Part shown: in pieces, positions 1 to 44,389 of the stretch
How positions within the stretch are numbered: the stretch's first letter is position 1
Layout: every line of letters starts with the position of its first letter
DNA from: Verrucomicrobiota bacterium JB024
Lineage (GTDB): Bacteria > Verrucomicrobiota > Verrucomicrobiia > Opitutales > Cerasicoccaceae
Direction: 5' to 3'
Assembly: GCA_030673825.1 (NCBI GenBank)
Contig: JAUTCS010000010.1
Span: 1-44,389 of the forward strand
Length of the DNA: 44,389 nt
Notes under the pieces: generated by a model
What the model was told of the DNA's origin: nothing
Seen by the model: the letters and a program-made list of their open reading frames with translations, nothing else
Databases searched by the model: none
Position numbers and translations under genes: made by a program

Positions 1-275
1 CCAAGGCCTGCCGTAACCAGGCTTTCCAGCTCGGCGCGAACGTCATCGGGATGCAGTTCCATCTGGAGACCACGCCCGAAACCGCCGCCTTGCTAATCGA
101 GAACTGCCGCGACGAGATCGTTCCCGGCGAGTACGTCCAGAGCGCGGAGGAGATGCTCGCCGCCCCGCCCGAACGTTACGCCGCCATCAACGAGCTCTCC
201 GCCCAAGTCCTCGAGTACGTCCTCGGCACCGCCCCCGGCCCGCAGGCGCGCCCCGAGAACGTGATCCTGTTCTGA
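1..275 (+). CDS. Class I glutamine amidotransferase, C-terminal part (5' end outside window)
   Basis: The open frame enters at base 3 and ends with TGA at 273-275, so only about the last 90 residues are present. The stretch GANVIGMQFHLE carries the His and Glu of the Cys-His-Glu triad of class I glutamine amidotransferases, which release ammonia from glutamine. What follows resembles the C-terminus of free-standing GMP-synthase-like amidotransferases. The catalytic Cys and any synthase partner lie upstream, so the substrate cannot be named. The first internal ATG, at 51, is within the domain and is not a believable start. A run of short hairpins follows the stop codon. Confidence 0.75.
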   Translation, partial: KACRNQAFQLGANVIGMQFHLETTPETAALLIENCRDEIVPGEYVQSAEEMLAAPPERYAAINELSAQVLEYVLGTAPGPQARPENVILF

Positions 276-443
276 GGGAGAAGGGAAGGGAGAGCTGGGC
301 TTGCGCAGCCCAGACCTGCGCCGGGGCTCCGCGCCCCAGACCCGCGGCAGGTCCGGCTGGACCAGCATTCAGCCTGCACTTTCGATGCTGCGCATCGTGT
401 CTGCGATTGCGTGAACCAGTTTCACTGGTTCACGCAATCGCAG
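276..443. repeat. Hairpin-rich intergenic stretch with a perfect 20-bp stem
   Basis: No gene is visible between 276 and 653. Short hairpins follow one another: GGGCT/AGCCC near 296-311, GGGGC/GCCCC near 318-332, CGATGC/GCATCG near 383-397, and finally a perfect 20-bp stem (401-420 with 424-443) around a TTC loop. There is no T-run after the last hairpin, so it is not a classical intrinsic terminator. The CTGCAC linker and the hairpin order resemble the three-hairpin modules at rplI, ychF and queD, but the match is weaker. Confidence 0.6.
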
Positions 444-523
444 AGGACCGGGTATCAAAACTGGGTCGTCACCTATAGGGAACGAATGGGCCCGAGGCTC
501 CCGGGGTGTGACTTGTCGTTGCC

Positions 524-570
524 GGGGTAGCGGCCTTTCTGGCCGCGTAGGGGCGCAGCCCCTCAGTGTC
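524..570 (-). repeat. Two-hairpin repeat, type II, copy 1 (downstream of ychF)
   Basis: Stem 1 is GCGGCC (530-535) with GGCCGC (541-546) around TTTCT. Stem 2 is AGGGGC (549-554) with GCCCCT (558-563). The two are joined by GT, preceded by GGGGTA and followed by CAGTG. A second copy at 3323-3368 keeps these linkers while both stems differ in a base-pair-preserving way. It lies beyond the 3' end of minus-strand ychF. Confidence 0.6.
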
Positions 571-603
571 CTGTGCGGTCACGCACCCTGTTTGGCGCCG
601 ATG

Positions 604-653
604 GGGCGGAGCCCTCGGTGCGTCAGCACCGAGGGTGCAGGGCTGCGCCCTGC
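604..653 (-). repeat. Three-hairpin repeat, type I, copy at the ychF 3' end
   Basis: Read on the minus strand straight after the ychF stop: hairpin 1 GCAGGGC/GCCCTGC (637-653), linker A, hairpin 2 with a 10-bp stem CCCTCGGTGC/GCACCGAGGG (612-635), then a short GGGC/GCCC hairpin overlapping its base (604-614). Hairpin 1 and the CTGCACC junction are shared with the copies at 11320-11382 and 24196-24259. No U-run follows, so a role as an intrinsic terminator is not obvious. Confidence 0.6.
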
Positions 654-1757
654 CTACGCACCGACTTTGAAGAGGGCGACGTCGCCGTCCTTGAAAAGGT
701 ATTCCTTGCCTTCGAGGCGGTACTTGCCGATGTCGCGGGCGGCGGCGATGGAGCCGGCGGCCACGAGGTCGTCGTAGGAGACGACTTCGGCTTTGATGAA
801 CTTTTTCTCGAAGTCGGTGTGGATGACGGCGGCGCACTGGGGGGCCTTCATGCCGAGGTGGAAGGTCCAGGCGCGGGTCTCCTTTTCGCCGGTGGTGAAG
901 TAGCTGGCCAGGCCGAGCAGGCGGTAGGCCTCGCGGATGAGGCGGTTGCAGCCGCTGTCCTCGATGCCGAGGCTCTGGAGGTACTCCTTGGCTTCGGCGG
1001 GGGCGAGTTCGCCGAGCTCCTCCTCGACGCGGGCGCAGATCGGGCAATACCCGGCGCCGTGGTGTTCGGCGGCCCAGGCGGCGACCTTCTGGACGAGGGG
1101 GAGGTTATCGGCGTCGGCCAGCTCGTCTTCCTTTACGTTGCAGGCGTAGAGGACTTTTTTCGCGCTCAGGAGATTATAGAACTTTAAAAGGGCGCGCTCC
1201 TCGTCGCTCAGGTCCATGGTGATGACGGGCTTGCCCTCGCCGGTGTGGGCGATGATGCGCGTGAGCAGGGCGGTGTGGGCCTGGGCTTCCTTGTCGCCGC
1301 TCTTGGCCTTCTTGGCCCAGGTGTTGACCTGCCGCTCGACGCTTTCGAGGTCGGCGAGGACGAGCTCGGTGTTGATAATCTCGATGTCGCGGACCGGATC
1401 GACGCCGCCCATGTTGTGGATGATGTCATCGTCCTCGAAGCAGCGCACGACGTGGACGATGGCGTCCACCTCGCGGATGTTGGCGAGGAACTTGTTACCC
1501 AGGCCTTCACCCTTGCTGGCCCCGGCGACGAGCCCGGCGATGTCCACGAACTCGATGGCGGCGGGGATGATGGTGTGGGTCCCGCCGATCTTGGCCAGGG
1601 GGGCGAGGCGGTCGTCCGGCACCTCGACGACGCCGACGTTCGGCTCGATGGTGCAGAAGGGATAGTTAGCGGCCTCGGCCTTGCGGGTGCGCGTGAGGGC
1701 GTTAAAGAGGGTGCTTTTGCCCACATTGGGCAGTCCGACGATACCGGCTTGGAGCAT
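654..1757 (-). CDS. ychF: YchF/OLA1-family ATPase
   Basis: Encodes 367 residues, the usual length of YchF (Obg-family P-loop NTPase that prefers ATP and associates with ribosomes). The start [16 protein letters not shown] places the P-loop (about residues 8-16) at the extreme N-terminus as in the family. An in-frame extension upstream to 1910 adds 51 low-quality residues and is not used. The Walker B-like region DIAGLV, a central coiled-coil stretch and the C-terminal TGS domain ending in [13 protein letters not shown] are all present. It is transcribed divergently from the GreA/B-like gene. A type I hairpin module begins immediately after its stop codon. Confidence 0.97.
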
Positions 1758-1924
1758 GATGGTGTGGAAAGGTGTTTTGACGAAACCCCAAGCACTAAAG
1801 GGAAATGCCGCCGCTCGCCAAGCGTTAAACCGCGTCGATGCGATTGTAAAATGAATGGGCGGTAAGGTTTTTTTCGGCGTTTTTTTGGCTTCCGCCGGGG
1901 GCATTTTCACTTTGGACTGAAGGA

Positions 1925-2395
1925 ATGGACAAGCCCCTGGTCTTCGACGCTCTCCGTGAAAAGCTCCGCCGCGAGCTGGAAGCCGCCGTTGGCGCCTCGC
2001 GCGACGCGGCGGACTATGCTACCGACGAGGAGTCGCGGGCAGAGTCCAAGTACGATACGCAGGGGCTTGAGGCGTCCTATCTGGCGGCTGGCCAGGCCTC
2101 GCTGGCTCGCTCGCTGGCGGATGCGGTTACCACGCTGGAGGCGCTGCGGGCAGAACTGACAGCACCCCGGGAGAGTGTCCTGCGCGGGGCGCTGGTCCAG
2201 TGCAACCTCGGGCGGCACCGGGAGTGGTTTTACCTCTCGCCGGTCGGCGGCGGGGAGACGCTCGACATCGACGGGACGGAGGTAACCGTCATCACCGCCC
2301 AGTCTCCCATCGGTGCGGCCATCACCGGCAAGGCCGCCGGAGCGAAGTTCAAGCTCCCCAACGGTGCGGACGGAAGTATTGCCCGGGTGGTGTGA
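1925..2395 (+). CDS. GreA/GreB-family transcription elongation factor-like protein
   Basis: Encodes 156 residues. The N-terminal part is a predicted coiled coil with ESRAESKYDTQGLEASYLAAGQA, a signature of short GreA/B-like proteins in which an acidic-tipped coiled coil enters the RNA polymerase secondary channel. The C-terminal part (about 95-156) holds the GreA/B FKBP-like domain with SPIGAAITGK. The best-known Gre role is cleaving backtracked RNA; whether this short type does so is not shown. The ATG is preceded at very short range by AAGGA. It stands alone between divergent ychF and the carbonic anhydrase. Confidence 0.8.
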   Translation: MDKPLVFDALREKLRRELEAAVGASRDAADYATDEESRAESKYDTQGLEASYLAAGQASLARSLADAVTTLEALRAELTAPRESVLRGALVQCNLGRHREWFYLSPVGGGETLDIDGTEVTVITAQSPIGAAITGKAAGAKFKLPNGADGSIARVV

Positions 2396-2480
2396 GGTTT
2401 TTTGCCGTATGCATCGGTATCACGTAAAAAATGCGCATCACGCCTTGCCATAAGGGATACTCCTCGCATCTTAAGCGCCA

Positions 2481-3101
2481 ATGATAGATGCATTGGAAGC
2501 CCTGGCCCGCCTGCAGGAAGGCAATAAGCGTTTTGCCACCGGAGTGCGGAGTCTCGATACGATGTTAAGTCAGGCGCACAAGCCGGACCTCGTGGCCGGG
2601 CAGGCGCCGTTCGCGGTCATCCTCGGGTGCTCGGACTCGCGGGTGCCGGTGGAGATCGTGTTCGATCAGGGGCTGGGGGACCTGTTTGTTATCCGCGTGG
2701 CGGGCAACGTCGTGGCCTCCTCGCAGATCGGGAGCGTCGAGTTTGCGGCGGAGAGCTTTGGAACGCGCCTGGTGGTGGTCATGGGCCACAGCCGTTGTGG
2801 GGCTGTCGGCGCGACGCTGGATGCGATCCAGAACCCCGGGAACAAGAACTCTCGCGGGCTGCTCTCCATCGTCAACCGCATCCGCCCGGCAGTCGAGGAG
2901 ATCATCCACGAGGGCGACGACGAGGCCACGCTCAAGCACCGCGCGACCCGGGCGAATGTCCGCATGGCGGCTCAGACCCTGCGTAGCGGCTCGGAGCTGC
3001 TGGAACGCCTGATCCTCAAGGACGGGCTCCTGGTGGTCGGGGCGGAGTATTCCCTCGAAACCGGGCTGGTGGAGTTTTTCGACGGCGTGCCGGAGGTCTA
3101 G
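2481..3101 (+). CDS. Beta-class carbonic anhydrase
   Basis: A 206-residue protein interconverting CO2 and bicarbonate with a zinc ion. Zinc ligands are visible as C50 and D52 in CSDSR (R54 completes the Asp/Arg dyad) and H103/C106 in GHSRCGA. The start MIDALEALARLQEGNKRF is the normal family N-terminus without a clear signal peptide, so it is probably cytoplasmic. A second ATG lies three codons inside and cannot be excluded. It sits alone; a field of hairpins separates it from the convergent protease gene. Confidence 0.95.
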   Translation: MIDALEALARLQEGNKRFATGVRSLDTMLSQAHKPDLVAGQAPFAVILGCSDSRVPVEIVFDQGLGDLFVIRVAGNVVASSQIGSVEFAAESFGTRLVVVMGHSRCGAVGATLDAIQNPGNKNSRGLLSIVNRIRPAVEEIIHEGDDEATLKHRATRANVRMAAQTLRSGSELLERLILKDGLLVVGAEYSLETGLVEFFDGVPEV

Positions 3102-3120
3102 GCGGCGCGGATGCTCCGAT

Positions 3121-3295
3121 GTGGGGATGCGCAACCCCGTTGGGGTTGAGGAGGTTCCGGCCTAGTTGGATTCCCGGGGTAGGTCCTCGCGAGGCTCGTC
3201 CCAACCCCGGGCTGGGGTGCGTAACCCCGTTGGGGTTACAAGAGAGACATGCGAGTTGGCGTATCTGGTCTGGCGGGCGGACGGCAAGACCAGAT
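3121..3295. repeat. Cluster of palindromic repeats between convergent genes
   Basis: Two near-identical hairpins, CAACCCC/GGGGTTG (3132-3148) and GTAACCCC/GGGGTTAC (3221-3239), share a GTT loop and an upstream GGGGNTGCG and differ by one compensated pair. Between them CCCGGGGT (3173-3180) pairs with ACCCCGGG (3204-3211) around a CCTCGCGAGG palindrome. A further 9-bp stem, ATCTGGTCT (3263-3271) with AGACCAGAT (3287-3295), follows. No gene is visible here. Confidence 0.65.
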
Positions 3296-3322
3296 GGTGG
3301 CCGCCGCGGGCGTGTGCCTCAG

Positions 3323-3386
3323 GGGGTAGCCGCCTGTCTGGCGGCGTAGGGGACTTGTCCCCTCAATGCCAGCGGGGGTACCCCGC
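3323..3386 (-). repeat. Two-hairpin repeat, type II, copy 2, plus a third hairpin (protease 3' end)
   Basis: Stem 1 GCCGCC (3329-3334) with GGCGGC (3340-3345) around TGTCT, linker GT, stem 2 AGGGGAC (3348-3354) with GTCCCCT (3357-3363). The sequence GGGGTA precedes and CAATG follows, matching copy 1 at 524-570. The third base of stem 1 is G in copy 1 and C here, with the partner changed to match. A third hairpin, GCGGGG/CCCCGC (3372-3386), lies just beyond the protease stop codon. Confidence 0.6.
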
Positions 3387-3390
3387 CTGC

Positions 3391-4998
3391 TTACCACATG
3401 CCTTCGTTGAGAGTGGAGTTGATCTCGGCCAGCTGAGTGAAGCCCTCCTTGAGCTTGTCCACGCGCTCGGCGTGGAAGCCGGTGCGGGGGATGAGGGGGA
3501 GCTTTTCCAAAGATTCGGCCTGCTCGCGGAAAAAGTCGGTCAGGGAGCGGCCCTTGGCCCGGCCACGGTTACGGATGATCTCGATGACCTTGTTGCGTTC
3601 GCTCATGGTGTAGCGTTTGCCGTCGAGGGCGGCGTACTCTTTGACCACGGCGTTGTGGGCGGTGATCCACTGGGACAGGCGCGGGTTCTCGATGCCGGGA
3701 ATGACGACGGGAGCAAAGGGGTTGGAATAGTACACTTCCATGATAGCGCTGGACTGCTCCAGGGCGTCTTCAGCCGCGATGATGTTGTGGTTGATCATGG
3801 CGAGGGCGTCGGGGTGGAAGGGGACCCAGGTGATGCTATCGTCGAGTTTGACGCCGAAGCGGCGGACCTTGTCGAAGCCGGTCCCGGCCATGACCCAGTT
3901 GTCCCCGTCTCCGGGGTTGAAGGTGGCGTAGGTGGCGACGGCGACGACCACGCCTTTGTCGTTGACGATGGGGCTTCCGCTGTTGCCGGGGACGAACTTC
4001 GCGCTGGTCTCAATGCGGTCGAAGGCGTCGCCCTTGACCTTGCCCTTGATTTCGGTGATGACGCCCGCCCCGGCGCTGTTGCCATAGACGGTGACGTCCT
4101 CGCCGATGTCGGCGTCGGTGGTGAAGGTCAGGCTCGGCGGGCGTCCGTCAATGCTGATACGGGCCAGGTCGCGGTCCCCGGCGAGTTCGATCAGGGTGGG
4201 CTCGAGCGCGGTGCCGTCGCGCATGCGGATTTTCAGGTCCTGACCGGAGCCGACGACGTGGCTGTTGGTGAAAAAGTACACGACGCCATCCATCTGGCAG
4301 AGGAAGCCCGTGCCGGAGCCCTCGGCGTTGGTCACGAGGCCGACGGCGTCCGCCGTGCGCGAGACGGGCATGAACTTGCCGTGGCGCTGGGCGGCGTGGA
4401 CGCGGGCGGCCTTTTCGTTCTCGGTCTGGGCGAGCGTTTCCAGCTCGGCGGCGCTGAGGCCGGAAGAGGAGGAACCAGTGTCGGCGGCCACGGAATGGGA
4501 GTTGGCGGCGCGGGAAGCCTCGATGGCCTGGCGGTAGCGCTCCTGCTCGACGAGGCGGAAGAGGTTAGCGGGGAAGGGGACGCGGCGCTTGCTGTCGCCG
4601 ACGGGGACGATGATCTCGACCTTGTCGCCGCTGGCGGCGGTGACGGGGTAGGCGGTGCCCTTTTCGATCAGGATGACGCCCTTGTCGAAGCTCATCACGA
4701 CCATGCCGCTGACCGAGGCAACCTTGCCCTCGCGGTAGCCGACGGTGCGGCCGTTCTTTTTCTTGGGCAGCTCAACGATGTGGACGGCATCCCCGAAGTC
4801 GTAGTAGATGAAAAACGCGTCGTCGTTCTCGCTGGCGATCTCGAAGCTCTGGGTGGGGTAGAGCTTGCACTTGTCGTAGCTGAGCGGGTAGCGCACAGCG
4901 AAGCTGGCGTTGGGCAGCGCGACGTAGGACTCGGCCCGCGCGGCGGCGCAGGCCAGCAGGGGGAGGAGGAAGAGGCAGCAGAGGCGGAGGGCTTTCAT
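3391..4998 (-). CDS. Exported trypsin-like serine protease
   Basis: Encodes 535 residues with a signal peptide (KALRLCCLFLLPLLACAAARA, about 2-22). An N-terminal region of unknown fold (24-150) and a low-complexity linker (165-210) precede a chymotrypsin-fold domain. The presumed triad is H247 in TNSHVVG, D277 in GDRDLARI and S340 in GNSGSP. A C-terminal region (about 365-535) begins with GVKLDDSITW and has no recognised domain. It is probably periplasmic or outer-envelope; the substrate is unknown. A paralogue with the same layout lies at 29776-31188 and shares the G-x2-LD-x4-W motif after the protease domain. Confidence 0.85.
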   Translation of the reverse strand: MKALRLCCLFLLPLLACAAARAESYVALPNASFAVRYPLSYDKCKLYPTQSFEIASENDDAFFIYYDFGDAVHIVELPKKKNGRTVGYREGKVASVSGMVVMSFDKGVILIEKGTAYPVTAASGDKVEIIVPVGDSKRRVPFPANLFRLVEQERYRQAIEASRAANSHSVAADTGSSSSGLSAAELETLAQTENEKAARVHAAQRHGKFMPVSRTADAVGLVTNAEGSGTGFLCQMDGVVYFFTNSHVVGSGQDLKIRMRDGTALEPTLIELAGDRDLARISIDGRPPSLTFTTDADIGEDVTVYGNSAGAGVITEIKGKVKGDAFDRIETSAKFVPGNSGSPIVNDKGVVVAVATYATFNPGDGDNWVMAGTGFDKVRRFGVKLDDSITWVPFHPDALAMINHNIIAAEDALEQSSAIMEVYYSNPFAPVVIPGIENPRLSQWITAHNAVVKEYAALDGKRYTMSERNKVIEIIRNRGRAKGRSLTDFFREQAESLEKLPLIPRTGFHAERVDKLKEGFTQLAEINSTLNEGMW

Positions 4999-5154
4999 GG
5001 AAGGGCGGATGGCGAAGGTCTTTTCCCCGTTATAGCGCCTCGTGCCGGATTGTCATGGCTAATATGAGGAAAATGCACGAATCAGGGGAGCTGATAGCGC
5101 CTGCCGCTGATCACGTCCGGCCTGTCGCCCGGTGTGCCCGCGCGAGGGCTGCGG

Positions 5155-5526
5155 CTACTGGACTTCCTGCGAGCAGCCGTGGGGCTTGGGCAGGCCATTC
5201 TCATCGACGGCGACGAAGACGATCTTGTCGATGGTGATGATGGAGTCCTTGGTCACCTTGTTGCGGACCTCGCAGCACAGCGTGATCGAGCTCTTCCCGA
5301 AGGAAATAACATCCATCCCCAGCTCGATGATGTCGCCGGGCTTGGCGGAGGACTTGAAGTCGATCTCCGAGATGAACTTCGTGACGATGTGCGGATTGTT
5401 CTTGAGCTGGCACATGGCGAAGATCGCCGCTTCCTCGTCGATCCATTGGAGCAATTGCCCGCCGAAGAGGCTGCCGTGGGAGTTCAGGTCCGCCGGGCGG
5501 ATCCATTTTCTGCTGTAGAATCTCAT
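5155..5526 (-). CDS. Acyl-CoA thioesterase, hotdog fold (YciA-like)
   Basis: A 123-residue single hotdog domain. DLNSHGSLFGGQLLQWIDEEA is the characteristic segment of YciA/BACH-type acyl-CoA thioesterases, with the Asn-His-Gly loop and the Asp used in hydrolysis of acyl-CoA to free acid and CoA. The length fits these small cytoplasmic enzymes. It is monocistronic, and the 251 bp before the efflux gene hold an inverted-repeat element. The chain-length preference cannot be read from the sequence. Confidence 0.88.
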   Translation of the reverse strand: MRFYSRKWIRPADLNSHGSLFGGQLLQWIDEEAAIFAMCQLKNNPHIVTKFISEIDFKSSAKPGDIIELGMDVISFGKSSITLCCEVRNKVTKDSIITIDKIVFVAVDENGLPKPHGCSQEVQ

Positions 5527-5608
5527 GTCGGTTTGCGGTTAAGGTGGATTACCAGAGGGTGTGGCGTTGTCGTTCTTTTCTCTTCTCCTTGGCGTCTCTG
5601 CTGGGTGC

Positions 5609-5748
5609 TTTTTAACCACAAAGGCACAAAGGATTTTAATAGAAAGGAGATGACCGGCGCAGCGACTTTGCTGATAGGCTGCTGGTGCAAGGGCCATTTG
5701 AAAGCATTTTCACGCACCTTGTCCACTTTGTGTCTTTGTGGTTAAAAT
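5609..5748. repeat. Inverted-arm repeat, TTAACCACAAAGG type
   Basis: The left arm (5609-5635) reads TTTTAACCACAAAGGCACAAAGG. This is tandem copies of an ACAAAGGC-like octamer behind a TTAACCAC end. The right arm (5716-5748) is its inverse, ending CTTTGTGGTTAAAA. About 80 bp of non-coding sequence separates the arms. Elements with the same TTAACCAC ends but other octamers lie at 11499-11570 and 38447-38672. Confidence 0.7.
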
Positions 5749-5777
5749 AGATACCAGGAGGCGTGGCCCTTTTCAAA

Positions 5778-7355
5778 TCAATGTCCGGCGGCGGCGCGTT
5801 TGCCGGGGTCGGGGCGCTTACGCATGAACAGCAGCAGCGGGATGACGCAGGCCAGGCTGATCCCGAAAATGGCGAAGATGCGGTCGAAGGCGAGGCTGCT
5901 GGCGAGGGCGTTGTTGACGTATTCGATGACCTTGAGGGCGTAGAGGCGGGCGGTGTCCGCGCTGACGCCCTGGTCGAGGAAATAGCGCTGGAGGTTGCTC
6001 ATCGTGATGATCGAGGTCGGGTCGGTCGGGACCACGGCGTTGGCCAGCAGGAGCGCGAAGTTCGCCTTGACCTTGCCGAGAATGGTGGCGGCGATGACGA
6101 TGCCGACCCCGCTGCCGAACTGGCGGGTGAGGTTGAGCAGGCCGCAGGCGTTGGCCTGCTGCTCGGGGCGCAGGTCGGCCACGGCGAGGGCGTTGAGCGG
6201 GACGAAGATAATCCCCAGGCCGATCCCGCGTAGCAGGAAGGGCATGTACAGGTCGGCCTTCGGCGTGTCGAAGCTGAAGGTGCTGTACTTGAACATGGCG
6301 AAAAAGAAAATCCCCAATCCGGCCAGGATGAGCACGTAGGGGTTGATGCGGTGGGCGACCTTGCCCGCGATGTACATGCTCAGGCCAGTCCCCGCCGCCA
6401 CTGGGAACATGATCAGCCCCGTCTCCAGCGCGGAGAAGCCCATCAGGTCGATCAGCAGCATCGGCGTGACAAAGACGATGGCCAGCGTGCACAGCGCCTG
6501 CATGAAGCTGAACAGGCAGCAGGCCGTGAACTGCACGTTCTTTAAAATGCGCAGGTCCACGATCGGGTAGGGGATGTTCAGCTCGCGCACGACGAACATG
6601 ATGAAGCTGGCCGCACACAGGACGGCGAGGTTGCTGCCGTTGCCCATGAAGCCCCAGTCGAGCGAGCCTTCCTCCACCAGAATGTACTGGAGCGAGCCGA
6701 TGGCGAAGGTCAGCAGGAGCAGGCCCTGGATGTCGATCTTCTTGACCTTTTCGCGGTAGGCGGAGTCGGGCACGATGAGCGAGACCATGACCACGGCCAG
6801 CGCCCCAAAGGGCACGGTGACGTAAAAAATCCACGGCCACGACAGGATGCCAGTAATATAGCCACCGATGGCCGGGCCCATGGCGGGGCCGACCATCAGC
6901 CCCAGCCCCCACAGGGACATGGCGCGGGCGTGTTCGCGGGGCGGGAAGACCTCGTAGATGATCGCCTGGGCGGTGGCGACGAGCGCGCCGCCGCCCATCC
7001 CCTGGAGCACGCGCCAGATGATGATCTCGGTCAGCGAGCCGGACATCCCGCACATCAGACTGGAGACGGTGAAAAGGATGAGCGAGCCGTTGAAGTAGCG
7101 CTTGCGGCCAAAGAGCTGAGCCAGCCACCCGGTCATGGGGATGATGATGACGTTCGCGAGCAGGTAGCCGTTGGACACCCAGCTGATCTGCTCCAGCGAG
7201 GCGTCGAGGCTGCCCATCATGTCGGGCAGAGAAACGGTGATGATGCTCGCGTCCAGCCCCTCCAGAAACGAGGCCAGCGTGACCACCGCGACGATCAGGT
7301 ACCGCAGCGGGTGCCCGTCTTCGCCGTAAATGTTCTGCTGCTGCTTCGCCTCCAT
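5778..7355 (-). CDS. emrB: DHA2-family MFS efflux permease (EmrB-like)
   Basis: A 525-residue protein with about 14 hydrophobic helices, as expected for the DHA2 drug:H+ antiporters that partner an HlyD/EmrA-type adaptor. LEGLDASIITVSLPDMMGSL is the typical first helix (motif D1, substrate-pore acidic residue), and GRKRYF follows as motif A. It starts 30 bp after the stop codon of the adaptor gene, so the two are co-transcribed. Exported compounds cannot be named from the sequence. No outer-membrane TolC partner lies in this window. Confidence 0.93.
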   Translation of the reverse strand: MEAKQQQNIYGEDGHPLRYLIVAVVTLASFLEGLDASIITVSLPDMMGSLDASLEQISWVSNGYLLANVIIIPMTGWLAQLFGRKRYFNGSLILFTVSSLMCGMSGSLTEIIIWRVLQGMGGGALVATAQAIIYEVFPPREHARAMSLWGLGLMVGPAMGPAIGGYITGILSWPWIFYVTVPFGALAVVMVSLIVPDSAYREKVKKIDIQGLLLLTFAIGSLQYILVEEGSLDWGFMGNGSNLAVLCAASFIMFVVRELNIPYPIVDLRILKNVQFTACCLFSFMQALCTLAIVFVTPMLLIDLMGFSALETGLIMFPVAAGTGLSMYIAGKVAHRINPYVLILAGLGIFFFAMFKYSTFSFDTPKADLYMPFLLRGIGLGIIFVPLNALAVADLRPEQQANACGLLNLTRQFGSGVGIVIAATILGKVKANFALLLANAVVPTDPTSIITMSNLQRYFLDQGVSADTARLYALKVIEYVNNALASSLAFDRIFAIFGISLACVIPLLLFMRKRPDPGKRAAAGH

Positions 7356-7384
7356 GCCCCCGGAATGGTTTTATTCGAAAAAGC

Positions 7385-9082
7385 TTAGCGACCGTCGGTG
7401 CCGACGGAACCGGGGTTGTTCCGGTTGGCGACTTGCTCGGCCTGAGAAAGCTGGCTGTTGGCGGCGGTAGCGGTGGCGACCGTGGCCGGAGCATCCGCCT
7501 GCGGGGCGGCGGCGCTGGTGTCGGCGGGAGACTGGTTATCCGCGCCGGTGCCGGGGGCCTCCGGCGCGGGGGTGGCGGGCGCGGGGGTGGCGCTGGAAGA
7601 TGGTGAAGAAGAATCTGCGCCGCTCGCGGGGGAGGGGGCAGCCGGGGCGGAAGCGTCCGATCCTGAGGCGGGGGTAGCGGGAGCGCTGCCGCTCGCCGGA
7701 GCAGTGCCCGAGGTCGCGGGGGATGGCGTAGCGTCCTTAGCGCTGGTGGAGTTGTCCGTCGAAGTGGCGTCCGGCTGGGCGGCGGGCTTGGAGTCCGTGG
7801 TGCCGGAGTCGTCCGTGGATGCCGTGGCGGGGATTTTGGTGCCGGTGGGAGCCGGGGCGGTCCCGGCGGCCTGCGAAGTGGGCGAGTGGCTGCCCTGGGG
7901 GCTGTCGGCGGACGAGGCGGCCTGCTTTTTCAGGCGGGCGTCGATGGCGGCCTTGGCCTTGCGATAGGCGACGACCTGCTTGTCGTTTTCACTGAGCGGG
8001 TCGGTCATGATGATGACGGTGGCGCTCATGCCGGGGAGCATGCGGGCCTTCTGCTCGGGGTCGAGGATGCGGATGCGCACGGGGATGAGCGCCTCGGTCT
8101 TGATGAAGTTGCCCGAGGCGTTGTTGCGCGGGATGAGGGCGAACTCGGACCCGGCGGCGGGGCTGATGCTCTCGACCTCGCCGTAAAAGGTTTCGCCGGG
8201 AAAGGCGTCGAGCGAGATGATGACCGGGTAATCGACGTTCACGCGCTCGATCTTGCTCTCCTTGATGTTGGCGGTGATCCAGGTGTCGGACTTGGAGACG
8301 ACGGCCATGAGGTACTGGTTGGACTGGACGAGGACGCCGGGGCTGATGTTGCTCTGGGCGACGTAGCCCTCGATGGGGCTGCGGATGGCGGTATTTTCCA
8401 GGCGCAGGCGGGCCTGCTCGAGTTCGGCCTTGGCCTGGTCGAGGTTGTAGCCGCTCAGGCGCTGGTTGGCCTGCTCCTCGGAGAGCTGCTTCTGGGCGAA
8501 GAGGGACTGCTTTTCCAAGGTGTTGACGCTGGCCTGCCAGGCATCGACGCTGTTTTGTGCCTTGGTCAGCTGGGATTGGACGAAGCCGGGCTTGTCCTTC
8601 TGCGATTCGAGGTTCTTGACGGCCTCCTGCGCGTCGGAGAGCTGGGTCTGGGCCTCGGAGAGCTGCGCATTGATCAGCTGCACGTTCGCCTCAGCGCTCT
8701 GGAGCTGGGCGGCGTTGAGGCCGGGCTGGCTGTTCGTCCCGAGCTTGGACTGGACGAGGTTGAAGTTCGCCTGGGCGCGCTCGACTTCCCACTGGTAGAA
8801 GCTGTTGTCGAGCTGGACGAGGGTCTGGTCGGTCTTGACGAGATCGTTTTCCTGCGCCTTGACGCCGGTGACGTAGCCCTGCTCGGGGGAGAAGATTTTG
8901 ACCACGAGGCTCTTGACCTCGGCGTTATCGGTGGTGACGCGGGTGCGCTCCTTTTGGATCTCCACGTAGGCGAACCAGACGAAGCCGGCGGCTCCGACGA
9001 TGACAAGCGGCCACAGCAGTTTGGCCACCAGCGGATGCAGTTTGGGCTTGGGTTTCGCCGCAGTTTCGCTTTTCTCAGCCAT
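7385..9082 (-). CDS. emrA: HlyD/EmrA-family periplasmic adaptor with long low-complexity tail
   Basis: The chosen start, MAEKSETAAKPKPK, gives 565 residues; an in-frame extension to 9361 would overlap rpsP and lacks family similarity. A single membrane helix (about 21-40) is followed by a lipoyl half (KIFSPEQGYVTGV), an alpha-helical hairpin coiled coil (about 98-235), the second lipoyl half (RSPIEGYVAQSNISPG) and a beta-barrel region to about 365. The protein would bridge the EmrB-like pump towards an outer-membrane channel. Residues about 388-565 are almost entirely Ala, Pro, Ser, Thr, Gly and Asp, far beyond the usual EmrA end near 390. Confidence 0.92.
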   Translation of the reverse strand: MAEKSETAAKPKPKLHPLVAKLLWPLVIVGAAGFVWFAYVEIQKERTRVTTDNAEVKSLVVKIFSPEQGYVTGVKAQENDLVKTDQTLVQLDNSFYQWEVERAQANFNLVQSKLGTNSQPGLNAAQLQSAEANVQLINAQLSEAQTQLSDAQEAVKNLESQKDKPGFVQSQLTKAQNSVDAWQASVNTLEKQSLFAQKQLSEEQANQRLSGYNLDQAKAELEQARLRLENTAIRSPIEGYVAQSNISPGVLVQSNQYLMAVVSKSDTWITANIKESKIERVNVDYPVIISLDAFPGETFYGEVESISPAAGSEFALIPRNNASGNFIKTEALIPVRIRILDPEQKARMLPGMSATVIIMTDPLSENDKQVVAYRKAKAAIDARLKKQAASSADSPQGSHSPTSQAAGTAPAPTGTKIPATASTDDSGTTDSKPAAQPDATSTDNSTSAKDATPSPATSGTAPASGSAPATPASGSDASAPAAPSPASGADSSSPSSSATPAPATPAPEAPGTGADNQSPADTSAAAPQADAPATVATATAANSQLSQAEQVANRNNPGSVGTDGR

Positions 9083-9244
9083 TATTAATACGCATAGGGC
9101 GAAGCCTCCCGCTGGCAACACTTTATGCCCCCGGAAGCCCCGCCGGAGAAAAACCTGCATAAGAAAGGTTGACAGGAGGGGGTAAAAAGCCTTTTTTCTC
9201 CTGCTTTTCCCAAAAGAACCCGCAGACAAGAGGATACTTTTTAC

Positions 9245-9529
9245 ATGGCACTCCGAATCAGATTGCAGCGTCACGGCGCTTCCCACGCGCCGGTTTATCG
9301 CGTGGTTGTCACCGAATCCACCCACCGCCGCGACGGCCGTCATGCCGAAGTGCTCGGTCACTACAACCCGAAGGCCCGTGGCCAGGACGTCGAGCTCAAG
9401 CTCAACCTCGAACGCGCGGACTACTGGATGGGCGTCGGTGCCCAGCCGAGCGAAACCGCCCGTTCGCTGATCAACCGCGCCCGCCGCGAAGCCGGCGCTC
9501 CCGCCGCCGAAGAAAAGACCGAAGCCTAA
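9245..9529 (+). CDS. rpsP: 30S ribosomal protein S16
   Basis: A 94-residue protein starting MALRIRLQRHGASHAPVYRVVV, the conserved S16 N-terminus; it helps assemble the 5' domain of 16S rRNA. AGGA stands about 13 bases before ATG. A TTGACA hexamer lies at 9169-9174 but the expected -10 is poor. It is the first gene of the rpsP-trmD-rplS-rplI run. The usual next gene, rimM, is missing and a terminator-like hairpin follows. Confidence 0.98.
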   Translation: MALRIRLQRHGASHAPVYRVVVTESTHRRDGRHAEVLGHYNPKARGQDVELKLNLERADYWMGVGAQPSETARSLINRARREAGAPAAEEKTEA

Positions 9530-9550
9530 GCTTCGACCCCTTTAGCACCG

Positions 9551-9582
9551 AACGGCTTCTCTCGACGAGGAGCCGTTTTTTG
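9551..9582 (+). terminator. Intrinsic terminator/attenuator after rpsP
   Basis: The stem ACGGCTTCTC/GAGGAGCCGT has one G-T wobble and a five-base loop. It is followed by TTTTTTGTTTATT. Its position inside the rpsP-trmD run suggests that S16 is made in excess of TrmD by partial termination. Confidence 0.8.
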
Positions 9583-9593
9583 TTTATTAATTT

Positions 9594-9675
9594 CCGCCCG
9601 CGAAGACACGCGAAGGAACGCGAAGCGGATGTTTTGTTTTTTCTTCGCGCCGCTTCGCGTGTCTTCGCGGGCAAA
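9594..9675. repeat. Inverted-arm repeat, CGCGAAG type (between rpsP and trmD)
   Basis: The left arm (9594-9628) contains GCCCGCGAAGACACGCGAAG and a further CGCGAAG unit with a period near 10. The right arm (9643-9675) is its inverse and ends GCGGGCAAA. Only about 14 bases separate the arms, so the mRNA could fold into a long hairpin just before trmD. Related copies lie at 33211-33443, 37126-37210 and, as one arm only, 11611-11650. Confidence 0.75.
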
Positions 9676-9693
9676 TTTCCAGACCGATCTCCC

Positions 9694-10368
9694 ATGCTGA
9701 ACCGTATCGACCTGCTGACGCTCTTCCCGAAGATGGCGGAGGGCTTCCTGACCGAGAGTATCCTCGGGCGGGCGGTGGCGCACGGGCTGTTGGAGATCGG
9801 GGTGCACAATCTGCGCGACTGGTCCACGGACAAGCATCACCGCGTGGACGACCGGCCCTTTGGCGGCGGGGCGGGGATGCTCCTGATGCCCGAACCGCTT
9901 TTCGCCGCGATTGAGCAGCTCAAAAGGCCCGAGACGACAACGATTTACCTGTGTCCGGACGGCGAGCCGCTGTCCACACCGATGGCCCGCGAGCTGGCCG
10001 AAAAACCGCACCTGTTGCTGCTCAGCGGGCACTACGAGGGGGTGGACCAGCGTGTGCGCGACGTCCTCATCGACCGCGAGGTGTCCATCGGCGACTACGT
10101 CCTGACCAACGGCACGCTCCCGGCGGCGGTCCTGATCGACTGCGTGGTGCGGCAAATTCCCGGTGTTTTAGGTGAAGAAAAATCCTTGACGCAGGACAGC
10201 TTCAACGACAATTTCCTCACTTTTCCTCAATTCACGCGTCCGGCGGAGTTCCGCGGGATGAAGGTTCCGGAGGTCCTGCTCAGCGGCGACCACGCAGCCA
10301 TCGAGCGCTGGAGAGAGGAAGAAAGAAGGAGACAGACCCGCCTCAGACGGCCCGATCTAAACCCTTAA
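9694..10368 (+). CDS. trmD: tRNA (guanine37-N1)-methyltransferase
   Basis: Start [14 protein letters not shown] gives 224 residues; an ORF extending upstream into rpsP is only an open frame. TrmD methylates G37 next to the anticodon and prevents +1 frameshifting. The SPOUT-knot AdoMet loop [14 protein letters not shown] and the [12 protein letters not shown] segment are clear. It is slightly short at the C-terminus, ending in a basic [14 protein letters not shown]. It lies 164 bp behind rpsP with a terminator and an inverted repeat between, and 43 bp ahead of rplS. Confidence 0.97.
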
Positions 10369-10411
10369 TTTTAGTATCCATCCGGATACACCGCACCAAA
10401 CACCTTTCGCC

Positions 10412-10780
10412 ATGCAAGCGATTCTCGAAAACATCACCAAAGACCAACTCAAGACCGACCTCGTGAAGTTCAAGGTCGGCGACGGCGTGCGCGTGCACAC
10501 CAAAGTGCGCGAAGGCGACAAGGAACGTATCCAGATCTTCGCTGGCATCGTGATCTGCCGCAAGGGCCGTGGCATCTCCGAGAGCTTCACCGTCCGCCGT
10601 ATCTCCTACGGCGAAGGCGTCGAGCGCGTTTTCCCCGTGAACTCCCCCAACATCGAAAAGATCGAGGTGGACCGCGAGTCCGTGACCATGCGCGCCCGCA
10701 TGTACTACCTGCGCAGCCGTATCGGCAAGCAGGCCAACAAGGTGAAGGAAAAGCGCCTCGTCGAGGCCCAGCGCGGCTAA
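10412..10780 (+). CDS. rplS: 50S ribosomal protein L19
   Basis: A 122-residue protein with the L19 signatures [20 protein letters not shown] and [19 protein letters not shown]19 sits at the 30S-50S interface. It follows trmD in the normal order. A small hairpin, GTATCC/GGATAC (10374-10389), lies in the leader before it. This could be a regulatory leader, but six base pairs are weak evidence. Confidence 0.98.
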
Positions 10781-10822
10781 GCCGGCGCCCTCACGCCCAC
10801 AACCCGAGATTCTATTTTCCCA

Positions 10823-11329
10823 ATGGCAACGAAAGACATCCTCCTTCTCGAGCCCGTCACCGGCCTCGGTGGCGAAGGCGACCAGGTCAGCGTCAAGGCT
10901 GGCTACGCCCGTAATTTCCTGCTCCCGCGCAAGCTGGCCCTGCCCGTCAACCGCGCGAACCAGAAGTACATTGATGCCCTCCAGAAGCGTCGCGCCGAGC
11001 GCGAAGCCAAGGAGCTCGGCCACGCCCAGGAGCTGGCCGCCAAGATCGAAAAGATCAGCATCGCCATCGCCGTCAAGACCGGCGAAGGCGGCAAGATGTT
11101 CGGCTCGGTGACCGCCCAGGACCTGATCGACCGCCTGAAGGAAGAAGGCGTCGAACTGGACAAGAAGCAGATCAACCTCTACAGCCCGGTCAAGAGCCTC
11201 GGCAAGCACACCACCAAGGTGAAGCTTCACCCGGAAGTCGCCGTCGAGTTCGAGTGGGAAGTCGTCTCCGAGAACCCGATCGAAGAAACCGAGGAAGCCG
11301 CCGCCGAAGAGGCCCCCAAGCAGGACTAA
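10823..11329 (+). CDS. rplI: 50S ribosomal protein L9
   Basis: A 168-residue protein with the typical two-domain L9 layout: N-terminal globular domain (LLEPVTGLGGEGDQVSVKAGYARNFLLP split over residues 7-33), long connecting helix rich in Glu/Lys, and a C-terminal domain with GKMFGSVT. The last 18 residues are an acidic Ala/Glu tail. L9 genes usually accompany rpsF-rpsR; here it closes the rplS run 42 bp after rplS. Its stop codon is the loop of a perfect 7-bp hairpin. Confidence 0.97.
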   Translation: MATKDILLLEPVTGLGGEGDQVSVKAGYARNFLLPRKLALPVNRANQKYIDALQKRRAEREAKELGHAQELAAKIEKISIAIAVKTGEGGKMFGSVTAQDLIDRLKEEGVELDKKQINLYSPVKSLGKHTTKVKLHPEVAVEFEWEVVSENPIEETEEAAAEEAPKQD

Positions 11330-11382
11330 GTCCTGCACCTGTGATCCTTCGGATCACGGATGGCTTTGCTGAGCAAAGCCAT
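11320..11382 (+). repeat. Three-hairpin repeat, type I, copy at the rplI 3' end
   Basis: Hairpin 1 is GCAGGAC/GTCCTGC (11320-11336) with the rplI stop TAA as its loop. After ACCT comes hairpin 2, GTGATCC/GGATCAC (11341-11357), and then hairpin 3, ATGGCTTTGC/GCAAAGCCAT (11360-11382). Order, linkers and flanking GGATGGC and CCATGG match the copy at queD, while stem bases differ in pairs. The usual terminator lies separately downstream at 11410. Confidence 0.75.
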
Positions 11383-11409
11383 GGAGTAACCGAAAAATCC
11401 TTTCATTCA

Positions 11410-11443
11410 AAACCTCCGTCCGATTTCGGGCGGAGGTTTTTTG
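11410..11443 (+). terminator. Intrinsic terminator of the rpsP-rplI run
   Basis: The stem AACCTCCG..CCG/CGG..CGGAGGTT with an ATTT loop is followed by TTTTTTGTTTTG. An almost identical terminator follows the lipoprotein gene at 37062-37097. Confidence 0.9.
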
Positions 11444-11498
11444 TTTTGAGGAGCAGCGGGCACGTTTATGCGGTTCACTGAGCTTAAACGTGAGAATA

Positions 11499-11570
11499 CT
11501 TTTAACCACGGATGACACGGATAGCTCGGATTGTTCTTTATCTGTGCCATTCGTATCATCCGTGGTTAGA
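11499..11570. repeat. Inverted-arm repeat, TTAACCACGGATGACACGG type
   Basis: The left arm TTTTAACCACGGATGACACGG continues with a third CGGAT unit (period about 10, 11499-11532). The right arm (11540-11570) is the inverse, ending ATCCGTGGTTAGA. Only a few bases lie between the arms. With the type I module, the terminator and the single CGCGAAG arm this fills the gene-free stretch 11330-11663. Confidence 0.7.
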
Positions 11571-11610
11571 TAACAAGCGTTATCAACCGTGAGAAATCCC
11601 CTGCCTCGGG

Positions 11611-11650
11611 GCGTTGCCTTCGCGCTTCTTCGCGTGGCTTCGCGGGCAAA
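11611..11650. repeat. Single CGCGAAG-type arm (right end only)
   Basis: CTTCTTCGCGTGGCTTCGCG followed by GGCAAAT matches the right arm of the elements at 9594, 33211 and 37126. No matching left arm lies within 100 bp, so this looks like a solo or partly deleted copy. It lies just downstream of the MFS transporter stop. Confidence 0.6.
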
Positions 11651-11663
11651 TCAAAGACAGCGC

Positions 11664-13208
11664 CTACACCAGGTCGGCGTCGGCTGCTTCCTCTTCGCTA
11701 AGCTCCTGGTCGGTGGGGCGTCGGCCGATCTTGTCGAGGCTGATGCCCTTGGTCTCGATGGCGAAGATCGTGGTGACGATGGCGCCAAGGATGAAGGCCC
11801 CGACGAGGATGAAGAGCAGGGCCTTGTCGCCGATGGACTTGAGCAGGATGGGGAAGAGGAAGGCGGTCAGGACGGCCCCGATCTTGGCGAAGGAGGCGGC
11901 GAAGCCCGCGCCCTTGCCCCGGATGTGCGTGGGGAAAACCTCCCCGGCGATGAGGTAGGTCATGGCGTTGGGGCCGAGGTTGGTCATGAAGAAAAAGAGC
12001 ATGAACCCGACGAAGAGGACGGGCATGTTATTGCCGCCGCCGGCCTGCATGGAGAGGGCAGCCAGCAGGAGGCCGACCGCGCACCCGATAAAGCCGATGA
12101 TCTGGAGCTTGATGCGGCCCAGTTTGTCCACCAGCAGGATGGCAAACATGATCCCCACGACGAAGAGCAGGTCCATCACCGCCGAACCCTTGGCGGCGAG
12201 CATGTCGTTGTGGATGACTTCGGAGAGGGTGTCTGTGACGGATTTCTGGCCGATGAGCGTGGCCAGGATGGTCGGGGTAAAAATGCCGATCCCGTAGGTG
12301 CCCAGGTCCTGGAGAAACCACGGGATGGAGGCGAGAATGGTGGCCTTGCGGTGCTGCTTGCTGAAGAGCATCCCGTAGTGGTCGGCGGGGGGCTTGGCGC
12401 CGTTGGCGAGGGGATTGGACAGACGGATCTCGCGCGGGTACTGCGGGCGGCGGCGCAGCAGCCGGTGGGTGGCCTTTTCGGCCTCCTTGATCCGCCCCCG
12501 CGAGACCAGCCAGTGTCCGCTGTCGGTGACGAAAAACCGCCCCGCGATGACCAGAATGGCCGGGATGACGGCGCTGGCGTACATCCACCGCCACGCGCCT
12601 GCGGTGGGATTTTCAGCTAAAATGACATAGCCGACGACGGTGCCGGTAAGCGCGCCGACCGCCTGAAAGGCAAAGGCGCTGAGCACGAGCCGCCCGCGGG
12701 CGCTGGTCGGGATGCTTTCGGAGATGACCATGTGGGCTGTTGGGTAGTCGCAGCCCAGGGCGATCCCGATGCCCAGCAGGAAAACCACGATCCACAGAAA
12801 GCTCGGGGCCAGCGACACCGCAATGAGGAAGACGGTGAAGATGATCATCTCCGCGATGAACATGCGCTTGCGGCCGAAGACGTCGGCCAGGCCGCCCAAG
12901 GCGGTCGCCCCTATGAGGATACCCGCCAGGGTGGCGGCGGTGACGAAACCCTCCGAGGAGGGGGCGAGCCCGAACTGCCGGGAGATCAGCGGCAGCGCCA
13001 CCCCGGTCATAAACACGACCATTCCCTCGAAAAACTTCCCCGCGCAGGCCAGCGACCAGATGCGCCACTGCATGTGGGTCATGGGCGTATTGGGGGCGCG
13101 GGTCCCGTCGGCCCAGATCGGGCACTCGTCGATGTACTCTTGTACGGTCCGGGCGCGCGCGGGCTGACCTGGGTCCGGCTGGAGGCGAGTGGCTGGATTC
13201 TCGGACAT
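11664..13208 (-). CDS. MFS transporter, sugar/metabolite:H+ symporter type
   Basis: From the ATG at 13208 the protein has 514 residues; in-frame starts at 13223 (ATG) and 13271 (GTG) are also possible and no ribosome site decides. About 12 membrane helices follow a cytoplasmic N-terminus of roughly 50 residues. GGLADVFGRKRMF is MFS motif A between helices 2 and 3, and SGHWLVSRGRIKEAEK resembles the sugar-porter signature after helix 6. Substrate unknown. The gene is monocistronic, with a single CGCGAAG arm downstream. Confidence 0.85.
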   Translation of the reverse strand: MSENPATRLQPDPGQPARARTVQEYIDECPIWADGTRAPNTPMTHMQWRIWSLACAGKFFEGMVVFMTGVALPLISRQFGLAPSSEGFVTAATLAGILIGATALGGLADVFGRKRMFIAEMIIFTVFLIAVSLAPSFLWIVVFLLGIGIALGCDYPTAHMVISESIPTSARGRLVLSAFAFQAVGALTGTVVGYVILAENPTAGAWRWMYASAVIPAILVIAGRFFVTDSGHWLVSRGRIKEAEKATHRLLRRRPQYPREIRLSNPLANGAKPPADHYGMLFSKQHRKATILASIPWFLQDLGTYGIGIFTPTILATLIGQKSVTDTLSEVIHNDMLAAKGSAVMDLLFVVGIMFAILLVDKLGRIKLQIIGFIGCAVGLLLAALSMQAGGGNNMPVLFVGFMLFFFMTNLGPNAMTYLIAGEVFPTHIRGKGAGFAASFAKIGAVLTAFLFPILLKSIGDKALLFILVGAFILGAIVTTIFAIETKGISLDKIGRRPTDQELSEEEAADADLV

Positions 13209-13418
13209 AACAGCGAGCGCCATTAGCAGCGATTCTGGGCTTTTCCCGCAATCCTTATCCGGGGCCGTCACCTAATCTTAACATGGAGATTCCCGCCCGT
13301 AATTCCTCTTAAAGAAGACAGTTGCGGAAGGATTAGCGCTTCAAGTAAACGTTAGCTTTTTGCGGATGCCGCCGGACTTCATGCAGTTGCACAATAACGT
13401 GGGGCGGGCGTCGGGGCT

Positions 13419-13452
13419 CAAAAAAAGCCTGCCGGTGCGGGACCGGCAGGCT
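13419..13452 (-). terminator. Intrinsic terminator of clpP
   Basis: A perfect 11-bp stem, AGCCTGCCGGT (13426-13436) with ACCGGCAGGCT (13442-13452), is followed on the minus strand by a run of seven T. It lies 24 bp after the clpP stop. Confidence 0.92.
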
Positions 13453-13476
13453 GTAAAGGGAAGAAGGCTGGGAACC

Positions 13477-14097
13477 TCAGATCTTTTCCACGATCTTGTC
13501 CACCAAGCCGTATTCGATGGCCTGGGGGGCGGTCAGGTAAAAGTCGCGGTCGGTGTCCTTGGCGATCTTTTCCAGGGGCTGACCGGAGGAGGCGGCGAGG
13601 ATGTTGTTGAGCTCGATGCGGAGCTTTTCCATTTCCTCGGCCTGGATGTTGATGTCCACCGCCGGAGCGACGATGCGGCCCATGATCAGGGGCTGGTGAA
13701 TGAGGACCCGCGCGTGCGGGAAGATGAAGCGGTTGCCCTTGTCGGCCCCGCAGAGCAGGATCGAGCCCATGCTGGCGGCCATGCCGGTCACGGTGACGCG
13801 GATGGGCGAGCTCAGGAGCTTCATCGTGTCATAGACGGCCATCCCGGCCGTGATGGAGCCGCCGGGCGTGTTGAGGTAAAAGTCGATGGGCTCGCCGGGC
13901 TTGTCGCAATCCAGGTAGAGGAGTTTTTCCATCACCTCCTGCATGGATTCGTCGTTCACTTCGCCCCAGAGGAAAATCTTACGCTGTTCGAGGAATTTTT
14001 TCTCGGCCAGCATGCGGAAGGTACCCTTGGGTTCTTCCTTGCCCTTGTCATCGCACCCGCAGTCGAGGCGGACCGTGTCTTTGTTGAGTATGCTCAT
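13477..14097 (-). CDS. clpP: ATP-dependent Clp protease proteolytic subunit
   Basis: The start MSILNKDTVRLD gives 206 residues; an upstream in-frame ATG at 14139 adds 14 residues without similarity. ClpP forms the tetradecameric peptidase barrel used with ClpX or ClpA. Catalytic S109 in GMAASMGS and H134 in VLIHQP are visible, and the Asp is expected in the ATDRD-like DTDRDFYLT segment. The N-terminus before RMLAEKKFLEQR is about 28 residues and contains a CGC motif. No clpX is adjacent. Confidence 0.96.
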   Translation of the reverse strand: MSILNKDTVRLDCGCDDKGKEEPKGTFRMLAEKKFLEQRKIFLWGEVNDESMQEVMEKLLYLDCDKPGEPIDFYLNTPGGSITAGMAVYDTMKLLSSPIRVTVTGMAASMGSILLCGADKGNRFIFPHARVLIHQPLIMGRIVAPAVDINIQAEEMEKLRIELNNILAASSGQPLEKIAKDTDRDFYLTAPQAIEYGLVDKIVEKI

Positions 14098-14281
14098 AGC
14101 TGTGTTTGGCAATGTAGGTATGACGCGCGGATTTACCAATCAAAAATGCGAAATGCTCACGAGACGGCGCAGACCGGGCGCGTAGGCAGTGTAGATGAGG
14201 AGTGTTATGATGCTTGCTTATAGAGTTGCCCGGGGCATGTTGACGGATTAAGACACCGGCCTAAGCTCCGATACAACTCCC

Positions 14282-14659
14282 ATGCCTGTTACGTCCACCT
14301 CAGCCCTGACCTCCGAAGAGGTCGAGGAGTGCCCCGCCCGTGCGGGCCTGCTCGACTGGTTCAAGCCCTGGGTGCGCCCCGAGCGCAGCATCATGAGCTG
14401 GGAAGAGGGCGAAGGCGTGCATTCGCAAAAGCAGCTCATCCGGGTCCGTCCCGGCGTCCGGCTGGACCTGCTGGAAGAGGAGGACAACGAGCGGGCGCGT
14501 TTCCAGGCCGAGCTCAGCCACTTGAACGAACGCGGGTACTACCAGCTCAAGGTTTGGCCGCGCACGACACGGGAGTTCTGCGAGGACCAGATATCGCTGC
14601 TGGCAACGCTGCCCGGCGGACGCGAAAAGCTGTACAAGATCCGCGTGTGCGTGGATTAG
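14282..14659 (+). CDS. Hypothetical protein, 125 residues
   Basis: Not recognised. The protein is hydrophilic and acidic in the middle (LLEEEDNERARFQAELSHLNERGYY), with no signal peptide or membrane helix, so it is probably cytoplasmic. Conserved-looking features are LLDWFKPWVRP near residues 23-33 and CEDQISLLATLPGGREKLYKI near the end. Coding is supported by codon usage like the neighbours and by a frame without better competitors. A weak TTGACG (14240-14245) with TAAGCT 16 bp further on may be its promoter. Confidence 0.6.
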   Translation: MPVTSTSALTSEEVEECPARAGLLDWFKPWVRPERSIMSWEEGEGVHSQKQLIRVRPGVRLDLLEEEDNERARFQAELSHLNERGYYQLKVWPRTTREFCEDQISLLATLPGGREKLYKIRVCVD

Positions 14660-14742
14660 TGAATGACGTCAGGATGGCCTGAATCGACGGCTTTTCTGCG
14701 AGCCTGCTTGACCCCCGGTGGGGAGCGGTTTTGCTGACAGGT

Positions 14743-15405
14743 ATGGTTATCTCGAAGCGATTTGCCCTGGCGTTGGCTGGTTGTCTGGGGGCGGTGGCGT
14801 CCCTGCACGCGGAGCTGACCTGGGAAGCGAAGCAGGTGACGGTGGAGGCGGCTTTCGGCCAGCCCTCGCTGGAGGCGGTCTATTCTTTTAAAAACACCGG
14901 GACTGTCCCCGTGCGCGTCGTCGAGGTGAAAACCTCCTGCGGGTGCACTTACGCCGCCGCCAGTCAGGAGCTGGTCAAGCCCGGCGAATCGGCAGAGGTG
15001 GCCGCGTTTTTCGAAACCGAGGGGCGCGAGGGGCCGCAGCATTCAACGATCACTGTGCTGACGGATGAAAAGGACCACCGCGAGACTGTGCTGAGTTTCC
15101 GCACGGATATCCCCCCGGCGGCGAGCCTGCCGACGAGGGCGGTGAAGTGGAGCGCCGCGGACGCACGCGAGCCCAAGACGCTCCTCATCCCGGTGGAGGC
15201 GGGCGTTAGCCTGCAACTGCTCCCGCCCAAGCGCCCGCTACCCGTCGCGGTGAAGCTGGAAAAGGCCGACCTCGACGGCAAGCCCGGCTACCACCTGACG
15301 CTGACTCCGCTCGACGGCGAGAAAAGCGGTTCGGGCATTCTGCCGATCGAGGCCCACTGGGGCGAAGGGCAGTCGCGCCTCTACAATATTTACGTGCGGT
15401 TGTAG
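14743..15405 (+). CDS. Exported DUF1573-domain protein
   Basis: The ATG at 14743 gives 220 residues; a TTG four codons earlier is an alternative. A signal peptide (ISKRFALALAGCLGAVASLHA) is followed by a DUF1573-type immunoglobulin-like domain: VYSFKNTGTVPVRVVEVKTSCGCTYA, with the typical F-x-N-x-G and SCGCT motifs, then LVKPGESAEV. Proteins of this family are common in Bacteroidota and Verrucomicrobiota; their function is not established. The second half (about 130-220) is unrecognised. It stands alone, 83 bp after the hypothetical gene. Confidence 0.82.
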   Translation: MVISKRFALALAGCLGAVASLHAELTWEAKQVTVEAAFGQPSLEAVYSFKNTGTVPVRVVEVKTSCGCTYAAASQELVKPGESAEVAAFFETEGREGPQHSTITVLTDEKDHRETVLSFRTDIPPAASLPTRAVKWSAADAREPKTLLIPVEAGVSLQLLPPKRPLPVAVKLEKADLDGKPGYHLTLTPLDGEKSGSGILPIEAHWGEGQSRLYNIYVRL

Positions 15406-15479
15406 CCAGGAATAAAGTGACTTTGCTTTGTTAGGACGCGGGAGATTTGTGCTGTGTGCATCATCCGGTTCCGGGGAAA

Positions 15480-15563
15480 CGTCGCTACGCGACGTCATTT
15501 TTTCCTTAACCTCAAACCGTGGGTTAAAACCCACGGCTAATGATCAATCGTCGCTACGCGACG
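15480..15563. repeat. Direct copies of a 15-bp palindrome bracketing a hairpin
   Basis: CGTCGCTACGCGACG occurs at 15480-15494 and again at 15549-15563. Midway between them is a perfect 9-bp hairpin, CCGTGGGTT/AACCCACGG (15517-15536). No gene is visible in this 267-bp gap between convergent genes. Confidence 0.7.
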
Positions 15564-15602
15564 TATGAACGCAGACTGTGTGCGGGGAGAGTGGCAAGGG
15601 GC

Positions 15603-15644
15603 ATAAAGAAAGGCCGGTGGCAGTTTTTCTGCGCTTCCCGGCCT
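15603..15644 (-). terminator. Intrinsic terminator of the suf cluster
   Basis: The outer stem AGGCCGG (15611-15617) with CCGGCCT (15638-15644) encloses an inner GCAG/CTGC stem. Read on the minus strand it is followed by TTCTTTAT. It lies just after the sufT stop. Confidence 0.7.
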
Positions 15645-15672
15645 CTCGGTGAAAGGGTCTGGCTGATCAGAA

Positions 15673-16239
15673 CTAGATCAGCCCGAGCTCCATCTTGCCG
15701 TCTTCGGAGATCATGTCCTGATTCCAGGGCGGGTCCCAGACGATGTCCACCTGGGCTTCGCTGACGCCGGGGACGGACTCGCAGCGGATGCGGGCATCCT
15801 CGGCGATGGCCGGGCCCATGCCGCAGCCGGGCGCGGTCAGAGTCATCTGCACGCCGACCTTGTAGCCGCCTTCCTCGCGCGGGGCGATGTCGAGTGAGTA
15901 CACCAGGCCGAGGTCCACGATATTGACCGGGATTTCCGGGTCGTAAACGGTCTTGAGCGCCTCCCAGAGGGAGCCCTCTTCGGGCGGGCCCGAGGGATCG
16001 CCGGTGGCGGGGGCGGGAGCCTCGGTGGTGGCGGAGGCGTCAGGCTGGTCCTCGCCGAGGGCGTCGGCGTCCTTGCCCAGGATGCGGAACATCCCGTAGT
16101 CGCAGACGATGGTGAAGTTGCCCCCGAGGCGGTGGGTGATGTCCACCTCCATGCCTTCGGGCAGGTTGATCTTGTCACCGGCGGGAATGACGGTGGCCTC
16201 GACTTCGCGGGTGAGGGTGCGGTGATTATCGGCGGGCAT
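15673..16239 (-). CDS. sufT: SufT-like Fe-S assembly protein (MIP18/DUF59 family)
   Basis: Encodes 188 residues. The C-terminal MIP18 domain (about 88-188) holds [24 protein letters not shown] and [17 protein letters not shown], with the Cys important in the family. The N-terminal part ([27 protein letters not shown]) is the SufT-specific region. SufT proteins assist maturation of Fe-S proteins. A Pro/Ala/Thr-rich linker (70-87) joins the two. It starts 8 bp after the sufD stop and is the last gene of the cluster. Confidence 0.9.
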
Positions 16240-16247
16240 GGCGGCGG

Positions 16248-17573
16248 TTATTCGGCTTCCTGAAATTTTGACTGAACGAGGTTCCGGAGATTATCCTTCA
16301 GCTCCTCGTTGTCGATCTTTTCGATGATCTCCTCGAAAAAGCCGAAGACCAGCAGGTGTTCGGCGTCTTTCTTCGGGATGCCGCGGGCGCGCAGGTAGTA
16401 GAGTTGGTCGGCGTCGATCTGGCCGGTGGTCGCCCCGTGGGAGCACTTCACGTCGTTGGCCTCGATCTCCAGACCGGGCAGCGAGCAGGCCTCGGCGGTG
16501 GGCGAGAGGAGCAGGTTGCGGTTGGTCTGGTAGGCGTCGGTCTGCTGGGCGGTGGGCTCGACAAGGATCATCCCCGAGAAGATCGTGCGGGCGTCGTCCA
16601 GAAGGGCGTTCTTGTAAAGCAGGTCGCTGGTGGCGTGGTCGCCGACGTGGGTCTGGAGCGTGCGCTGGTCGAACTCCTGCTCGCCCGTGGCGACGGTGAG
16701 GGAGTACATCTTTACATCCGCACCGGCTCCGGCCACACGGGTCTGGTTTTCCAGGCGGGCGTACTTGCCGCCAAGGTTGACGGCGATGGTCTTGACCTGC
16801 GCGTCGCGGTCGGCGGCGTTGGCTTCGACCTGGAAGGACTGCGCGGCGGGTGAGAGATTCTGCACGACCTTACGGAAGACCTGGGAGCCCGCGCCGGCGT
16901 GGATGGTGCCGGTGGCGACGGACAGGGTGGGGCAGCAGCCGGTGGCCTTGCCCGAGCCGTAGTAGTCCACGAAGTCCACCTTGGCGTTGTCACCGGTGAC
17001 GAGCAGGGTGTGCGGGAAGATCGTCTCGCCGCAGTCGCTGCTCCAGTAGTAGGCGATGAAGGGCTGCTTCACCTCGACGCCCTTGGGCACGTAGAGGAAC
17101 GCGCCGTCGTGGAAGAAGGCGTTGTGCAGGGCCAGGAGCTTGTCCGAGCCAAGCTTCTGGTCCTCTTCGAGAAAGTACTGGCGGACGAGGTCCGGGCACT
17201 CCTGAAAGGCCTGGCTCAGTGGCATCCAGACGACTCCCTGGTCGATCAGCTCCTGCGAGGCCGCGTCAAAGGCGATGAGTCGGTTGTCCGCGAAGACGAG
17301 CCGACCGGCGGGCTTTTCGACGAGCTTGGAGCGCTCCAGGAGGGCCTCCTGCTGGGCGGGCGCGGGCTCACTGGCCGGGCGGAAGCTGTCCAGATCGAGG
17401 TCCTTGATGCCGGAGAAGCGCCAGCGCTCGTCCTTGCGCGAGGGCATGGGCAGCGTGCCGAAGGCGTCCCAGTTGCTGCGTTTGATCTGCTGCAGCCACG
17501 GCAGCGCGGCCCATTCGGCCACGTGCGCCTCGAAAGTGGCGGCGTCAAAAGCGGGTTTGTCTAAGGTTGGCAT
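16248..17573 (-). CDS. sufD: Fe-S cluster assembly scaffold subunit SufD
   Basis: The start [14 protein letters not shown] gives 441 residues; the open frame continues upstream through an octamer repeat whose translation (QTLKLSNF) is not protein-like. SufD pairs with SufB in the SufBC2D scaffold that builds clusters with SufC ATPase. The right-handed beta-helix core and the C-terminal [22 protein letters not shown] motif are characteristic, with [13 protein letters not shown] at the end. The unusual feature is the repeat element of about 107 bp between it and sufB. Confidence 0.96.
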
Positions 17574-17581
17574 TGCTAAGA

Positions 17582-17688
17582 AGTTTGAGAGTTTGAGAGT
17601 TTGAAAGTTTGAGAGTTGGCAGGTTTGGGAGTTCATCGATCGTTCAGCGGTTGAACTCTCAAACTCTCAAACCAGAAACTCTCAAACC
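17582..17688. repeat. GTTTGAGA octamer element without ORF (sufB-sufD junction)
   Basis: The left arm (17582-17634) has four GTTTGAGA-like octamers then GTTGGCAG and GTTTGGGA. The right arm (17653-17688) is inverted and, read in reverse complement, runs GTTTGAGA, GTTTCTG, then two GTTTGAGA and GTTCA. About 18 bp separate the arms. The arms resemble those flanking the IVP gene at 20819-21347, so this may be an internally deleted derivative. Confidence 0.75.
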
Positions 17689-17700
17689 GCTTCGTCGGCG

Positions 17701-19113
17701 CTAGCCGACGGAGCCCTCCATTTCCAGGTCGATGAGGCGCTTGAGCTCGACGGAGTACTCCATGGGGAACTCGCGCACGAGGTCGTTGACGAAGCCGTTG
17801 ACGGCCAGGCTCATGGCCTCGCCCTCGCTCATGCCGCGCTGCTGCATGTAGAAGATCTGCTCGGCGCTGACCTTGGAAACGCTGGCCTCGTGCTGGACGC
17901 TGTTGTGGTCGCCGCGCACGTTGATGGCCGGGTAGGTGTCGGTGCGGCTGTTGGTGTTGATCAGCAGCGCGTCGCACTCGGTGTTGTTCTTGCAGCCCTT
18001 CAAGTGCTTGGGGATCTGGACGAGCCCGCGGTAGCTGGAGCGGCCCTTGCCTACACTGATGGACTTGGAGATGATGTTGGAGGTGGTCTCGTCGGCGGCG
18101 TGGACCATCTTCGCGCCGGTGTCCTGGTGCTGGCCGTCGTTGGCCAGGGCGATGGAGAGCACCTCGCCGCGGGCCTTGCGGCCCTTGAGGACGACGCCGG
18201 GGTACTTCATGGTCAGGCGCGAGCCGATGTTGCAGTCGATCCAGCGAACCTCTGCCTCTTCCATGGCCATGGCGCGCTTGGTCACGAGGTTGAAGACGTT
18301 GTTGGACCAGTTTTGCACGGTGATGTACTGGATCTTCGCGCCGGGCAGGGCGACCAACTCGACCACGGCCGAGTGTAGGGCGGCGGTGTCAAATTGCGGG
18401 GCGGTGCAGCCCTCCATGTACGTCATTTCGCTGCCCTCGTCGGCGATGATGAGGGTGCGTTCGAACTGGCCGAAGTTCTCGGCGTTGATGCGGAAGTAGG
18501 CCTGGAGCGGCTGGGAAACCTTCACGCCTGGGGGCACGTAGATGAAGCTGCCGCCCGAGAAGCACGCGCTGTTGAGCGCGGAGAACTTGTTGTCACCACT
18601 GGGGATGACCTTACCGAACCACTTCTTGAAAATCTCGGGGTGCTCGTGCAGGCCCTCGTGCGGGCCGACGAAGATGACCCCCTGCTTTTCGAGATCTTCC
18701 TTCATGCGCGAATAGACGGCCTCGGAGTCGAACTGCGCCTCCACCCCGGCGAGGAACTTGCGCTCGCTCTCGGGGATGCCGAGGCGCTCGAAGGTCTGCT
18801 TCACGTCGTCGGGCACCTCGTCCCACGAGCGGCTGGCCTTCTGGCTCTTGGCCAAGTAGTAGCGCACGTCGTTAAAGGCGATGTTTTCGAGGTCCTTGGT
18901 GGCCCAGCCGGTGGGCAGGGGCTTGTCCTCGAAGATTTTCAGCGCCTTTTTCCGGAATTCGCGCACCCAGGCGTCCTCGCCCTTGGCGTCGGAAATGTAG
19001 TCGATGGTGTTTTCCTTCAGGCCGATGCCGGCGTCGAAGGCATAGTCTTCGGCAAAGTGGAAGTTCCCTTTGCTGCGATCGATTTCGAGTTCGGGTGTAG
19101 CGGTGTCGCTCAT
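17701..19113 (-). CDS. sufB: Fe-S cluster assembly scaffold protein SufB
   Basis: A 470-residue protein, close to the family length. SufB is the main cluster-binding scaffold subunit of SufBC2[18 protein letters not shown] near the N-terminus, the beta-helix repeats, and C-terminal [20 protein letters not shown] with [21 protein letters not shown] are diagnostic. In most genomes sufC lies next to it. Here three unrelated genes and octamer repeats separate sufB from sufC, and one repeat arm ends 5 bp before the sufB start codon. Confidence 0.97.
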
Positions 19114-19117
19114 GATA

Positions 19118-19153
19118 GTTTAAGAGTTTGAGAGTTTGAAAGTTTGAGAGTTG
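19118..19153. repeat. Solo GTTTGAGA-octamer arm upstream of sufB
   Basis: Reads GTTTAAGA, GTTTGAGA, GTTTGAAA, GTTTGAGA, GTTG, the same unit order as the left arm at 17582. No inverted partner lies nearby. It occupies the short gap between the lipoprotein gene and sufB and therefore the sufB ribosome-binding region. Confidence 0.75.
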
Positions 19154-19166
19154 ATGCGGGGGAGGG

Positions 19167-19784
19167 TTAGAGGATTTCGACGTCCACCTCGGGCGGTACC
19201 TGCGGGGGCGTCGGGGCCGGGCCCTGGGGAACGACCTTCATCGTGATGTCCTGCGCAAACGAGTCGGGCAGGGTGGCGACTTTGTTCCAGGTGCCGCCGA
19301 GGGTGGTGATCGTGGGCGGAGGCTCGTAGTAGGTCGTTTCGTTGACGTACCAGCCGGGGCTGGGTGTCTCCACCACGCGGATCGGCTCGTCGCTCCACAG
19401 TTCCCAGGAGGAGCCGGTTTGCGGCGGCTTGACCAGGCAGGTGTTCAGGCTGACCGAGGGGCTGCCGAAGGCGTTGACGATCTGCACGAGGTTGTCCTTG
19501 GGCAGGTAAAACGCGCCCGCTTCGTTGGTGAAGCCGGGGTAGAACACGCCCGGCAAGACGATGACATCGACGTTGGTCTTGATGAGCGAGGCCTCGTACT
19601 TGACGGTGTAGCGCAACTGCTCGCTCACCACGACCGAGGGCTGTTCGGGCGACATGGTCACCCCCGCCAGCCGGAACTGTGGCGCGGGCGCCGTCCCGCA
19701 ACCCGCCAGCGCCAGCACGGCGAGCAGACTCAGCGCGGTCAGGCCGGGTCTGCTTTGCGGATGCATGTGGCGGGTGGTGGTCAT
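19167..19784 (-). CDS. Lipoprotein of unknown function
   Basis: From the ATG at 19784 it encodes 205 residues. A signal peptide with lipobox LALAGC (Cys 29) marks it for lipidation at the outer or inner membrane. The mature part contains SVVVSEQLRYTVKYEASLIKTNVDVIVLPGVFYPGF, read in two overlapping pieces here, and ends with a Pro-rich tail. No known domain is recognised. A longer in-frame extension overlaps the alcohol dehydrogenase in another frame and is rejected. It lies 20 bp after that gene and is probably co-transcribed; its presence inside a suf cluster is odd. Confidence 0.72.
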   Translation of the reverse strand: MTTTRHMHPQSRPGLTALSLLAVLALAGCGTAPAPQFRLAGVTMSPEQPSVVVSEQLRYTVKYEASLIKTNVDVIVLPGVFYPGFTNEAGAFYLPKDNLVQIVNAFGSPSVSLNTCLVKPPQTGSSWELWSDEPIRVVETPSPGWYVNETTYYEPPPTITTLGGTWNKVATLPDSFAQDITMKVVPQGPAPTPPQVPPEVDVEIL

Positions 19785-19804
19785 GGTGATGGTGAAAGGA
19801 GGAA

Positions 19805-20815
19805 CTACTGGCGGTCGAGGACGATGCGGTAGCGGGCCTGACCCGAGCGCAGGTGCTCGAAGGCGTCGTTGATTTTGTCCATGGGAAAATGTTCGGTCAC
19901 GGGGGCGATGCTGTGGCGGGCGCAGAACTCCAGCATGTCGGCGCAAGTGGCGGGGCTGCCCATGGGGGAGCCGCCGATCGAGCGCTGAGCTTCGAGTAGC
20001 TGGAACGGGACGAACTCGGCTGGCGGGGCTGCGCCGACGAAGTGCAGCTTGCCGCCGGGGCGCAGGAGGTTCAGGTACGCACTCCAGTCCAGGCCGACAT
20101 TGACCGTTACGAGGATCATATCGAGCGACCCGCGCAGGCGCTTGAACGCGTCCGGCTCGCGCGAGTTGACGAAGTGGTGCGCGCCCATTGAGCGGGCTTC
20201 CTCTTCCTTGTCCGCGCTGGAGGAAAAGGCCGTCACTTCGCAGCCCCAGGCCTTGGCAAACTGGAGGGCGTGGTGCCCGAGCCCGCCGATGCCGACCACG
20301 CCCACGCGATGCGTGGGCAGGACGCGATTGATGAAGAAGGGATTGAACACCGTGATGCCGCCGCAGAAGAGCGGGCCGGCCTTGGTGGCGTCGAGCGCGG
20401 CGGGCAGCGGGATGGCCCATTCGCTCTTGGCCACGAGGTGGCTGGCGAAGCCGCCGTGGCGACCCACGATGGTCTCCTCGGCATGCGAACAGCGGTTGTG
20501 GTGGCCGCTCATACATTCGCGGCAGTGCATGCACGAGCCGGAGAACCAGCCGACGCCGACCTTTTGGCCGAGCTGAAGGTGCGAGACGTGCTCGCCCTTC
20601 CACAGAATCGTCCCGACGACCTCATGCCCGCCGACGAAAGGATAGGCCGAGCGGCCCCAGTCGTTGTCCAACATGGACAGGTCGCTGTGGCAGATGCCGC
20701 AGTGCTCGACCGCGATCAGCACCTCGTCCGCGCGCAGGTCGCCCGCCTTGTACTCGAAGGGTTCGAAGGCGGCTTTGGGCGCGTTGGCGGCGTAGGCTTT
20801 AATCGTCGTGCTCAT
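19805..20815 (-). CDS. Zinc-dependent alcohol/aldehyde dehydrogenase (CAD/YahK-like)
   Basis: A 336-residue medium-chain dehydrogenase. Catalytic zinc ligands appear in CGICHSD and GGHEVVG, structural zinc cysteines in SCMHCRECMSGHHNRC, and the nucleotide loop is VGIGGLGHHA. It resembles the cinnamyl-alcohol-dehydrogenase/YahK branch, which reduces aldehydes with NADPH; the substrate is a guess. It lies inside the suf cluster between the IVP gene and a lipoprotein gene, and an octamer arm sits 3 bp before its ATG. There is no obvious link to Fe-S assembly. Confidence 0.9.
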   Translation of the reverse strand: MSTTIKAYAANAPKAAFEPFEYKAGDLRADEVLIAVEHCGICHSDLSMLDNDWGRSAYPFVGGHEVVGTILWKGEHVSHLQLGQKVGVGWFSGSCMHCRECMSGHHNRCSHAEETIVGRHGGFASHLVAKSEWAIPLPAALDATKAGPLFCGGITVFNPFFINRVLPTHRVGVVGIGGLGHHALQFAKAWGCEVTAFSSSADKEEEARSMGAHHFVNSREPDAFKRLRGSLDMILVTVNVGLDWSAYLNLLRPGGKLHFVGAAPPAEFVPFQLLEAQRSIGGSPMGSPATCADMLEFCARHSIAPVTEHFPMDKINDAFEHLRSGQARYRIVLDRQ

Positions 20816-20818
20816 GTT

Positions 20819-21347
20819 GAAGTTTGAGAGTTTGAGAGTTCGAGAGTTTGAAAGTTTGAAAGTTGGGTTAGTCGGAGGGGAGGGTGAAGGCGGTTTCGGG
20901 TTCGCGCAGTTCGGCGGGTTTGAACTTCATGCCTTTGAGGTCCGATTTCGAGAGGTAGGCGATGAAACCGCTGAGCAGCGCCTCGGCTTCGGTGGCAACC
21001 GCATAGACGGCATCGAACTGCACCTGGTTGATGTAATCGGCGTCGATCATGACGTAGAGCTGGCTCTTGACCTCGGCCAGGGAGCCGCGGGCGACATACA
21101 GAAACTGCAAGAACTCGCGGTTGCCACTGCGGCCGAAGCCTTCGGCGATGTTGGACATGGCCGAGATGCTGCTGCGCCGTATCTGGTCGCACAGAGCGAA
21201 GTCGCGCGCGGCAGGCAGTGTGGCCGTGAGGGCATAGACGAAGCGGGAAAGCTCGCGGGCTTTCTGCCAGGCCTGAATCTCCTCAAATGTCCGGATGCTT
21301 GCCATCTGCTGAACTCTCAAACTCTCAAACCCAAAACTCTCAAACTC
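20819..21347. mobile_element. Putative mobile unit: IVP gene bracketed by inverted GTTTGAGA arms
   Basis: The left arm (20819-20865) has five GTTTGAGA-like octamers ending GTTG. The right arm (21311-21347) is inverted; in reverse complement it shows GTTTGAGA, GTTTTGG, two GTTTGAGA and GTTCA, the same odd unit as the right arm at 17653. The arms abut the stop and start codons of the enclosed four-helix-bundle gene. No transposase is present, and mobility is inferred only from the repeated architecture. Confidence 0.5.
20868..21305 (-). CDS. Four-helix-bundle protein of the 23S rRNA-intervening-sequence (IVP) family
   Basis: The start MASIRTFEEIQAWQKA gives 145 residues. Hallmarks are F-x-x-I-x-AWQKA-x-EL near the N-terminus, DQIRRSSISAMSNIAEGFGR (40-59), EFLQFLYVARGSLAEVKSQL (64-83). 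The family was first seen inside intervening sequences of 23S rRNA genes; the Avd protein of diversity-generating retroelements has the same fold. Its biochemical role is unknown. No rRNA gene or reverse transcriptase is nearby. It lies inside the suf cluster, packed between inverted octamer repeats that reach within a few bases of both ends. Confidence 0.9.
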   Translation of the reverse strand: MASIRTFEEIQAWQKARELSRFVYALTATLPAARDFALCDQIRRSSISAMSNIAEGFGRSGNREFLQFLYVARGSLAEVKSQLYVMIDADYINQVQFDAVYAVATEAEALLSGFIAYLSKSDLKGMKFKPAELREPETAFTLPSD

Positions 21348-21355
21348 CGCGCCGC

Positions 21356-22114
21356 TTAGGCGCTGGCCGGGGCGAGCTCTTCCTTGACCCAGTCGTAGCC
21401 CTTGTCCTCGAGTTCGAGGGCGAGGGTTTTGTCGCCGCTCTTGACGATCTTGCCGTCGTACATGACGTGGACGACATCCGGCACGATGTAGTCGAGCAGG
21501 CGCTGGTAGTGGGTGATGACGAGGAAACCGCGCTCGGGGCCGCGCATGGAGTTGACCCCCTCGGCGACGATGCGCAGGGCGTCGATGTCGAGGCCGGAGT
21601 CGGTCTCGTCCATGATGGCGTACTCGGGCTTGAGCATCATCATCTGAAGGATTTCGCAGCGCTTCTTTTCGCCGCCGGAGAAGCCGTCGTTGACCGAGCG
21701 CGAGGTGAAGGCGCGGTCCATCTTGAGCTGGTCCATGGCCGCGTAGAGCTCCTTGTAGTACTTCGTGGCGACAATGTTCTCACCCTCGGGCAGGCGGGCC
21801 TGGACGGCGGCGCGGATAAAGTTGGCGATGCTCACGCCGGGGATTTCCGCCGGGTACTGGAAGGCCAGAAAAAGGCCGGCGCGGGCGATTGCGTCCGGCT
21901 CCATGCCGACGATGTTGGTGCCGTCGAGGAGGGCTTCGCCGCCGATGATGTCGTAGTCCTCATGACCGGCGAGGGCCTTGGCGAGGGTGCTTTTACCGGT
22001 GCCGTTGGGGCCCATGATGGCATGGACTTCGCCCTTGGGGACGGTGAGGTTGAACTCCTTGAGGATCGGTTTTTCGCCGATGCTGACGGACAGGTTGCGG
22101 ATTTCCAGTGACAT
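21356..22114 (-). CDS. sufC: Fe-S cluster assembly ATPase SufC
   Basis: A 252-residue ABC-type ATPase. Walker A is GPNGTGKST, the signature SGGEKKR and Walker [13 protein letters not shown], the last being typical for SufC. It drives conformational change of the SufB-SufD scaffold. It is the first suf gene after the Fur-type regulator, 45 bp from that stop. Downstream come the repeat-flanked IVP gene and two other genes before sufB. Confidence 0.97.
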
Positions 22115-22159
22115 GATGTGAAGTGGTTCGTGTGTTTTGGGTGAAAATGTGGATGCGAC

Positions 22160-22606
22160 TCAGACGCAGTGGTCGCCTGCGAGGTCCTTGGGGGCGTAGC
22201 CGCTGAAGCTGAGCTTGAACTTTTTCGCCTCGAAGCCCTGCGGGAGCACGTTGGTGATCTCGCGCATGAAGTTTTCGGGCAAATCGATATCGAACACGCG
22301 TCCGGTCGCTTCGTCCAGAAAATGTGCATGTTCGCCGTCGTTAGGACAGAAGCGGCTGGGCTCGCGCTCGTAGTTGAGCTTCTTGACCAGTTCGCACTCG
22401 ACGAGGGTTTCCAGGCAGTTGTAGACGGTGGCGAGCGAGATGGAGGGCATGGCCTGCTTGGCGCGTGCGTAGACCTCGTCCGCGGTCGGGTGGTCGCGCT
22501 GAGTCAGCAGCACCCCGTAGACGTGCTCACGCTGGCGGGTGGCGCGGAGTCCGTTTGTGACCAGCGCCTCCTCCAGTTCGTGTTTGGCGTTTGTGGATAG
22601 CTTCAT
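22160..22606 (-). CDS. Fur-family transcriptional regulator lacking the CxxC zinc motif
   Basis: From the ATG at 22606 the protein has 148 residues. The winged-helix part has HPTADEVYARAKQAMPSISLATVYNCLETL, the usual Fur recognition region. The dimerisation domain retains EHAHF but continues LDEATGRVFDI where classical Fur has a CxxCG structural zinc site, so both cysteines of that site are missing. Irr-type members also lack it. It lies at the head of the suf cluster with Fur-box-like sites upstream, so it probably controls itself and suf in response to iron or cluster status. Confidence 0.88.
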   Translation of the reverse strand: MKLSTNAKHELEEALVTNGLRATRQREHVYGVLLTQRDHPTADEVYARAKQAMPSISLATVYNCLETLVECELVKKLNYEREPSRFCPNDGEHAHFLDEATGRVFDIDLPENFMREITNVLPQGFEAKKFKLSFSGYAPKDLAGDHCV

Positions 22607-22630
22607 GGATGAAATCGCCCTCAACTAAAT

Positions 22631-22697
22631 TGGAATGATTCCAGAATTCAAACGAAATTGAGAATTATTTTCATTAAAATTAGAAAAGATTTTCTAA
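22631..22697. promoter_or_regulatory. Fur-box-like and other palindromes upstream of the suf regulator
   Basis: TGAGAATTATTTTCA (22659-22673) matches the 7-1-7 Fur box TGATAATNATTATCA at all but one symmetric pair. Two further perfect palindromes flank it: TGGAATGATTCCA (22631-22643) and TTAGAAAA-GA-TTTTCTAA (22680-22697). The stretch is an AT-rich island in an otherwise GC-rich window, directly before the regulator ATG. Confidence 0.6.
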
Positions 22698-22712
22698 TGG
22701 GCTCGTTAAACA

Positions 22713-22731
22713 AATAACGATTATCATTCTA
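22713..22731. promoter_or_regulatory. Second Fur-box-like site
   Basis: On the minus strand TAGAATGATAATCGTTATT agrees with the 19-base Fur consensus GATAATGATAATCATTATC at 15 positions. It lies about 107 bp upstream of the regulator start. From 22732 to 22849 nothing else is recognised. Confidence 0.6.
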
Positions 22732-22849
22732 AATAAGCACACCCGCTGCCAGATCGTGCGGTGGTGCAGAAAATTTCTCACGGAATTGCGTGGTTAACCC
22801 GCTCCTTAATAAGGCGGCGTTGGTGTCAATGGAGCATGGGCTTTGGGGG

Positions 22850-22975
22850 TTGTCATCCTGAGCAAGTCCGCTTGCGGACGCGTCGAAGGATCTCCTCGTG
22901 CGGCTTGCTGGGCGGGCAGGTGAAAATCTGTACCGAGAGATCCTTCGACTCGTTTCACTCGCTCAGGATGACAAC
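22850..22975. repeat. Inverted-arm repeat, GTCATCCTGAGC type
   Basis: The left arm (22850-22894) runs TTGTCATCCTGAGC, an internal GTCCGC/GCGGAC hairpin, then GTCGAAGGATCTC. The right arm (22937-22975) is the inverse, ending GCTCAGGATGACAAC. Repeats built on GTCATCCTGAGC and GAAGGATC are widespread in bacteria of several phyla. A single left arm recurs at 24064-24119 and a short pair at 33331-33373. Confidence 0.75.
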
Positions 22976-23043
22976 GGTGTTCAGGGACGTTCCTGTTGCC
23001 TCGTTGGCGTGCGGGATAAGTGAGGGGCGGCCTCGGGGCACAA

Positions 23044-23072
23044 AAAAGCCCGGGGAGGGAAGCCCGGGCTTT
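23044..23072 (-). terminator. Intrinsic terminator reading from the right
   Basis: A perfect stem AAAGCCCGGG (23045-23054) with CCCGGGCTTT (23063-23072); the flanking A-run at 23042-23047 becomes a T-run on the minus strand. The only minus-strand ORF it could serve is the 28-codon one at 23120-23206. Confidence 0.75.
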
Positions 23073-23119
23073 GAGTGCGGATTATTATGTGGAAGCGGGG
23101 TTTACGTAGGCACGATCAA

Positions 23120-23206
23120 TTACTGCGGAATCCTTCCCTGGCAGCAGGAGAACAGCATCGTGGCGGCCACGCACACCGCTATGGTTATCAGTGCTACTGT
23201 AAACAT
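23120..23206 (-). CDS. Candidate small membrane protein, 28 residues
   Basis: MFTVALITIAVCVAATMLFS followed by CCQGRIPQ: a single hydrophobic helix and a short polar end with two cysteines. It has no clear ribosome-binding site, but TATATTAAT lies about 5-13 bases before the ATG and a strong terminator stands 48 bp after the stop, as expected of an independent small transcript. No homologue is recognised. The alternative is a non-coding RNA or chance ORF. Confidence 0.35.
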   Translation of the reverse strand: MFTVALITIAVCVAATMLFSCCQGRIPQ

Positions 23207-23329
23207 GGTATTAATATAGTCTCTTTTTCGGGAAAAACCTGACAAGTTCCCCGAAATTGGCCCCCTTGGGGGGTCTTTTTCCAAGAAACGGGATTGTGCA
23301 GTGAGGCAGAGCCAGTATTGGTCTGGTGC

Positions 23330-23695
23330 ATGGAAACTTTTGAAAACCCGCATCCCGGTCGCGACTACCTCATCCAGCACATCGCCGAAGAGTTCACCTC
23401 GGTCTGCCCGAAGACGGGGCATCCGGACTTCGGCACGGTGGTGCTGACCTACATCCCCGACCAGCTCTGCGTCGAGCTCAAGGACTACAAGCTCTACCTG
23501 CACAGCTACCGCAACAAGGGTATCTTCTTCGAAGCCGTGACCAACAAGATCATGGACGACCTCACCGCCGAGCTCAAGCCGCGCTGGCTGCGCATCGAGA
23601 CGATCTGGAAGGGCCGCGGGGGCATCCGCTCCGTCGTGCGCATTGAGCAGGCCGCCGAGGACTTCGACGGGCCGACGCCGCCGTATTTCGGATAA
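23330..23695 (+). CDS. queF: PreQ1 synthase (NADPH-dependent 7-cyano-7-deazaguanine reductase)
   Basis: The start METFENPHPGRDY gives 121 residues, the short single-domain type of QueF. It reduces preQ0 to preQ1 in queuosine synthesis. The catalytic Cys26 in TSVCPKTGHPDFG and Asp33 are present, and YLHSYRNKGIFFEAVTN is the conserved tunnel-fold segment. The frame is also open upstream to 23294 but the similarity begins at MET. It converges on a small lipoprotein gene; queD and queC lie 0.5-1.7 kb away on the other strand. Confidence 0.96.
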   Translation: METFENPHPGRDYLIQHIAEEFTSVCPKTGHPDFGTVVLTYIPDQLCVELKDYKLYLHSYRNKGIFFEAVTNKIMDDLTAELKPRWLRIETIWKGRGGIRSVVRIEQAAEDFDGPTPPYFG

Positions 23696-23731
23696 AACTG
23701 CCGCTGGAAAGTGAACGGCGAGCCGCCGGGC

Positions 23732-23941
23732 CTACTGGCCGTCGATGGCTTCCTGCATCTGCTGCTGTTCGTAGCTGTTGATCTGGCCGTTGGCGGCCAT
23801 GTCGTCGAGCTGGTCGGTTTGCTTGGCGTCGATGCTCTGGATCGAGGTCGCGTTTTCGTCGGCCTGCACATTGCGCTCATACTGGGCGCAGGCGGCAAGG
23901 AACACGAAGGGGAGCAGACAAAGGAGAGATTTCAGTCGCAT
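23732..23941 (-). CDS. Small lipoprotein, 69 residues
   Basis: From MRLKSLLCLLPFVFLAAC the lipobox FLAAC puts the lipidated Cys at residue 18. The mature part is about 50 hydrophilic residues, rich in Gln, Asp and Asn (NATSIQSIDAKQTDQLDDM), probably helical. No family is recognised. In-frame sequence upstream to 24016 is not signal-peptide-like, so the later ATG is used. It converges with queF, 36 bp apart. Confidence 0.65.
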   Translation of the reverse strand: MRLKSLLCLLPFVFLAACAQYERNVQADENATSIQSIDAKQTDQLDDMAANGQINSYEQQQMQEAIDGQ

Positions 23942-24063
23942 GGGCCGGAGCATGGGTGCTGGCCGAGGGTTTACAAACCTAAAGCGCTGGCCGAGGGGAG
24001 TGCATGGCTTGCGCAATTAATGGTGTGCGGGGGAGGATGGGCTGCGGAGCCGATCCTCCCGCT

Positions 24064-24119
24064 GTTGTCATCCTGAGCAAGCCCGCTTGCGGACGCGTCG
24101 AAGCATCTCCTCGTGCGGC
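24064..24119. repeat. Solo GTCATCCTGAGC-type arm
   Basis: Nearly identical to the left arm and following bases of the element at 22850, including the GCCCGC/GCGGAC-type internal hairpin and the continuation CTCCTCGTGCGGC. No right arm is present. It lies in the 294-bp gap between the small lipoprotein and queD. Confidence 0.7.
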
Positions 24120-24195
24120 AAGGACGCTGACTGAAATGAGCCGCGCCGCCCGATTTGACGCGAACCTTTTACCGGGGGCGATGTGGGTGTTGCCC

Positions 24196-24259
24196 ATGGC
24201 ATTTCTTCAGGAAATGCCATCCAGATGCTAAGCATCTAGGGTGCAGGGCTATGCCCTGC
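24196..24259 (-). repeat. Three-hairpin repeat, type I, copy at the queD 3' end
   Basis: Minus strand order: hairpin 1 GCAGGGC/GCCCTGC (24243-24259), CTGCACCCT junction, hairpin 2 AGATGC/GCATCT (24223-24237), GG, hairpin 3 ATGGCATTTC/GAAATGCCAT (24196-24220), then GGGCAAC. Aligned with the rplI copy, linkers match and stems differ in compensated pairs. Hairpin 1 lies inside the last codons of queD. Confidence 0.75.
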
Positions 24260-24688
24260 TGCTGCTGTGTAGGTGGCGGAGTTTTTCGAGTCCTCGTCCA
24301 CGGTGACGGCGGTGACCCAGGCGCGGCCGCCAGAGTCGGCCCGCACGAGCTGGTCGAAGACCCCATGCAGGTGCTGGGCAATCCCTTCGCACGAGCAGCT
24401 CTCAATGAGGTACACCTTGAAGGCCTCCGGACAGCCGGAGACGAGGCGTTCGCGCAGCGGGTCGTCCGCGTTGAGCACGCAGGCGTGGTCGAGGTTCTGG
24501 TCGATCCACTTGCGCAGGTACTTGAGCTTGCCGAAATCGACCACGAAGCCGTTGGCGTCGGGTTCGCGGCAGGCGAAGGTCACATGGATCGTCCAGTTGT
24601 GCCCGTGCAAGAGGGCGCAGTGGCCGTCGTGGCAGTGCTGGCGGTGAGCGAAGGGGATGTCGGCAAAGGTTTTGCGGCAGGTCAGCAT
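24236..24688 (-). CDS. queD: 6-carboxytetrahydropterin synthase (QueD)
   Basis: A 150-residue protein of the 6-pyruvoyl-tetrahydropterin-synthase fold. Zinc-binding histidines are in FAHRQHC and HGHNW, and FVVDFGKLK with LDHACVLN are family motifs. It converts dihydroneopterin triphosphate to 6-carboxytetrahydropterin in the queuosine pathway. Its start overlaps the queC stop by 7 bp, so the two are coupled. The last residues, AGHSPAP and stop, are encoded by a type I hairpin repeat, suggesting that the C-terminus was replaced by repeat insertion. Confidence 0.93.
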
Positions 24689-25392
24689 GACGGGAGCCTC
24701 CAGTCGTGGGCGATGAGGTCGGCGAGGGACGGGGCGTCGGCGGCGTAGGGGGTCGGGTCCTCGACCCCGGCCAGGTGGAACGCTTCGCGGCGCTCAATGC
24801 AGGTGCCGCAACGGCCACAGTGCTTTTCGCCGCCCTGATAGCAGGACCAGGTGTCGGCGAAGGGCACACCGAGCTCCGCGCCCCGGGCGACGATGTCGGC
24901 CTTGGTCATCTGGACGTAGGGGCGGTGCAGGAAAACCTCGTGCCAGTCGGCCAGGCGGATGGCCCGGTCGAGCGCGTCGGTGAACTCCTCCCGGCAGTCC
25001 GGGTAAATGGTATGGTCCCCGGCGTGAGCGGCATAGGCGACGCAGTCGGCCTTTTCGGAGATGGCCCAGGCGGCGGCCAGGGAGAGCAGGAGCATGTTGC
25101 GGTTGGGCACCACGGTCTGCTTCATCGAGTCCTCGGCATAATGGCCCTCGGGGACGGCCACCGCCGGGTCGGTCAGGCTGCTGTGCCCGAGCAGGCCGGT
25201 GACGGCGGAGAGATCGGCCACCCGGTGGTCGAGCCCGAGTCCGGCGCAGACCTTGGCGGCGCAGGTGAGCTCCTTACTGTGGCGCTGGCCGTAGTTGACG
25301 GAGAGGGCGCGGACGGTGTGGCCGGTTTGGACCAGATCGTAGAGCAGGACGGTCGAGTCCAGCCCGCCGGAATAAACAACTATCGCTTTCAT
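24682..25392 (-). CDS. queC: 7-cyano-7-deazaguanine (preQ0) synthase
   Basis: A 236-residue protein. The PP-loop SGGLDS (8-13) identifies the N-type ATP pyrophosphatase; the C-terminal zinc cysteines are in [17 protein letters not shown]. QueC turns 7-carboxy-7-deazaguanine into preQ0, the substrate of QueF, whose gene is in this window. The intermediate enzyme QueE is not. Upstream sequence 25393-25522 was searched for a preQ1 riboswitch without success. Confidence 0.96.
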
Positions 25393-25522
25393 GGTGAAAT
25401 TCAGTGTGCGGACGGCGTCATTGCCGTGCAGTCCCTGGGAATTTCCTAGCAGGGAAGGGGACTCACCGTGCGCATTTTCCCGCGCAAGTCGATGTTAATC
25501 TTGGCGGCGGCGCGGGGCGGGC

Positions 25523-25834
25523 TTACTCGGCGATGGTGCCCAGCACCATGAGGCCCCCGATGCAGACCAGGCCCAGCGAAGAGAAGATAATCCCGAGAAT
25601 GGCGAAAATCTTGCGCCGGTCTTTCATGCAGGCACCGGCGATGCCCAGCCCGAGGGCGATCAGCATGAGGAGGATGTCACCGATGATTCCCAGTCCCGCC
25701 AGAATGAGGCCGATCGATTCCTCGTTCTGACCGGACGCGACCAGAAAACCTGAGACTGCGACCAGCATCACGGCCAGTAGGCCGCAAAACAGGCTGACAC
25801 AAAAGGAGGCGATACCTAATCCGGAATGTTTCAT
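25523..25834 (-). CDS. Small integral membrane protein
   Basis: The start MKHSGLGIASFCVSLFCG gives 103 residues with three predicted membrane helices (about 5-38, 48-75 and 84-102) separated by short polar loops. SGLGIASF and the general pattern resemble DUF4190-type small membrane proteins, but the assignment is loose. An ATG 11 codons upstream is also open. It follows the trxB terminator by about 50 bp, so it is probably its own unit. No function is proposed. Confidence 0.65.
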   Translation of the reverse strand: MKHSGLGIASFCVSLFCGLLAVMLVAVSGFLVASGQNEESIGLILAGLGIIGDILLMLIALGLGIAGACMKDRRKIFAILGIIFSSLGLVCIGGLMVLGTIAE

Positions 25835-25883
25835 GGCGTCGAAATGATATCCCTTGTTAAGTCCCATCGGACGTCCTGCGTCG

Positions 25884-25914
25884 AATAAAAAAGCCCGCCG
25901 GGATTCGGCGGGCT
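25884..25914 (-). terminator. Intrinsic terminator of trxB
   Basis: The stem AGCCCGCCG (25892-25900) with CGGCGGGCT (25906-25914) is followed by a T-rich run on the minus strand. It lies about 25 bp after the trxB stop. Confidence 0.88.
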
Positions 25915-25938
25915 CGGTGAAAGGTTGGCGGGTTGCGT

Positions 25939-26880
25939 TTACACGCCGACGCCGTGGGCCTCGGCGAGGTGGCGCTCGGCGGAGATGGCGGCGCGGCAGC
26001 CCATGCCCGCGGCGGTGATCGCCTGGCGGTAAACATGGTCCGAGCAGTCGCCGGCGACATAAACGCCCTCGACCTCGGTGTGTACGCCGCTGGCGTGGTT
26101 GGAGACGATGTAGCCCTCCGCGTCGGTGGCGATCTCATCCCCGAGGAAGTGCGTGTTGGGGATGTGCCCGATGGCGATGAAAAAGCCCTTGGCCTCGATC
26201 TCGGAGACCTCGCCGGTGACGATGTCCTTGATGCGTACGCCGCGCATGTTGCCGGTGTCGTCGGCGAGGACTTCTTCCGGCACGGTGTTCCAGCGCACGT
26301 CGATTTTGTCGTGGTTGATGACGCGGTCGGCCATGATCTTGGAGGCGCGGAACTCGTCGCGGCGGTGCAGCACGGTGACCTTGCTGGCGAAGCGGGTCAG
26401 GAAGACCGCCTCCTCACAGGCGGAGTCGCCGCCGCCAACCACGATCACCTCCATGCCGCGGTAAAAGGCGCCGTCGCAGGTGGCGCAGGTGGTCACGCCC
26501 TTGCCGCCGAACATCTCCTTCTCGCCGGGGATGCCGAGCAGACGCGGGCGCGCGCCGGTGGCGATGATGAGGGTGCGGGTTTCGTAGGTCTTGGAGGAGG
26601 ACTTGAGGACCTTGACGTCGCCCTTGAGGTCCACGGACTCGATCACGTCGCTGGCGAACTTCGCCCCGAAGCGGGCGGCCTGCTTGCGGATGTTATCGGT
26701 CAGGGTATAGCCGTCGATCCCTTCGGGGAAGCCGGGGAAGTTCTCCACCTCCGAGGTGGTGGTGAGCTGGCCGCCGGGCTGGGTGCCCTCGATCACGAGC
26801 GGTTCGAGGTTGGCGCGGGCGGCGTAAATGGCGGCGGTCAGGCCGGCGCAGCCGGTCCCGATGATGATGACGTTTTCCAT
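25939..26880 (-). CDS. trxB: Thioredoxin reductase
   Basis: A 313-residue flavoprotein. FAD loop GTGCAG (8-13), redox cysteines C132 and C135 in [13 protein letters not shown] loop [12 protein letters not shown], and the C-terminal FAD segment [15 protein letters not shown] are all visible. It passes electrons from NADPH to thioredoxin, which can regenerate peroxiredoxins such as the one encoded 96 bp upstream. A strong hairpin lies between the two genes, so they may be only partly co-transcribed. Confidence 0.96.
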
Positions 26881-26920
26881 GGTGCGAATTTAAGGGCTTT
26901 GGGGGAAGAATTTGAAAGTA

Positions 26921-26966
26921 AAAACAACCCACCCCCGCGGAGCATTAGCTCCGCGTATGGGTGGGC
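26921..26966 (-). terminator. Intrinsic terminator of the peroxiredoxin gene
   Basis: A long stem, CCCACCC..CGCGGAGC with GCTCCGCG..GGGTGGG, has a four-base loop and is followed on the minus strand by TTGTTTTTA. It lies between the peroxiredoxin stop and the trxB start. Confidence 0.88.
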
Positions 26967-26976
26967 TGCGAAACGG

Positions 26977-27603
26977 TTATTTGCTCAGGTACTCGGCCAC
27001 GCCCTCGTGGGTGGCGTTCATGGCCTTTTCGCCCTTCTGCCAGTTCATCGGGCAGACTTCGCCGACCTGCTCGAAGTGCTGGAGCGCGTCCACCATGCGC
27101 AGGGCCTCGGCGATGCTGCGGCCCAGCGGCAGGTCGTTGACGATCTGGTGGCGCACGGTGCCCTCCTTGTCGATGAGGAAGAGGCCGCGGTAGGCGACGA
27201 GTTCGCCGCTGGCCACGAGGTTGCCCTCCACGTCGATGTCGTAGTCGCCGGTGAGCACGTCATAGGCGGAGGCGATGGTCTTGTTCGTGTCGGCCACGAT
27301 CGGGTACTCGACCCCTTCGATGCCGCCCTGCTTGCGCGGGGTGTTGACCCAGGCCCAGTGGCACTGCTCGGTGTCGGTCGAGCAACCGATGACCTGCACG
27401 TTACGCTCCTCGAACTGGCCGAGGGCATCCTGAAAAGCGATGAGCTCCGTCGGGCACACGAAGGTGAAGTCCTTCGGGTAGAAGAACAGCACGACGTACT
27501 TGTCGCCCAGGTACTGATCGAGCGTGAAGTTCTCCACGATCTGCCCCTTGACACAGGCGGCGGCGTTAAAATTCGGAGCTTTTTTTCCTACTAGAACTGA
27601 CAT
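26977..27603 (-). CDS. Typical 2-Cys peroxiredoxin (AhpC/Prx1 family)
   Basis: The start MSVLVGKKAPNF gives 208 residues. Peroxidatic C50 is in DFTFVCPTE and the resolving C184 in GEVCPMNW near the end, with the C-terminal tail ending EGVAEYLSK. It reduces hydrogen peroxide and organic peroxides using thioredoxin. The frame is open upstream but lacks similarity there. An OxyR-like site lies about 105-140 bp upstream, and trxB follows downstream. Confidence 0.96.
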   Translation of the reverse strand: MSVLVGKKAPNFNAAACVKGQIVENFTLDQYLGDKYVVLFFYPKDFTFVCPTELIAFQDALGQFEERNVQVIGCSTDTEQCHWAWVNTPRKQGGIEGVEYPIVADTNKTIASAYDVLTGDYDIDVEGNLVASGELVAYRGLFLIDKEGTVRHQIVNDLPLGRSIAEALRMVDALQHFEQVGEVCPMNWQKGEKAMNATHEGVAEYLSK

Positions 27604-27697
27604 TGTTGTGTTGCGTTGGCGGTTGGTTAACCGGCAAGCGTAGCTTGCGCGGGGTACATCCAACCCGGCTTCGACGACCTGTCAAGCCGGGGGCAGT

Positions 27698-27743
27698 ATT
27701 ATGGTCATTCTAAGAATCTATCGTCGATATAGGCAACGCCTAT
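27698..27743 (-). promoter_or_regulatory. OxyR-like binding site and -10 of the peroxiredoxin gene
   Basis: CTAT (27718-27721), N7, ATAG (27729-27732), N7, CTAT (27740-27743) reproduces three of the four spaced quarter-sites of the OxyR consensus. The fourth (27707-27710, ATTC) is degenerate. On the minus strand CATAAT (27703-27698) follows directly, as a -10 without a -35, a layout expected for an OxyR-activated promoter. Confidence 0.6.
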
Positions 27744-27822
27744 AGTTGAATAAACCCAAGGAACCCCTATTGGGAGCACGTGCCGTGCCGGTTGGGAGGG
27801 TAGCTGGCAGGCGAGCGAGGAG

Positions 27823-27862
27823 GATAAAAGAGAACAGGCCTCCCCCGTACGGGGGAGGCCTG
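27823..27862 (-). terminator. Intrinsic terminator of the PEP-CTERM gene
   Basis: A perfect 12-bp stem CAGGCCTCCCCC/GGGGGAGGCCTG with a GTAC loop (27835-27862) is followed on the minus strand by TTCTCTTTTAT. Confidence 0.82.
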
Positions 27863-27894
27863 CCTTGCGCGTCGCGAGACGGCGAGTGCGATGG

Positions 27895-28749
27895 TTATCG
27901 TTGATCTCTGGCCACAGAGAAGCGGGAGGCGCGGCGGCGGCGCAGCACGGAGAACGCCAGGGCGGCGACCCCGAAAAGACCGGCCCAGGTGGCGGGCTCG
28001 GGCACCGGAATCATGGACGAGCCGTAGCTGAGGTCACTCTGATTGAGCTGGAGGCTGTAGAGTTGGGCGTGCTGCACACCGGAGAACTCGATGTCGAACG
28101 AGGTGATGTTATCGTAGCCGCTCACGTCCCACTGGTACCCGTAGAGGTTCTGGTAAACGGGCTCCTCCTGCATGGTGCCGCCCGGACCGGTCGGCATTTC
28201 CACCGTGCCGGTGAGAACTGAGGCGATGAGCGAGTCGTAGTCGGCCACGAGGGTGATGGTCTCGCTGTCACCGTAGTTGAGCGTCAGGCTGGGCACGAGC
28301 AGGCCGTTGACCGGGTCGTCGTAGTAGTCGTAGGTGTAGACCTCGCCGATCTCGACCTGGAAGACGAGGGTCGCGAGGTTGGCCAGGGGCGAGTCCTCCT
28401 GCACGGCGAGCGTGCCGCCGTACACGTTAGTGTCCGAGCTGAAGCCCCCGAAGTACAGGGAGCCGCTGGCGGGGTAGGGGCCGCCACCCGAGCCGTTGGA
28501 GACCTTGACGAGCCCGGCGGGATTGGAGCCGCCGTCCGTGTCGTTCGCGTAGATCGGGCCCGGCCAGGTGCCGCTGCCCGGGAAGGAGCCGTAGCCGGGA
28601 TTGCTGGCTGCGGAAAAGTCCGTCCAGCCGTCGAACTTGGTGTTACCCCCCAGGCTGACCGCCTGCGGAGTGGTTTGAGCAAAGCTGGCTGCCCCTGTGG
28701 TGAGGAGCAGGGCGCAGCATGCGAGGAGTGTCGTGTTGCTTGTCTTCAT
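27895..28749 (-). CDS. PEP-CTERM sorting-domain protein
   Basis: A 284-residue protein. A signal peptide (NTTLLACCALLLTTGAASFAQ) is followed by a beta-rich, Gly/Ser/Asp/Tyr-rich region without a recognised domain. The C-terminus has VPEPATWAGLFGVAALAFSV and then RRRR, the PEP-CTERM signal of Verrucomicrobiota, recognised by an exosortase for surface anchoring or export. About 12 residues follow the basic cluster, slightly longer than usual. No exosortase is in this window. It is transcribed divergently from a pseudopilin gene; two operator-like palindromes lie between. Confidence 0.88.
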   Translation of the reverse strand: MKTSNTTLLACCALLLTTGAASFAQTTPQAVSLGGNTKFDGWTDFSAASNPGYGSFPGSGTWPGPIYANDTDGGSNPAGLVKVSNGSGGGPYPASGSLYFGGFSSDTNVYGGTLAVQEDSPLANLATLVFQVEIGEVYTYDYYDDPVNGLLVPSLTLNYGDSETITLVADYDSLIASVLTGTVEMPTGPGGTMQEEPVYQNLYGYQWDVSGYDNITSFDIEFSGVQHAQLYSLQLNQSDLSYGSSMIPVPEPATWAGLFGVAALAFSVLRRRRASRFSVARDQR

Positions 28750-28765
28750 AGAGATGGATTTAGTT

Positions 28766-28813
28766 TTTGAGATTGACTCTCAAATGTGAAATGTATTTGA
28801 GATTGAGTGTCAA
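28766..28813. promoter_or_regulatory. Tandem operator-like palindromes between PEP-CTERM and pseudopilin genes
   Basis: TTTGAGATTGACTCTCAAA (28766-28784) is a 7-5-7 palindrome. A second copy, TTTGAGATTGAGTGTCAA (28796-28813), starts 30 bp later, about three helical turns, and is less symmetric. The regulator is unknown. The TTTGAGA/TCTCAAA core also resembles the octamer of the suf-region elements, so a repeat origin is possible. Confidence 0.4.
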
Positions 28814-28866
28814 TATCGATTACATAAAAAAACAACTCACGAACAAAAAAAGTAAAGGTAAGTGCT

Positions 28867-29772
28867 ATGTGCTTGAGAAATAATGGAATGCGATTCGTCA
28901 GGGGTGCCGGATCGTTCTTCGGAGGTAGCCGTTGCAGCGTTGAAAGTTCTCAACAGGGTCTCAAAAAACGCGGTTTTAGCCTAATGGAAGTGCTGATCTG
29001 CCTGTCGATTATTGCCGTGCTGAGCGCGATCACGTTCACGGTCGTGCATAAGACCCGGGCCTATGCGACCATGTCCAACGAGGTGTCCGCCGCGCGGCGG
29101 TTGACCGCGGGCTATCTGCTGGCTTCGCAGGACAACGGCGGGAAGTTCATGCCGGGGCTGGACCAGACGGCGCCGCCGATCCTGTTCCGGGACCGATTGG
29201 TCAAGTTCATGGAGGCCCCGCACCGGTACCCGTTTCGCCTGGCCCCTTATCTGAACTACGAGTTGGAGGGGGCGATATTCGTCAATGGCAACAGGGAGCA
29301 GATCGTGGACATGTACGGCAGCCAGGGTGACATCTACGATTACATGGTGAGCCTGTGGCCCGCCATGGGCATGAACATGACCTTCGTGGGCGGGAAGATC
29401 GCCCGGACCGGTAACTGGACGAACCCGATCATGGAGAGCGAAACGCTCTTCCGCCTGTCGCAGATGCATGAGCCGGTCGTGCTCTTTGTCTCAGCGGGGA
29501 TGGACGAGCCGGTCGGGATGAACTCAGACGGGGATATCCGCGGCTACCATGAGGTGACCGCGCCGTTCACCTGGTCGGGAATGTCATGGTCCGAGGGCAA
29601 GAGCCCGACCGGTTACGGCAATGTCGCTTTCCGGCACGACGGCAAGGCCGTTTGTGCCTTTCTGGACGGAAGCATCAAGACCCTGACCAGCGAGGAACTG
29701 CGGGACATGCGCCTGTGGAGCCCTCAGGCCGCCCGGCTTAACGCCCCCTTCTATGTGCCGAGTGCGGATTGA
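28867..29772 (+). CDS. Pseudopilin-like protein with H-X9-DG motif
   Basis: A 301-residue protein. A leader of about 36 residues ends LKKR, followed by GFSLMEVLICLSIIAVLSAI, the type IV prepilin cleavage and methylation segment with Glu at position 5. The C-terminal part has FRHDGKAVCAFLDGSIKTL, where His and Asp-Gly are nine residues apart: the H-X9-DG motif of the large prepilin-like families of Planctomycetota and Verrucomicrobiota. It is probably processed by PilD-type peptidase and exposed in the envelope. AAAGG stands about 9 bases before ATG. It converges with the protease gene, 3 bp apart. Confidence 0.88.
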   Translation: MCLRNNGMRFVRGAGSFFGGSRCSVESSQQGLKKRGFSLMEVLICLSIIAVLSAITFTVVHKTRAYATMSNEVSAARRLTAGYLLASQDNGGKFMPGLDQTAPPILFRDRLVKFMEAPHRYPFRLAPYLNYELEGAIFVNGNREQIVDMYGSQGDIYDYMVSLWPAMGMNMTFVGGKIARTGNWTNPIMESETLFRLSQMHEPVVLFVSAGMDEPVGMNSDGDIRGYHEVTAPFTWSGMSWSEGKSPTGYGNVAFRHDGKAVCAFLDGSIKTLTSEELRDMRLWSPQAARLNAPFYVPSAD

Positions 29773-29775
29773 GGC

Positions 29776-31188
29776 CTACTGACGTACGCGCTTTTCGGAT
29801 TCCCGGATGTTTTTCGAGAGGTAGTCGCGGATTTTCACTTCACGCTCGATGATCTCGTCGAAGTACGGGTAGTAGAGTGTAAGCTTGGGGCCGCCCGTGC
29901 TCTTGAGCGCGCGCAGGTGCCGCTGGTAGGCGTGGTAAGTGTCGTTGCGGATGAGTCCGTCGAGCTGACGGAAAAGCGTGGCGTAAATCTGCCGCAGGGA
30001 GTCGCGCCCGATCACGCCGCTGACGACTTTGCGGCGGGCCTGCTCGTTGGCGTCGTCAATGATCTCCATCAGATGCTGGTCTTCGCGCCAGTCATTGTCG
30101 TCGGTGTAGAGAAAGACCGCGACATTCTGGCGCTGGAGGCTGAAGGCGTTAATCTCGTCGTTCTGCTTGCAGAATCTGGGCAGGTCGATGGCATACCAGT
30201 TCGTGGCCGAGTCGAGCCGGTAGCCGTAGTAGCGGACCTTGCTCTTGATGGCGGAGCCCTTGTTTTTGAAAGACGCCTCGTCGAAGTAGCTCTCGATCGG
30301 CACCTGCTCGGCGTAGCTGAGCACACCGATGACCTTGCCGCTGGGGATGTGGATGATCGGACTGCCGCTGTTGCCCTCATAGACGGGCGCGTCGTGCTCG
30401 ATATTGGTTGGGCCGATGCCGACGACGTCGCCCTTGGTCCAGATCATGGTGCCGCCGCCTTTGCTGTTGCCGGGGATGACGATGGGGTCGCCAACCTGGA
30501 TGGTGTTGCCGGTGTTCGGCTCGAACTCCAGGGCGATGTCGGTGTAGTCGGCCTCCTCGGCGAAGCGCACGATGCACAGGTCGTGGTCCTCGGCCCCGTA
30601 GATGGAGAGCAGGGTGAGCTGTTGGCCGTCAAGGGTCTTGGCGCGTATCCTGTCGAGGCCGTTGCCGTAGCTCTCGGCGGCGTCGGCACAGCCGAGCATA
30701 TGGATGTTGGTCACGAGAAAGGGGATGCCGCGCATCTTGCAAATGAAGGCCGTGCCGGAGCCGTTGTCCCCCTCCAGCAAGACCAGGGCGGGCTGAAAGC
30801 TGCTGCTGTCGTACTGGTACCTCGCCTCATTTGCCGCGGCGGTCGTCTTTTCCACCTCCGCTTTTTTTTCCTTCTCTTTCTCGTCTTGCAGGGCGGCGGC
30901 GTATGCCTCCGGGTAGTGGATTTTCAACCACTCCATGGAGCCGGGTTTGGGGTCGCCTTCCGCCGACGGGGTAGAGTTCGCACTCGGACCGGGGCGCGGG
31001 CCATAAGTGACGTGCGGGCCGTACCCATCGTTGGAATCGAGCCAGGGTGGGGTATCGTCACTGAGCTGTGCAATATGGGCGTGTTTGCTCAAAGCACTGT
31101 CACCGGACTTGGCAAGCTGGGCATCGGCGTAATAGCCGCCCGCGGTGAGCAGGCAGATCAGGAAAGGGGTGAAGAACAGAGTTTTCAT
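29776..31188 (-). CDS. Exported trypsin-like serine protease, paralogue of the 3391-4998 gene
   Basis: The start MKTLFFTPFLICLLTAGG gives 470 residues with a signal peptide ending near ADA. A Pro-rich and charged linker (50-120) precedes a chymotrypsin-fold domain: H163 in VTNIHMLG, D203 in DHDLCIVRF and S274 in EGNSGSP. After it comes GYRLDSATNWYAI, like the GVKLDDSITW of the other protease, and then a helical C-terminal region. An upstream frame to 31347 is not protein-like. Substrate unknown. There is no terminator between it and the convergent pseudopilin gene. Confidence 0.85.
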   Translation of the reverse strand: MKTLFFTPFLICLLTAGGYYADAQLAKSGDSALSKHAHIAQLSDDTPPWLDSNDGYGPHVTYGPRPGPSANSTPSAEGDPKPGSMEWLKIHYPEAYAAALQDEKEKEKKAEVEKTTAAANEARYQYDSSSFQPALVLLEGDNGSGTAFICKMRGIPFLVTNIHMLGCADAAESYGNGLDRIRAKTLDGQQLTLLSIYGAEDHDLCIVRFAEEADYTDIALEFEPNTGNTIQVGDPIVIPGNSKGGGTMIWTKGDVVGIGPTNIEHDAPVYEGNSGSPIIHIPSGKVIGVLSYAEQVPIESYFDEASFKNKGSAIKSKVRYYGYRLDSATNWYAIDLPRFCKQNDEINAFSLQRQNVAVFLYTDDNDWREDQHLMEIIDDANEQARRKVVSGVIGRDSLRQIYATLFRQLDGLIRNDTYHAYQRHLRALKSTGGPKLTLYYPYFDEIIEREVKIRDYLSKNIRESEKRVRQ

Positions 31189-31358
31189 GGCGGTAAAAAA
31201 TCGCTGCAAGCTTAGCCTAGTGAACTCGGTGTTATTGGGTAAAGCGTATTTAACATCGTTATCGGTTATTATTAGCTGGTGGTGTGAGCGAATAAGCGAC
31301 GGTACCCCGGACGATTCGAGGCTTGGAATGGGCGCGTCCTGCTCCAAGGCTCAGAGGC

Positions 31359-32156
31359 ATGGAATTGATCGACAGCCACTGCCATCTGGAACGTTTCGCC
31401 CAACAGGGGGAGCTGGACGCCGTCCTGGCCCGTGCCGCCGAGGCCGGGGTCGGGCGGTTGATCACGATCGGCACCAGCGTCGATGACTGGCCGCTGTACC
31501 AGCGGCTCGTGCAGGAGCACTCCGACCGCCTGTCGTGGACGGCGGGGCTTCATCCGTGCGATGTGGGCGAGGATTGGGAGTCTCAGGTGGGGCAACTGGC
31601 CCAGTATTGGCAGAGCGGCCCGCGCCCGGTGGCCGTGGGCGAGATCGGGCTGGATCGTTTCCGCCTGCCCCGGGACACCACCGAGGCGGCCACCCTCATG
31701 GTCCGGCAGGAGAAAGCCTTTCAGGCGCAGCTGGAGCTGGCGAAGGAACTGGACATGCCCGTGGTGGTGCACTCGCGCCACGCCTTCGAGGCCTGCCTGT
31801 CCATGATCGATCTGTGTGGCTTTCCGTGGGAGCGGGTGGTTTTCCACTGCTTCGTGGACGGGCCCGAGGCACTGCGCCAGCTCCGGGCCCGCGGCGGGCG
31901 TGCCTCCTTTACCGGGATTGTCACTTATAAAAGCGCGCCCGAGGTCCGCGAAGCCTGCCGTGAGCAGGGCTTGGACAAGCTCATGATCGAGACGGACGCG
32001 CCTTACCTGGCGCCGGTGCCGAATCGGGGCAAGCCCTGCGAACCGGCCATGCTGCGGGATACCGCGAGCTTTGTCGCGCAGGAGCTGGGGGTGTCGCTGG
32101 AAGAGCTGGCCGCGCAGACCACGGCCAACGCGCGCGCCTTCTTTAATTTGGGGTAG
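31359..32156 (+). CDS. TatD-family metal-dependent hydrolase (putative DNase)
   Basis: From MELIDSHCHLERF the protein has 265 residues. Metal ligands are H7 and H9 in DSHCHL, the Glu in VGEIGLD, the His in VVHSRHA, FHCFVDGP, and the Asp in ETDAPYLAP. TatD enzymes act as 3'-5' exonucleases or endonucleases on DNA; other phosphodiester substrates are possible. It ends overlapping the 3' end of the convergent exported-protein gene by 14 bp. Confidence 0.93.
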   Translation: MELIDSHCHLERFAQQGELDAVLARAAEAGVGRLITIGTSVDDWPLYQRLVQEHSDRLSWTAGLHPCDVGEDWESQVGQLAQYWQSGPRPVAVGEIGLDRFRLPRDTTEAATLMVRQEKAFQAQLELAKELDMPVVVHSRHAFEACLSMIDLCGFPWERVVFHCFVDGPEALRQLRARGGRASFTGIVTYKSAPEVREACREQGLDKLMIETDAPYLAPVPNRGKPCEPAMLRDTASFVAQELGVSLEELAAQTTANARAFFNLG

Positions 32157-32754
32157 GCATCTGAAGCGGGCTGGCGTCGCCGACACGCTTAAGCTCCCCG
32201 CGCATGGTCAGCATGGCGCGGTTACCCGCGTTATCGATGGGGATCTCCTCGTAGCTCTCGATCACGAGCATCGTGCCCTCGGGCGTCTCGACGAAGGTGT
32301 CTGTGAGCTTGCGGCCGAGGGGATTGGCGTCATCGGCCGGGAGCCAGCTGAGGGTGTTGCCGTCGTCGCTGAGTTTGGCCACGAAGAAGTGTTCGCGGCC
32401 CTCCTGATCGGTTTCCGAGTAAATCCTGCCAGACTGGATGTACGTGCGCGAGAGGGAGGTGGAGAGTTCGCCATGGGCAGCCATCACGGCCTGCCCCTTG
32501 AGCACGTGGATACCATCGACCTCGTCCCACCAGTATTGCTGCTCGACCTCGATGCTCTGGAGCACACGGGCCATGCTGCGGATTTCGAACTTGCCGACCC
32601 AGCGACCGACATAGCGGTCGAGCACGGCGTTGAGGGCGGCGGTGCGCTCGTCGGAGGCAAGCTCAGGAGCGGCCTTGGTGGTGTCGGTCTGGGCTTGGAG
32701 AGGGGAGAGGGCGCACAGGCACGCCAGCGCGGCGACGGTCAATCGGGTCAGCAT
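32143..32754 (-). CDS. Exported protein of unknown function
   Basis: Encodes 203 residues with a signal peptide (TRLTVAALACLCALSPLQAQ). The mature part, from about 40, shows VGRWVGKFEIRSM and YWWDEVDGIHVLKG, a pattern like lipocalin-type DUF1579 relatives of Planctomycetota and Verrucomicrobiota, but I cannot confirm the family. It is probably periplasmic. The 3' end overlaps tatD in convergent orientation, and a MazG-type gene starts divergently 68 bp upstream. Confidence 0.72.
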   Translation of the reverse strand: MLTRLTVAALACLCALSPLQAQTDTTKAAPELASDERTAALNAVLDRYVGRWVGKFEIRSMARVLQSIEVEQQYWWDEVDGIHVLKGQAVMAAHGELSTSLSRTYIQSGRIYSETDQEGREHFFVAKLSDDGNTLSWLPADDANPLGRKLTDTFVETPEGTMLVIESYEEIPIDNAGNRAMLTMRGELKRVGDASPLQMPTPN

Positions 32755-32822
32755 AAGGTTTACAAGGATACGCGAAACTTTGCCGTTGGCAAGCGCGAGT
32801 GGGGCGGGGATACTCCCCAGCC

Positions 32823-33188
32823 ATGGCCGACGAGGATACCACGCTCGCCCAGCTCAAGGAGCGCGTTCAGGCATTTGCCCGGGAGCGTGACTGGGAGCAG
32901 TTTCACTCGCCCAAGAACCTGAGCATGGCCCTGGCCGCCGAGGCCGCCGAGCTGATGGAGCACTACCTGTGGCTGGACGGTCCCGCCTCGCATGCCCTGG
33001 GGGAGGACCCCGTCAAGCGCGCCAAAATCGAGGAAGAGCTGGCCGACGTCGTCATCTACGCGCTGGAGTTTGCCAACGTCACCGGTATCGGCCTGGCCGA
33101 GGCCATTGCTCGCAAGATGGCCCGCAACGCCGAGAAGTACCCCGTGGAAAAAGCCCGTGGCCGCGCCGACAAGTACGACGAACTCTAA
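32823..33188 (+). CDS. MazG-like nucleotide pyrophosphohydrolase
   Basis: The start MADEDTTLAQLKERVQAF gives 121 residues, a single all-alpha MazG/dCTPase-type domain. ALAAEAAELMEHYLW supplies the E-x-x-E metal-binding pair and EEELADVVIYALEFAN the second E-x-x-D. These enzymes hydrolyse NTPs or dNTPs to monophosphate and pyrophosphate and so clean the nucleotide pool; the nucleotide is not predictable. An inverted-repeat element begins 22 bp after its stop. Confidence 0.9.
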   Translation: MADEDTTLAQLKERVQAFARERDWEQFHSPKNLSMALAAEAAELMEHYLWLDGPASHALGEDPVKRAKIEEELADVVIYALEFANVTGIGLAEAIARKMARNAEKYPVEKARGRADKYDEL

Positions 33189-33210
33189 GCGGACTGCGCC
33201 GAATTAAGGA

Positions 33211-33443
33211 GTTGCCCGCGAAGACACGCGAAGGGGCGCGAAGGTTGTGCGCAGGATTTGGATCATGCTGAACGTTACTCGGGGTCTTTCTCTCGCGACG
33301 CGATCTATGGAAAGAAGGGCCGGTACTCGTCGTTGTCATCTTTCGACTCGCTACGCTCGCTCTGGATGACAACGCGGGCTTGAGGCGCTGTTTGGGGTTC
33401 CCAAAAAACCTTCGCGCCCCTTCGCGTGTCTTCACGGGCAAAA
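33211..33443. repeat. CGCGAAG-type inverted-arm element containing a GTCATCC-type pair
   Basis: The left arm (33211-33247) begins GTTGCCCGCGAAGACACGCG and continues with two more GAAGG units. The right arm (33404-33443) is its inverse with a single change in the GCGGGC end. Inside, CGTTGTCATC (33331-33340) and GATGACAACG (33364-33373) form a smaller inverted pair of another repeat family. It fills the gene-free stretch after the MazG-like gene. Confidence 0.75.
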
Positions 33444-33455
33444 TATCCTTCCTGC

Positions 33456-33548
33456 CTAAAATACGGTCACGGCCAGCAGGCCCACGCCGAGCAGAATGGC
33501 CAACAGGCTGAGAGCGGCGGCTTCGCGGCGGGTGAGTTTCAGGAGCAT
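33456..33548 (-). CDS. Candidate small membrane protein, 30 residues
   Basis: MLLKLTRREAAALSLLAILL followed by GVGLLAVTVF: a basic start and one hydrophobic helix. It begins 46 bp after the DUF1501 stop in the same direction and could be the third gene of that unit. The sequence looks like the N-terminus of a membrane-anchored protein, so a truncated remnant is possible. There is no clear ribosome-binding site. Confidence 0.35.
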   Translation of the reverse strand: MLLKLTRREAAALSLLAILLGVGLLAVTVF

Positions 33549-33594
33549 GACGGCGAGTGAACTGGATGAGCGGAAGGGAGGCAACCGGTCGTTT

Positions 33595-34836
33595 TTAAAC
33601 AAACGGCATCGGCTTGAAATCGCGTCCGATGACGGCGGTGGGCTGGGCCTGGAACCACTTGCTCAGGACGGTGGAATAGACTTGGCGGAAATCGGTCGAG
33701 AAGGTCAGGTCCTGATTTTTCTTCACACCGAGGTCGGGAGCCTGGCCTACAAGGTTTTTCTGGATACCCGTGCCCATGACAAAGAGCGGCGCAGCGGTGC
33801 CGTGGTCGGTGCCCCCGCTGGCGTTCTCGCTCGGGCGACGTCCGAACTCGGAAAAGGTCATGGTCAACACCTGGTCGTTGAGGCGGTGCCGCTCCAGGTC
33901 GAATTGAAAGGCTGCCAGCGCGGCGGAGAGCTCGCCCAGCAGCCGGGCGTGCTTGTCGGCCTGCCCGGAGTGGGTGTCGTAGCCGCCCTGCTTGACGAAG
34001 TACACGCGGGTCCCCAGCCCGGCGGCGATGAGCCCGGCCACACGCTTGAGGGACTGCGAGAGGCTGTCCCCGGGATACTTGGCCATGGGCTTGTATTTGT
34101 CCAAAACGTCGCCCACTCGGCGCTCGGTCACGATGGCGTCCATCAGCGTGTGCTGGAGGTACCCGGCGTTGCCCTCGCTGGCGGCGGTCTCGGCGACGCC
34201 TTCGAGCAGGTTAACCTCGCTCTCGGCGGACTTGCCGACGTTGCCCCGGGCGGGCATGCCGAAAATATTGTGCGGGCTCTGAGACTGGCAGGCCTGCGGC
34301 ATCTCGTTACCGATGTGGATGGCATCGGGGTCCGGGGTGACGGGCTGCCCGGCGCACTCGGCGTCGAAGTAGCGCCCGATCCAGCCTGTGCTGAGCGTCT
34401 TGTTGCTGTCCACGGCGGTTTCCCAGATCTCGGTCGAGCGGAAATGGCTGCGGTTGGGATTGGGATAGCCCACGTTCTGGACGATGGAGAGCTTTCCGCT
34501 TTTCCAGAGCTCGGCCATGTCGCCCATGGCCGGGTGCAGACCGGTCTGCTCATTTAGTCGGATGACCTTCTGGGCCGAGATAGCGAGCTTGGGCCGCAGG
34601 TTGTAATAGCGGTCGTCGGCGAAGGGGATGACGGTGTTGAGCCCGTCGTTACCGCCGGCGAGCTGCACGAGCACGAGGATGCTCCGATCGCGCTCGGCGG
34701 CGGGCACCTGCGCGGCGGCGGCCCGGGTGATGAAGGCCGGGACGAGTCCGCTGAAGGCGAGCAGGCCGATGCCCCCCGCCGAACTGCGGATGAATTCGCG
34801 GCGGGTCAGGGGAAGGCTCGGGTGCGGTTCGTTCAT
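33595..34836 (-). CDS. DUF1501 protein with twin-arginine signal
   Basis: The start MNEPHPSLPLTRREFIRSSA gives 413 residues. The Tat signal (LTRREFIRSSAGGIGLL, AFITRAAAA) indicates export of the folded protein. ILVLVQLAGGNDGLNTVIPF and DYDTHSGQ-like GGYDTHSGQADKH with TFSEFGRR and GTDHGTAAP are hallmarks of DUF1501, an alkaline-phosphatase-superfamily-like group common in Planctomycetota and Verrucomicrobiota. Its function is unknown. It follows the DUF1800 gene by 16 bp, the usual pairing. Confidence 0.92.
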   Translation of the reverse strand: MNEPHPSLPLTRREFIRSSAGGIGLLAFSGLVPAFITRAAAAQVPAAERDRSILVLVQLAGGNDGLNTVIPFADDRYYNLRPKLAISAQKVIRLNEQTGLHPAMGDMAELWKSGKLSIVQNVGYPNPNRSHFRSTEIWETAVDSNKTLSTGWIGRYFDAECAGQPVTPDPDAIHIGNEMPQACQSQSPHNIFGMPARGNVGKSAESEVNLLEGVAETAASEGNAGYLQHTLMDAIVTERRVGDVLDKYKPMAKYPGDSLSQSLKRVAGLIAAGLGTRVYFVKQGGYDTHSGQADKHARLLGELSAALAAFQFDLERHRLNDQVLTMTFSEFGRRPSENASGGTDHGTAAPLFVMGTGIQKNLVGQAPDLGVKKNQDLTFSTDFRQVYSTVLSKWFQAQPTAVIGRDFKPMPFV

Positions 34837-34852
34837 GGCTGGTGCGATGGGG

Positions 34853-36343
34853 TTAACAAAGCTGGTATTGGGGGGACTGGAGAATGGCCTGGATAATTTC
34901 GCGGGTACTGCGGTATTTGCCGCCTTCGGCGCGGGCGAGGTGATCTTCGAGTTTTTCGCGGTAATCTTCGCTCGGCTGAGCGGGCAGGAGCTTGTTGCAA
35001 AAGTGTCTGACGCCGAATTGCGGCGGCTGGTTAAAGACAAACTCCACGTCCTCCTTGGTGAGGGCGAAATGACCGTGTCCGGCCTCGCGGGCGGCTTCGA
35101 CATCCCGGCGCTCGTCGTCGTTGAGTTTGTCCAGATTGATTCCCCAGAAGAGGCTCTTTGTCAACTGGCGGCGGGCATCCAGCGTGGTGGCGTTGATCCA
35201 GTGCTTTCCGCCGACCCAGCCGCGCACGTTGGGCGGGTTGTAGAACTCCTGCCCCATGGCCCGGAGCTGGCCGAGCACGCGACCGGGGAGGGGGGCGACG
35301 TCCAGGTCCAGATTCTGGCAAGTGCCGACGTAGAACTGGACGGGGCACTTGATCAGGTTGGCCCGGTATTCGGGGGCGTAAAAGAGGCGGCTGGAGAAAA
35401 AGGTGCGCAGCAGCAGGCTCATGTCATAGCCGTTGGCGCGCCAGTGGCGGCCCAACTCGCTGACGAAGGGCTCCGGCAGCGGCTGTTCGCACAAGTAGAA
35501 GGTCACCAATTCCTTCGGGACAAAGGTCTCCGCCGCCGGCTGCTGGTAAACCAGGTCGATGACCTCGTCTCCGCCGAAATTACCGGTTTGTCCGAAGACG
35601 GTCTTGGGGCCGTCGTCGTGGTCTTTGGCGGAGAAATAGAAGCCCTTGTCATTGGCCCGGTAGCCGGTGAAGGCCCGGGCGGCCTCCTTGATGTCCTTTT
35701 CGCTGTAGTTGCCCTCGCCGAGCGTGAACAGCTCGAACAGCTCGCGGGCGAAATTCTCGTTCGGGGCCTTTTTCGAGCTGCGGTCCAGATTGAGGTACCG
35801 GATCATGGCGGGGGAGCGGCTGACGGCCTTGGCCAGCTCGGGGTAGGTTCCCAGGCCCTTGGTGCGCAGCAGGTTCTGGTGCTCGAAGAGGATCTCTGTG
35901 TCCTGCACGGTCTGGCGGTCCACGACGAAAATGTTTTGCAGGAAAAGTACGTACTTCTCCTGGGCGGAAAACTCCGGCTGGCGTCCCCGCTGGAGCCAGC
36001 GGATGCCGTAGTCCTGATACGCCTGGCTACGCTGCTGGCGTAGTTCGCGCTGGAGCTCGCGCCGCATCTCGGGGTCCTTGGTCTCACGGATCGTGAGCCG
36101 CATCTGCTCGGCGTTTTCGTCGAGCTCACGGGTTTCCTCCGGCATGGGCATCGGCCCGGCGGTCTTGAACCAGGCATTCAGGCTGGCGTCGAGCCCGAGC
36201 GCCCGCACGCGCTTGACTTGATCCTCGGTGGCGGCAAAACCGGCCCGCCGCAGCAAGTGCCGCGTCTCTTCTTCACCCCACTGTTCATGGGGGATCGCCT
36301 GCCAGGCCTGGCGCGGCGTGAGGTTTTTTATGCTCGTCGTCAC
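34853..36343 (-). CDS. DUF1800 protein
   Basis: A 496-residue protein starting with GTG. HLLRRAGFAATEDQV and, further on, NENFARELFELFTLGEGNYSEKDIKEAARAFTGY, quoted here in part, are the defining DUF1800 motifs; PPNVRGWVGGKHWIN lies near the C-terminal third. DUF1800 proteins are encoded next to DUF1501 proteins in many PVC-group bacteria and their function is not known. No signal peptide is seen, unlike its Tat-dependent partner. It is transcribed divergently from a lipoprotein gene across a 97-bp AT-rich gap. Confidence 0.92.
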   Translation of the reverse strand: MTTSIKNLTPRQAWQAIPHEQWGEEETRHLLRRAGFAATEDQVKRVRALGLDASLNAWFKTAGPMPMPEETRELDENAEQMRLTIRETKDPEMRRELQRELRQQRSQAYQDYGIRWLQRGRQPEFSAQEKYVLFLQNIFVVDRQTVQDTEILFEHQNLLRTKGLGTYPELAKAVSRSPAMIRYLNLDRSSKKAPNENFARELFELFTLGEGNYSEKDIKEAARAFTGYRANDKGFYFSAKDHDDGPKTVFGQTGNFGGDEVIDLVYQQPAAETFVPKELVTFYLCEQPLPEPFVSELGRHWRANGYDMSLLLRTFFSSRLFYAPEYRANLIKCPVQFYVGTCQNLDLDVAPLPGRVLGQLRAMGQEFYNPPNVRGWVGGKHWINATTLDARRQLTKSLFWGINLDKLNDDERRDVEAAREAGHGHFALTKEDVEFVFNQPPQFGVRHFCNKLLPAQPSEDYREKLEDHLARAEGGKYRSTREIIQAILQSPQYQLC

Positions 36344-36371
36344 CGCTGATTAATGTTAACCTCCACAACCA

Positions 36372-36400
36372 GTTAAAGTTCCGAACAATTTAACTTTAAC
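36372..36400. promoter_or_regulatory. Operator-like inverted repeat in a divergent promoter region
   Basis: GTTAAAGTT (36372-36380) and AACTTTAAC (36392-36400) are perfect inverse copies 11 bp apart, in the short AT-rich gap between DUF1800 and the lipoprotein gene. The arrangement suits a dimeric regulator. No regulator gene is adjacent. Confidence 0.4.
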
Positions 36401-36440
36401 CTATCCAAACATCCCTCAAACGCAAAACCAAAACCACCCT

Positions 36441-37025
36441 ATGCGACACCTCGTCCGCCGCGCTTTCGTACTCATTTCCTGCGCCCTGATCAGCCTGGTC
36501 GGCTTCAGTGGCTGCGAAACTTTCGATACGCCTGAAAACCTCGCCCTGATCTCCTCCATGAAGACCTTCCAGATGGGGGATGTTCACGGCAGCCTTAGTC
36601 AGTTCTCCTCGCGTAACCAGCAGGACGCGATCGTGCTGACGCAGGAAATGGTGGCCCGCCAGCTGGAGTCCCTCGGGTACCGCGAGGTGTCCGCCTCGGA
36701 ACAGGCCGACATGACCGTCATCCCGAGCTGGAGCTTCTACGAGGAGCGCAGCCCGGCGCTGCAAAATGCCGGGGCTGTCAGCTACGAGCAGTCCCTCTAT
36801 CAGGCTGGTACGACCAAGATGGCCCGTATGGGCCTTCAGATCCTTGGTGGCAGCGGGCAGGTCCTGTGGAGCTCTTCGAGCAACTGGGGCTTCCCCTCGG
36901 CGGTGAGTACGACTCAGGACTTTGCCAACGCTGCCCAACAGGCGCTGGCGGGTTTCCCCGAAGCCAAGCCTGAAGCCACTGACACCACCGTCCAGGCCAC
37001 CCCGACCGGCGACGCTGAGTCCTGA
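36441..37025 (+). CDS. Lipoprotein (DUF4136-like)
   Basis: A 194-residue protein. The signal peptide RRAFVLISCALISLVGFSGC ends with lipobox GFSGC (Cys 25). The mature part, with QEMVARQLESLGYREVSASEQADMTVI and a repeated Ser/Gln-rich style, resembles DUF4136-type envelope lipoproteins, but this is a loose match. The last 25 residues are a Pro/Thr/Ala tail. It has its own terminator and is divergent from DUF1800. Confidence 0.72.
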   Translation: MRHLVRRAFVLISCALISLVGFSGCETFDTPENLALISSMKTFQMGDVHGSLSQFSSRNQQDAIVLTQEMVARQLESLGYREVSASEQADMTVIPSWSFYEERSPALQNAGAVSYEQSLYQAGTTKMARMGLQILGGSGQVLWSSSSNWGFPSAVSTTQDFANAAQQALAGFPEAKPEATDTTVQATPTGDAES

Positions 37026-37061
37026 TCCGGGCGCACGCGGCCAACGGCCCGTTCTTTTTTC

Positions 37062-37097
37062 AAAACCTCCGCTCCGGTCATCGGGCGGAGGTTTTTT
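37062..37097 (+). terminator. Intrinsic terminator of the lipoprotein gene
   Basis: The stem AACCTCCG..CCG/CGG..CGGAGGTT is followed by TTTTTTG. It is the twin of the terminator after rplI. Confidence 0.9.
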
Positions 37098-37125
37098 GTG
37101 CACAAAAACGAAGCTGAAAGAATCA

Positions 37126-37210
37126 TTTCCCCGCGAAGAAACGCGAAGGCACGCGAAGGGAAACCACTTTTGCTCAACTTTGCGCTTCTTCGCGTGCCTT
37201 CGCGGGAAAT
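37126..37210. repeat. Inverted-arm repeat, CGCGAAG type
   Basis: The left arm (37126-37162) carries CCCGCGAAGAAACGCGAAGG and another ACGCGAAGG unit. The right arm (37181-37210) is the inverse, ending CCTTCGCGGGAAAT. The 18-bp centre is AT-rich. It separates the lipoprotein terminator from the convergent alr gene. Confidence 0.75.
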
Positions 37211-37240
37211 CTCTTGATCAAACTTCTTGGGGAAGTGGCG

Positions 37241-38374
37241 TCACAGCTCGCGCGGGGTCGTGTAGAGCCGGGGGACGCGCTTGGTGATCGAGCAGAAGGC
37301 TTCCCAGGGGATGCAGTCGGCCCAGCGGCTGAACTCCTGCACGCCGATCTCTTCTGCGCCCTGGCGACCGATAATGGTGACATTGTCCCCGGCCTGGGCT
37401 TCGGGTACGTCTGTCAGGTCCACGATGGTCTGGTCCATGGTCACGCGGCCCAGTACCGGGCAGCGCCGCCCCCGGATGAGTACCTGGGCCCGGTTGCTGG
37501 CGGTGGTGGGGATACCGTCGCCGTACCCGGCGGTGAGCACACCCAGCCGCGAATCCCGCTCCAGGTGGCGGGTCTGTCCGTAGCTGATTCCGGTGCCCGC
37601 GGGCAGGTGCTTGGTGATGCCGACGCGGGTGTGGAAGCTCAGAACGGGCTCGGGCTTGAGCTCGGCGAGGAAAGAGTCCGGGTAGGGCAGGCAGCCGAAC
37701 TGGAGCAGGCCCACGCGCACGGCGTTGAAGGGCGACTCGGGGCTGAGCGTTTCCAGGCCCGCGCTGTTGTCGGCGTGGATGAGCAGGTCGCGCGGGGCGG
37801 GCTCGGGCAGGGACTCCAGCACGCGCAGGAAGCGGTTGCGCTGCTCGTTGGTGAAGTCCGGGTCGGCGTCCGCGCTGGAAAAATGGGTAAAGATGCCCGC
37901 CAGCTTGAGCGCGGGCGTGGCCATGATTTTCCGGTAAAGCCCGGCGGCCTCCTCGTGCCAGACGCCGAGGCGGCCCATCCCGGTGTCGATCTTGAGGTGG
38001 ACGGGGAGGATGGTATTGGCCCGCTGCGCGGCGGCGGCGAGGCGCTCGACTTCTTCGGGGGTGGAAACGGTGGCGGTCAGCTCGTACTCGGCCAGGCAAC
38101 GCTCCTCTTCGGGCAGGACGGGACCGAGAACCAGGATCGGCCAGCCCCGGCCGACTTCGCGCAGCTCGGCGCCCTCGTACACGTTGGCCACGGCAAACAT
38201 GCTGGCCCCGCTCTGCATAAGCCGGGCGACCATGCGCGGCATCCCGTGCCCGTAGGCGTCGGCCTTGACGACAGCCACGTACTGCATGTGCGGCGGCAGC
38301 GCCGCCCGTATCCGTCCCAAGTTGCGCTCCAGCGCCCCCAGGTCAATTTCCGCCCAGCAACGATATGCTTTCAT
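37241..38374 (-). CDS. alr: Alanine racemase
   Basis: From [19 protein letters not shown] the protein has 377 residues. The PLP lysine is K37 in [10 protein letters not shown], and [23 protein letters not shown] and [14 protein letters not shown] are standard Alr motifs. It makes D-alanine for peptidoglycan. Upstream open frame to 38527 runs through a repeat element and is not coding. It lies 301 bp behind tsaB in the same direction, with nested repeats between. Confidence 0.96.
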
Positions 38375-38446
38375 CGATTCGGTCAAGCCAATCACGACCC
38401 GCCCCCCCGTGCAATGCAGCAAATCGTTAAGCCCCGCTTTTTCCTC

Positions 38447-38672
38447 TTCACCACGGAGACACAGAGGAATGCCGGACCCACAGCGTTGATCATTTTTTGT
38501 TTTAACCACGGATGCCACGGATAACACCGATAAAAAGAAATATCCGGGCCATCCGCGCTATCCGTGGTTAAACAGAATTCCTCATTTCAACCCAGACCTG
38601 GTAACACTACCAAGGCTCAGCGGCACAAAAAAGATACTCTCTGTGCGCTCTGTGTCCTCTGTGGTTAAAAAA
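38447..38672. repeat. Nested TTAACCAC-type inverted-arm elements
   Basis: Outer pair: left arm CACCACGGAGACACAGAGG (38447-38470) and right arm CTCTGTG units ending CCTCTGTGGTTAAAA (38638-38672). Inner pair: TTTTAACCACGGATGCCACG plus a further CCGAT unit (38500-38535), with its inverse ending ATCCGTGGTTAAA (38543-38573). One element appears to have been inserted into another. No gene is visible in 38375-38675. Confidence 0.72.
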
Positions 38673-38675
38673 TAT

Positions 38676-39329
38676 TCAACCCGCGCGGTGGCGTTCCGGG
38701 GTCCAGGTGCGGTAAGTCGCCTCGCTAACCATGAACAGGCCGGGCGCGTCGGCGGGGGCGAGCAGGCCGGGCACGCTGAGCAGCTCCGGGTGCGCGGAAA
38801 GGTTGTTCGAGACGGGGACGGCGTGCGCGGGCGGGGTGTGCCAGGACTTGCGCTGGCTCAGGTGGTAAATCGCGCCGGTCAGCGCGTCGATGGCGTCGGG
38901 CTCGACTTCGGCGATGGTGCCACCGGGGCAGGGAAGCACATTCCAGCGCGTCTGCCGGGCCTCGGCGATGACGTGAAACGTCGCCCCGTCGGCGCGTTCG
39001 GTGCGGGCGATCAACGCGGCGGCCAGCGGCAGGCTGCGGCAGGTCAACAGCTCCGTGTGCTCCCAGGCCGGAAGCGCCCGCCAGGTGCGGATGGCCATGG
39101 CCGCGAGCCGGATGCCCAGGACCGAGCCCGGCCCCTCGCAGTGGACGAAGCGCCCGACCGCCTCCAGCGTTTCCCCGGCGTCATTCAGGCAGCCCTCCAC
39201 GAGCGAAAAAATGCTCTCCAGCGCCGGGCATTCCTCGGCCCGGTGGGCCAGCCAGCGGTTATCGCGCCAGAGCCCGGCCTGCACGGTGACCGAGCTGGCG
39301 TCGAGAAAGAGGGTGAGGCGGGCGGACAT
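38676..39329 (-). CDS. tsaB: tRNA threonylcarbamoyladenosine biosynthesis protein TsaB
   Basis: A 217-residue ASKHA-fold protein. LFLDASSVTVQAGLW is the first phosphate-binding strand and HCEGPGSVLGIRLAAMAIRTW corresponds to the GPGSFTGLRIG signature of TsaB. TsaB is the non-catalytic scaffold for TsaD in t6A37 modification of ANN-decoding tRNAs. The sequence is divergent beyond residue 110. It lies in the minus-strand run kinase-rpoN-hypothetical-tsaB-alr, preceded by a repeat-filled gap. Confidence 0.85.
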   Translation of the reverse strand: MSARLTLFLDASSVTVQAGLWRDNRWLAHRAEECPALESIFSLVEGCLNDAGETLEAVGRFVHCEGPGSVLGIRLAAMAIRTWRALPAWEHTELLTCRSLPLAAALIARTERADGATFHVIAEARQTRWNVLPCPGGTIAEVEPDAIDALTGAIYHLSQRKSWHTPPAHAVPVSNNLSAHPELLSVPGLLAPADAPGLFMVSEATYRTWTPERHRAG

Positions 39330-39339
39330 GGGAGGGAGA

Positions 39340-39519
39340 TTCGTAAATTTGAAGATTTGTAAATTTGAAAATTAATGGAGGTCAGGATCGGATGGCAATG
39401 CCCGCTCGCGCCCGCCATGACAAAAGTGTCGCGCCCCGTCGCTCATTGCAGCTTCGCCTGATACGCCCGCCTGTTTTTCTATTTTACGAATCTACGAATT
39501 TACAAATCTACTAATCTAT
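39340..39519. repeat. Inverted-arm repeat with period-8 AT-rich units
   Basis: The left arm (39340-39373) reads as octamers TAAATTTG, AAGATTTG, TAAATTTG, AAAATTAA. The right arm (39483-39519) reads CGAATCTA, CGAATTTA, CAAATCTA, CTAATCTA. They are roughly inverse, about 110 bp apart, with no ORF between. The architecture matches the GTTTGAGA elements although the octamer differs. Confidence 0.65.
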
Positions 39520-39834
39520 TCACCGCTTCCGCCAGGGCTGGTCCATGAGCTTTTCGATGTCGCCAGCGGCAAGCATCTTCCACAGCGCGAAAATACGCGG
39601 AGGCTTGAGGTCTTCCATCTCCCACTCAGGCACGGGTCGAATGTTGTTCTCCAGGGTAATGTAGCCGCCGGGAAAGACCGAGATCGTCCAGCCGGTCTCC
39701 AGGTGGGTAAGCCATACGTCCGGGTTCGAGCCGTCGTCGTCCTCGTCGTCGCCGACCGAGAGCAGGAGTTCTTTCAGGTGCTCGTCCGGCGGATTGATCT
39801 CGGTGATGCCCTCGCGGCTGGTCGTGTGGTACAT
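39520..39834 (-). CDS. Hypothetical protein, 104 residues, coupled to rpoN
   Basis: Not recognised. The protein is acidic, with SVGDDEDDDGSNPDVWLTHLETGWTISV (30-57, quoted in part) and the pattern WTISVFPGGYITLENN, reminiscent of small beta-rich immunity-like or Imm1-type folds, though this is only an impression. No signal peptide or membrane helix. The start lies 1 bp after the rpoN stop, so it is very likely translated from the same mRNA. A repeat arm ends just beyond its stop. Confidence 0.65.
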   Translation of the reverse strand: MYHTTSREGITEINPPDEHLKELLLSVGDDEDDDGSNPDVWLTHLETGWTISVFPGGYITLENNIRPVPEWEMEDLKPPRIFALWKMLAAGDIEKLMDQPWRKR

Positions 39835-39835
39835 T

Positions 39836-41290
39836 TTAGCGGTAGCGGCGGCGCAGGTTGGTCGGGAGGATGCCCAACTCCTCGCGGTATTTGGCCACGG
39901 TGCGGCGGGCGATCTTGATGTCCTTTTCGGCTAAAATGCCGACGATGCCCTGGTCGCTGAAGGGCTTGGCCGGGTCCTCGTCCTCGATGATGTGGGCGAT
40001 GAGGTCTTTGACGCTCTTGTTGGAAAAGGTCTCGCCGTCCTGGCCCTGGTAGCCGGGCGTGAAGAAGTACTTGAACTCGAAAACGCCGTGCGGGGTCTCG
40101 ATGAACTTGTTGGCGATGGCGCGTGAGACGGTCGTCTCATGGACGCCGACCAGCTCGGCCACCTGGTTCATGGTCAGGGGGCGCAGCTTGGAGACGCCTT
40201 CCTCGAAAAAGTCGCGCTGGAGCCGCAGGATCTCGCGGGTGATGCGCTCGATGGTCTGCTGGCGCTGCTCGATGGAGTTGATGAGGAACTTGCCGGAGCG
40301 GATCTTTTCGCGCAGGTACTCGCGGTCCTTGCCGTTGACGATGCCACGGGCGATCATCTCCTTGTACGCACTGGAGATGCGCAGGCGCGGGATGTAATCG
40401 TTGTTGAGGTGGATGAGCCACTCGTCCCCGTCCTTTTCCACCCGCACATCGGGCACGATGACGCGGTTGGAGTCGTCCCCGAACTTGCGCCCCGGTGCCG
40501 GGTCGAGCATGGCGATCTCCTCCATCGCCTCCTGCACGTCCTCGATGGGGGCGGAAACCTTGCGGGCGATCTCGGGGATGCGTCGGCGCAGCAGCAGGTC
40601 GTAGTGGTCCTTGATGATGCGGGCGGGCAGGGACTTGACGCGCCCCTGGAGCTTGAGCTGGGTCAGCAGGCAGTCCTGTAAATCCTTCGCGCCGATCCCG
40701 GCGGGGTCGAACGTCTTCAGCATCTCGGCCGCGCTCTGCACGCTGGAGAGCGGCAGGTTGGCCATGAGGGCGAGGTCCGAGAGGCTGGCCGTGAGGAAGC
40801 CCCGGTCGTCAAGGCTGCCCACCAGGTAGTCCATGGCGGCGCGCTCGAGCTCGTCGAGCTCGGAGAGGTCGGCCTGGCTGAGCAGGTGCTCCTGCAGGGA
40901 GGTCTCCGAGGTGAGCGAGTCGAAAAAGTGCTGGCGGCGCTCCTCGTCGTCGCGGGTGTAGGACCCGGCGGAGTTTTCCTGGGCAAAGTATTCGCGAAAC
41001 TCCTCGTTGAGGTTGCTGAGGACGGAGTAGTCGTCATCGCCCATCTCGAGCTCGCGGGGATTGTCATCGTCACCGTCGGGAGAACTGTCGCTGTCGGCGG
41101 ACTGCTGCTCAAGGCTGACGCCGTCCATGGGGAGCTCCTCCAGGGTCGGGTTCGCCTGGAGCTCTTCAAGAATGGTGTTGCGCAGCTCCAGGGCGGGGGC
41201 CTGGAGAATCTTCAGCGACTGGCGCAGCTGGGGCGCGAGCACCAGCGACTGCGTCTGTTTCTGAACCTGCTGAAACCCTTGGTTGGCCAT
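39836..41290 (-). CDS. rpoN: RNA polymerase sigma-54 factor
   Basis: A 484-residue protein. Region I is glutamine-rich (GFQQVQKQTQSLVLAPQLRQSLKILQ), an acidic region II follows (about 55-120), then the core-binding domain with GIGAKDLQDCLL, the HTH (NQVAELVGVHETTVSRAIANK) and the RpoN box ARRTVAKYRE (461-470). It directs transcription from -24/-12 promoters with enhancer-binding proteins, none of which lies in this window. It begins 61 bp after a serine/threonine kinase gene in the same direction. Confidence 0.97.
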   Translation of the reverse strand: MANQGFQQVQKQTQSLVLAPQLRQSLKILQAPALELRNTILEELQANPTLEELPMDGVSLEQQSADSDSSPDGDDDNPRELEMGDDDYSVLSNLNEEFREYFAQENSAGSYTRDDEERRQHFFDSLTSETSLQEHLLSQADLSELDELERAAMDYLVGSLDDRGFLTASLSDLALMANLPLSSVQSAAEMLKTFDPAGIGAKDLQDCLLTQLKLQGRVKSLPARIIKDHYDLLLRRRIPEIARKVSAPIEDVQEAMEEIAMLDPAPGRKFGDDSNRVIVPDVRVEKDGDEWLIHLNNDYIPRLRISSAYKEMIARGIVNGKDREYLREKIRSGKFLINSIEQRQQTIERITREILRLQRDFFEEGVSKLRPLTMNQVAELVGVHETTVSRAIANKFIETPHGVFEFKYFFTPGYQGQDGETFSNKSVKDLIAHIIEDEDPAKPFSDQGIVGILAEKDIKIARRTVAKYREELGILPTNLRRRYR

Positions 41291-41351
41291 CTGGGAGTGT
41301 CGTCTTCATGTGGCGTGGGGCTCGCCAGGGTTGAAAGGATTACCGCCGCAC

Positions 41352-42296
41352 TCAGGCCCGTCCGCGGAACCAGCGGGTACTGGCGGAGCCGCCCTCCTCG
41401 CTGTAGAGGTCCTTGAGGTACACGGCGAGTTTCTCGTTGGTGGGGCCGTAGCCGTCGCTGTAGAGGTAAACCTCGAGCGCGGTGAGCATCTCGCCGGCGG
41501 TCTGGTAGCGCTCCTCGCGGGGTCGGGCGAGGCAGCGGTGGAGGATGTCGTTAAGTTTGCTGTCGATGCCCTCCCGCATGCGGGTGAAGTCGGGCAGCTC
41601 CAGGTACTGGATTTTATGGCGGGTCTGCTCGGGCAGCTCGCCTTCGAAAATGTTGTAGCCCAGCAGCAGCTCGGCCAGGACGATGCCGCAGGGGAACAGG
41701 TCCGCGCGCTCGTCGGTGACTTCCTTGCGCGCCTGCTCGGGGGAGAGGTACTCGTCCTTACCCGCGATGACCTCGCCCTCGTCGTTGTACATCAGGTCGA
41801 GGGCCTTCGCGATGCCGAAGTCCGTCAGCTTCACGTCGCCCTCGTAGGCGAGCATGATGTTTTTCGGGCCCACGTCGCGGTGGACGATGCCCAGCGGCCG
41901 GCCGTACATGTCGCGCTTGTTGTGGGCGTAGGCCAGTCCGCGGCAGATGCGCGAGACGATGAACACCGCCAGCTCCACCGGGATGAGCTGGTTGGTCTCC
42001 ATGTGACGGTTGATGAACTCCTCGGTGTTGATGCCGTTGACGTACTCCATGACCATGAAGTACTGCCCGTCGATGGCCCCGAGGTGGTAGGTCTGGACGA
42101 TGTTGGTGTGGATGAGGTCGGCCACCAGCCGCGCCTCCCCGATGAAGTTCGCCCGAAACTCGTCGATGGCGGAGAACTCCTCGCGAATGACCTTGATCGC
42201 GACCACCTTGCGGAACTCGTCGGTCCCGTGCTGGCGGGCCTCGTAAACCATGCCCATGCCGCCCTCCGCGATCTTGCGGACAAGCTCGTACTGCAT
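41352..42296 (-). CDS. Serine/threonine protein kinase
   Basis: From [20 protein letters not shown] the protein has 314 residues; a GTG about 13 codons upstream (VAHKRLIDN) is an alternative start. Gly-loop 10-17, catalytic Lys35 in VAIKVI, HRD 139-141 in [15 protein letters not shown] 159-161 and a SPEQ activation-segment end are all present, so it should be active. It has no membrane helix or sensor domain. The C-terminus (about 285-314) is a short tail. It precedes rpoN by 61 bp; whether it acts on sigma-54 or its activators is unknown. Confidence 0.92.
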
Positions 42297-42406
42297 GTTG
42301 TCGATGAGTCGTTTATGGGCTACCACAATGCCGCGTAGTTTACGGGCCGATTTCTCCCGCGCAAGCGGTTTTTTCCCAACTGTGCACGAAACCTGCTTCC
42401 ACCCGG

Positions 42407-42434
42407 TTGACACCCGCCGGGAACTCCATATACA
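42407..42434 (+). promoter_or_regulatory. Promoter of the A-type Fe-S carrier gene
   Basis: TTGACA (42407-42412) and TATACA (42429-42434) are 16 bp apart. The ATG lies only 9 bp beyond the -10 and no ribosome-binding site fits between, so the transcript may be leaderless or nearly so. Confidence 0.5.
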
Positions 42435-42443
42435 CTTATAGCC

Positions 42444-42761
42444 ATGATTACTTTGACTGACAGCGCTGCCGAGCGCATCACCTCCCTCAAGTCCAAGCTC
42501 AACGACGACGCGAAGTTCCTGCGCCTGTTCGTCGAGCCGGGCGGCTGCTCGGGCTTCGAGTACGGCATGTCCTTTGGCGAGGAGAAGGAGGGCGACTCGA
42601 AAATGGAAAACAACGGGGTGACCTTCCTCGTGGACGCCGCCAGCCTGCCGTACCTCGATGGCTGCGTGATCAACTTCGACGACGGCCTCACCGGCAAGGG
42701 CTTCGACATTTTCAATCCGAACGCGACCCACACCTGCGGTTGCGGCAAGAGTTTCAGCTAG
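42444..42761 (+). CDS. A-type Fe-S cluster carrier (IscA/ErpA/HesB family)
   Basis: A 105-residue protein. The three conserved cysteines are in [10 protein letters not shown] and HTCGCGKSF at the C-terminus. Such proteins receive clusters from scaffolds like SufBCD and pass them to targets. Length and motif spacing are normal; which subtype (IscA, ErpA, SufA) is not decided. It stands alone, divergent from the kinase gene. Confidence 0.95.
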
Positions 42762-42830
42762 CAGCTAACAACACAGCTCCCGGAGTCATTTAACGGTTTG
42801 AGACCGGGAGCCCCTTTTATTCTAGATGGT

Positions 42831-42867
42831 GGCCTTCCCGTCCTTTGTGGCGGGGAGGCTTTTTTTG
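42831..42867 (+). terminator. Intrinsic terminator after the A-type carrier gene
   Basis: The stem GCCTTCCCG/CGGGGAGGC has one wobble pair and an 11-base loop and is followed by seven T. A weaker CTCCCGG/CCGGGAG hairpin lies before it at 42777-42809. Confidence 0.8.
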
Positions 42868-42960
42868 TGGGCGGAGGAATGACCGTTGGGCGGCGCGTAT
42901 CTTTGGGCTGTCCCGAAAAACGGGATTGGCAGCGGCGGGGCGGGTGATAACGTCGAGGGC

Positions 42961-43458
42961 ATGATGCGCGTTCTCGTTGTTGCCCTGATCGGATTATTTG
43001 CCGCCCATTTCGCCCACGCCGAGGGGCGCGAGGAGATTTCCCTGACCCCGGACCAGGCGGTTGAGGAGGGCATCCGCTTGGGGATCGAGCCCCTGAAAAT
43101 GCGCCATGGCCATCAGGTGTACGTCATCGGGATGGACGCGCAAAAAAAGAGCCGCCGCAAGAGCTTCGACGGCTTCCGCATCATGATTCAGAAACCCCGC
43201 GCCACGGACGCCGAGTTGACCGCCCGCATGTGGCATCAGGAGTGGACCGACGACCTCTACTACACCAGCTTCGAGATCGAGGAATCCTTCCTGCCGTACC
43301 TCTACGTGCTCGTCGATTACGGCAACGACCGCTACGAGGGCGCCTTCACGTACAAAATCCCTGTGCGGGCCTATCTGTCGCGCCAGTCTGACGTCTTGCC
43401 CGAGGGGCTGAAAAAACTCATCGCCGAGGCCGCGCTCAAGGCCGAGGGCGACAAATAA
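42961..43458 (+). CDS. Exported protein of unknown function
   Basis: From [20 protein letters not shown] the protein has 165 residues with a signal peptide cleaved near HA-EG; the second ATG is one codon in. The mature part is charged, with [40 protein letters not shown] and [20 protein letters not shown]. No known family is recognised. It is likely periplasmic. It is 128 bp ahead of the methyltransferase gene and may be separate. Confidence 0.7.
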
Positions 43459-43586
43459 GCGCCTGTTCGATCTGTTGGGGCGAGTGGCTGAGCCTTTCAG
43501 TTAAAAAACAAACTGTTCAAAGTGGGGCGGTTGGGTATGCTCCGGGGTTCATTCACCCGAAGAGATTGACCGTCAAGACACGCCTT

Positions 43587-44285
43587 ATGCCAGAAGGAGC
43601 CGCCATCAGCCGGATGTTCGCCGGAATCGCCGGACGCTACGACACCGCCAACCACCTGCTCAGCTTCGGGCAGGACTACCGCTGGCGGCGCAAGCTGGCT
43701 GCCATGGTCAAGGCCCGCGACCCGCGCGATGTGGTGGACCTCGCCACCGGCAGCGGGGATGTCGCCTTTACCCTGCGCGAGACGCTCGGGCCCCGCGTGG
43801 CCATCACCGGGCTGGACTTCTGCCAGCCCATGCTCGATCAGGCCGAGGAAAAAAAACAGCAGCGCCCCAACATGGAAAACCTCCGTTTCGCCTTCGGGGA
43901 CTGTATGGACCTGCCGCTCGACGAGAACTCGGTGGACGCGGTCACGATTTCCTTTGGGCTGCGCAACTTCGAGGACCGCCAGCGCGGCATGCGTGAGATG
44001 CTCCGCGTCCTACGCCCCGGCGGGGCCGCCTACATCCTCGAGTTTTCCCAGCCCAGCGCCTGGATGAAGCCCTTTTACTACGCTTACCTCAAAGGCCTGC
44101 TCCCGCTGATGGCCCGCCTCGCCACCGGCAACCGCGACGCCTACGAGTACCTCGGCGACTCCATCGAAAAATTTCCCGCCCGCCCCGCCTTCGCCGCGCA
44201 ACTGCGCGAGGCCGGCTTCGCCGATGTCCGTGCCGTCGCCCTCACCGGCGGCATCGTCGCCATCCACGAAGCGAAGAAAGCTTAG
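43587..44285 (+). CDS. ubiE: Demethylmenaquinone/ubiquinone methyltransferase (UbiE/MenG)
   Basis: The ATG at 43587 gives 232 residues; a TTG at 43566 is also in frame. Motifs [33 protein letters not shown] (AdoMet loop), [10 protein letters not shown] and [15 protein letters not shown] are diagnostic of the family. It C-methylates the quinone ring in the last step of menaquinone synthesis; the choice between menaquinone and ubiquinone cannot be seen here. It is the last gene before the contig-end artefact. Confidence 0.94.
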
Positions 44286-44289
44286 CGGG

Positions 44290-44389
44290 AGGGGGATCGG
44301 GGGGGGGGCCCCCCCCCCCACCCCCCCCCCCCCCCGGGGGGGCCCCCCCGGGCCGGGGGCCGGGGGGGGCCCAACACCCCGCCCCCATG
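44290..44389. other. Low-complexity G/C homopolymer sequence at window end
   Basis: Long runs of G and C with almost no A or T, unlike the rest of the window. No gene or organised repeat can be read. A sequencing or assembly artefact at a contig edge is the likeliest explanation. Confidence 0.75.

Follow-up and report, generated by a model that had tools for sequence, protein, structure and literature searches.

Why is a gene of the 23S_rRNA_IVP family packed between two inverted octamer arrays in an intergenic space, outside any 23S rRNA gene? An earlier note on this DNA took the arms for the ends of a mobile element with ORF-less derivatives. The locus lies in the window, by which we mean the whole stretch of 44,389 nucleotides that was analysed, a contig of the 4.6-Mb genome of Verrucomicrobiota bacterium JB024 (G000).

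An IVP gene between inverted octamer arms

On the minus strand of the window the gene order is Fur, sufC, IVP, the NADPH aldehyde reductase gene Ahr, an ORF without a Pfam match, sufB and sufD. The IVP ORF, with its ATG at 21305 and TAA at 20868 (Table 1), is a member of PF05635 (E = 1.5e-33, 115.7 bits against the Pfam cut-off of 33.8) and of TIGR02436, four helix bundle protein (2.4e-32, 111.4 bits against a cut-off of 24). Its arms are inverted copies of GTTTGAGA arrays, and they take up nearly all of the intergenic space, leaving 6 bp to the start of the aldehyde reductase gene (20815) on the left and 10 bp to the end of sufC (21356) on the right. The inverted-arm score at this gene is 45, compared with 14-21 at four control positions of equal spacing, which confirms the earlier description of an IVP gene packed between inverted octamer arms. 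When the sense transcript of the element is folded as RNA (z = -4.4), the ORF becomes the loop of a long stem.

Table 1. Positions of the IVP gene and of the array arms in the window.
Feature	Position	Strand	Basis
Left arm of ORF-less hairpin between sufD and sufB, 35 nt, five GTT	17583..17617	+	sequence
Right arm of sufD-sufB ORF-less hairpin, 34 nt, five GTT	17654..17687	-	sequence
Single arm directly upstream of the sufB start, 35 nt, five GTT	19118..19152	+	sequence
Downstream arm of IVP gene, 43 nt, six GTT	20822..20864	+	GTTTGAGA inward from the opposite side
IVP gene, four-helix-bundle protein, 145 aa, 23S_rRNA_IVP family	20868..21305	-	PF05635, TIGR02436, AlphaFold
Upstream arm of IVP gene, 34 nt, five GTT, one odd 7-nt unit	21312..21345	-	coding strand is GTTTGAGA inward
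Left arm of ORF-less hairpin of the second octad family, AGATTCGTAAATTTGA	39337..39373	+	sequence
Right arm of the AGATTCGTAAATTTGA ORF-less hairpin	39483..39518	-	sequence

The closest precedent for this layout is the intervening sequence (IVS) of 23S rRNA genes. Passages of PMC4990558 describe the Coxiella IVS as an S23p ORF within a 28-bp inverted terminal stem, with tandem GACAGAT heptads just upstream of the ORF whose number varies between strains. The window element likewise consists of an IVP-family ORF inside inverted arms of tandem short units. Unlike the 23S IVS, it lies between protein genes, namely sufC and the aldehyde reductase gene, its cognate ORF-less copies are dispersed and no excision from rRNA is involved. 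A known RNA family was considered for the element and rejected, as the Rfam scan of positions 17000-22500 returned nothing above the gathering score, its one match at E<=1 being a sub-threshold miRNA (E = 0.92) on the ORF-less hairpin.

The gene-free pair with the same end types that the earlier note had placed at 17582-17688 is indeed present, between sufD and sufB, and folding of its minus strand as RNA gives z = -6.4. To this we add the single arm at the sufB start, which is absent from the earlier note; an array occupies the same place in the sister genome G001, and no clear array is seen there in the relatives G002 or G003. Five GTT triplets are found in four of the five GTTTGAGA arms of the window. 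The odd 7-nt unit, which had been thought to distinguish left from right ends, does occur in one arm only in both window elements. It fails as a general mark of sidedness: among 30 other hairpins of G000 and G001 (from the matches listed) it is absent from 23, present in one arm of 6 and present in both arms of 1.

Bracketed IVP genes in other genomes

We scored bracketing as the best inverted alignment between two 220-nt stretches, one preceding the IVP profile match and the other following the stop, and called a locus bracketed when this best local alignment scored at least 26. The earlier note had suggested looking for inverted repeats in the flanks of other IVP genes, and the answer is positive: in five samples taken together, 144 of 209 IVP loci carry such arms, compared with 2-10% of the controls, and the remaining 65 have no arms at this threshold. 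Bracketed loci number 18/30 in the window's own family, 61/78 in a sample drawn by similarity to a Cerasicoccus IVP (63/80 before the duplicates of L022 and L023, L046 and L047, were removed), 35/60 at places of the phylum sample hand-picked among the matches listed, 20/29 at automatically fetched loci of the same sample and 10/12 on cyanobacterial plasmids, the 12 being hand-picked from 34 records. Many of the source genomes are MAGs, and by record title the similarity sample comes mainly from Bacteroidota, Planctomycetota, Verrucomicrobiota, Desulfobacterota and Nitrospirota. For the 60 phylum places the choice was made among those without a fetched locus, L061 and L235 are probably one locus that is counted twice in the 209, and L037, which has an internal stop, belongs to the 30 own-family loci and stands outside the length and period counts.

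At shifted control positions of equal spacing the threshold score was reached in 17 of 665 cases for the similarity sample, 3 of 118 for the own-family sample, 7 of 301 for the hand-picked phylum and plasmid loci and 10 of 172 for the fetched phylum loci; neighbouring genes used as controls gave 11/115, 0/6 and 0/4. An Rfam scan of 20 IVP loci placed none of them in rRNA, the only matches being two tRNAs. We conclude that the bracketing of IVP genes by arms is real and general, and the data support the arms and the IVP gene as a recurring unit. They further suggest that IVP genes in inverted arms are a widespread, little-noticed kind of repeat element across bacterial phyla. In the literature searched, largely outside subscription journals, the matches listed contained no recognised account of IVP genes set within inverted arrays away from rRNA genes.

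A PF05635 match is present in 78 of the 115 genomes of the phylum sample. One of them, the 2.6-Mb genome G052, has 18 such matches, and its genus mates G078, G081 and G130 have 8-13.

Inverted arms are also found around genes of another family, PDDEXK_3 (PF13366), also named GxxExxY. In an order sample (L362-L388) they occur at 16 of 23 loci, compared with 4 of 125 control positions, 30 loci having been fetched and 7 partial or internal-stop matches omitted from scoring. Hence, the bracketed setting is not limited to IVP. By eye, several of the PDDEXK_3 arms seem to be built of units of about 9 nt (CGCAAAGGA). As a property of these flanks in general, a period of 9 was rejected: the pooled autocorrelation was 0.299 and 0.304, compared with 0.313 in controls, and thus showed no excess.

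Period, length and polarity of the arms

The repeated unit varies from locus to locus (GTTTGAGA, AGGCAGA, GGCACAAA, GGCAATA, AGGGAGT and many more), whereas the period stays at 7 or 8. This period exceeds the 99% level of shuffled sequence in 232 of 357 flanks, and under a stricter score it is found in 156 flanks, compared with 1-2 for periods 5-6, 9-10 and 11-12 (L230-L258 stand outside the period and length counts). The G-rich strand of the arms is mostly directed inward, with G exceeding C in the upstream arm at 71 of 79 loci and falling below it at 5. The same polarity is seen among the matches listed in G000 and G001, where neighbouring arms of opposite orientation less than 300 nt apart form 30 inward pairs and no outward pair.

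Arms of period 7 have their most frequent length at 31 nt (24 of 128 exactly, 45 within 1 nt), and those of period 8, less sharply, at 35 nt (9 of 73 exactly, 17 within 1 nt). Both values equal 4p+3, that is, four units and one triplet, which amounts to five triplets. Lengths of 3p+3 (6 arms of period 7 and 7 of period 8) and 5p+3 (8 and 5 arms) are rarer. A strict mismatch penalty weakens the 4p+3 peak, to 20 of 94 arms compared with 17 at 3p+3 for period 7 and to 8 of 44 compared with 7 for period 8. Since the score threshold disfavours short arms, the drop above five triplets is firmer than the drop below. Counting triplets directly among the matches listed in G000 and G001, we find five GTT in 48 of 95 arm rows, four in 26 and six in 11; exactly five are present in 46 of 93 once two doubly listed arms are removed, and in 38 of 60 when hairpin arms alone are taken.

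Mismatches between arms form G-U pairs 58 times in the sense and 62 times in the antisense transcript. In the absence of a bias toward the sense transcript, nothing favours an RNA hairpin, and the idea of an RNA hairpin under selection is weakened. A mirrored order of units between the two arms was seen in a test that is biased by the choice of the best alignment. Concerted change of paired arms was weak overall (0.62 compared with 0.47, for 18 loci compared out of 19 of 36 that passed the arm filter) and reversed in one of four ortholog groups (0.54 compared with 0.58). Neither observation is more than suggestive.

Dispersed arms match the unit of the resident IVP gene in some genomes

With two mismatches allowed and overlapping matches counted, the octamer pair matches G000 112 times and G001 100 times, but each of eight other family genomes only 1-4 times. 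These relatives serve as the control for dispersal; reversing the octamer gives no usable control, since the result is a rotation of the same octamer. G000 and G001 are the two genomes with an IVP gene inside GTTTGAGA arms beside sufC. As G005 and G006 also have an IVP gene beside sufC, dispersal goes with an IVP in GTTTGAGA arms and not with an IVP as such.

The further array sites examined number at least 28 in G000 and at least 32 in G001. Between them they comprise at least 30 hairpins and at least 35 single-arm rows, two of the rows being also parts of hairpins. The ORF-less derivatives postulated earlier are thus borne out as gene-free hairpins and single arms that carry the cognate unit and are dispersed over the genome. 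Among the matches listed in the two genomes, the hairpin loops are 24-231 nt long and show no kinship between sites, apart from two orthologous pairs and one 15-nt match. Thirteen of the 28 G000 sites (among the matches listed) have an array at the orthologous place in G001 with both flanks aligned.

The match between the unit of the IVP arms and the unit of the dispersed arrays was examined in 40 genomes, grouped by arm units that had been seen earlier; the group borders were recorded only after the pattern counts, and the matches include the IVP's own arms. At least three exact matches to the GGCACAAA pattern were found in 5 of 12 cognate and 0 of 28 other genomes (p = 0.0012; p = 0.006 for at least one match), 7 of the 12 having no exact match. 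For the GGCAATA pattern the figures were 4 of 7 and 0 of 33 (p = 0.0004; p = 0.0007 for at least one), and for GGCAGAA they were 2 of 9 and 1 of 31, which is not significant (p = 0.12; p = 0.06 for at least one). Specificity of the unit by genome is therefore significant for two of the three patterns.

In G011 we noticed by eye four ORF-less hairpins (L181, L186, L191 and L204) with a common core of about 110 nt and common outer flanks. These copies resemble a true miniature element.

The gene mostly persists while its arms turn over

The earlier note had also proposed a search for empty sites in relatives, and one exists: in G002 the aldehyde reductase gene and sufC are separated by 27 bp, with neither gene nor arms. 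In G003 the same site is taken by a gene-free hairpin from another octad family, and one unpaired arm in the sufD-sufB gap is built from the heptad unit of the IVP that this genome has. The ORF-less sufD-sufB pair is a case of retained arms with differing loops. The ORF-less G000 hairpin L411 is absent from the aligned place in the sister G001, where two genes almost touch. No target duplication was seen at the window site in a comparison by eye, and none of the loci compared showed a transposition event, a target duplication or a mobilising enzyme.

A second genus of the family (G005 and G006) has an IVP gene beside sufC with a similar C-terminal extension and weak arms. One IVP of G006 is 100% identical to one from Cerasicoccus frondis, and the window's family hence includes Cerasicoccus. 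A second intergenic site is occupied by an IVP of one subfamily in G003 and of another in G004-G008, by other short-unit repeats of about 9 nt (judged by eye, as hairpins in G000 and G002) in G000-G002 and by nothing notable in G009. Many IVP genes keep their neighbours from one species or genus to another, for example in leuA-leuB, in hisA-hisF and next to tilS. A freely hopping IVP gene is consequently not supported, the same place being kept across species and genera, and vertical persistence with losses fits these frequently shared places better than frequent transposition. The mobile element of the earlier note thus stands as a recurring unit with ORF-less derivatives and empty sites, but not as a freely moving gene, given the long-term synteny. 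The synteny of the genes together with the gains and losses of arms among relatives shows that the IVP gene mostly tends to persist, whereas its arms come, go and change.

Several further observations concern the same gaps and linkers. The sufC junction of G003 is filled by a unit resembling the second octad family of the window, AGATTCGTAAATTTGA. The sufD-sufB gap of G002 (L128) measures about 780 bp and has an open stretch of 268 codons with, by eye, a lipoprotein-like signal. The linker of valS carries an in-frame octad array in G000 (L010, about 1495-1535) and, by eye, another translated array in G008 (L358), and it is short in G002.

Three other ideas were rejected or weakened. Insertion only along the direction of transcription found no backing, as co-orientation with neighbours did not exceed background in noisy ORF calls; a phage origin met with no match to one IVP query in 50,697 phage records; and as to membership in a defence family, four IVPs compared with PADLOC gave no match at E<=0.01.

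A proposed pentameric ring and five triplets

The AlphaFold model of the window IVP is a bundle of four long helices (mean pLDDT 88.8). The nearest solved folds are 2gsc and 2rld, with five chains each, followed by Avd (4dwl, TM 0.64) and the DGR ribonucleoprotein 8ub7. Passages of PMC4990558 describe the Xanthomonas homologue as a toroidal homopentamer. The window IVP has no catalytic domain named by Pfam, whose only matches are IVP and a weak one to bAvd, and the literature searched yielded no report of nucleic-acid binding by an IVP.

Combining five triplets with five subunits, we propose that one arm fills one ring, with one triplet for each subunit. The five-triplet reading of the arms by a putative pentamer is one that we infer from the length statistics. 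The IVP would form a homopentameric ring in which each subunit reads one triplet anchor, so that a five-triplet arm (4p+3 = 31 or 35 nt) would fill it much as RNA fills TRAP. The gene and its own arms would evolve together at a stable locus, with the protein acting in trans on cognate arms, which it may protect, pair or help to copy, and with polymerase or nuclease activity supplied by the host. Within this proposal, action in trans is what would make arms accumulate, in intergenic gaps and flexible linkers that collect them, with the gene mainly inherited vertically. The 23S rRNA IVS would be a special case, in which such an element sits inside an rRNA gene.

We give about even weight to the view that IVP genes, where they lie outside rRNA, belong to a two-part repeat system resembling REPIN-RAYT, in which a ring reads five triplets, the gene is stable and the arms are acted on in trans. 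A more ambitious form of this idea, toward which we remain rather sceptical, is that IVP/S23 proteins in general are sequence-specific five-triplet rings and that, with their 31- or 35-nt arms, they make up an element class, spread over many bacterial phyla, that may explain many heptamer and octamer arrays as well as the 23S IVS, with the same layout in at least one unrelated family of small proteins, the PDDEXK_3 nucleases.

Alternative explanations

The arms might instead belong to a host regulatory module, in which the IVP ring would bind single-stranded arms in mRNA, as TRAP does, and so control translation or stability for its own and neighbouring genes, the arms being kept by host selection rather than by mobility. 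Such a role would suit the position of the window arms, no more than about 15 nt from a start or stop (the sufD start being inferred), the arrays at orthologous G001 places for at least 13 of 28 G000 sites, the sufD-sufB arms that are kept while their loops differ, the retention of IVP in leuA-leuB and hisA-hisF contexts and the frequency of five-triplet arms. However, units and places vary among related genomes, one gap is occupied by different elements in relatives, G-U pairs show no bias, one array lies within the valS coding sequence and a G000 hairpin is missing in G001. On balance, we regard a regulatory module as unlikely.

It is also improbable, in our judgement, that the arms are the terminal inverted repeats of a classic mobile element, which would move as a unit, with its gene or as an ORF-less MITE. 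A transposase or reverse transcriptase from another locus would then mobilise it, and the IVP would be an accessory protein, as Avd is to the DGR reverse transcriptase. The loops are unrelated in G000 and G001, unlike those of a classic MITE, the IVP gene shows long-term synteny and the window site has no target duplication by eye. These observations stand against the empty sites for gene and arms (G002) and for an ORF-less hairpin (G001), the four G011 copies with a common core and outer flanks by eye, the fold similarity to Avd, including the DGR ribonucleoprotein 8ub7, and the occurrence of distinct IVP subfamilies at a single site among relatives.

The notion that the arrays are passive products of slippage and inversion in intergenic DNA, merely tolerated by IVP genes, could draw on the heptamer arrays of Beggiatoaceae, cyanobacteria and Bacteroidetes reported without a linked IVP gene (passages of PMC4679880) and on the bracketed PDDEXK_3 genes, but it is already disfavoured and most improbable in view of the excess of bracketing compared with neighbour genes and shifted positions, the inward polarity of arm pairs, the length peaks at 31 and 35 nt and the matching of units by genome.

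Relation to known repeat systems

For the two-part repeat system that we prefer, the REPIN-RAYT pattern may serve as the closest working model of arm multiplication. As described in passages of PMC3116915, that pattern likewise combines a stable gene, cognate inverted repeats beside it, dispersed ORF-less pairs and singlets, and a unit specific to the genome, and the window IVP, too, has inverted pairs elsewhere in its genome that match its flanking repeat. The two systems differ in that RAYT is a tyrosine (Y1) transposase and REPs are short palindromes (same passages), whereas the arms described here are arrays of period 7 or 8. The window IVP is not a RAYT, as Pfam gives no Y1 transposase.

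The IVP resembles Avd and bAvd of diversity-generating retroelements in its four-helix fold and in weak profile matches, which stay below the cut-offs (bAvd, 15.1 bits compared with 40; DivGenRetAVD, 18 compared with 80). No reverse transcriptase was found among eight window ORFs scanned with Pfam.

TRAP is unrelated to the IVP protein, and its triplets are spaced more closely. The likeness would be one of analogy, that of a ring protein with one triplet per subunit, binding by the IVP being putative. Unlike the putative IVP pentamer, TRAP has 11 subunits, and its ring binds 11 (G/U)AG repeats (abstract of PMC4027176).

The arms also resemble TAACTGA arrays and the cyanobacterial heptamer arrays known as STRR in being short intergenic arrays, with 7-nt units. 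Arrays of TAACTGA heptamers are described from Beggiatoaceae, cyanobacteria and Bacteroidetes in passages of PMC4679880, where a search for terms turned up no mention of an S23/IVP or four-helix protein in connection with them. In contrast to the arrays as described there, those reported here are linked to a gene family.

On the cyanobacterial plasmids, armed IVP genes at L261, L263 and L267 lie inside CRISPR-Cas operons, in the orders cas6-IVP-cas4 and cas10-IVP-cmr3. A figure legend in a CRISPR survey names 23S rRNA IVP among novel associations (PMC10910872), and the wording of that legend fits these loci.

Implications

In the literature searched we found no accepted explanation for short-period intergenic arrays or for the IVP/S23 family. 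The link between arrays and IVP genes gives the family candidate binding sites and the arrays a candidate binder, and it predicts a stoichiometry of five triplets per five-membered ring. On this account, IVP genes may turn up in searches that start from arrays, such as those for CRISPR partners. If the proposal is true, the intervening sequence of 23S rRNA would be a special case of a wider class of elements.
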